Assembly (NCBI GenBank): GCA_001513075.1
Contig: LFSE01000121.1
Location: forward strand, 1-37,109
Source of the DNA: Clostridiales bacterium DTU074
GTDB lineage: Bacteria; Bacillota; Clostridia; Caldicoprobacterales; Caldicoprobacteraceae
Length of the DNA stretch: 37,109 nucleotides
Direction of reading: 5' to 3'
Both the position numbers and the translations under genes were made by a program. The notes under the pieces are model-generated. The model made no database searches and was not told where the DNA came from. It saw nothing but the letters and a program-made list of their open reading frames with translations. Shown here in pieces: positions 1 through 37,109 of this stretch (its first letter is position 1; every line of letters starts with the position of its first letter).

Positions 1-1478
1 CCTGCTGAAAAGGTGCATCCCCTTTCCTTGACCTCCTGATTATATCCGTTGGGCAATGATTCAATGAATTTATCGGCACACACCAGCTTGACCGCCCTCC
101 TGATATCGTCGTCGGTTATGGCTTCGTTTCTTAAACGTATGTTGGAGTTTATATCCCCTGAAAACAAAAAGACATCCTGCATAACAACCGCTATCTGCCG
201 TCGCAAATCCTTTAAATTGTATTCCTTTATATCAACGCCATCGATCAGAATCTGTCCCTTCTGAATATCATAAAACCTGGCCATCAGATTTATAATAGTC
301 GATTTGCCTGAGCCGGTGTGTCCTACAAAAGCAACAGTTTGGCCTGGTCGGATTTTAAAGCTTACATCTTTAAGCACCCAATCACCTTCATTGTAATAAA
401 ACCATACATTTTTGAACTCGATCTCTCCCTCGATTCTGTCTATGTGCATTCCCTTATCCATATCCTCGAGCATCTCACGATTGTCCAAAATATCAAAAAT
501 GCGCTCTGCCGAAACTATGGCTGACTGGATGGATGTATATATATCGGCAATCTCGTTTATCGGTGAAAAGAATTCCTTGACGTAGTTAATAAATGCATAT
601 AGAACACCGATTTCCAAATAACCACCAACAACCGTTCCTGCTGAATACCATATCAACAGGGCTATGGTAAGGGTATTTATAACCTCGATTATAGGCCTGC
701 ACAAGCTGTGCAGTATCAGTTCCCGCAGACTGGTATCAAAATACTCCTTGTCAAGCTTTTCAAACTCCTCAAACTTCTCTTTCTCCCGATGGAATATACG
801 GACCAGTTTCATACCCGATATATTTTCAGCCAGAAAACCATTGAGCCTCCCAATGATGGCTTTCATCTTTATAAAGTTTTTTCTGGCTGCTTTCCGATAT
901 ACAATGGTTACGACTGCTATTAAAGGTATGCTGCATATGCTTATCAGTGCCAGGTCTTTGTTAATCGTAAACATGGTAATTATTATACCGATTATCATTA
1001 TGATATCCTTAATTGAATTGACCAATACACCCGAAAATATATCGTTCAGGGCTTCAACATCGTTTGTGACCCGTGTAAGGATTCGGCCAGATGAATTCCT
1101 GTCAAAGAATTTAATGGACATGTTCTGAATATGGGTAAAAAGTTCATTTCGTATATCAAACATTATCTTCTGGCCAATGTAGGTCAAAATATAAGTCTGG
1201 GAATAGCTGAGCCCGGCTCCAATCGCCACCACTGCAAAATATAATAGGCCTACATACAGGAATACATCGGGGGCGTTTATCCCTACGGCCAGATAATCAT
1301 CAATAATATATTTAATTATATACGGCTTTACAATTACGGATACGTTGATCAATACAGCAAATATTATACTCAGCGTCAACAATGGCAGATAGGGTTTAAA
1401 ATACCTCAACAGCCTCAGTATTAGGCTTCCCCTGCTTCTTTGTTCTATGTTCCCATCAATTCCACGGTCATATTGCAT
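1..1478 (-). CDS. ABC exporter half-transporter, second subunit of a heterodimer (3'-truncated by the window edge)
   Basis: Export ABC protein with a membrane domain (about residues 25-320) fused to an ATPase domain. The ATG at 1478 follows GGGAGG and starts MQYDRGIDGN; 492 codons are visible. The Walker A motif GHTGSGKS has its lysine at residue 392. The frame leaves the window inside the ABC signature, which reads F490-S491-A492 plus the first two bases of a Gly codon, so about 100 residues including Walker B are missing. The signature departs from LSGGQ, as expected for one half of an asymmetric heterodimer. It begins 44 bp after the stop of the upstream ABC subunit and must pair with it (YheI/YheH, BmrC/BmrD, TM287/TM288 type). 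Substrate unknown: a drug, lipid or peptide is possible. Confidence 0.93.
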   Translation of the reverse strand, partial: MQYDRGIDGNIEQRSRGSLILRLLRYFKPYLPLLTLSIIFAVLINVSVIVKPYIIKYIIDDYLAVGINAPDVFLYVGLLYFAVVAIGAGLSYSQTYILTYIGQKIMFDIRNELFTHIQNMSIKFFDRNSSGRILTRVTNDVEALNDIFSGVLVNSIKDIIMIIGIIITMFTINKDLALISICSIPLIAVVTIVYRKAARKNFIKMKAIIGRLNGFLAENISGMKLVRIFHREKEKFEEFEKLDKEYFDTSLRELILHSLCRPIIEVINTLTIALLIWYSAGTVVGGYLEIGVLYAFINYVKEFFSPINEIADIYTSIQSAIVSAERIFDILDNREMLEDMDKGMHIDRIEGEIEFKNVWFYYNEGDWVLKDVSFKIRPGQTVAFVGHTGSGKSTIINLMARFYDIQKGQILIDGVDIKEYNLKDLRRQIAVVMQDVFLFSGDINSNIRLRNEAITDDDIRRAVKLVCADKFIESLPNGYNQEVKERGCTFSA

Positions 1479-1522
1479 TTCGATCGTTACCTCCCAATCT
1501 TGTATTGCCCCAAACGGTTAAA

Positions 1523-3364
1523 CTACATGTCCAAGCCCGGATTCGCTTTCAAACGGCCGGAAGCGTAATAATCCCGTTCCTTTTTTATCTGGGATTGATA
1601 CAGACGATAATACGCCCCTTTCATCTTCATCAGTTCATCGTGGGTGCCCCTTTCTATAATACGGCCATCATCCATAAAAATAATCTGATCAGCATATCTT
1701 ACAGACGATACTCTGTGTGCTATAATAATACCCGTTTTTCCCTTCAGAACCTCTTTGAGATTATTCAGTATCTTCTCCTCGGTCTTGGTATCCACAGCCG
1801 ACAGGCTGTCATCCAGTATCAGGATAGACGGATCCTTTATTATTGCCCTGGCAATGGATACCCTTTGTTTTTGGCCGCCCGAAAGGGTTACTCCCCTTTC
1901 ACCCACCACCGTCTCAAATCCATCCGGGAAAGTTAGTATATCATCATATATGCCGGCCATCTTTGAAGCCGTTACAACCTGCTCATCCTGATATATGGGT
2001 CTGAAAAACTCTATATTGTTCCTTACTGACGTGGAAAACAAAAAATTATCCTGGGGTGCATACCCAATGTTTTCCCTCAACACGTCCAACGGAATATGGT
2101 TAATATCCTTTCCGTCTATAAAGATGTGTCCATCTTCAACATCATACAGCCTCAAAAGGAGATTGGCTAGTGTGGTCTTACCGCTGCCTGTCGTGCCCAA
2201 AATCCCCAATATTTCCCCTTCTCTGATTCTTAGGTTGATCTCCTTTAGGGCTTTTTCCACAGAGCCAGGATATGTAAAATCCAGATTTCTTATTTCGATA
2301 TCCCCACTCAATCTGTCAAATTTATAAGAAGCGTAAGCTGGTTGTCTCTTTTCCCAGTTCTTTTTCATCATAGCTTCCGGAACAACTTCTATGCTCCTGG
2401 AGCCCATTTCGCTGCTTTCCTGAAATATCCTGTCCAGTCGTCCGGCTGATGCCATACCTCGTTGCCATATCTCGATAACCCTGCTTATGCTCACTATTGG
2501 TCTCATAATTATCATCACATACGAATTAAAGGCAATATAATCTCCCAGGGAAATACTCCCTCTGGTGACCAATTGGCTGCCGTATATGATAAAAAACACA
2601 ATGCTTACACCAAACATAAACTGGGTAAGCGGCCAAAAAGCAGCGGAAACCCTGGTCAACCGCATATGGGTATCAACCCTGGCCTGGCTGTATCTCAAAA
2701 AGTCCTCAACTTCCTCCTCTTCCTGTGCAAAGGCTTTTATTACCCTAATCCCGGATATGTTTTCCTGCACCTTTTCGGATATTTGTGCAAAGGCCTTTTG
2801 AACAGCCGTGAATCTCTCCCGTATCTTTTTTCTCAGTCTGTATAATACTAAAACAATAAAGGGTGCTGGTAAAAGAGCCATCATTGTCAATACCGGACTT
2901 ATAGTCCTCACCATAATTGCAATCGATATTGTATTGACTATCACTCCGTCAAGCACCGCGGTAAAACCGAACCCAAATGTCCTCCTGATCGCCTGAATAT
3001 CATTGATAGCATAAGCTATAAGATCCCCGGTTTTGTTGTTATCATAAAATGTGGTCGGCAGAGTTTGCATATGAGCGAACAATTTCTCCCGAAGATAGCA
3101 TTCCAAATACCTGCAATTCCCCACCAAAAAGTATCTCCATGTAAACCGGAATATAAAAGCTCCAAAAGCCGCCGCGATCAGAATAAGGAGGTATCGGCCG
3201 ACAACCGATAAGGGCATTTTATTATTCAGACTGTCGGTTATAAAGCCGAGTATACGCGGTATTAAGGATGTTATAAAAGATGTGATAACAAGGAATACTA
3301 TTCCTATCATATACCTCCATTTAAACCGCTTTATAAAATCCCAGAGAATTTGCTTTACTCGCAT
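1523..3364 (-). CDS. ABC exporter half-transporter, first subunit with degenerate catalytic site
   Basis: 613-residue inner-membrane exporter subunit: six predicted helices in about residues 15-310, then an ATPase domain. Walker A is GTTGSGKTT with K396, the signature LSGGQKQR includes S495, and Walker B ends ILDDSLSAVD. The residue after the Walker B aspartate is Asp rather than the catalytic Glu, the hallmark of the degenerate-site subunit in heterodimeric exporters such as TM287/TM288. The start follows GAGGTGA. It lies 52 bp after the LacI-family gene and 44 bp before the partner subunit with no visible terminator between, so the three probably form one transcription unit. Function is inferred from family; the cargo is not readable from sequence. 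Confidence 0.95.
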   Translation of the reverse strand: MRVKQILWDFIKRFKWRYMIGIVFLVITSFITSLIPRILGFITDSLNNKMPLSVVGRYLLILIAAAFGAFIFRFTWRYFLVGNCRYLECYLREKLFAHMQTLPTTFYDNNKTGDLIAYAINDIQAIRRTFGFGFTAVLDGVIVNTISIAIMVRTISPVLTMMALLPAPFIVLVLYRLRKKIRERFTAVQKAFAQISEKVQENISGIRVIKAFAQEEEEVEDFLRYSQARVDTHMRLTRVSAAFWPLTQFMFGVSIVFFIIYGSQLVTRGSISLGDYIAFNSYVMIIMRPIVSISRVIEIWQRGMASAGRLDRIFQESSEMGSRSIEVVPEAMMKKNWEKRQPAYASYKFDRLSGDIEIRNLDFTYPGSVEKALKEINLRIREGEILGILGTTGSGKTTLANLLLRLYDVEDGHIFIDGKDINHIPLDVLRENIGYAPQDNFLFSTSVRNNIEFFRPIYQDEQVVTASKMAGIYDDILTFPDGFETVVGERGVTLSGGQKQRVSIARAIIKDPSILILDDSLSAVDTKTEEKILNNLKEVLKGKTGIIIAHRVSSVRYADQIIFMDDGRIIERGTHDELMKMKGAYYRLYQSQIKKERDYYASGRLKANPGLDM

Positions 3365-3416
3365 GCTACTTCACCTCATAAATAAATTTGCGCATTTCCT
3401 GGTTTCCATGCTGCTA

Positions 3417-4427
3417 TCATGAAGACTCCCGAATTATAAACTCCGACCCCAGCACTGAGAGCGCCTCTATATTACCTTCGTCAATTATCTTTAAAATCAT
3501 TTCGGCTGCCTTAAATCCCATATCATAAAGGGGCAACTCAATGGAAGAGAGGGGTGGATGGATAAGCTCAAAGAATTTAGAAGAACCCACGGCAACTATG
3601 CGTATATCCTGTGGAATTTTAATGTCCAGCATATGACATGCTTTTACAGTCAGCATCCCAAACCTGGGCGACGCTGCCAATATCGCATCCGGTCGACAAA
3701 CCCTGTTCTCCAACAAGCGGATTATGGATGAACACACTTCATTGTTATCAAAAGTGCCAAGGACGATAAACTCATCCTTGACATCATATCCGTGGTGAAT
3801 GAGGGCATTCTTAAAGGCTTCAAGCCTTCCGTCATTAAGGCGCCGTGGCACGGGTCCGGCATATGCTATATTCTTTACCCCTTTGGATTTAAAATATCCT
3901 ATTACATCCTTGATGTGATCAAGATGATCGGTACAAACTTCCCCAACTCCCCTGCCGGAGGGATGAGTGCTTACGATAACATAGGGAATACCCAAACTAT
4001 CCATGTATTCCATTTCTTCATCGCCAACGGCGGCAAAGGCAAAGATAATCCCATCTATCCTGGTCGAATTATAATATTTTATGAATTCGGCATCTTTTAT
4101 TGAATCGTATTTGTTATATAAAAGATTGACCGAGTAATTGCGTTCCTGCAGTCCGTCTCTGATGCCTTCCAGGACCTTCATGAAGTAGAAATTGGTAACA
4201 TTTCTGTCGGTAACTATGCCTATTGACATGGCTCTTTTCAGCTTCATCCCCCGGGCAATCTGGTTAGGATGATAATTCAGCTTTTTTACTGCATCGAGCA
4301 CTGCCTGACGTGTTTCGGGCCTTATCTTAACCCCCTTAACATCGTTCAGTATATATGATACGGTAGCCTGGGAAACCCCGGCCTCCCTTGCCACATCCTT
4401 GCTGGACACCGAAACCTTTCGCTTCAT
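3417..4427 (-). CDS. LacI-family transcriptional regulator, autoregulated
   Basis: 336-residue DNA-binding repressor. The N-terminus holds the LacI helix-turn-helix (SSKDVAREAGVSQATVSYIL, about residues 7-26) and the hinge region; the rest is a periplasmic-binding-protein-like sensor domain. I choose ATG 4427 because GGTGGTG lies 5-7 bases upstream; an in-frame start at 4451 would fall inside the operator. The promoter just upstream is overlaid by two palindromes with a central CG, typical LacI-family operators, so it probably represses itself and the two ABC exporter genes downstream. LacI proteins usually sense sugars, whereas drug exporters are more often under MarR or TetR control, so the exporter cargo may be sugar-linked. 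The effector is unknown. Confidence 0.93.
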   Translation of the reverse strand: MKRKVSVSSKDVAREAGVSQATVSYILNDVKGVKIRPETRQAVLDAVKKLNYHPNQIARGMKLKRAMSIGIVTDRNVTNFYFMKVLEGIRDGLQERNYSVNLLYNKYDSIKDAEFIKYYNSTRIDGIIFAFAAVGDEEMEYMDSLGIPYVIVSTHPSGRGVGEVCTDHLDHIKDVIGYFKSKGVKNIAYAGPVPRRLNDGRLEAFKNALIHHGYDVKDEFIVLGTFDNNEVCSSIIRLLENRVCRPDAILAASPRFGMLTVKACHMLDIKIPQDIRIVAVGSSKFFELIHPPLSSIELPLYDMGFKAAEMILKIIDEGNIEALSVLGSEFIIRESS

Positions 4428-4449
4428 ATCACACCACCTTATCCAGCAC

Positions 4450-4485
4450 AATATTTATACGTATAAATATTTATACGTATAAATA
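4450..4485. promoter_or_regulatory. Tandem LacI-type operators
   Basis: Two palindromes with the same core ATTTATACGTATAAAT, centred on CG at 4460/4461 and 4476/4477, exactly 16 bp apart. The first is perfect over 4450-4471 and the second over 4468-4485. They cover the downstream edge of the -10 box, the expected transcription start and the 5' leader of the LacI gene, so binding would block its transcription. I found no other copy in the window. Confidence 0.8.
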
Positions 4486-4511
4486 ATAAAGCATTTAGAT
4501 ATTTTTGTCAA
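4483..4511 (-). promoter_or_regulatory. Sigma-A promoter of the LacI/ABC-exporter unit
   Basis: On the minus strand TTGACA (4511-4506), a 17-bp spacer and TATTAT (4488-4483). The -35 is perfect and the -10 differs from consensus at one base. The expected start near 4476 lies inside the tandem operators. Confidence 0.85.
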
Positions 4512-4618
4512 CCAAATTCGGAGATTATTTCCCGGGCCTATAAGCAATCATATATCAGGAATCATTTGACACATTCCTGCTTATACTGCTTATTACACAA
4601 AAAACAATTTATTCTTAC

Positions 4619-4647
4619 AAAAAAATCGGGATGAGCATTATCCCGAT
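4619..4647 (-). terminator. Rho-independent terminator of the TrpXYZ-type transporter operon
   Basis: On the minus strand ATCGGGAT, a 7-base loop and ATCCCGAT form an 8-bp stem followed by a run of T (plus-strand A at 4619-4625). It lies 45 bp past the ATPase stop. The remaining 4512-4618 stretch shows no gene. Confidence 0.88.
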
Positions 4648-4691
4648 CAAAATAAATAAAAAAATCGAAAGTGAAGCACTGAAGCAAGACA

Positions 4692-5495
4692 TTAGCTTGT
4701 CAAACCCAGCATTATTCTGTCATCATCAAATTTCTTGCGAGCAGCACATTCAAACATATCCACCAGTTCATCCACCGTAAGCAAAGCCTTATCGGCACCC
4801 CGTATATCCAGAACCACCTTTCCTCCGTCCATCATTATAAGCCGGTTACCCATTTTTATAGCATATTCCATATTATGGGTAATCATAAGGGTTGTTATCC
4901 CCTTCTGAAGTACGATCTCTTCTGTCAGATCATTTATAAGCCTAACGGTGGACGGATCCAGGGCAGCCGTATGCTCATCAAGCAAAAGGAGTTTCGGCTT
5001 GACCATGGTGGCGATAAGCAGGGTTATAGCCTGACGCTGTCCCCCGGAAAGCAATTTCACCTTTGTATTCATGCGATTCTCCAATCCCAGTCCAAGTTCG
5101 GCCAGCTTCACCCTGAATTCCTTTCTCAGTTTATCGTTTAATCCCCACTTAAGCCCTCTCTTCTTATTTCGGCAAAGAGCCAGCGACAAATTTTCCTCTA
5201 TGGTCATAGATGGAGCGGTACCCATCAAGGGATCTTGGAAAACCCTTCCAATAAAGCTGGCTCTTTCATATTCCGGCAATCTGGTGATATCCTGATCATC
5301 AAGCTCTATTGACCCTTCATCAAGGGGAAACACACCGGCTATGACATTCAAAAGGGTTGACTTTCCCGCCCCGTTACTTCCGATGATGGAAACAAAATCA
5401 CCATCATATATCTCAAGATTTATGTTGCTAAGCGCAACATTTTCGTTTACCGTTCCTTTGTTAAAAATCTTGCTTACATTTTTTAACTTTAACAT
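4692..5495 (-). CDS. ABC transporter ATPase, TrpZ/COG1101 type
   Basis: 267-residue cytoplasmic ATPase that energises the permease encoded just upstream. Walker A GSNGAGKST spans residues 39-47, the signature LLSGGQRQ is near residue 150, and Walker B reads LLLLDEHTAALDP. The DEHTAALD form is characteristic of this uncharacterised importer family, found with TrpX/TrpY-type partners. ATG 5495 follows AGGAGG with an 8-base gap, 12 bp after the permease stop. It is the last gene of the three-gene operon and is followed by a clear terminator. The substrate class is not fixed by sequence: relatives have been linked to tryptophan or other amino acids, but no T-box is visible here. Confidence 0.93.
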   Translation of the reverse strand: MLKLKNVSKIFNKGTVNENVALSNINLEIYDGDFVSIIGSNGAGKSTLLNVIAGVFPLDEGSIELDDQDITRLPEYERASFIGRVFQDPLMGTAPSMTIEENLSLALCRNKKRGLKWGLNDKLRKEFRVKLAELGLGLENRMNTKVKLLSGGQRQAITLLIATMVKPKLLLLDEHTAALDPSTVRLINDLTEEIVLQKGITTLMITHNMEYAIKMGNRLIMMDGGKVVLDIRGADKALLTVDELVDMFECAARKKFDDDRIMLGLTS

Positions 5496-5507
5496 AATAC
5501 AATCCTC

Positions 5508-6386
5508 CTACGAAGACGCAATACGAAGCAGATTCTTTATCCTCGGTGTACTTAAAGCAATGATCACCAGGATGGTAGTCAATAACTTAAGATCAGTGGC
5601 CGCAAAGCCCAATCTCAAAGCAATTCCAATACTCAGTCTGTAAATAAAGGATCCCAGCAAAGCCGCAAATGTAGCGAGACCAACGCTTCTTTCCCCAATA
5701 ATCATCTCCCCTATTATCACGGAAGCCAAACCTGCCACGACGGTCCCTATCCCCATACCTATATCAGCAAAACCCTGATATTGGGCCACCAGCCCACCCG
5801 AAAGGGCTACCAGCCCGTTCGACATGGATAAGCCCAGGGTCTTCATTGCATCGGTATTAATTCCCAATGACCGGGCCATATCCGGGTTATTACCAGTTGC
5901 TCTAAGGGCAAAACCAAGTTGAGTTTTTAAAAAGCTGTCAAGAAGAATCTTTACCACAACGACTGCAACCACAAAAGCTGAAATGAACCCCCATCGCCGA
6001 GGTATGCCCAGTACTTCCTCGAGGTATGTGAACATTGTTTTTGCGTTTAACAGGGTTACATTTGCCTGTCCCATCACACGGAGATTTATGGAATACAGGG
6101 CTGTCATGGTTAAAATACCTGCAAGCAGGCCGGATATCTTTGCCCTGGTATTAAGAAAACCGGTAATAAAGCCCGCAATCATGCCGGCCATTAAAGACAG
6201 CACCAACGCTAAAAATGGGTTGCCACCATTAAATATTATGATGGAAGCCACCGCTGCCCCCAGCGGAAAGCTCCCATCAACCGTTAAATCCGGAAAATCA
6301 AGCACTTTAAAAGTGATATAAACACCCAGCGCCATTATTCCGAATACAAGGCCTTGCTCGGCTGAAGTAAGAAATAAATTTAACAA
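5508..6386 (-). CDS. ABC transporter permease, TrpY/COG4120 type
   Basis: About 292 residues and almost wholly hydrophobic, with eight or more predicted membrane helices; it resembles branched-chain-amino-acid-type permeases (BPD_transp_2 fold) and the COG4120 family. It forms the membrane channel for the lipoprotein and ATPase on either side. GAGGTG lies six bases before a TTG at 6386, so I prefer that start; a GTG at 6395 is in frame but overlaps this ribosome-binding site. It starts 15 bp after the binding-protein stop. Substrate unknown. Confidence 0.92.
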   Translation of the reverse strand: MLNLFLTSAEQGLVFGIMALGVYITFKVLDFPDLTVDGSFPLGAAVASIIIFNGGNPFLALVLSLMAGMIAGFITGFLNTRAKISGLLAGILTMTALYSINLRVMGQANVTLLNAKTMFTYLEEVLGIPRRWGFISAFVVAVVVVKILLDSFLKTQLGFALRATGNNPDMARSLGINTDAMKTLGLSMSNGLVALSGGLVAQYQGFADIGMGIGTVVAGLASVIIGEMIIGERSVGLATFAALLGSFIYRLSIGIALRLGFAATDLKLLTTILVIIALSTPRIKNLLRIASS

Positions 6387-6401
6387 AAATATCACCTCAT
6401 A

Positions 6402-7379
6402 CTATTCGATAACCTCTTCCGCTTCTGCGAGCATATCCTCCGATATAGTCAGTCCAATGGTTTCTGCAGCTTTTTTATTAACTATCAAGGTAACATTTTT
6501 GGCTTTCTCTATAGGTATATCCTGAGGCTTTTTGCCCTTAAGAACTTCCACGGCTATAGCCCCGGTCTGTTTTCCCAACTCTCTGTAATCTATTCCCTTG
6601 GTTGCTATGGCCCCGGCATCCACCTGACCCCGTTCCGAACCAATGACCGGTATCTTATTTTCGTTGGCGATCTTAATTACAGCTCCAATAGAAGAAACTA
6701 TCGTATTGTCGGTGGGAACATAAATGGCATCGACCCTGCCCATCAAGGATTGGGTGGCCTGACTTACTTCGTTGCTGTTACTCACAGCCGCTTCTACCAA
6801 AGTTAGCCCCAACTCACCCACAATTTCCTTGGCCATCTCCACCTGGACCTTGGAGTTGATTTCCCCGCTGTTGTACAGTATTCCAAGCCTTTCTGCATCG
6901 GGAACCAGCTCTTTTACCAGCTTTATCTGCTCATCCACCGGATTTATATCGGTTGTGCCGGTTACATTGCCACCTGGCTTATCCAGGCTTTCAGCCAGGC
7001 CCGCCGATACCGGATCGGTAACAGCCGTTATGAGTATGGGTATATCCTTTGTAACATTGGCCGCAGCCTGGGCTGCCTGCGTAGCGATGGCCAGTATCAT
7101 ATCCACCTTTTCATCGGCAAATTTTCTGGCTATGGTCTGGGCATTGTTAACATCGCCCTGGGCATTTTGATAATCGATCTTTATGTTCTTGCCATCCTCA
7201 TAGCCAGCTTCCTTAAGAGCTTCGATAAAGCCCTCCCGTGCGCTGTCAAGAGCAGGATGTTCAACCAACTGAGATATGCCAATTGTAACCACCTTTCCGG
7301 AAGACGCACCGCTGCAGGCAATGACGCCAATCAAAAGAAGTGAAAGAGACAGAAGAAAAATGCCTACCTTTTTTAACAT
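6402..7379 (-). CDS. ABC transporter substrate-binding lipoprotein, TrpX/COG2984 type
   Basis: 325-residue extracellular solute-binding lipoprotein (ABC_sub_bind family). Residues 1-21 are a lipoprotein signal peptide ending IGVIA, and C22 is the lipidation site. The mature part has the two-lobe fold with ITAVTDPVSAGL and the GNVTGTTD region typical of the family. ATG 7379 is preferred over the in-frame TTG 7397 because GGAGG (7392-7388) sits 8 bases upstream. It is the first gene of the transporter operon. The leader contains two mutually exclusive hairpins, one using the same GGAGG, so expression is probably set by RNA folding. The ligand may be an aromatic or other amino acid by homology, but this is not demonstrated. 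Confidence 0.93.
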   Translation of the reverse strand: MLKKVGIFLLSLSLLLIGVIACSGASSGKVVTIGISQLVEHPALDSAREGFIEALKEAGYEDGKNIKIDYQNAQGDVNNAQTIARKFADEKVDMILAIATQAAQAAANVTKDIPILITAVTDPVSAGLAESLDKPGGNVTGTTDINPVDEQIKLVKELVPDAERLGILYNSGEINSKVQVEMAKEIVGELGLTLVEAAVSNSNEVSQATQSLMGRVDAIYVPTDNTIVSSIGAVIKIANENKIPVIGSERGQVDAGAIATKGIDYRELGKQTGAIAVEVLKGKKPQDIPIEKAKNVTLIVNKKAAETIGLTISEDMLAEAEEVIE

Positions 7380-7477
7380 TAAAAAAACCTCCTTCAATAA
7401 TATTGACGGAGGGAAATAGCAAATAAATATGAATATTCTATTTTCCCTACCGTGCTACCGTTTTACTTATCATATGA
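7380..7477 (-). promoter_or_regulatory. Putative two-state RNA switch in the transporter leader
   Basis: Leader of about 98 nt. Hairpin 1 pairs 7453-7438 with 7419-7406 (14 bp, two single-base bulges; arms start ACGG and end CCGT). Hairpin 2 pairs CCTCC (7412-7408) with the Shine-Dalgarno GGAGG (7392-7388) and TCAA (7406-7403) with TTGA (7397-7394), with one G/A mismatch, and is followed by seven T. The two share 7412-7406 and cannot coexist. Hairpin 2 could act as a terminator or as a ribosome-site blocker; hairpin 1 would release it. ACGGTAG occurs twice in tandem (7461-7455, 7453-7447), giving two possible registers. No Rfam class recognised. Confidence 0.68.
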
Positions 7478-7483
7478 TAGCAT

Positions 7484-7512
7484 ATTATACTATCGAATTC
7501 AAGACGGTGTAA
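7484..7512 (-). promoter_or_regulatory. Sigma-A promoter of the TrpXYZ-type operon
   Basis: Minus strand TTACAC (7512-7507), 17-bp spacer, TATAAT (7489-7484). A second overlapping possibility is TTGAAT-17-TATCAT slightly downstream. The palindrome ATCATATGAT just after it could be an operator. Confidence 0.65.
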
Positions 7513-7560
7513 CACTATGTTTTTGTGAATATACTTTATTTTGATTTATATATTGCCCCT

Positions 7561-7660
7561 ATCAAAATTCGCTTACGCTCAGACATTGGTTCCGGCTTCC
7601 CTCCGCTTCGCTAACAGGTTCTAAGCCTTTTCGCGAGGCGAGTCCCATAGCATTCTTCAA
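7561..7660. other. GC-rich non-coding patch, possible dispersed-repeat remnant
   Basis: Within the 7513-7686 gap, about 95 bp are visibly richer in G+C than the AT-rich flanks. They carry near-repeated words (CGCTTACGCTC, CGCTTCGCTAAC) and a small inverted repeat, TTTTCGCGAGGCGAG. I see no convincing ORF. It may be a fragment of a dispersed repeat; that needs a genome-wide search. Confidence 0.35.
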
Positions 7661-7686
7661 TGAAATAAATAAAAGAAAAGTGCATC

Positions 7687-7719
7687 AAAAAAAACAGCTC
7701 CTGCTTATACGGGAACTGT
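7687..7719 (-). terminator. Rho-independent terminator of the small minus-strand gene
   Basis: Minus strand ACAGTTCC and GGAGCTGT form an 8-bp stem (one G-U pair), followed by eight T (plus-strand A 7687-7694). The loop contains the TAA stop of the 33-codon ORF. No larger minus-strand gene lies upstream for it to serve. Confidence 0.75.
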
Positions 7720-7806
7720 AAAATGGCTTCTCACCACTATGTCATAAGCTTCTGAATAAATATAATGGATAAACGTTGTTCGCCTCAACCGAGTATCATA
7801 CATCAT
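7705..7806 (-). CDS. Putative 33-residue small protein, possibly SOS-controlled
   Basis: Short ORF reading MMYDTRLRRT at its start and ending in FTVPV. AAAGGGG lies seven bases before the ATG at 7806. It ends in TAA inside the loop of a strong terminator. A minus-strand promoter (TTGCAA-18-TAAGAT, 7864-7835) sits about 22 bases upstream, and a LexA-like box occupies the spacer of that promoter. The peptide is basic at its N-terminus with aromatic and beta-branched residues in the middle; there is no clear membrane helix and I recognise no family. Promoter, ribosome-binding site and terminator together argue for a real gene, or for a small RNA of about 140 nt. The neighbouring GC-rich patch leaves open that this is part of a repeat. 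Confidence 0.45.
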   Translation of the reverse strand: MMYDTRLRRTTFIHYIYSEAYDIVVRSHFTVPV

Positions 7807-7834
7807 CACACTGCCCCTTTATTGAATTTGGAAT

Positions 7835-7864
7835 ATCTTAATCGAACATATGTTTGCATTGCAA
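7835..7864 (-). promoter_or_regulatory. Candidate divergent promoter toward the small ORF
   Basis: Minus strand TTGCAA (7864-7859), 18-bp spacer, TAAGAT (7840-7835). The LexA-like box 7843-7856 lies wholly inside the spacer. Confidence 0.45.
7843..7856. promoter_or_regulatory. LexA (SOS) box
   Basis: CGAACATATGTTTG fits the Bacillus-type LexA/DinR consensus CGAAC-N4-GTTCG with one mismatch (T for C in the right half). It overlaps the -35 of the radical SAM gene promoter and lies in the spacer of the opposite promoter, so one site could repress both directions. Confidence 0.75.
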
Positions 7865-7882
7865 AGAATATTATGGTAAAAT
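7854..7882 (+). promoter_or_regulatory. Sigma-A promoter of the radical SAM/TIGR03915 pair
   Basis: TTGCAT (7854-7859), 17-bp spacer, TAAAAT (7877-7882), giving a leader of about 25 nt before the ATG at 7915. The -35 overlaps the LexA box. Confidence 0.75.
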
Positions 7883-7914
7883 GTGAATGACGATTTTTGG
7901 GGAGGTTGCCTTTT

Positions 7915-9225
7915 ATGGATTTACATACAAAGCTTAAGATTTTGGGGGCCGCCGCCAAATATGATGTATCCTGTTCGTCTAGCGGAAGCTCCCGGAAGAA
8001 CAGAGATGGCGGTTTGGGCAATGCCAGCTTGCCGGGGATCTGCCACAGCTGGTCCGATGATGGGCGATGTATATCTTTGCTTAAGATACTGCTTAGCAAT
8101 TGCTGTGTATTCAACTGCCTGTACTGCATAAACCGGGCATCGGCTGAAACGCCTCGTGCAACATTTACTCCTACTGAGATAGCCCAGCTTACCGTTAACT
8201 TCTACAAAAGAAATTACATCGAGGGCTTATTCTTAAGTTCTGCGGTATACAAAAATCCCGACCATACCATGGAACTTATACTCAACACCGTAATAAAGCT
8301 AAGGAAGGAATACCGTTTCAACGGTTATATTCACGTCAAGGCCATTCCGGGAGCAGACCCCCTGCTGATTGAGGAAACGGGCAAATACGTGGACCGCATG
8401 AGCGTCAACATCGAACTCCCGTCAAATCACGGGCTTAAGCTCCTGGCTCCGCAAAAAAATAGAGATTCAATATTAAAGCCTATGGAATTCATCCATACAA
8501 GGATACTCCAAACCAGAGAGGAGAAGAAGCTGTTCAGAAGTGCCCCTTCCTTCGTTCCGGCAGGTCAAACCACACAGCTGATTGTGGGAGCGACCATGGA
8601 TCACGATCTAAAGATTCTTCGCCTGTCTGAAAACCTGTATAGGCGGTTTTCTTTAAAAAGGGTGTACTATTCGGCTTATGTACCTGTAACCCGACACCCC
8701 AACCTGCCGGATATCGCCAATCCTCCCTTGCTTAGGGAACACAGGCTTTACCAGGCCGATTGGCTCCTAAGATTCTACGGCTTTACCACCACGGAATTGC
8801 TGGATGAAAAGCGACCCCATCTCGATGCGGAGTTGGATCCAAAGTCAGCCTGGGCCCTTCACAATCTTCACCTTTTTCCGGTTGAGGTTAACACAGCTGA
8901 CTATGAATTGCTTGTCAGGGTACCGGGAATAGGAGTAAAATCCGCCAAGCGAATTGTTATGGCCAGAAAACATCACACCATCGGCTACGAAACCTTGAAG
9001 AGATTCGGCGTAGCTCTAAAAAGAGCGCGCCACTTTATAACGTGCCGGGGCAAATATTACGGCGAAAGAAATATTTCACTAACAGGCCTTAGAGATTTAT
9101 TGACATCCGAAGTTGCAAGAAAGCGGAATACCATTCCAACGGGCGAACAGCTAACATTCCAAGCCCTCTATCCTCACGCCTTTACCGACAATGATGTCTA
9201 TACTATAATAAGCGGGGAGATTTAG
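7915..9225 (+). CDS. Radical SAM protein with HhH domain, putative DNA modification/repair (TIGR03916-like)
   Basis: 436-residue radical S-adenosylmethionine enzyme. The [4Fe-4S] ligands are C64, C68 and C71 in a CX3CX2C motif followed by INR. The C-terminal third carries a helix-hairpin-helix DNA-binding motif (LLVRVPGIGVKSAKRIV, about residues 332-348). This matches the family annotated as putative DNA modification/repair radical SAM proteins, which travels with the TIGR03915 family; the chemistry is not established. ATG 7915 follows GGGGAGG; an in-frame TTG at 7897 lies before that site and is rejected. The next gene begins 2 bp after the stop. A LexA-type box on the promoter supports a DNA-damage role. 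Confidence 0.92.
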   Translation: MDLHTKLKILGAAAKYDVSCSSSGSSRKNRDGGLGNASLPGICHSWSDDGRCISLLKILLSNCCVFNCLYCINRASAETPRATFTPTEIAQLTVNFYKRNYIEGLFLSSAVYKNPDHTMELILNTVIKLRKEYRFNGYIHVKAIPGADPLLIEETGKYVDRMSVNIELPSNHGLKLLAPQKNRDSILKPMEFIHTRILQTREEKKLFRSAPSFVPAGQTTQLIVGATMDHDLKILRLSENLYRRFSLKRVYYSAYVPVTRHPNLPDIANPPLLREHRLYQADWLLRFYGFTTTELLDEKRPHLDAELDPKSAWALHNLHLFPVEVNTADYELLVRVPGIGVKSAKRIVMARKHHTIGYETLKRFGVALKRARHFITCRGKYYGERNISLTGLRDLLTSEVARKRNTIPTGEQLTFQALYPHAFTDNDVYTIISGEI

Positions 9226-9227
9226 AA

Positions 9228-9983
9228 ATGATCCATTATATCTACGATGGAAGCTTTGAAGGGCTGTTAACAGCAATTTATGAAGCCTACAGTCGTCATG
9301 AACAGCCGGAAAAGATCCTCAAGGGTAATTGTCTGCAAGACAGCCTTTTTGTCAAGTATGTATTTATAGAAACCGATGAACAAAAGGCCCGAACAGTCTA
9401 TGATGCGGTTAAGCAGAAGATCTCTCCCGACGCTGCAAAAAACATACTCTATGCCTTTCTATCAGAGAATAAGGAAGCGGGTACCGCAATATATCAATAT
9501 CTGAAGCTGGGATGGAGGATGGGTAAAAGAGTGGACTCTGCCATAGCCGACCCATGGGTTTTTAAAGTACACAGCCTGCGCAGAAAAGTAAGCGGGGAAG
9601 CCGGCAGGATGCTGGGTTTGATACGCTTTCAACTGTTAAGCAGCGGTGTATATTATGCTTCCATTGAGCCGGATCACAATATACTGGGTATCATTGCCCA
9701 CCATTTTAAACAGAGGATACCCGGTCAGGATTGGATAATCCACGATGTAAAAAGGGCTTTGGCCGCCATCTATCATGATAACCAATATTTCATAGTCCCC
9801 TTTGAATTCAACGGCCCCCTGCCTTTAGACCAAAGTGAAATGGACTATCAAAACCTATGGAAGGAGTATTTTAAGGATATTGCCATAAAAAGCAGGATTA
9901 ACCCCAAATTACAACGACAAAACATGCCTTTGCGGTATTGGAAACATCTGATTGAAAAGCCCGGTGCAGCAAAAGACCTTTGA
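9228..9983 (+). CDS. TIGR03915/DUF4130-type putative DNA-metabolism protein
   Basis: 251 residues starting MIHYIYDGSFEGLLTAIYEA, the typical opening of the TIGR03915 (DUF4130) family. These proteins are nearly always adjacent to the radical SAM/HhH family and in some bacteria are fused to a uracil-DNA-glycosylase-like domain; no such domain is present here. The central KVHSLRRKVSGEAGRMLGLIRF and C-terminal RDIAIKSRxNPKLQRQ-like segments are conserved, basic and probably contact nucleic acid. Its ATG is 2 bp after the preceding stop with GGGGAG overlapping that gene's end, so the two are translationally linked. No signal peptide or membrane helix. The biochemical function is unknown. Confidence 0.88.
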   Translation: MIHYIYDGSFEGLLTAIYEAYSRHEQPEKILKGNCLQDSLFVKYVFIETDEQKARTVYDAVKQKISPDAAKNILYAFLSENKEAGTAIYQYLKLGWRMGKRVDSAIADPWVFKVHSLRRKVSGEAGRMLGLIRFQLLSSGVYYASIEPDHNILGIIAHHFKQRIPGQDWIIHDVKRALAAIYHDNQYFIVPFEFNGPLPLDQSEMDYQNLWKEYFKDIAIKSRINPKLQRQNMPLRYWKHLIEKPGAAKDL

Positions 9984-10011
9984 TTTAACAACACCCCCAC
10001 CGGTTTTACAC

Positions 10012-10038
10012 AAAAAAATACACAGCACGATGCCGTGT
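10012..10038 (-). terminator. Rho-independent terminator after the NlpC/P60 gene
   Basis: Minus strand ACACGGC, 5-base loop, GCTGTGT (7-bp stem with one G-U pair), then A and seven T (plus-strand A 10012-10018). It lies 25 bp beyond the stop at 10063 and between convergent genes. Confidence 0.82.
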
Positions 10039-10062
10039 AAAGAAAGCAGAAGATGTTATTCT

Positions 10063-11058
10063 TTATTGCAGGATTCTCCTTCCCCACACAAAGGTTCGCT
10101 GATAGTACCCCGAATCAAGAGTATCTATTCTTACATATTTGTTGTTGGTGGAGGAAGCGTGAATGAATTTCCCGTCTCCTATGTAAATTCCTACATGATC
10201 GCTTAAGTCGTCGTCTGCTATGGTGTCGAAGAATACCAAATCTCCTTTTTTAAGCTCCTGACGGGATAATTTGGGGTAATTGTTGTTATACCCTTGTTCC
10301 TTTGCGGTGCGCAGAAGCGTTATTCCGAAATTTTTGAATATGAAGTATGTAAATCCTGAACAATCAAATGCTTCCGGACCCGACGCACCGTATTTATAAG
10401 GAGCACCCAGGTATTGATGGGCAAAGGCTATAATCGAATCAATCAAAGAGTTACCCGAGTCCCCACGGCTTACGCTTCCATTCCCCGAGGAAGCATCTGA
10501 GCCAAACAGCTTTGCGCGTGTGTTTTTCCCCACAATACCATCCACAAGCAGACCATTGGCCTTTTGAAATGCAATAACCGCCGCATGGGTTTTAGGACCG
10601 AATATACCATCAACGTTACCGCAATTGAACCCCAACTCGTTTAGCCGTTTTTGTAAAGTCGCCACATCGGTCCCCCGATCTCCCTGACGCAGGGTCCTGG
10701 ATATTGACGCCCCGCTGCCTGAGCTGCCCGAAGAAGCCGACCTCCCGCTGCCCGAATTGTTATCGCCATATAGCTTGCCCAACGTTTTCGGTCCGGCTAT
10801 TCCGTCGGGCACCAGATTATTTGCCTTTTGATAATCGATCACGGCTTTTTGGGTAATCGGACCAAAAATACCATCGGCTCGATCAGAAAGAAACCCTAAC
10901 TCAATTAGGGCCTGCTGTAATGCTACCACTTCAGGCCCCCTGCTGCCCATCTTGAGAATGATGTTTTTCGCATACGCCATGCCGGGGAAAGAAACAAATG
11001 CGGTTATCACAAGGACAAGTGAAAAAAATACACACGCAATACGCACCCTTTTTTTCAT
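10063..11058 (-). CDS. Secreted NlpC/P60 cell-wall endopeptidase with two peptidoglycan-binding domains
   Basis: 331-residue exported peptidoglycan hydrolase. Residues 1-30 are a signal peptide ending AYA. Two PG_binding_1 repeats follow (about 36-97 and 123-186; both contain DGIFGP and end DGI-G-T-KLFG-like), joined by Gly/Ser-rich linkers. The NlpC/P60 domain (about 203-331) has catalytic Cys233 in DCSGF, His288 in DHVGIYIG and His300. Such enzymes cut D-Glu/meso-DAP-type bonds in wall peptides during growth, separation or sporulation. The ATG follows a G-rich site (GGGGGTG, about 8 bases away). It has its own promoter and terminator. Confidence 0.95.
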   Translation of the reverse strand: MKKRVRIACVFFSLVLVITAFVSFPGMAYAKNIILKMGSRGPEVVALQQALIELGFLSDRADGIFGPITQKAVIDYQKANNLVPDGIAGPKTLGKLYGDNNSGSGRSASSGSSGSGASISRTLRQGDRGTDVATLQKRLNELGFNCGNVDGIFGPKTHAAVIAFQKANGLLVDGIVGKNTRAKLFGSDASSGNGSVSRGDSGNSLIDSIIAFAHQYLGAPYKYGASGPEAFDCSGFTYFIFKNFGITLLRTAKEQGYNNNYPKLSRQELKKGDLVFFDTIADDDLSDHVGIYIGDGKFIHASSTNNKYVRIDTLDSGYYQRTFVWGRRILQ

Positions 11059-11180
11059 AGCAGCTGCACCCCCTTGTCCCCTTCATTATATTTCTTGTCC
11101 AGCAAATAATCAAACCATCATAATGGCCAAAATAAGGGATATAGGTGCTTATTCGATATTTATTACATATTTGTTACGTA

Positions 11181-11209
11181 ATTATTGCATTTGCTTAAAA
11201 ATTTGTCAA
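11181..11209 (-). promoter_or_regulatory. Sigma-A promoter of the NlpC/P60 gene
   Basis: Minus strand TTGACA (11209-11204), 17-bp spacer, AATAAT (11186-11181). The leader is about 115 nt and begins at the palindrome TTACGTAA. Confidence 0.7.
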
Positions 11210-11219
11210 TACCTTAATC

Positions 11220-11909
11220 CTATCTTTCGACAATACATTTCAGATCAAAGTCCAAATAATCGCAGGATACCAGGTGATAATTGATGCCATCAATAAAGCC
11301 TTCGGTTACATTATTTAAGCTTGAGCCGTGAAGATGTCCAAATACAACATGGCTTACGGGAAATTCCTTCAACAGATGGGCCATTTGGTTTTCTTCCCCC
11401 TTCTCATCAAAGGGAGGATAATGCAGGAGCACAATAATTTCACCGGCGCCTTGTGCACTGGACAGCGACAATTTCAACCTTTGAATTTCCCTGCTGAATA
11501 TCTTAATATCATGCTGAAGGTCTTCGCTCTCTTCAAAGATCGCCCAGCCTCTCGTTCCGCAGAAGGCAATTCCATTCAGCATAACGCTGTCATTCTGAAT
11601 CGCAAACATACCGGGAGGCAATATGTTCCTGACCCGGGATATAGATGCCCACCAATAATCATGGTTTCCCTTTATGATTATCTTACGGCCGGGCAATTCG
11701 CCGATACTGTCGAGATCGGGTTTGGCCTCTTCCAGCTCCATTGCCCAGCTTATATCCCCCGGTATAAGGACTATATCTTCATGGGTAACCTTGTTTATCC
11801 AATTAGCCCTTATTCTATCCCAATGATGGATCCAATGCGGACCAAATATTTCCATAGGTTTAGGCCGAAAACTTGACAGATGAAGATCCCCGATTGCGAA
11901 TATTCTCAC
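11220..11909 (-). CDS. Calcineurin-like metallophosphoesterase (COG1768 type)
   Basis: 229-residue cytoplasmic phosphoesterase with all metal-binding blocks: GDLHLS near the N-terminus, GDISWAME, GNHDYWW and GHLHGSS. The GNHDYWW form and length fit the COG1768 predicted phosphohydrolase family, whose substrate is not established. It starts at GTG 11909 behind AAGGAG. The adk terminator lies upstream, so it is probably a separate unit or read through from adk. Ends 10 bp before the -35 of the next promoter. Confidence 0.92.
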   Translation of the reverse strand: MRIFAIGDLHLSSFRPKPMEIFGPHWIHHWDRIRANWINKVTHEDIVLIPGDISWAMELEEAKPDLDSIGELPGRKIIIKGNHDYWWASISRVRNILPPGMFAIQNDSVMLNGIAFCGTRGWAIFEESEDLQHDIKIFSREIQRLKLSLSSAQGAGEIIVLLHYPPFDEKGEENQMAHLLKEFPVSHVVFGHLHGSSLNNVTEGFIDGINYHLVSCDYLDFDLKCIVER

Positions 11910-11927
11910 CTTTGCATTCTCCTTATG

Positions 11928-11960
11928 AAAAAACCATGGTGCAGCGCATCACGGTTTTTT
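11928..11960 (-). terminator. Rho-independent terminator after adk
   Basis: A 33-bp near-perfect inverted repeat: minus strand AAAAAACCGTG pairs with CATGGTTTTTT (one G-U pair, one A/C mismatch, then two more pairs), 5-base loop, T-run on the 3' side. It lies 42 bp after the adk stop and just before the ribosome-binding site of the phosphoesterase gene. Confidence 0.85.
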
Positions 11961-12001
11961 CAAATATAATCATCAGCTTCATTATACAGGCGTAAACAAA
12001 C

Positions 12002-12658
12002 TTATACCAGCCCTCTTTTTGAAAACTCCTGAATAACTTTCTCAAAGACATCCTGGGAAGTCTTTGAAATATCATCAATGGTCAGGCTGATATAATTACT
12101 GTTGTTTTTCATGTAGTAATCCTTGAGAGCCGCAGTCCTTTCATGATACTCATCCAGGCGTTTTATTATGACTTCCTCATTGTCATCATCCCGAATTCGC
12201 AACGGTACTTTACAAGCCGGACATTCGCTATATCCCTGGCTTACATGGTATATCCTCCTGCAATTGGGACAAATCCTTCTGCCCAATAAACGGTGCAGGA
12301 TCACCTCCCGGGTAACGTTTAGATCCAGGACGATATCAATCTTCATCCCCAATGAATTCATCATTTGATCCAATGCCCGCGCTTGTTCTGTTGTACGGGG
12401 ATAACCATCGAATATTATCCCTTTTACGTTTTCAAGCCTTTTTAACCTATCTTCCACCACACGATTGGTTACGTCATCTGAAACCAACTTTCCTTCCTTT
12501 ACAACCTGGACCTCCTGATACAACGGGTGTTCAGGCTGTTTAAGTATATCGCGGAACAGATCTCCTGTAGATATGTGAATCAGACCAAAGCGGTTTGTCA
12601 AGTGTTGCGCCTGGGTTCCTTTCCCGGATCCCGGCGGTCCGAGTATAACAATATTCAT
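12002..12658 (-). CDS. adk: Adenylate kinase, zinc-containing long form
   Basis: 218-residue nucleotide kinase interconverting ATP + AMP and 2 ADP. The P-loop GPPGSGKGT spans residues 7-15, STGDLFR gives the AMP site, and FDGYPRTTEQA contributes conserved arginine contacts. The LID has a four-cysteine zinc site (C130, C133, C146, C149), common in Gram-positive adenylate kinases. ATG 12658 follows GGAGG by 9 bases. Here adk stands alone rather than beside secY and map in a ribosomal-protein operon, so a second copy elsewhere in the genome is possible. Clear family identity. Confidence 0.96.
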   Translation of the reverse strand: MNIVILGPPGSGKGTQAQHLTNRFGLIHISTGDLFRDILKQPEHPLYQEVQVVKEGKLVSDDVTNRVVEDRLKRLENVKGIIFDGYPRTTEQARALDQMMNSLGMKIDIVLDLNVTREVILHRLLGRRICPNCRRIYHVSQGYSECPACKVPLRIRDDDNEEVIIKRLDEYHERTAALKDYYMKNNSNYISLTIDDISKTSQDVFEKVIQEFSKRGLV

Positions 12659-12757
12659 AACAATGATCCTCCTTGTGTTTTTATTTGCCTATCTTACTAT
12701 AATTATAATATTTATATTTTATCATAAGCCGGGGTTTATAATACCCAATCAATTATA

Positions 12758-12775
12758 CAACAGGCTTACCTGTTG
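12758..12775. repeat. Perfect hairpin CAACAGG/CCTGTTG
   Basis: Seven-bp inverted repeat with a four-base loop in the 12659-12831 gap between the natB-like stop and adk. There is no T-run on either side, so it may be a weak terminator or RNA-stability hairpin for the exporter transcript. Confidence 0.5.
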
Positions 12776-12831
12776 AGGTAACCCGGGAAAGCAAGTCTAA
12801 AAGTACATTTTTCCCCTTAAAACCATGTTTT

Positions 12832-14121
12832 TTAGTAATCCTTTGCAAGTCTTTTTCTGCCAAAGCTTAATTTAACGGTTAGCACCCGATCGGTGGAAAA
12901 AATCCTTCCGGCGATAACGATCAGAACAACAAACACCACCAGCATGTAGATAATTCCGTAAAAAACAATATCGTAATTGCCGAGCAGTATGTTCTGGGAA
13001 GCAATAAACGGATGGCTGAAAGGTATAAGCATTATTAATACCCTTACCGGCAGTGAAAGAGAGTTTATATCAGAAAACATGGATATAAAATAGGGAATCA
13101 TGACAAGAAATATAAGGGGCAGTATCATGGTCTGGGCGCTCTTTAAGTCCTCCACCAAAACACCAAGTATAATCGCCAGGCCAAGGGCACACAATATTGC
13201 CAAAAACAATGATATCCCCAACAATATGAAATCATTCGGCTTAAATTGAAGGCCTAGTTGCTGGATTAATTCCCCGGCTTGCCCATCGCTTGGAATATTC
13301 CCCATAAGGCTGCCCATATAATATCTGAACCCTAACATGTACACACCAGCCGATATTAACCCGACCAAACCTGAGGCAACCATCTTGGCAATGACAATAT
13401 AATTTCTGCTTATGGGAACGGTAAGGAGTGTTTCCAGGGTTTTGTCCTGCTTTTCCAAAGCGATAGCCGACAGCACCATCTGAGAGGAATAAAGGATTAT
13501 CATCATGAGGATAATAGGGACGAATATTGACTGGGAATAGACAAAGCTGCTTACCTCGGCAGCCGAACCGGCTGCCATTTTACCCTTAACAATAACAAAA
13601 TCCCTGCTTTTTATCGGATTTTTTAGATTCTCCGGCTCTATATCGGGAAACTTTTCCTTCAAAAAGTTATTTGAAAGGTACCTGTTGATTTCCCCGATTA
13701 CCCCCTCGACCAAAGCGGTACCGGCTGAACTGCTAATCGAAAAACTGCGGATATATGTATAGGTCTCTATATCCTTGAACTGAAACTGGGAGGCCGCTTC
13801 GCCAAATCCTTCAGGAATGACTATAAGCAGATCTATATTATTTGCGTTGGCATATTCTATAGCCGATGATTTATCCCTTTCTTCCAAAAGATTCACCTTA
13901 AAACCAGCAAGGGATAAATTGTCTGTTAATAGGCCGGATTCCTGCGAACCGTCAAGATCAACGATATAAACATCTCTTTCGGCAGCTACCTTTTCGATTT
14001 CCGACTTTGCAATCACACCGATAAAATAAAACAAGCCGGTGGTAAACAGCAAGGATATTACAATTTGAAGAGTGATCATTTCTTTAATCTCTTTTTTGAG
14101 AAGATTAATGAATTTATTCAT
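12832..14121 (-). CDS. ABC-2 type exporter permease, NatB-like
   Basis: 429 residues: a membrane helix at about 17-38, a large extracytoplasmic domain (about 40-195) and five or so helices packed in 200-410. This is the layout of NatB/YhaP-type ABC-2 permeases, some of which export sodium or small antimicrobial compounds. It works with the adjacent ATPase. ATG 14121 overlaps the ATPase stop (ATGA) and has GGAGG 8 bases upstream, so the pair is translationally coupled. Cargo unknown. Confidence 0.93.
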   Translation of the reverse strand: MNKFINLLKKEIKEMITLQIVISLLFTTGLFYFIGVIAKSEIEKVAAERDVYIVDLDGSQESGLLTDNLSLAGFKVNLLEERDKSSAIEYANANNIDLLIVIPEGFGEAASQFQFKDIETYTYIRSFSISSSAGTALVEGVIGEINRYLSNNFLKEKFPDIEPENLKNPIKSRDFVIVKGKMAAGSAAEVSSFVYSQSIFVPIILMMIILYSSQMVLSAIALEKQDKTLETLLTVPISRNYIVIAKMVASGLVGLISAGVYMLGFRYYMGSLMGNIPSDGQAGELIQQLGLQFKPNDFILLGISLFLAILCALGLAIILGVLVEDLKSAQTMILPLIFLVMIPYFISMFSDINSLSLPVRVLIMLIPFSHPFIASQNILLGNYDIVFYGIIYMLVVFVVLIVIAGRIFSTDRVLTVKLSFGRKRLAKDY

Positions 14122-14843
14122 TGTACCAGCCTCCTAAAGACTTCCTCCAGATTCTGAGCAGAATATTCCTGCTTTAATATTTCTGGCTCACCGATTTCCA
14201 GTATTTCACCTTTATCTATAATTGCCACTCTGTCAGACAGAAAATCGATCTCCAGCATGTTATGCGATGAAAGAAGCACCGAGGTCCCTTCCTGAACAAA
14301 ACTTCTTATAATTTCCCGAATCTCCAGAGAATTTATCACATCCAGGCCCGAGGTCGGCTCATCCAGTATGGCAAGCCTGGGTTTGGTCATCAGCGCCCTT
14401 GCAAGCAAAAGCTTCCTTACCATACCCTTGCTGTAAGTACCAACCTTATCCTTTAACCTGTCTTTAAAACCAACAATTTCAACCGCTCTTTCAACATATT
14501 CATCAAATTCATGTTTGTCCGCAGCGTAAAACCTTGCCATAAATTTTAAATAATCCATACCCGTAAGGTTTTTATACGCCCCTGCTTCCTCGGGCAGGTA
14601 TGTTATTTCCTCCCTTATTCTTTTGGGCTCCTTTTTCAGATCCAAACCCATCACCTCCACCCTTCCGCCGCTAAAGGAAAGGAGGGTGGCTACGATCCTC
14701 AGAGTAGTCGTCTTTCCTGCGCCGTTGGGCCCTATCAGGGCGAATATTTCTCCTTTTTTTACCTCAAAGCTGATACCCTTTAATGCTTCCCTCTTTCCGT
14801 AATTCTTCTTCAAATTTTCAACACGCAGAATAATCTCATCCAT
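14118..14843 (-). CDS. ABC-2 exporter ATPase, NatA-like
   Basis: 241-residue cytoplasmic ATPase. Walker A GPNGAGKTTT has K44; the Q-loop segment is YLPEEAGAY; the signature is YSKGMVRK (degenerate, as in NatA-like proteins); Walker B is LAILDEPTSGLD; the switch is SSHNM. It powers the permease whose gene overlaps its end by 4 bp. The start ATG 14843 follows GGGAGG at about 11 bases, slightly long. The upstream leader is strongly structured (14869-14957) and may control expression. Confidence 0.95.
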   Translation of the reverse strand: MDEIILRVENLKKNYGKREALKGISFEVKKGEIFALIGPNGAGKTTTLRIVATLLSFSGGRVEVMGLDLKKEPKRIREEITYLPEEAGAYKNLTGMDYLKFMARFYAADKHEFDEYVERAVEIVGFKDRLKDKVGTYSKGMVRKLLLARALMTKPRLAILDEPTSGLDVINSLEIREIIRSFVQEGTSVLLSSHNMLEIDFLSDRVAIIDKGEILEIGEPEILKQEYSAQNLEEVFRRLVQ

Positions 14844-14868
14844 AATAGCATTATCCTCCCAACGTATT

Positions 14869-14957
14869 TATATAGCGGTCCCGTCATGCCCAGCGGGCAC
14901 CAGCAAGTCTGGATGCGTCATTTGACGAGAATTCGGCTTACCCCTTCTTGCTATATA
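14869..14957 (-). ncRNA. Putative structured cis-acting leader of the NatAB-like operon
   Basis: On the minus strand TATATAGC (14957-14950) pairs perfectly with GCTATATA (14876-14869), closing an 89-nt element. Inside are three consecutive perfect hairpins: CGTC/GACG (14927-14916), CCAG/CTGG (14912-14900) and TGCCC/GGGCA (14899-14887). A -10-like TATAAC (14968-14963; -35 TTAATG at 14992-14987, spacer 18) would start the RNA at the closing stem. AGCAAG in the 5' arm can instead pair with CTTGCT of the second hairpin, so two states are possible. I recognise no known riboswitch class. A small palindromic mobile element is the alternative. Confidence 0.5.
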
Positions 14958-15353
14958 CGCCTGTTATACTAAATTAAGACAGAATGCATTAAATCCATAT
15001 TGGCTTCCAAAAAAGAAAAATAAATAAAGGATATGAAGATTTTATCACAATTAGGCAAAAAATACAATTGAATATATGCCCACTTTTACCCCATCGGGCA
15101 TGACAAAGCTTTATAAATTTTTAAGATTTCTATATAAAATTTTATAGTATAATCCATATAGAATAGTCATGATTTGAGCTTACCCTGCCGTTTTTGCCGC
15201 CGTAATCCCATGCTGCCAAATTAACAAATCGGCATGTTTTTCATATTGGTTAATACGGTAAATCCAAGGATAGGCATTAAATGCATAATACTTGCCGTTG
15301 TGTAACTGGGCAGGTAATATTATTGCTTTACAGAAACTAATGGAGGTTTGAAA
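14958..15353. other. Intergenic region between natA-like and PAP2 genes
   Basis: AT-rich. It holds the weak natA promoter and an inverted repeat ATGCCC/GGGCAT (15076-15101, 14-base spacer), perhaps an operator. A plus-strand TATAAT (15148-15153) without a good -35 could start the PAP2 transcript with a leader of about 200 nt. I see no convincing gene. Confidence 0.5.
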
Positions 15354-16049
15354 ATGAAGCAGCAAGACCTGAATAAGAGCGACTTCAAAGAATTATTAGG
15401 CAGATACAAACACCTTTCTCTAGCGTCGCTGTATGGTTTTGCCCAGATATTTTTTCAATACTGTGAGCGAACAGTACAGCCTAAATACTATATGTATTCA
15501 CCGCTGGATGATCACATCCCATTCATTAAGTATTTCGTTATTCCCTACCTTTTCTGGTTCATATATATGGGCATTGCATTCTTATACCTCGGTTTGGTAT
15601 CTAAAAAGGATTATTATCTGCTGTGTACATATATGTTTGGTGGAATGTATCTATGTTATGTTCTTTACTTAATATTCCCCAACGGCCAGCAGTTAAGACC
15701 AATAATAACCGAAAACGACATATTTTCAAGAATGATCAAACACATTTATGCCACCGATACCCCAACCAATGTTGCTCCCAGCATACACGTTTATAACTCC
15801 ATAGCTGTACATGTTGCTCTAACCAATTCCCCCGGATTCAAGAAAAAACCGCTGGCCAAACTGGCATCGCTGGTGTGTATGCTGTCCATCTGTGCCTCTA
15901 CCCTTTTTATAAAACAGCACTCCATCAAGGACGTCATGTGGAGCATAGTATTGGCGGCAGCATTATATCCCATTGCATACCTTTTGCCCAAACGGATGGA
16001 TATTAAACGCCCGGTTACAGCGGAGGCAAAGGATATGGCGTTTAAGTGA
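15354..16049 (+). CDS. PAP2-superfamily membrane phosphatase
   Basis: 231-residue integral membrane protein with five or six helices. It has the three PAP2 blocks: LRP (R115-P116), PSIH (142-145) and the S-x6-H-x3-D block (S182, H189, D193, around KQHSIKD). This is the pattern of the inositolphosphotransferase/PAP2_3 branch, which acts on lipid-linked or small phosphate esters at the membrane. ATG 15354 follows TGGAGG by 7 bases; an in-frame TTG 15348 would be too close to it. It is a single-gene unit ending in a shared terminator. Actual substrate unknown. Confidence 0.88.
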   Translation: MKQQDLNKSDFKELLGRYKHLSLASLYGFAQIFFQYCERTVQPKYYMYSPLDDHIPFIKYFVIPYLFWFIYMGIAFLYLGLVSKKDYYLLCTYMFGGMYLCYVLYLIFPNGQQLRPIITENDIFSRMIKHIYATDTPTNVAPSIHVYNSIAVHVALTNSPGFKKKPLAKLASLVCMLSICASTLFIKQHSIKDVMWSIVLAAALYPIAYLLPKRMDIKRPVTAEAKDMAFK

Positions 16050-16076
16050 GCGAATATGTTAGGATAGGCTTATCAG

Positions 16077-16111
16077 ACACTGGGTAGCCAATTGCAACAC
16101 TGGGCAGCTAA
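16077..16111 (+). repeat. Two 15-bp imperfect direct repeats
   Basis: ACACTGGGTAGCCAA (16077-16091) and ACACTGGGCAGCTAA (16097-16111), 20 bp apart, differing at two positions. They sit between the PAP2 stop and the terminator. No function can be assigned. Confidence 0.6.
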
Positions 16112-16119
16112 CTTCAAAA

Positions 16120-16143
16120 AAAAAGGGCTTTTCAGCCCTTTTT
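16120..16143. terminator. Bidirectional terminator
   Basis: AAAAAGGGCT, 4-base loop, AGCCCTTTTT: a 10-bp stem with A/T runs on both sides. It serves the PAP2 gene (plus) and the aldolase end of the dehydrogenase operon (minus), whose TAA overlaps the stem. Confidence 0.9.
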
Positions 16144-17197
16144 ATTCTTGTTTGCTCACCATTTGTTTTCTGTATTTTTCGGCATCCCAGTTTTTAATCC
16201 TATCTATGTCCCGGCTGCTCATGGTGCTGAGCTTTAGTCCATTTCGTTCCACCTGATCGATGACATAAAGATATGCAGTCAAAGTTTCCTCAATGGTTTT
16301 TGCCTCGTTATATCCGGTCCTGTAAATAACCTGACCGGTACCAGTGTCTATGTTGATCTTGTTGCTTATCTCGTTTATAGCGATCTGATCGCTGTCCAAA
16401 TAGACTATCTGATCGGGATAGAGAACCTTTTCCTTAAAATCCAAATCTGCTGATTTTTTGCGAATGTAATTCCGTGTAAACTCGGTTTTTCCCTCAAATT
16501 CCGAATCCCCGCGCATCTCCAGCTTTATCTCGGGATATGGTTCGGAAATATTGAAATATTCCTTTATCATGTTGTTTACCCTGGCATGGAGTTCAATACA
16601 TTCCTCAGCATCATCAGCGGTAACGACCAAGCCATGGTTCTGCATGAATATAACCTGCGGGAAAACTCCATGCTCTTTTGTATATTCATCTATCTTCTGC
16701 TTTATTCTATAAGTCAGATAAAAGCCTGGCATTGTATAGGGCAACCATATTCGGGGGATCCCAGACGGTTCCATAACCCTGTCCATCATTTCATTTCCAT
16801 TCACCGCACAGCACAGAATATTGGCGTACACCGGATGGGTATGAATTACAAACTTCTTCAAAATGGAGTGGAAACCAACCTCAACGGAAGGCCGTAATTC
16901 CTTGTATCCCTCCAAATGCAGGGTATTCTGTTTTATCAGTTCAGCCCCTTCTTTTTCAAATGTCACATCATCTTTTTCTTCCGTTGCATCAAAGTATTCT
17001 ATAACGTGCCTGTAATTAACAACCGCAAAGCCATCCTCTGCCGTCACCTGATCCAGCCTGAACCCCGAAGCTTTTATGAGCATCAGTTCCCGATCAATCT
17101 TTACTGAAGTATTGCCGCCTCCGCCCTGAACGATATCGGGATGCGACCCGACAGCCTTAGATATTCTCTCCAAACCTTTTAAGGCTATATCCATCAT
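16142..17197 (-). CDS. Class II (zinc) aldolase/adducin family protein with C-terminal extension
   Basis: 351 residues; the usual domain is about 215-250. The N-terminal part is a class II aldolase fold: GGGGNTSVK (25-33, phosphate loop), E106 as possible catalytic acid, and zinc ligands H119, H121 (IHTHP) and H188 (NHG). These enzymes split sugar-1-phosphates or similar ketoses into DHAP and an aldehyde. Roughly 130 extra C-terminal residues resemble the extended family members found in sugar loci. I prefer ATG 17197 behind GAAGGGA. An in-frame ATG at 17236 overlaps the E1 stop (TAATG) and could be used by coupling. It is the last gene of the E2-E3-E1 operon, so its product is probably consumed by that complex, or vice versa. 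Substrate not identifiable. Confidence 0.85.
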   Translation of the reverse strand: MMDIALKGLERISKAVGSHPDIVQGGGGNTSVKIDRELMLIKASGFRLDQVTAEDGFAVVNYRHVIEYFDATEEKDDVTFEKEGAELIKQNTLHLEGYKELRPSVEVGFHSILKKFVIHTHPVYANILCCAVNGNEMMDRVMEPSGIPRIWLPYTMPGFYLTYRIKQKIDEYTKEHGVFPQVIFMQNHGLVVTADDAEECIELHARVNNMIKEYFNISEPYPEIKLEMRGDSEFEGKTEFTRNYIRKKSADLDFKEKVLYPDQIVYLDSDQIAINEISNKINIDTGTGQVIYRTGYNEAKTIEETLTAYLYVIDQVERNGLKLSTMSSRDIDRIKNWDAEKYRKQMVSKQE

Positions 17198-17235
17198 ATT
17201 ATCCCTTCTTTCACTATGAATGGCACCAGCACACA

Positions 17236-19707
17236 TTAAATTCCGAGCTTCTTTAGGCGCAACAGCTCATTTGATGTGAAATTGTTCTTCACAACATGTC
17301 CTCTTAACGGCACAATTTTCTCGTGAATGGCATCAATGATCCAATCCGCTTGAGGGAAGAAAAACTCCTCCAGTTCATGAGCGGGAGTAATCCAATTTCT
17401 GGCACCAACCACAACGGGCGGTGCATCCAGATAATCAAATGCAAGTTCGCCTATGGTCTGGGCAAAGTCCTTAAGGTGAGAGCTTCTCTCACATGCATCT
17501 CCTGTAACGATAATCCTTCCCGTTTTCTTGACCGACTCCAGAACCTTTTCATAGTTAAAAGGCACAATACTCCTGGCATCGATAATTTCTGCGGACATAC
17601 CGTATTTCTCTTCCAATATTTTAGCCGCATCCAGGACCCTGTATAGCGTGGCTCCCACCGTCAAAATGGTAATATCCTTTCCTTCCTTCTTTATATCCGG
17701 TTCACCTATTGGAACTTCATAATATCCTTCCGGCACTCCCTCCGGATGGAAGAGCTCTCCCACATCGTAAATCCTCTGACTTTCAAAGAAAAGCACAGGA
17801 TCGGTACCCATTAAAGCCGCATTCATAAGCCCTTTAGCGTCGTAAGGAGTGGCAGGGAACACCACCTTCAGCCCAGGTATGTGAGCCGCCAGAGACGTCC
17901 AATCCTGGGAATGCTGAGCACCGTATTTGGAACCTATTGATATTCTCAGAACCACCGGCATCTTCAAAACTCCTGCGCTCATTGCCTGCCACTTGGCCAG
18001 CTGGTTAAATATCTCATCGCCGGCTCTTCCCATAAAATCAGCGTACATAAGCTCAGCAATCACCCTGCCGCCCGACATGGCATATCCTACAGCCGAAGCA
18101 ACAATGGCAGCTTCAGAGATGGGGGCATTGAAGAAGCGATGATAAGGCAGGGATTCTGTCAATCCTCTGTACACCGCAAAAGCTCCGCCCCAATCCCGAT
18201 TGTCTTCACCATAGGCAATCAAGGTAGGATCTACATAAAATTTGTCCAATACAGCTTCAAATATGGCATCGCGCAGCTGAAATACCCTTGCCTTGGATAC
18301 CGGCTTTCCATCCTGAATCCCAACCCGGATCTTCCTTTTAATCTGCTGTACCCTGGGATTATCCTCCTTGGGAATTAACACTTTGCATTCCCCGTCCTCC
18401 ATCTTCTCAATCCTTTGGTTGGAAAACATCAGATCTCCTATGGCATTGGGATTGGCATACAAATTCATTCTCGGCGATACATTTTCATCAACCGCAAGCT
18501 TGTATATATCAAGAATCATATTTTTGGTTTGCTCAAGTATTGCATCCAGCTCATCCTCAGTCGCTATTTGGGCATCTACAAGCTGCTTCCTGTATGCTAT
18601 CAGGGAATCCTGCTCAACCCAGGCATCGACTTCCTCCTTGGTCCTGTAGCTGGAAGCATCCGAAGGCGAGTGTCCGGAGAACCTGTATGTCAGCACATCC
18701 AACAGGACCGGCCCCTTATTTTCCAACAGTATTTGCTTCTTCCTCTTTATAGCATCGATAACGGCCAGAGGATTAAAACCATCCACCCGTTCGGCATGCA
18801 TCTGTTCCGGATTGATACCCGCTCCAACTCTAGCCAGTATCTGGAATCCCATTGTTTCACCGCTTGTCTGACCGCCCATACCGTACTGGTTGTTAAAGAA
18901 GTTAAATATTATGGGAAGTCCGCCTTTGTATCCTTCCTCCCACAGATATTTGAACTGATCCATGGCCGCCATATTCATTGCTTCCCATACCGGACCGCAA
19001 CCCATGGAGCCGTCCCCAATGTTGGCTATTACTATACCCTTACGCTGGTTGACCTTCTTAAACAGGGCAGCTCCCATGGCAATTCCGGCTGAACCTCCGA
19101 CAATGGCATTATTGGGATAAATCCCAAAGGGTGTAAAAAACGCATGCATTGATCCACCAAGGCCTTTGTTAAAGCCCGTCTCTTTTCCAAATATTTCAGC
19201 CAAAGCTCCATAAAGCAGGAAATCCATTGCCAGCTGCTTTACATCCTCACGCTTTGTCCTTTTTCCTTCCACTACCTTGAGAATTCTGCCCTCAAAGAAA
19301 TTCTCCATAATATCCAGCAATTCGCTATGCGACATCTTTTGTATAGCAGAGAGCCCTTTGGCTATTATCTCTCCGTGACTCCTGTGGGAACCAAATATAT
19401 AGTCATCCTTATCCAGATGATATGCCTGCCCTACCGCCGATGCCTCCTGACCTATCGACAAATGTGCCGGCCCGGGATAGTTGTATTTGATGCCGTTGTA
19501 TTCGCCGGTAGTCTTTACAAGCAACAGCATGTTTTCAAATTCTCTAATTATTGCCATATCCCGATAAATTCTGACAAAATCATCTTTTGAGAAGTTTGCC
19601 TTTTCTTCGTCAATGGTCTTATTATACTGATTTATGGGTATATCTTTAAACTTTACCCAACCGCTTTTTCTAACCACGTTTGGGTCGACAAAAATCTGTT
19701 TAGGCAT
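17236..19707 (-). CDS. Fused alpha/beta E1 component of a 2-oxoacid (or acetoin-type) dehydrogenase complex
   Basis: 823 residues joining both E1 subunits. The alpha part (about 40-440) carries the thiamine-diphosphate motif starting GDGSMG (D232) and ending NN-QYGMGG. The beta part (about 490-823) starts [18 protein letters not shown] and includes GEDN and the PISEAAI and QHSQDW segments. E1 decarboxylates or cleaves the keto substrate on ThDP and passes the acyl unit to the E2 lipoyl arm. Separate alpha and beta chains are usual in Firmicutes, so the fusion is notable. The start has AAAGGGG 7 bases upstream. Third gene in the operon after E2 and E3, overlapping the possible aldolase start. 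The substrate could be pyruvate, a branched 2-oxoacid, acetoin or a sugar-derived ketone. Confidence 0.92.
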
Positions 19708-19739
19708 CCTTTTTCCCCTTTCTAATTAATTTATCTTCT

Positions 19740-21110
19740 TCAATCATCAAAGTGGAAAATGCTTTCCCTTATAATCTCCGACACAGTTGGATGGGGGAAT
19801 ACCAATTCCTTTATATCCCTGACGCGTAGCTCGGTCTCAATCATAATGCCTGCCCCGTATATGATCTCGGATGAATAACTCCCGATCATATGTACGCCAA
19901 TCAAATTCCTGTATTTTTTATTGATGAGCAGCTTGCATATGCCGTCCCCATCCTCGTTTTCAGCGACATACCTTCCGCTGTATCTCATGGAAAGCTTAGC
20001 CACCTCAAAATCTATGCCCTTCTCCCTGGCAGTTTCCTCAGTCTCTCCCACGCAGGCCACCTCGGGATTGGTATATATCACCGACGGGATGGCATTATAG
20101 CGAACGATATCGCGCCTGCCCAGCATATTGTTTACGCAAACCTCAGCTTCCCTGTATGCAGTATGGGCCAGCATGGACCTTCCGTTTACATCTCCGGCAG
20201 CATACACTTCGGGAATATTTGTCTTTCCCCGCTCGTCGGTTTTGATAGCACCATTCTCAATCTCCACATCTATGCTCTCCAGGCCGATATCCCGTATCGC
20301 CGGCCGTCGGCCGACGCTCATCAAAACCTTATCAGCTTTGATTTCCTCCATTTTGCCTGCAGACTCATAAACAACCGTGCCATTTTGTATTTCAACTACC
20401 CTGGAATTGAGTTTAAAGTCTACACCTTTCTTCTGGTAATTCTTAAGCAGAATCTGGGAGATTTCTCTATCGGTATTGCCAGCTATATGATCCAGCATTT
20501 CAATAACGGTAACCTTTGCACCAGCCGAATTAAAGTATGAGGCCATCTCGAGGCCTATTATACCTCCTCCCACCACCACCAGGGATTGAGGAATATTGGG
20601 TATATCAAGTATTTCCCGATTGGTAAGCACATACCCTGCCTCCATACCTTCCTTGGCCCCTGGTATAGGAGGAATAATCGGTTCTGAGCCGGTGGCAATT
20701 AACAATCTCTTGCCCGTGAAGGTCTCGTCGTTTACCTTAATGGCATATCCATCGCTGCTTCTGCCGGTTATTCGGGCATGTCCTTCAACAACATTTACAT
20801 TGCTGCCCTTCAGCTGCGCCCTGACTCCTGACACCAGCACCCTGACCACCTTATTTTTCCGGCTGATCACAGCGCTATGGTCCAGCTCAACGTTCTGGGC
20901 TTTTACGCCGTATTTTTCACCGTATTTGGCATAATCAAATATCTTTGCCGAATTCAGAAGAGCCTTTGAGGGTATGCACCCTTCGTTCAGACATACACCA
21001 CCCAAGGACCTCTTCTCAACAAGCAGCGTCTTTAACCCTGCCTGTCCGGCCCTGGCGGCTCCGATATACCCTGCCGGACCGCCGCCTATTACAATCAGAT
21101 CATAATTCAT
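19740..21110 (-). CDS. Dihydrolipoamide dehydrogenase (E3)
   Basis: 456-residue FAD/NAD-dependent flavoprotein that reoxidises the lipoyl group. The N-terminal FAD motif is VIGGGPAGYIGA, the redox disulphide is C40/C45 in GGVCLNEGC, the NAD motif is VVGGGIIGLE, and the C-terminal active-site segment is FPHPTVSEII. ATG 21110 follows AGAGG by 8 bases; an in-frame GTG at 21119 overlaps that site. It lies between E2 (20 bp upstream) and fused E1 (32 bp downstream), so all three components of one complex are co-transcribed. Confidence 0.95.
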   Translation of the reverse strand: MNYDLIVIGGGPAGYIGAARAGQAGLKTLLVEKRSLGGVCLNEGCIPSKALLNSAKIFDYAKYGEKYGVKAQNVELDHSAVISRKNKVVRVLVSGVRAQLKGSNVNVVEGHARITGRSSDGYAIKVNDETFTGKRLLIATGSEPIIPPIPGAKEGMEAGYVLTNREILDIPNIPQSLVVVGGGIIGLEMASYFNSAGAKVTVIEMLDHIAGNTDREISQILLKNYQKKGVDFKLNSRVVEIQNGTVVYESAGKMEEIKADKVLMSVGRRPAIRDIGLESIDVEIENGAIKTDERGKTNIPEVYAAGDVNGRSMLAHTAYREAEVCVNNMLGRRDIVRYNAIPSVIYTNPEVACVGETEETAREKGIDFEVAKLSMRYSGRYVAENEDGDGICKLLINKKYRNLIGVHMIGSYSSEIIYGAGIMIETELRVRDIKELVFPHPTVSEIIRESIFHFDD

Positions 21111-21130
21111 CTTCTTCACCTCTCGCTACG

Positions 21131-22504
21131 CTATTTGGCCAGAAAAATGCTGAAATTCTCAAGGTTGGTTTTCAGTTCCTGTAGGAACCTGGCAGCAGGA
21201 GCCCCGTCAACAGCTCTGTGGTCAAATGTCAGGGACAATCCCATGGCGGGATATGTCACCAGCTTATCCCCCTCCTGCCTGACGCGCTGTACGATTGTAT
21301 TCACGCCCAATATTCCGGTCTGAGGAGGATTGAGTATCGGCGTGAAGTATTCAACTCCCAGCGTTCCCAAATTGGTAACCGTAAATGTTCCTCCTTTTAA
21401 GTAATCGGGATTTATGCTACCCTTCCTGCAGGATTCAATCAGTTTTTTGGCCTCGTTTGATATCTCGCTAAGGGATCGGGTATCGGCAGAATAAATGGTT
21501 GGAACCATGAGTCCTCTTTCGGTATCAACCGCTACACCTAAATTCACATGCTTAAAGAGAAGCATCCTGTCATCCAGAAAATGAGCATTCAGTTCTCTAT
21601 GATTAAGAAGCGTTCTTGACACTGCATACAATATGATATCGTTGAGGGTTATATCCCCAAGCCCCAGACGCGTTCCCTGCTCCTTTATTTTGCGTCTGAA
21701 TGCAAGTATTTCAGTAGCATCAAAGGAGGTATGCAGGGTTAGCTGGGCCGAATTGACCAATGATTGGTGCATTGCCTTCGCAATAACTTTCCTTATATTT
21801 GAAAGCTTAATCTCTTCATAATCGGCCTCCGCTGGTTCAGCCTCGGCAGTCTCATATTCTGCCAACTCATGGCGTATACCGGCAGTCTTTGCATATTCCA
21901 CATCAACAGTAGTAATTCTTCCTCCTATGCCCGTACCCACAAGCTGATCCGCTTCATCCAGTTTAAGGTATTCTGCCATGGCCGAAGGTGTTGCGACAGC
22001 CCGGCTGTCCATTAATCGCCTTATATCCCTTTCGATGATCCTGCCTTCCGGCCCCGTAGGAGTAGCCATTCTATAGTCCACTCCCGCTTTGGCTGCCAGA
22101 TTGCGCGCCCTGGGACTGATCTTTAATTCCTGGCCGGGAATCGGACCGGCAGCTTCAACTATATCGGTTTCCTCTCCTATCTCTTCTTCCTTATGCTCTT
22201 CTGCCATGCTTCTCTCGGCATCGGACTTTTCTTCAACCTGAGGCCCAAAGTCGGAAATATCCTCTCCCTCCTGCCCAATAACACAAACAGTGGAAAGGAC
22301 CGGTACATCATCTCCCTCATCATAATAGATCGCCAATAAAGTGCCTTCTACCTTTGCCTCTTCATCAAAGGCAGCTTTGTCGGTTTCATATGAAAATAAA
22401 ATATCGCCGATGTTTACCGTATCGCCCTTCTTCTTATGCCACTTTGTTATAATACAACTCTCCACAGTCTGGCCCTGTTTGGGCATAATTACCGGTACCG
22501 CCAT
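21131..22504 (-). CDS. Dihydrolipoamide acyltransferase (E2) with apparent tandem E3/E1-binding domains
   Basis: 457-residue core of the complex. An N-terminal lipoyl domain (about 1-78) has K43 in ETDKA. After an acidic linker comes a peripheral-subunit-binding domain (KISPRARNLAAKAGVDYRMA ... GRIIERDI, about 130-165). A second, degenerate copy follows (ATPSAMAEYLKL ... GTGIGGRITTVDVE, about 172-208). The C-terminal catalytic domain ends with DHRAVDG, catalytic His429. ATG 22504 has AGGAG 8 bases upstream; an in-frame GTG at 22513 overlaps this site. First gene of the operon, behind a promoter with a leader of about 140 nt. Confidence 0.93.
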   Translation of the reverse strand: MAVPVIMPKQGQTVESCIITKWHKKKGDTVNIGDILFSYETDKAAFDEEAKVEGTLLAIYYDEGDDVPVLSTVCVIGQEGEDISDFGPQVEEKSDAERSMAEEHKEEEIGEETDIVEAAGPIPGQELKISPRARNLAAKAGVDYRMATPTGPEGRIIERDIRRLMDSRAVATPSAMAEYLKLDEADQLVGTGIGGRITTVDVEYAKTAGIRHELAEYETAEAEPAEADYEEIKLSNIRKVIAKAMHQSLVNSAQLTLHTSFDATEILAFRRKIKEQGTRLGLGDITLNDIILYAVSRTLLNHRELNAHFLDDRMLLFKHVNLGVAVDTERGLMVPTIYSADTRSLSEISNEAKKLIESCRKGSINPDYLKGGTFTVTNLGTLGVEYFTPILNPPQTGILGVNTIVQRVRQEGDKLVTYPAMGLSLTFDHRAVDGAPAARFLQELKTNLENFSIFLAK

Positions 22505-22654
22505 CTCTACCACTCCTATTACAGTTTAGTATTTATAATGCATCATGATAGCATTTAATATAGATCTAACACAGATTTGTTAATTTTAATGTTATTTTTG
22601 TTAATATTCAATGCAAATTAATCACTTCTTTTCACATTTGTTGTCGCTATTATC

Positions 22655-22683
22655 ATTCTAGCAAATGAATATATCCTTGTCAA
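22655..22683 (-). promoter_or_regulatory. Sigma-A promoter of the E2-E3-E1-aldolase operon
   Basis: Minus strand TTGACA (22683-22678), 17-bp spacer, TAGAAT (22660-22655), leader about 144 nt. A second candidate (TTGAAT-17-TAAAAT) lies downstream, near 22580-22610. In that stretch TTTGTTAAT occurs twice on the plus strand, a possible regulator site. The whole 22505-22822 divergent gap is AT-rich and holds no gene. Confidence 0.7.
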
Positions 22684-22738
22684 CAAGATAAAGCACATTA
22701 AATCGCCGTTAAAAGCCACCTAACAATGGTCAATTCGG

Positions 22739-22767
22739 TTGATAAAAAAAAATATAAATTGTATAAT
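22739..22767 (+). promoter_or_regulatory. Sigma-A promoter of the sorbitol-6-phosphate dehydrogenase gene
   Basis: TTGATA (22739-22744), 17-bp spacer, TATAAT (22762-22767). The leader is about 50 nt. GGGT/ACCC flanking the start codon could form a small hairpin that includes part of the AAAGGGG ribosome-binding site. Confidence 0.8.
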
Positions 22768-22822
22768 ATTATTAAAATGTTGCAAACTAAATGTTAATTT
22801 TTCGGAAAGGGGTTGATGACCC

Positions 22823-23608
22823 ATGCCGTGTGGATGCCAACGGCTTAAAGATCAAGTTGCTATCGTAACGGGGGCTGGCCAGGGGTTGGGGGAAGCCTTG
22901 GCAAAGCGATTAAATGATGAAGGTGCCAAAGTTGTCATAGCCGATATCAACATTGAAGCTGCTCAAAAGGTTGCCGCCGGTCTTAATGATGCATTAGCCG
23001 TAAAATTGGATGTAACCAATTATGAGCAATGCGAGGAAATGGTCAGATTAACGCTGGAGAAATACGGAAAAATCGATCTTCTGGTCTGCAATGCCGGCAT
23101 TCTCATTGCCAAAGGCATTGACGAATTTTCAGCAGCCGAATGGAAGAAAGTTATAGACGTAAATCTTATAGGCTACTTTAATTGTGCCAAGGCGGTCGTT
23201 CCTGTTATGAAAAAACAGGGAAAGGGCAACATAATTCAGATCAACAGCAAATCGGGCAAAAAAGGCTCTTACAAAAACTCGGCCTATGCCTCCAGCAAAT
23301 TCGGCGGCATAGGATTAACCCAAAGCCTGGCCCTGGAGCTGGCTCAAGACAACATAAGGGTTAATGCCATATGCCCGGGTAACCTTTTGGATTCCCCGTT
23401 ATGGGTAAACAGCCTATATGAACAGTATGCCCGTAATCAGGGACTTACCAAAGAAGAGGTAAGACTAAAATACCTGAACCAGGTTCCTTTGGGGAGGGGC
23501 TGCACATACGAAGATGTGGCCAATGTTATGGTATTTCTGGCCTCCGATGAATCAAGCTATATGACTGGCCAAGCCATTAACGTAACGGGAGGACAGGAGA
23601 TGCGATAA
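22823..23608 (+). CDS. srlD: Sorbitol-6-phosphate 2-dehydrogenase-like short-chain dehydrogenase
   Basis: 261-residue NAD-dependent SDR. The cofactor motif is TGAGQGLG (16-23), the catalytic residues are N114, S142 or S144, Y155 and K159 (YASSK), and the end is TGQAINVTGGQ. The stretch IIQINSKSGKKGS, FGGIGLTQSLALELA and VPLGRGCTYEDV match SrlD/GutD of sorbitol-phosphotransferase operons closely, which oxidise D-sorbitol-6-phosphate to fructose-6-phosphate. No sorbitol PTS is in the window, so the physiological substrate may be another phosphorylated or free polyol. It is divergent from the dehydrogenase-complex operon and convergent with the sorbose-phosphate-reductase-like gene. The N-terminus PCGCQR is slightly unusual. 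Confidence 0.9.
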   Translation: MPCGCQRLKDQVAIVTGAGQGLGEALAKRLNDEGAKVVIADINIEAAQKVAAGLNDALAVKLDVTNYEQCEEMVRLTLEKYGKIDLLVCNAGILIAKGIDEFSAAEWKKVIDVNLIGYFNCAKAVVPVMKKQGKGNIIQINSKSGKKGSYKNSAYASSKFGGIGLTQSLALELAQDNIRVNAICPGNLLDSPLWVNSLYEQYARNQGLTKEEVRLKYLNQVPLGRGCTYEDVANVMVFLASDESSYMTGQAINVTGGQEMR

Positions 23609-23640
23609 AAAAACATGGCCGGATATATCCGGCCATGTTT
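23607..23640. terminator. Bidirectional terminator between convergent genes
   Basis: A perfect 30-bp palindrome (23611-23640; arms contain ACATGGCCGGAT) with an A-run at 23607-23613. It ends the SDR gene on the plus strand (short T-run) and, more strongly, the dehydrogenase gene at 23650 on the minus strand. Confidence 0.92.
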
Positions 23641-23649
23641 TACTTTCTG

Positions 23650-24915
23650 TCATCTTATGGGTTTGGCATTAGCCAGTAAATACTTTTCGGCCTCTTCACA
23701 CCACAGTCCGTTATTACCCTCAACGATTTCAGCCAGTTTGGCAAACATGGGATCGGTTTTACCCTTTTCCTTAAATTCGGTAATCGGTGTGAGCTCCAAT
23801 TGGATGTTGGTATATATGAGTTTCTTACCGCCGGGAATATTGGGCAAATTCAGTGTTGTATCCACCACGCTGTCAAGGCCGCCGATGTGAGTAATCATGG
23901 AAGCAGGGTTAACCCTACCCTCTGCCATCATTTGAAGGGCTTCCTTCATGTCATCCGTATTGCCGCCGCTGGTACCCACAAGGTGGGTAGATGCATAATG
24001 AACATTGTAGAAATTGACCTGGGCCGAAAAGTCAGGATTCGTCGGACCGGCAAAGAAGTTGAGGCAACCGTCTCTTCCTAATATCCTGTCCCCTATTTCA
24101 ACCACCGATTTAACAGGTGCAAATACAAACACATCATCGTAACCCTTGCCTTCGGTCAGGGACAGAAGATATCCTTCTATATCATCCATTCCGGCAGTGT
24201 TGATGTATTTGAGCGTAACCCCATTTCGTCGAGCCTCTTCTTCCGTTATTATCTCGCTGGCACGTTGCAGTCTGGCCTGATCAATATCGGTCACCACCAG
24301 CAATCTCGGCTTCCTATCTGCATGGATTGCATAGTCTATGGCTCCCAGCCCCATGGGCCCGGCTCCGGCCAGTATAGCCATGTTGCCACCGTCTACTATA
24401 CCCATTTCATGCTGGTAGCTGCCGGGCTTGGTGTGATAGCTGGCGTGAAAAGCCCCGACAATGCATGACATGGGTTCAGCAAGCGACCCATAGAAAAATG
24501 CATCGCCATTATACTCCAGCAGACAGTCCATCTCCATAACTTCATTTGGAATAATAATATGGGTAGCATCGCCTCCGATATAACGATAGGAATACCCGGG
24601 GGCATCCAGCCTTCCCTTATAGTTGAGTGCAGGCTGTACCGAAAATTTCTGTCCCGGTTTGAATTTATGCTTCCACTTTTCTCCAACCTCAAGTATAATA
24701 CCACAGAACTCGTGCCCTATGATTACCGGATTCACATCTATATCATCAGGAACCCGCTTGTGATCTTTCCCCTGGATAGCGGCCTTATATGATGACATAC
24801 ATATACTGTCGGATATAACCTGGGCCAGAATCTCATCTTCCTTTATTGGGGGCAGTTCGAACTCTTCCAGCCGCAAATCATTTTTGCCGTATAGCCGCAC
24901 AGCCTTTGTTTTCAT
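23650..24915 (-). CDS. Zinc-dependent dehydrogenase resembling L-sorbose-1-phosphate reductase (SorE)
   Basis: 421-residue medium-chain dehydrogenase/reductase. Catalytic zinc ligands are probably C39, H68 and E69 (GHEFCG), the Rossmann motif is LAGAGPMGLGA, and long insertions make it larger than typical alcohol dehydrogenases (about 350). That length and the MSSYKAAIQGKDHKRVP segment resemble SorE, which reduces L-sorbose-1-phosphate to sorbitol-6-phosphate. ATG 24915 follows AAGGAGG; in-frame TTG at 24924 overlaps it. DeoR lies 180 bp upstream on the same strand with a possible cre site between. SorE plus SrlD would link a 1-phosphoketose to fructose-6-phosphate. Confidence 0.86.
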   Translation of the reverse strand: MKTKAVRLYGKNDLRLEEFELPPIKEDEILAQVISDSICMSSYKAAIQGKDHKRVPDDIDVNPVIIGHEFCGIILEVGEKWKHKFKPGQKFSVQPALNYKGRLDAPGYSYRYIGGDATHIIIPNEVMEMDCLLEYNGDAFFYGSLAEPMSCIVGAFHASYHTKPGSYQHEMGIVDGGNMAILAGAGPMGLGAIDYAIHADRKPRLLVVTDIDQARLQRASEIITEEEARRNGVTLKYINTAGMDDIEGYLLSLTEGKGYDDVFVFAPVKSVVEIGDRILGRDGCLNFFAGPTNPDFSAQVNFYNVHYASTHLVGTSGGNTDDMKEALQMMAEGRVNPASMITHIGGLDSVVDTTLNLPNIPGGKKLIYTNIQLELTPITEFKEKGKTDPMFAKLAEIVEGNNGLWCEEAEKYLLANAKPIR

Positions 24916-25022
24916 TACTCCCAACCTCCTTCATGCATATCTTATATTTTCAGTTCCGGCAGATTGTTGATGTCCATTTTCTCCATCCCTGCCTGTTTGG
25001 TTCCGCCAACATAACGTGGCGC

Positions 25023-25036
25023 TTAAAACGCTTTCA
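25023..25036 (-). promoter_or_regulatory. Candidate cre (CcpA) site
   Basis: TGAAAGCGTTTTAA on the minus strand fits TGWAANCGNTNWCA with one mismatch. It lies between DeoR and the SorE-like gene and could mediate carbon catabolite repression. Confidence 0.5.
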
Positions 25037-25094
25037 TAAGCTGGTATACAGTTCAAAACCTCTGCCGGACAACGGTTTTATGGTTGTTTTATTC

Positions 25095-25862
25095 TCAACG
25101 GATGATAACCCCCAACTTTTGAGCAGCATCCACTATTCTTTCCGGCAGCTGCTTATCGCATATCAGGATGTGTATATCATCCAGTGTCGCAAAGGTAAAA
25201 GGCATGTTCTTGTCTATTTTACTTACATCCATTAGGAGTATTACTTTTCTTGCCTTCTTGATAACCGCTCTTTTCAGCTCGCATTCATTGCTGTCTCCAC
25301 ATGTAAATCCATATTCAAGAGAGAAACCCGATGTTGCCATAAAAGCAATATCCACGTTTATATCCTTTATAAAGTTTAAGGAATTGACACCGGAAATGGA
25401 AAGGTTGTTTCGGTTGATGTATCCGCCTACAAGCATAACCGATGGATTGTTGTTCTTTACAATTTCCAGAGCAATATTAGGACCGTTGGTTAAAATGGAC
25501 AGATTTTTGTCGGGCAGCATTTTGGATAAACGCATCATGGTGGTTCCTGCGTCAATATAATATGAACGCCCGGTTTCTACATACTCCAGGGCTTTCCTGG
25601 CTATTTTCATCTTTGCGTCCACATTTTCCATAGCTCGCATGCTGTAAACATCTTCCTTGAGGCTGGATACCGAGTTAACGGACTTTGCGCCGCCCCGAAC
25701 CCTGATAATATGCCCTTGTTCCTCGAGATAATTAAGGTCCCGTCTTAACGTCATTGCAGAAACCTCTGGAAACATCTTTTCCAGCTCTTTTAGCTTGGCT
25801 TCACCCTTGTTTTGTATATATGCATTTATAATTTCCCGTCTTCTTATTTTCAACCTTTTCAC
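25095..25862 (-). CDS. DeoR-family transcriptional regulator
   Basis: 255 residues: an N-terminal DeoR winged helix-turn-helix (about 5-58, with MTLRRDLNYLEEQGHIIRVR) and a C-terminal sugar-phosphate-binding domain (DeoRC), with TNGPNIALEI and a YIDAGTTMMRL segment. DeoR repressors usually sense phosphorylated sugars, which fits the adjacent polyol/ketose-phosphate dehydrogenases. The start is uncertain: GTG 25862 lies almost on GGGGA, so TTG 25853 may be used. It has its own promoter. TTTTGTTA-like words in its promoter and before E2 are possible binding sites. Confidence 0.9.
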   Translation of the reverse strand: MKRLKIRRREIINAYIQNKGEAKLKELEKMFPEVSAMTLRRDLNYLEEQGHIIRVRGGAKSVNSVSSLKEDVYSMRAMENVDAKMKIARKALEYVETGRSYYIDAGTTMMRLSKMLPDKNLSILTNGPNIALEIVKNNNPSVMLVGGYINRNNLSISGVNSLNFIKDINVDIAFMATSGFSLEYGFTCGDSNECELKRAVIKKARKVILLMDVSKIDKNMPFTFATLDDIHILICDKQLPERIVDAAQKLGVIIR

Positions 25863-25949
25863 TTCCCCAGCGTCATTTTGATAACAAAAACAGCACCATT
25901 TATTACAGCAAAATGTTATAAATGATCATACTTATCATATTATGCTTTT

Positions 25950-25978
25950 ATAATAACAAAACAATTAACATATGTCAA
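25950..25978 (-). promoter_or_regulatory. Sigma-A promoter of the DeoR gene
   Basis: Minus strand TTGACA (25978-25973), 17-bp spacer, TATTAT (25955-25950), leader about 80 nt. Repeated TTTTGTTA-like words (in the spacer and again near 25885) may be regulator sites. Confidence 0.8.
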
Positions 25979-26009
25979 CTATGTGTTTGTTTCACCTCCA
26001 TTCAACTGC

Positions 26010-26043
26010 AAAAAGAAACCATATCCTTGCCGGGAAGGTTCTT
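26010..26043 (-). terminator. Probable terminator of the GH4-UroD operon
   Basis: Minus strand outer arms AGAACC and GGTTTCT (one bulge) enclose CCTT/AAGG, followed by TTTCTTTTTG. It lies about 57 bp past the UroD-like stop. Confidence 0.6.
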
Positions 26044-26099
26044 GCAAAGATCATGATAAACCGAATAACGCTTCGTTAAACTCCTACATTCAGACAATT

Positions 26100-27188
26100 T
26101 CATTCACCATATGTACCCAGCTCAAGTCCTTTCTCAACAAAATACCGATATGTTTCGTAATCAACGGTATTGGGTATGGAATGATCGCTGTGGAGAACAT
26201 AGCCATAATTTCCTTTTACCACAGGAATCTTGGCCTCCAGTTCCCGGTACACCAGGTTTTTATCATTTGAATACAGCACCCGCACATCAATGCCTCCCAT
26301 AAAGGAAAGCACTTCACCATAATCCTTATACAATCTTAACAGATCCATACCGGCCTTGACCTCGATAACCTGCAGACAATCTATTCTCGCTTCAATCATG
26401 CCGGGAACCAGAGGTTCCACATAGCCGCATGAATGCATTATAACGGGCAGGTTGTGGCTTTTGGCAAACTCTATAGTCTTTATGTGGCCCGGCTGAATAA
26501 TCTCCTTATACATGGCCGGCGACATAAAAGGCCTTTGCTTAAAGCCCATATCCTCATAGTACCATATTCCGTCGGGATACCCTTCCTGGGCAAACAGAAT
26601 TTCCTGCAACTGGATGGTAAGTGTGGAATATGTATCCACCATATCCTTTACCCAATCGGGATCAAGCGCCATTCCAACCAGCATATGCTCATGGCCGCAC
26701 ACCGGATGCATACACTCAAACACGTTGACCCCCGACCAGGCAAAAAATCGGTTGTGCTTGCGCGCATGCTCCTTTGCCTTCCGATAGGCTTCAAAATTGA
26801 TGCGCCTTGGGTCCGGTTTTAACAACGGCTTTATATATTTCTCCCACCCCATGCGATCCTTTACCAGAAAATCCACATGTTCCGGGGTGCTATCGTGCAG
26901 TTTATGCCTCCTTAGCAAGGCCCCATTTCCATCCCTAACCAATATGGTTTCTTCCGTCTCCTCAACAACCTGAGGTTCAAAGTCCAGATCGGCAACAAGA
27001 TTAAAGGGCCAGCATAATTCCATATCAAAACCGAAATGATCGGCCAGATCTTCATCATGGCTGATGTAACCATCAGCCTGCCACTTCTTAAGCGTATCGC
27101 CCCAAAAATGCTCAAACAGGCCAATGCGATCCACAGGTTTACGCTTGAGGATATTGCCAATTCTTTCAATACCTGTCATGGATTCCAT
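26100..27188 (-). CDS. UroD/MtaA-superfamily protein of unknown function
   Basis: 362 residues with the uroporphyrinogen-decarboxylase/corrinoid-methyltransferase TIM-barrel fold. The zinc motif H252-x-C254-G (MHSCG) is typical of methyltransferase-like members, and EVKAGMDLLRL, FMGGIDVRVL and YVLHSDHSIP follow. Haem genes are absent and it lies in one operon with GH4 (56 bp apart), so it is not the haem enzyme. Relatives near glycosidase genes are common in Clostridia but uncharacterised; methyl-group removal from a sugar or aglycone is possible but unproven. The third metal ligand may be His333 or His336 rather than the usual Cys. ATG 27188 follows GGGGG by 7 bases. Confidence 0.85.
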   Translation of the reverse strand: MESMTGIERIGNILKRKPVDRIGLFEHFWGDTLKKWQADGYISHDEDLADHFGFDMELCWPFNLVADLDFEPQVVEETEETILVRDGNGALLRRHKLHDSTPEHVDFLVKDRMGWEKYIKPLLKPDPRRINFEAYRKAKEHARKHNRFFAWSGVNVFECMHPVCGHEHMLVGMALDPDWVKDMVDTYSTLTIQLQEILFAQEGYPDGIWYYEDMGFKQRPFMSPAMYKEIIQPGHIKTIEFAKSHNLPVIMHSCGYVEPLVPGMIEARIDCLQVIEVKAGMDLLRLYKDYGEVLSFMGGIDVRVLYSNDKNLVYRELEAKIPVVKGNYGYVLHSDHSIPNTVDYETYRYFVEKGLELGTYGE

Positions 27189-27244
27189 ATTTCATCCCCC
27201 TATACATTTTTTTGAAATATTCATCATATCTCCTGAATAATGAA

Positions 27245-28696
27245 TTATCCTTTCCTTTCCTTTTGTATCTCTTCAACGGTCTTTACCTTTAACCGGGCTG
27301 CACCTTTATAGTCATCCCTGGTCTTGATCTTCTTTCCAGACTGAAGCCGCACCCTTGCCTCCTCAATAGCATTTTTGTACTGGGGCAACCACTTTGCCTG
27401 AGCAACCAACATCTCATCCACCATCTGCCATATTTCAGGAGGATTGCACACCGCCCCGGTCAACGGATCCATCATCATGGCCTGCCTGAGTAGCATATCG
27501 TCGCCTCGCACTGCAGCCTCCACTGCCAGCCTCTGCACGCTGATGCTGGCATTACAAACGGCTGCGCACCCCAAGGGCAGATCCCCCACCTTCGGAATAT
27601 TGATTCCATTGGCATCCACATAGCCGGGAACTTCCACCACAGCATCATCAGGTAAATTGGTTATGGTGCCGTTGTTGACGACATTGAAATGCCCTCTGTA
27701 AATTCGACCAGTCTCCAGCCCCTCTATGATGTAGGAACCATGTTCCTGGCTCCGTTTGTCAGAATCAAATTTCCTTGCCGGCTCCTTCAGCCACCTGGGA
27801 AAATCGGTTTCAAACCAATTTCTGTTTTCGATACAAACTCTCAGGTAACCGCCGGTCTCTCCGTTTATCCAGGAGCTTAGATCGATCCAATCCATGATCT
27901 CATCGGGACGCTTCCTGTACCACGGCACATATTCGCTTAAGTGGCCGTTGGATTCGGTACTGTAGTATCCAAATCTTCTCAGCATATCAATCCTTACCTT
28001 CTCGGTTTTGCTGTATACAGGGTGCTTTTCAAAGGCTTCCAACAACTTTCCGGTCATATCCTGTCCTTTATGTTTAACCTGTATATACCATGTTTGATGG
28101 TTAATTCCCGCGCAGATAATATCCACTTCCTCCTGTTTTAACCCCAGAACCTCTGCAATCTGCTGATGGCCTCCCTGTACGCCGTGACATAAACCTATGG
28201 TTTTAACACCGCCGTATTTATTGCAGGCCCAGGTGATCATGGCATTTGGATTAGCATAGTTCAGAAGAATACAATCAGGATGGCTTACTTCACGAATATC
28301 CCTGCAAAACTCCAACACGACGGGAATACCCCTTTGACCGTACATAATTCCACCTGGTCCCAATGTATCGCCAACGCATTGGTCCACACCATATTTCAGA
28401 GGTATATCGATGTCCAGTTGAAACGCCTCCAAGCCTCCAACCCTCACCACATTGAATACATATTTGGCATCCTTAAGGGCTTCCCTCCGATCTGTGGTTG
28501 CCTGGATTTTGATTTTCAAACCGTTTGCATCAATATCCCTATGACAAAGCTGAGTAACCATATCCAAATTTCTCTCGTTTATATCGGTAAAGGCCACCTC
28601 AATATTGCTGAATTCCTTCACCGATAAGAGGTCCTGCAGCAGCTGTCTGGTAAATCCTATGCTGCCTGCTCCTATAAACGCGACTTTAAAAGACAT
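27245..28696 (-). CDS. GH4 alpha-glycosidase (NAD- and Mn-dependent)
   Basis: 483-residue cytoplasmic glycosidase of family GH4, which works by oxidation at C3 and beta-elimination using NAD and a divalent metal. The NAD motif is FIGAGSIGFTR (8-18), LLNYANPNAM (144-153) follows, and metal ligands are C170 (CHGVQGG) and H200 (INHQTWY). The CHGV motif is closer to the CHG-type motif of GH4 uronidases than to CHSV of alpha-galactosidases, so alpha-glucuronidase or galacturonidase activity should be considered. No signal peptide, so it acts on imported substrate. GGGGGAG lies a few bases before ATG 28696. First gene of the GH4-UroD operon. Confidence 0.9.
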   Translation of the reverse strand: MSFKVAFIGAGSIGFTRQLLQDLLSVKEFSNIEVAFTDINERNLDMVTQLCHRDIDANGLKIKIQATTDRREALKDAKYVFNVVRVGGLEAFQLDIDIPLKYGVDQCVGDTLGPGGIMYGQRGIPVVLEFCRDIREVSHPDCILLNYANPNAMITWACNKYGGVKTIGLCHGVQGGHQQIAEVLGLKQEEVDIICAGINHQTWYIQVKHKGQDMTGKLLEAFEKHPVYSKTEKVRIDMLRRFGYYSTESNGHLSEYVPWYRKRPDEIMDWIDLSSWINGETGGYLRVCIENRNWFETDFPRWLKEPARKFDSDKRSQEHGSYIIEGLETGRIYRGHFNVVNNGTITNLPDDAVVEVPGYVDANGINIPKVGDLPLGCAAVCNASISVQRLAVEAAVRGDDMLLRQAMMMDPLTGAVCNPPEIWQMVDEMLVAQAKWLPQYKNAIEEARVRLQSGKKIKTRDDYKGAARLKVKTVEEIQKERKG

Positions 28697-28822
28697 TGGT
28701 CTCCCCCTTTTAACATTTTTTTATAATACCATTATTTTTATGTATTTGATTTAATTAAGGGCATATCCGTCTATCCCCATGTTCGGCGGGAACAATTCAT
28801 TTACTGAAGAACAACTGAATTA

Positions 28823-28851
28823 TCAATAATATAGACATATATTCTATACAA
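28823..28851 (-). promoter_or_regulatory. Promoter/inverted repeat upstream of GH4
   Basis: Minus strand TTGTAT (28851-28846), 17-bp spacer, TATTGA (28828-28823). It contains the inverted repeat TATAGA/TCTATA (28830-28848, 7-bp spacer) followed by CAA, also present at 34006-34030. Confidence 0.5.
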
Positions 28852-28989
28852 ACATACAAATTCCTCTGTGTATGTATCTTTAAATTGATTCCAAAGCAAA
28901 TGCCTTATATGGTCAATATTATATTCTACTTGGACATTTCAATGAATAATTATGGATCAGAACACTTTTTAATAAGCGGAGGAATCATA

Positions 28990-30528
28990 TTGAAGATAAA
29001 CACCCGTTCAATGCTGTTCGGAACTCTCATATTGGCCGGTGCCAACATGCTGGTTCGGGCAATGGGCTTTATATACCAAATTATTTTGAGCCGTCTATTA
29101 GGTCCCGAAGGTATAGGTATATACCAGCTGGTTATTCCACCTTATTCGATCGCTCTGGCTTTGACCACATCCGGTATACCGGTTGCCGTCTCCCGTCTGG
29201 TAGCTGCCAAAAATGCCACCGGACATCAAAAACAATCAAAGGAATTTGTAATCACGGCCATAGGAATTGTATCAACTCTGGGTATATTGCTTTCACTTTT
29301 GATGATTATATCTTCTGACTGGATATCCCATAGGTTGCTGAAAGATCCGCGCACCCGCATACCTCTTCTGATTTTGTTTCCATGTGTAATAATAACCAGC
29401 ATAAGCGCTGTATTTAAAGGCTATTTCTATGGAACAAAGAACACCCTTAAGCCAGCCCTGGCTGAAATCATAGAACAGATATTGCGCATTACTTTAGCTG
29501 TATTCCTGCTTTTCCGCCTCAGTCCGGCAGATTATGAAAAAGCCACGATATTTATCGTACTGGGTATAGTGATGGGTGAACTGGCCAGCCTGTTATACCT
29601 CCACACCAACTACTATCATAAAACAAAAAACTTAATCAACGGTTCGGCTACAACATCTATTATGTCCCGCATCTCAATGATTACCAACATTGCGCTTCCC
29701 ATTACCTTAACCCGGCTTATGATTACGGCAATCAACTCTGTCAATACCATCCTGATCCCGCAGAGGCTGATGGCCAGCGGTATAACTAACAGCCAGGCGG
29801 TATCCCTTTTTGGTATAGTATCCGGTATGGTACTTCCTCTCCTGTATATGCCCTTTACCATCACCAATGCGTTGTATACAGTGATAATACCCCATCTGTC
29901 AGAGGATCTGGCTACATCAAATTGGTCAGCCATTCGCGCCAATATCTCGCGGGCTATTCGCTTAACGACCATTTTCGCCTTTCCAGCTTCAGCCCTTTTG
30001 CTATCCTTAGGCCATCCCATCGGTATCGCGCTATATAACCAAACTCTGGTAGGACAATTTCTCACTCCTCTAACCTGGTGTATGATCTTTCATGCACTGC
30101 AACACACACTGAGCGCTATATTAAACGGCCTGGGCAAACAAAAACTAGCAGCCTCGTATGCGGCAATGGGTGGAATCATTCAGATAATTTGTACCTATTT
30201 CCTTGCAGCACAGCCTGACCTGAGAATATACGGCTTTATTATTGGCTTTAACTTAAGAAGCATCATCACTTTTCTCTTGAGCTTCACCAAGGTTGCAAAG
30301 CTGACAAAAATTCAGATAAAATGGAAGGAATGGTTCATAAAGCCCGGGTTTGCTGCTGTGTTTGCTGCCTCATTCAGCAGATGTGCTCACAACTTGCTGA
30401 ACATTCATTCCACCATGCCGTCGGCGGCTTCGCTAATCCTGTCCCTGGGAATTGGAGGAATGTCCTATTTAACCGTACTTTACTGCATAAACGGAATCCC
30501 ACCCATAAAAGCCAAAAGGCTCCCCTAA
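28990..30528 (+). CDS. spoVB: SpoVB/MurJ-like flippase
   Basis: 512-residue membrane protein with about 14 helices, MOP flippase superfamily (polysaccharide_synt). The opening LILAGANMLVRAMGFIYQI plus LSRLLGPEGIGIYQLVIP is characteristic of stage V sporulation protein B, a putative lipid II or polysaccharide-precursor flippase used in cortex building. I choose TTG 28990 because GGAGG lies seven bases upstream; 35 further in-frame codons from 28885 lack a ribosome-binding site. It is isolated between glycan-use genes on the other strand. Paralogue function (wall precursor vs. capsule) cannot be separated by sequence alone. Confidence 0.86.
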   Translation: MKINTRSMLFGTLILAGANMLVRAMGFIYQIILSRLLGPEGIGIYQLVIPPYSIALALTTSGIPVAVSRLVAAKNATGHQKQSKEFVITAIGIVSTLGILLSLLMIISSDWISHRLLKDPRTRIPLLILFPCVIITSISAVFKGYFYGTKNTLKPALAEIIEQILRITLAVFLLFRLSPADYEKATIFIVLGIVMGELASLLYLHTNYYHKTKNLINGSATTSIMSRISMITNIALPITLTRLMITAINSVNTILIPQRLMASGITNSQAVSLFGIVSGMVLPLLYMPFTITNALYTVIIPHLSEDLATSNWSAIRANISRAIRLTTIFAFPASALLLSLGHPIGIALYNQTLVGQFLTPLTWCMIFHALQHTLSAILNGLGKQKLAASYAAMGGIIQIICTYFLAAQPDLRIYGFIIGFNLRSIITFLLSFTKVAKLTKIQIKWKEWFIKPGFAAVFAASFSRCAHNLLNIHSTMPSAASLILSLGIGGMSYLTVLYCINGIPPIKAKRLP

Positions 30529-30550
30529 CCTTATGGTTAAAAGAGCCTTT
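30515..30550. terminator. Bidirectional terminator between spoVB-like and aldolase genes
   Basis: AAAGGCTC (30515-30522) pairs with GAGCCTTT (30543-30550), with an inner TAACC/GGTTA stem. The spoVB-like stop lies inside it. It also ends the aldolase gene on the minus strand. Confidence 0.8.
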
Positions 30551-30566
30551 ATATTCACTCATGTCA

Positions 30567-31496
30567 TCAGGCTTTTCCAGCACATCCAAGCACATTTACA
30601 ATCTTGTGCTTAACAAGTTCTTTTATTGCTGCCCTTGCCGGCCCGAGATACTGCCTGGGATCAAAGTGGCTGGGATTGTTTGCAAAATATTCCCTGATAG
30701 TGGCAGTCATGGCAAGCCTTAGGTCCGAATCGATGTTTATCTTGCAGACAGCCATTGATGCAGCTTTTCTAAGCATGTCCTCGGGTACTCCCTGAGCACC
30801 GGGCATATCACCGCCGTATTTGTTGATCTTTTCCACAAACTCAGGTATTACCGAAGAAGCACCATGCAAAACTATGGGGAAGCCGGGAAGCCTCTTCTGA
30901 ATTTCCTCAAGAATATCAAACCTTAGCCTTGGTTCGCCCTTGAACTTATATGCACCATGGCTGGTACCTATTGCAATGGCCAGAGAGTCAACGCCAGTTC
31001 TTTTTACAAATTCCTCGGCCTGATCAGGATCGGTAAAAAACGCATCCTCCTCGGATACATTTATCGCATCTTCGATACCTGCCAACCTTCCAAGTTCACC
31101 TTCCACCACAACGCCCCTTTCATGTGCATAGTCAACCACTTTCTTGGTCAGGGCAACATTCTCTTCAAAGGGAAGGTGGGAACCATCGATCATTACCGAA
31201 GTAAAACCGCCGTCAATGCATGACTTACACAGCTCAAAACTGTCTCCATGGTCAAGGTGCACGCAGATGGGAAGATCGGTTTCAATCAAAGCGGCTTCTA
31301 TAAGCTTCATAAGGTATGTATGTTTAGCGTATCTCCTGGCTCCGGCCGATACCTGAAGAATCAATGGGGCATTTACTTCCTTAGCCGCTTCAGTGATACC
31401 CTGAATTATCTCCATGTTGTTCACATTGAAAGCCCCGATAGCATACCCGCCTTCATAAGCTTTTTTAAACATTTCTTTTGTTGTAACCAATGGCAT
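30567..31496 (-). CDS. fba: Class II fructose-bisphosphate aldolase
   Basis: 309-residue zinc aldolase splitting fructose-1,6-bisphosphate (or a related ketose bisphosphate) into DHAP and glyceraldehyde-3-phosphate. HLDHG (80-84) holds catalytic D82 and zinc ligand H83; VEGELG has E134; later zinc ligands are in GTSHGAYK and VLHGAS. The length fits the usual 285-310. ATG 31496 follows AAGGAG; the upstream in-frame extension to 31541 has no such site. A gat/aga-type ketose-bisphosphate aldolase is the main alternative, since it sits in a sugar region. Own promoter. Confidence 0.92.
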   Translation of the reverse strand: MPLVTTKEMFKKAYEGGYAIGAFNVNNMEIIQGITEAAKEVNAPLILQVSAGARRYAKHTYLMKLIEAALIETDLPICVHLDHGDSFELCKSCIDGGFTSVMIDGSHLPFEENVALTKKVVDYAHERGVVVEGELGRLAGIEDAINVSEEDAFFTDPDQAEEFVKRTGVDSLAIAIGTSHGAYKFKGEPRLRFDILEEIQKRLPGFPIVLHGASSVIPEFVEKINKYGGDMPGAQGVPEDMLRKAASMAVCKINIDSDLRLAMTATIREYFANNPSHFDPRQYLGPARAAIKELVKHKIVNVLGCAGKA

Positions 31497-31533
31497 AGAC
31501 CAACAACTCCTTCTATAATAAATTTGTAAATTA

Positions 31534-31557
31534 TTGAACATAGTTTTTACTGTTCAA
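31534..31557. promoter_or_regulatory. Inverted repeat in the fba leader
   Basis: TTGAACA (31534-31540) and TGTTCAA (31551-31557) form a perfect 7-bp inverted repeat with a 10-base spacer. It could be an operator or an RNA hairpin. A related palindrome, GTTCAGAAC, lies slightly upstream. Confidence 0.45.
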
Positions 31558-31610
31558 ACCTAAACCAATCTGTTCAGAACGCTATAACAAGTATTAAATT
31601 TATCATAATA

Positions 31611-31638
31611 ATTCTATCATATTATTTTTCAAAATCAA
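31611..31638 (-). promoter_or_regulatory. Candidate fba promoter
   Basis: Minus strand TTGATT (31638-31633), 16-bp spacer, TAGAAT (31616-31611). Leader about 110 nt, with the inverted repeat near the middle. Confidence 0.55.
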
Positions 31639-31679
31639 GGATATTTATCAACAATGATAGCGTCACGGTTCATGTATTT

Positions 31680-33938
31680 TTACTGCTTTTTTATTTCAGC
31701 AGTGGTAGTTCCACCTTTGGCTACCTCCACAGTACGACAACCTGCCAGGGCACACTCTCCCCATGGTTTTTGTAAACTGCCACTGGTTTCAACATATATC
31801 TTTACCACTGCATCAAAATCAGTTGGATTATGAAGAGTTAACAGCCATTTATCACCGCCATCCAGCAGCTTTGCTTCCACATGGTCAAATACGACGATTT
31901 CTCCGGTATCGGCTAATACCCATACTCCCGGTATCTCGTTATAAGTCAAAAGAGTTGAAACCTCGCACCAGCAGGAACCGTAGAATACCCCTCCAATATT
32001 CTTCTTACCTTCCCAATCGCTCATATTTACCCTCTCGCACATCCAGCCGGCCTGTAAATACCGTCCATCCCACGATTTAATCGGCCTATCACCCCTGGAC
32101 AGGTATTGAGTTATATTGTGGGCGATTTCCTGGCAAAGCTGCAAATAAAACTTATTGCCGGTAGCCCGATATAGCTTAAGCAGAGATACACCCGACAAAG
32201 TGCAGATCCCCGGAGCCGAATGTTTATTCTGCACATTGGCATACACACTCCCGGTGGTACGAATTCCCAATTTGCCAAACACCGATTCCTCAGAAAAGCT
32301 AAAATCATATGAAACACACCAGGAAGCACATTGTTTGGCACATTCTTCAGCAATAGGCAGCCACTCCGTATTTCCGGTTACCTCGTATAAAGTTACGTAT
32401 GATTCAAGCAAGCCGAAAGCTGACTCGCTGTCCGGGCATTGAAGTATTTCCCCCGGCCCCCCGTTCATAATTCCCTTGCTTACATAATTCTCGTAATAAT
32501 ATTTTCCGGCAGCAACAGCAACATCCAGGTATTCCCGCTTTCCCAATAGCTTGTAAGCCAGTGCCAAACCTCCGGGAGCAATCCCTCCACTGGCCGTGCC
32601 TCCGACAATTATTTCTTCTTTGTCAAGATCAATAAACTGACCGAACTGGCCATACTTATTCCACAGCCGCACAAGAGCATCGGCCAACTTCTCCAAGCCT
32701 TTCATCCACAGTTCGGGCACCTGCTCCCCTCTTTTCTGCAACAAGATAATATGGCGCGCTGCAAAGATCAATATATCGGCATTCTTCCGAATTAAGAGCA
32801 CATTTTTGTTCCGGGTATAGTCGAAATCATCTCCCAGCAATTTCCCTTTGTACATAATAGGATATATATATCCGGTGGGAGCTTGCAGTTTTTCGAAGAT
32901 TGTATTCATGGTCTCCTTTGCCCGCTTTTGCGCAGGGGGCATACCATCCATCAGAAAGGCCAGGGAGTTCATTCCCCCTCCAACCCATCCAGCCTGCCAA
33001 TCGCTATACTTTCCTTTAATACTCTTGGGAGCCACCCGAAAATATGCTTGGTTTTCATTCCACTGGGTTTTCATATACTTATCCTCTATTATTCTAAAAG
33101 CAGCTGAAAAAGGCAGCATATTAACCAACTGGGATTCACCTGATAAATCCCTGCGGGTATTGCAGTACCAATCATACAATGTAGCAATATTCGGACAATC
33201 AAACTCATAGATTCGGAATTGCAGTACTACCCTATCCCCCTCCGCAAAATCATAACCCTTGTCGTCCGATGGCACATCGCTTCTGCACATCTGGTACATG
33301 GTTTTCCTTACTGCAGGTGCTTCCAACTGGACACAGGCTGTCCTGCGGTCATCTGATTCTGCCAGCATAAAACCCGTATACCCAACAGAAGTGTTATGAT
33401 CTGCCAGCAGTTGAAAACCCATACCCTGTTCCGGCATATGGATTCCTATACAGGGCGTTGCCATATCTCCCGAACGCAGGTGTATACAGGAAGGACCCTC
33501 ACCCTTTTCCAAATGGGGAACATCGGTAATGGTTATTGGCATATCCACCCCAATCCCATCTTCTTCATGAAGCATAGGAGGGTACTTCTTTTTAACCACC
33601 CTAAAGCGATTCCCATTATATACTGCAGCGGGCATGAGGACATAATTATTTACAGACCAATTTTCAATATTTATTCTCAACGCCACATTGGCATTGGAGA
33701 GATTGCCGGAAACAATATGAAACAACACCCTGCCCTCGTAAACACCGTCCCTATCCTCCAACGGCAATATACTGGATGACACTTCCCAAATCGAGCCTTT
33801 CAATTCCGTTACCTGCTTTACATTACCCTGCTGTATCTTTATCTCTGTATATTCAGCAGGATACACTCCATCAAACGATGTAATTCTCAGAGACATGTCC
33901 CTTAACAAGTGACTATTCTTCCTATTACTGCCAGCCAT
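31680..33938 (-). CDS. Cytoplasmic alpha/alpha-barrel glycosidase-like protein, family unknown
   Basis: 752 residues, no signal peptide. The first 240 or so look all-beta. The middle (about 280-640) has the repeated helical pattern of six-hairpin glycosidases or lyases, with motifs such as QAGWVGGGMNSLAF, TASGGIAPGGLALAY, DSESAFGLLESYVTLYEVTG and SWDGRYLQAGW. A C-terminal beta domain ends the protein. I do not recognise a CAZy family with certainty. No catalytic acid pair can be named safely; the repeated E/D-rich helix ends are candidates. ATG 33938 follows AGGAGG. Between fba and a cellulase-like gene, it probably degrades an imported oligosaccharide. Confidence 0.72.
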   Translation of the reverse strand: MAGSNRKNSHLLRDMSLRITSFDGVYPAEYTEIKIQQGNVKQVTELKGSIWEVSSSILPLEDRDGVYEGRVLFHIVSGNLSNANVALRINIENWSVNNYVLMPAAVYNGNRFRVVKKKYPPMLHEEDGIGVDMPITITDVPHLEKGEGPSCIHLRSGDMATPCIGIHMPEQGMGFQLLADHNTSVGYTGFMLAESDDRRTACVQLEAPAVRKTMYQMCRSDVPSDDKGYDFAEGDRVVLQFRIYEFDCPNIATLYDWYCNTRRDLSGESQLVNMLPFSAAFRIIEDKYMKTQWNENQAYFRVAPKSIKGKYSDWQAGWVGGGMNSLAFLMDGMPPAQKRAKETMNTIFEKLQAPTGYIYPIMYKGKLLGDDFDYTRNKNVLLIRKNADILIFAARHIILLQKRGEQVPELWMKGLEKLADALVRLWNKYGQFGQFIDLDKEEIIVGGTASGGIAPGGLALAYKLLGKREYLDVAVAAGKYYYENYVSKGIMNGGPGEILQCPDSESAFGLLESYVTLYEVTGNTEWLPIAEECAKQCASWCVSYDFSFSEESVFGKLGIRTTGSVYANVQNKHSAPGICTLSGVSLLKLYRATGNKFYLQLCQEIAHNITQYLSRGDRPIKSWDGRYLQAGWMCERVNMSDWEGKKNIGGVFYGSCWCEVSTLLTYNEIPGVWVLADTGEIVVFDHVEAKLLDGGDKWLLTLHNPTDFDAVVKIYVETSGSLQKPWGECALAGCRTVEVAKGGTTTAEIKKQ

Positions 33939-34001
33939 TATACCACCTCCTACAGTACAATTCTTTATAAACCTACTGCCACATTTTCCATAAGAACATT
34001 A

Positions 34002-34030
34002 TCCATATAGACAGAATAATATCTATACAA
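34002..34030 (-). promoter_or_regulatory. Promoter/inverted repeat upstream of the alpha/alpha-barrel protein gene
   Basis: Minus strand TTGTAT (34030-34025), 17-bp spacer, TATGGA (34007-34002), leader about 57 nt. It contains TATAGA/TCTATA (34006-34027, 10-bp spacer) followed by CAA, as at the GH4 promoter. Confidence 0.55.
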
Positions 34031-34033
34031 GAA

Positions 34034-35197
34034 TCAGCTCCTTAAAAATTTATCAGTCAATCTTCTGTGCCAGCGTACATCCTTCCAGTTTTTAAACTGG
34101 GGTTGACAGTAATTGTGTGGTGTCCAGCCCCACATGCCAAACTCGATTGCATCCTCAACTGACCATTCAGCCCACTCCAAAAGCCACGACCAATCCAGAT
34201 CCGGATGATCTATATAATACCAGCTAGCCCAAGACTCGGTAGTAATCAATGGAATACCAGCATCTTTTGACCAGGAAGCAAAAGCAGACAATTTGCTCCG
34301 TTGTCGAGCTCTATACATCGGAGCCATAATCCTGTGTGATTTCATGCAGCGATCGGAAAAATCTTTAAACAAGGATTCATCCCTAAACAGATCGCTGCAG
34401 ATCTCGTCGAACAGGGTCCGATCGTTAAATCTAGGATCAGCATCTGCATAAAAATGAATGTCCATCACATCTAACTCCAGGTTTAAATCAATCCATCTGA
34501 CATCTCCATGAAGAGATACCATAAAACGCAATTCCGGAAACTCTGAGCGCATTTCCCGCAGGCATTCATTTACTTCTTTTTGAATATATGCATTCCATTC
34601 CGGTGACCATCGCTGTCTTCCTTTCAAGGTCCTTTCCAAATGTCCATTTAGGAAATATGGATACTCGTTAGACAGATCCACATATATACACTTATCAAAT
34701 CCAAACCTCTTTTTCCATTCTTTCAGCATTATCTTCCAGCAATCAGTAATGTCATATAGATTTTGCGGCGATTTTCCCGGCAATGTACTGATGCTCCAAG
34801 CACTTAGGCAATAGTATAAGCCTTTTTTCAGAAGCTTTTCCATAAACTCAATCAACCATTTCCCTGCCGGACCTTCAAATGCTTCAGGACGATCCCATGG
34901 ATGTATAGGTTGTTCTTTAAGAGCAGGGCGACTGTATATTTTTTCAGGCTTAGATAGATCAATTAAATGGGGCATTGGGTCCAGACGAATGGTATTATAA
35001 CCCCGTTCGATGGCTTCATCCAGGACCTTGTCATAATCTTCAAATGAATCCCCCTTCATATGCCGTGTCAAAAAGGCAAAATCCCACATAACCACAGTCA
35101 TTCTTCTGGGTTCCAACCATTCCCTCATATCGAATTTTTCAAATTCCCTCGACATCATACTCCGTGCCCGCGACGATTCCTGTTTTGGATATTCCAT
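34034..35197 (-). CDS. Cellulase-like clan A glycoside hydrolase
   Basis: 387 residues, no signal peptide. A TIM-barrel fold like GH5 (Pfam cellulase-like) is suggested by RLDPMPH, DLSNEYP with N177-E178 as the candidate acid/base pair, MDIHFY (246-250 region) and TTESWAS with E321 as candidate nucleophile. These positions are spaced as in clan A retaining enzymes. Substrate not identifiable. ATG 35197 follows GGGGG by 6 bases, 34 bp after the YesM-type kinase gene, so the two are probably co-transcribed; the next gene has its own promoter near this gene's end. Confidence 0.82.
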   Translation of the reverse strand: MEYPKQESSRARSMMSREFEKFDMREWLEPRRMTVVMWDFAFLTRHMKGDSFEDYDKVLDEAIERGYNTIRLDPMPHLIDLSKPEKIYSRPALKEQPIHPWDRPEAFEGPAGKWLIEFMEKLLKKGLYYCLSAWSISTLPGKSPQNLYDITDCWKIMLKEWKKRFGFDKCIYVDLSNEYPYFLNGHLERTLKGRQRWSPEWNAYIQKEVNECLREMRSEFPELRFMVSLHGDVRWIDLNLELDVMDIHFYADADPRFNDRTLFDEICSDLFRDESLFKDFSDRCMKSHRIMAPMYRARQRSKLSAFASWSKDAGIPLITTESWASWYYIDHPDLDWSWLLEWAEWSVEDAIEFGMWGWTPHNYCQPQFKNWKDVRWHRRLTDKFLRS

Positions 35198-35231
35198 AAA
35201 AATCCCCCTTCGTATAATAATGTTTTATAAA

Positions 35232-37097
35232 CTAATTAATTACCTGAATAGAATTTTTCAACTGATCGCAGGTCAATGCCCTAATGCGAATCTGTACGCA
35301 TGTATAATCAATGCCATTGCTGTCTATCCATAGGCCGTATGATTCACCATATACCAATCTGATTCGTCCATGGACATTGACCAATCCATAGCTTGGCTCA
35401 TTTATATCCATATTTATCAAACGGTTCTGAAGCTCTTTTAACTGTCTTTCTTCTATACCCCGTCCGTTGTCTTCGAAAGTGAAAATAATCTCATCTCCCA
35501 TTAATGAACCGGTAATAGTAAAGCGATTGTCATCATAATCGTTCCGAATCCCGTGAAGAAAATAATTTTCAATAATAGGTTGCAATAAATTTTTTGGAAT
35601 CCCATATCCCATGATACGATGATCGATATTTATCTCACATTCAAAGCTGCCACCATACCTCAGTAAAAATATATTCAAATACATTCTGCAGATATTGATT
35701 TCCTTGCTAATAGGAATGAAGGTATCATCCTTGACGATGCTTCTGTACAAATTTGCAAGCAATATAACCATCTCTGCAATATCATCGTTTCCGTCATCTT
35801 TAGCTCTGATTCTGATGGCTTCCAATGTATTGTACAAAAAATGTGGATTGATCCCGGCTTGTAAAGCCTTCAACTCCGCATTTTTCTTCTTAATTTCGTT
35901 TATATATTCGCGATTTATTATACTTTCCAGCTCATCGCACATTTCATTGAAACGAATGCTAATCTCCTCAAATTCGTCCATTTTATTGCGGAGCGGAATT
36001 CGATAGGATAGGTTGTTTGATCCGATCAATTTCATTCCTTTAATCAACTCGTTTACACGTCGGGAAATAATGGAACCGGAAATAAAATATAAAATACCAA
36101 ATATGAGCACCATTGCGGAAAAAATAGTAAAAATAAACTTACGAAAATCCAAATCATTTATTTCAATATCCGCTTTTCGAATAATATGAACGCCAATATA
36201 TTTTCTTTTTAATACAGGAATTGTCTGTATATAACAGAATTCCCCGTCAATAACCGCACTTTCAGCTCCGCTTAACAAAACATCCATATATTTGAATTTT
36301 TCTTCGTATTGTCCCATGGAATCAAAAATTACATCCCCATCCCTTGTGACCAATAAAAACCGGCCCTTTGTTTCACCCATATATTTCTCCAAAACCCGCT
36401 CTATTGCCTGCGTTCTGTAAGCCACCATCAAACTTCCCGCATTATACCGAATGGTATAAGTCCCCAACGTACCAGCAATTCCATATACCTTTACCGTTGA
36501 ACGACCGCTGTAAATACTATCGGTCCCATATATGTCCCGACCCGCGCTTTTCTTTGCAAGCTTGTCAAAAAAAGGATAATGAGGTCCTACATATTCCAGT
36601 GTTTGACTGCTGCTGTTATATACATAACGGGCACCTGTAAGATTTTTATGAATCAGTATCGCTTCAATATCTGCATCACGAATTATAAATTTTTGCATAA
36701 CATCGACAATTTCCTGTTTCTTGTAGGGATCATTAATATAATCCTGATCAGATTTTGATTCCAGCAAATTGGTTATAACAGAATAGTTTTTCGGTTCTTC
36801 ATAGAGAGGGAGAATAAGATTAAAAAAATCATCATGTTTATTGCCATAATACATACATATTGTATTCAGTGCATCCCTGTTTTTCTGATTCTGCTCCATA
36901 CGATTCAGACGAGCAGAATAATCAATTGCAATAAAAGCAAACATATATACAAACACAGTGAAAATAATCATGTTGTAAAGCATTAATCTATTATAAAATC
37001 TTCTATGAAACAATCCCTTCAAGCTAAACTTATTACGAAGCAAAACAACCCGATTAAGTCTATATAATGGTGTAAAAAGAAAAATAAGTTGAGCCAA
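35232..37097 (-). CDS. YesM-type sensor histidine kinase
   Basis: About 621 residues. A short cationic tail precedes helix 1 (about 39-60). An extracellular sensor domain (dCache-like, about 60-305) and helix 2 (about 310-335) are followed by a HAMP-like linker. The His_kinase domain has the box INPHFLYNTLEA, the N-box IIENYFLHG and DNGRGIEE. YesM/YesN pairs regulate polysaccharide uptake genes in Firmicutes, which fits the following cellulase-like gene. The TTG at 37097 is the most upstream start, since a stop lies in frame at 37103-37101; it may be the end of a preceding gene. Later TTGs (near 37022) are possible because most relatives start just before helix 1. The response regulator is not in the window. 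Confidence 0.9.
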   Translation of the reverse strand: MAQLIFLFTPLYRLNRVVLLRNKFSLKGLFHRRFYNRLMLYNMIIFTVFVYMFAFIAIDYSARLNRMEQNQKNRDALNTICMYYGNKHDDFFNLILPLYEEPKNYSVITNLLESKSDQDYINDPYKKQEIVDVMQKFIIRDADIEAILIHKNLTGARYVYNSSSQTLEYVGPHYPFFDKLAKKSAGRDIYGTDSIYSGRSTVKVYGIAGTLGTYTIRYNAGSLMVAYRTQAIERVLEKYMGETKGRFLLVTRDGDVIFDSMGQYEEKFKYMDVLLSGAESAVIDGEFCYIQTIPVLKRKYIGVHIIRKADIEINDLDFRKFIFTIFSAMVLIFGILYFISGSIISRRVNELIKGMKLIGSNNLSYRIPLRNKMDEFEEISIRFNEMCDELESIINREYINEIKKKNAELKALQAGINPHFLYNTLEAIRIRAKDDGNDDIAEMVILLANLYRSIVKDDTFIPISKEINICRMYLNIFLLRYGGSFECEINIDHRIMGYGIPKNLLQPIIENYFLHGIRNDYDDNRFTITGSLMGDEIIFTFEDNGRGIEERQLKELQNRLINMDINEPSYGLVNVHGRIRLVYGESYGLWIDSNGIDYTCVQIRIRALTCDQLKNSIQVIN

Positions 37098-37109
37098 AGC
37101 TCATGCCTC

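Follow-up and report, generated by a model that had tools for sequence, protein, structure and literature searches.

The window, the whole 37,109-nucleotide stretch of DNA analysed here, carries on its minus strand the genes of an ABC transporter of the TrpXYZ type. They encode a TrpX-like substrate-binding protein (6402-7379; PF04392, with TrpX as best NCBIfam match, below its cut-off), a TrpY-like permease (5508-6395; PF02653) and a TrpZ-like ATPase (4692-5495; PF00005). Divergent from the transporter, positions 7897-9983 of the plus strand encode a radical-SAM/HhH protein and an adjoining DUF4130 protein. Anthranilate synthase (PF04715) was not found in the three genomes of the genus to which the window belongs, and the organism may depend on tryptophan uptake. 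In the sister genus, trpE is present in 4/4 genomes and has a T-box in its leader. The TRAP gene mtrB is conserved near dnaE and pfkA (C42:7004-7201 in the genome of the window, L069), though trpE is absent.

The leader of the trpX-like gene is read on the minus strand, to which all its coordinates refer. A promoter is predicted at 7502-7474, with a -35 box TTGAAT (7502-7497), a 17-nt spacer and an extended -10 element TG-C-TATCAT (7479-7474), and family relatives have a promoter at the matching position. From the promoter to the start codon the strand reads ATGATAAGTAAAACGGTAGCACGGTAGGGAAAATAGAATATTCATATTTATTTGCTATTTCCCTCCGTCAATATTATTGAAGGAGGTTTTTTTA-ATG. Transcription is predicted to begin just downstream of the promoter, near 7467; the preliminary description had named a start downstream of 7438 as the observation that would speak against a switch, and the predicted start lies upstream of that position. 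The transcript would open with UAG triplets arrayed at an 8-nt period, GTAA-AACG-GTAG-CACG-GTAG-GG (7466-7445), a putative site for a HutP-family protein. Its units are a degenerate UAA (7465-7463) and two intact UAG (7457-7455 and 7449-7447), where the Caldicoprobacter relatives have three intact units. The tandem ACGGTAG copies (7461-7455 and 7453-7447) that had been taken as a choice between pairing registers are real; they belong to this proposed protein-binding array, and the register reading is abandoned. The last UAG is included in the 5′ arm of an antiterminator, ACGGTAGGGAAAATAG (7453-7438), which pairs with the 3′ arm GCTATTTCCCTCCGT (7420-7406) in a 14-bp stem with two bulges, one U and one A. 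The 3′ arm includes the anti-Shine-Dalgarno (anti-SD) sequence CCTCC (7412-7408), with which the competing hairpin begins (7412-7381). This terminator, which also sequesters the SD, pairs CCTCCGTCAAT (7412-7402) with ATTGAAGGAGG (7398-7388) across a 3-nt loop (7401-7399) and is followed by seven T (7387-7381). The SD itself is GGAGG (7392-7388), and the ATG of the trpX-like gene is at 7379. All the hairpin elements of the preliminary description are thus present on the minus strand where it had placed them. A four-codon leader peptide, ATG-GTA-GCA-CGG-TAG, can be read in some relatives; it was rejected, the start codon being ACG in the window. Upstream of the promoter, a GC-rich block (GGGACTCGCCTCGCGAAAAGGCTTAGAACCTGTTAGCGAAGCGGAGGGAAGCCGGAACC...; 7560-7640, minus strand) occurs as a single copy in the window. 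L002 has a similar block (GAGGGAAGCCGGAACCAG...) upstream of its trpX, and L194 a shorter echo (AAGCGAAGCGGAAAGTAAG); the block may be a dispersed repeat, or it may represent an RNA.

The two folds are mutually exclusive, with energies of -16.2 kcal/mol for the antiterminator alone and -11.1 kcal/mol for the terminator/SD hairpin. Compared with shuffled sequences, the whole 111-nt leader has only a modest advantage in folding (z = -1.8; 11/200). Masking the array, or forcing it to be unpaired, shifted the leader of the window and of 6/6 relatives to the terminator/SD hairpin, so that the structure proposed earlier is correct. Six further genomes of the Caldicoprobacteraceae, those of C. oshimai and C. 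algeriensis among them, retain the transporter and its leader, and the off/on layout is kept in 7/7 genomes of the family. All seven keep the terminator hairpin and the U tract, with variation in the paired bases of the hairpin. The antiterminator pairs form in 100% of cells across the seven sequences with almost no variation, so that covariation within the family is uninformative. Between families, the corresponding stem shows covariation (6 two-sided cells versus 2.5 in shuffles, 2/500). In distant trpX leaders the antiterminator begins at the last array unit, as in UAGGAGA/UCUCCUA or GUAGGGA/UCCCUAU. About ten such leaders share with the window a last UAG that falls within or next to the antiterminator arm, and the changes between lineages are compensatory. 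The leader is a genuine attenuator-type off/on RNA switch. It combines exclusive antiterminator and terminator folds with a putative protein-binding sequence that overlaps the antiterminator arm, the layout of a protein-directed attenuator. Since the last array unit begins the antiterminator, binding to the array would favor termination.

The most conserved part of the leader is not a fold. It is the repeat GTAG-TAYG-GTAG-NACG-GTAG-GG, followed along the leader by the anti-SD UUUCCCUCCGUCAA and then by the hairpin and U run. The repeating unit is a UAG triplet on the sense strand with an 8-nt period (GUAG-NAYR). In the same genome the array is also found upstream of aroF, which encodes DAHP synthase (C39:13672-13690), and the aroF leaders of relatives bear it too; T-boxes in the Caldicoprobacteraceae are found on trpE and on the second aroF paralogue, which has one instead of the array. 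A sequence-only model located the array across the class, ahead of genes for tryptophanase/TPL-type lyases and SSS symporters as well as trpX, aroF, aroH and aroE. A pattern of three units allowing at most one mismatch matched 74/391 genomes. Sixty-six loci have an assignable gene: 15 SSS symporters, seven each of TrpX, AroF and Tna-type proteins, and others that include AroH, PaaK and a DctP-type transporter. The array often takes the form GGAGGATGGTAGTATGGTAG, in which the SD and the start codon are themselves array units. At 26/66 loci no more than 30 nt separate it from the assigned start codon, which fits repression; other arrays lie hundreds of nucleotides upstream of the gene. Forty-four of the 66 arrays end at three NAG units; the search pattern itself demands three, so that only the scarcity of longer chains is informative, and this scarcity would be in keeping with a protein that has a threefold face, as HutP trimers do. 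A third array-like site in the genome of the window, GTAGGATGGTTGGATGGTAG (C79:19140-19159, L296), lies ahead of a DctP-type TRAP transporter substrate-binding protein, and similar sites precede DctP-type homologues in other genomes (L279, L302, L304).

Two families of amino-acid-sensing RNA-binding proteins, TRAP and HutP, are known to use NAG triplets. In the 391 genomes of the class, the HutP family (PF09021) is present in 127 and TRAP (PF02081) in 89. HutP was found in 63/74 genomes with the array versus 64/317 of the others (OR 22.6, p = 8.9e-26), and a reversed control pattern showed no association with HutP (OR 0.9). The genomes in these counts are not independent; counts by genus (38/45 versus 32/177, OR 24.6, p = 1e-16) and by family (OR 16.6, p = 5e-7) agree with them. 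Eleven array genomes gave no HutP match in the 391-genome search. Two of these eleven, G174 and G305, clearly have the regulon, and as their assemblies are 92% and 83% complete, hutP may possibly be missing through incompleteness. About half of the HutP genomes gave no array at the search stringency used. A distant TrpX homologue that retains the array (L008, 57% identity) comes from a genome with hutP-aroH, and two actinobacterial TrpX genomes that lack the array lack HutP as well.

Gene order links the same partners. The genome of the window has an apparent hutP-aroH-cmk operon. Across 123 hutP loci the neighbors are aroH, cmk, plsC or trpXYZ, with hutP followed by aroH at no fewer than 38 and directly by trpX at 13; no linkage of clostridial hutP to hut genes was seen at these 123 loci. 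The array core GGYAGNNNGGYAG occurs within 2.5 kb downstream of hutP 19 times in sense and 0 times in antisense orientation. The 13 hutP-trpX spacers hold 38 GUAG-GUAG pairs at a distance of 8 nt, versus a mean of 0.2 and a maximum of 2 in 200 shuffles, and a second peak at 16 nt; their opposite strand has no UAG pairs at 8 nt.

The HutP of the same genome matches PF09021 over profile positions 1-128 of 128 with 171.5 bits, versus a curated cut-off of 25. Its Pfam E-value is 1.2e-50 and that of B. subtilis HutP is 2.4e-32, and the two share the family over their full length. Outside this shared model their sequence similarity is weak, and PDB sequence searches with the clostridial protein did not reach B. 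subtilis HutP, so that the link between the two rests on the Pfam model. The histidines 73, 77 and 138 of the B. subtilis protein, which form its metal/histidine (histidine/Mg2+) site, are replaced in the clostridial proteins by Gly (122/122), Gly (122/122) and Leu (121/122), respectively. A ligand other than histidine is thus likely, and the content of the regulon points to an aromatic amino acid or a near relative. A divergent second type of HutP-family protein (L253, L254, L255; Pfam E-value about 1e-25) was found in one family (f42).

The competing folds, the array with its 8-nt spacing and its conservation, the gene context, and the association and physical linkage with HutP-family genes are computed results; that a HutP-family protein binds the leader RNA, with which ligand and to what effect, we infer. 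We put at roughly three in four the probability that the leader is a protein-directed attenuator, in which a HutP-family protein, probably in complex with an aromatic amino acid, occupies the array and shuts trpXYZ off. The nascent RNA would begin near 7467 with the UAG array at its 8-nt spacing. While nothing is bound to the array, the last unit ACGGUAGGGAAA would pair with UUUCCCUCCGU to form the antiterminator, which would hold the anti-SD off the SD and allow trpXYZ to be transcribed and translated. A HutP-family protein, whose gene lies elsewhere in the genome beside aroH and whose activator is most likely an aromatic amino acid or a close relative of one, would bind the UAG triplets and block the antiterminator. 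The CCUCC...GGAGG-U7 hairpin would then form, with termination and occlusion of the SD, and trpXYZ would be off. Where arrays cover the SD and AUG, binding of the protein would block translation and hence repress. An ample supply of the end product would thus turn down both uptake and the initial steps of aromatic biosynthesis. It counts against a HutP reader that the array of the window has only two intact UAG units, as do the eleven array genomes with no HutP match, the many HutP genomes with no array, and the departures from B. subtilis HutP in triplet spacing, in sign and in sequence.

TRAP (MtrB) loaded with tryptophan might instead bind the UAG triplets and favor the terminator as it does in B. 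subtilis. The logic of the attenuator would be identical, the triplets are of the NAG type, and TRAP is encoded in 7/7 genomes of the family. However, the spacers are of 5 nt rather than 2-3, and the triplets number 2-4 rather than 9-11. HutP still tracks the array in TRAP-less genomes (OR 24.8), whereas among genomes with HutP the presence of TRAP is without effect on the array (OR 1.03); 31 array genomes have HutP and no TRAP, and array genes are linked to hutP, not to mtrB. We therefore regard TRAP as an unlikely reader.

Two further readings dispense with an RNA-binding protein. The preliminary description had proposed that an RNA switch controls the transporter and that its fold is set by the transporter's own ligand or a related metabolite. 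The attenuator part of this proposal stands, and a protein is in principle unnecessary for antiterminator and terminator to exclude each other. It is nevertheless very unlikely that the leader acts as a riboswitch by binding tryptophan or some other ligand directly, as the conserved part is an unpaired repeat of variable copy number with no fold of its own. The repeat is found on many aromatic-amino-acid genes, is hard to see as an aptamer where it covers the SD or start codon, and co-occurs strongly with a protein family, HutP. The earlier remark that the leader has neither T-box features nor a known aptamer is confirmed: Rfam at gathering and relaxed thresholds gave nothing convincing on the sense strand of the window, its riboswitch models gave only a sub-threshold TPP match on the opposite strand (23 versus 54 bits), and a T-box leader (RF00230) is ruled out, with no match in the window. 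A direct repeat near the transcript start could also be an operator, bound by a repressor as double-stranded DNA, and in Caldicoprobacter the trpX and aroF repeats do lie right at the predicted start. Against this, the core is restricted to the sense strand at hutP-linked loci, arrays lie hundreds of nucleotides upstream of genes or over the SD/AUG, and the last array unit covaries with a downstream RNA partner, which makes a DNA operator the least probable of these readings.

The HutP-directed attenuator is reminiscent of known systems and departs from each. B. subtilis HutP, the antiterminator of the hut operon (PDB 1VEA, 1WMQ and others), belongs to the same Pfam family, and its RNA target consists of regularly spaced UAG triplets with 4-nt spacers, a period of about 7 nt versus 8 nt in the clostridial array. 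The B. subtilis protein is linked to hut genes, whereas clostridial hutP is linked to aroH and trpXYZ. The expected sign is also opposite: B. subtilis HutP antiterminates, whereas binding to the clostridial triplets, placed within the antiterminator or across the SD, should repress. In this the model resembles TRAP on the B. subtilis trp operon, where an amino-acid-activated protein likewise acts at NAG triplets in the antiterminator arm, and it shares with TRAP a second mode, covering the SD of transport genes. Unlike in the TRAP case, the proposed protein is of a different family, the array has 2-4 triplets at an 8-nt period versus 9-11 at 5-6 nt, and TRAP, although present in the genome of the window, does not track the array. 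In Streptococcus suis, the homologous trpXYZ operon is likewise controlled by attenuation, through a tryptophan T-box that senses uncharged tRNA-Trp (PMC9382623), an element that the leader of the window lacks.

We consider it likely, more broadly, that clostridial HutP is a widespread sensor of aromatic amino acids that reads a new code, (U/G)AG at an exact 8-nt period, and represses by attenuation and start-codon occlusion a regulon of uptake, shikimate entry, chorismate mutase and tryptophanase-type lyases. It would be a second evolutionary solution to the role that TRAP plays in Bacillus. We found no prior description of a HutP-read array in the open-access papers covered, nor of HutP coupled to chorismate mutase or of a HutP-like protein, HutP family or HutP homolog; subscription papers were mostly outside this coverage and may hold prior art. 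To our knowledge, HutP is known only as the histidine-utilization antiterminator of Bacillus. The family is large and apparently uncharacterized, with members in roughly one third of the genomes sampled from the class, and the arrays point to its regulon, its RNA code and the probable class of its ligand. If this reading is true, many anaerobes would govern the uptake and fermentation of aromatic amino acids without a DNA-binding repressor, and HutP-family and TRAP-family proteins would share one attenuation logic.
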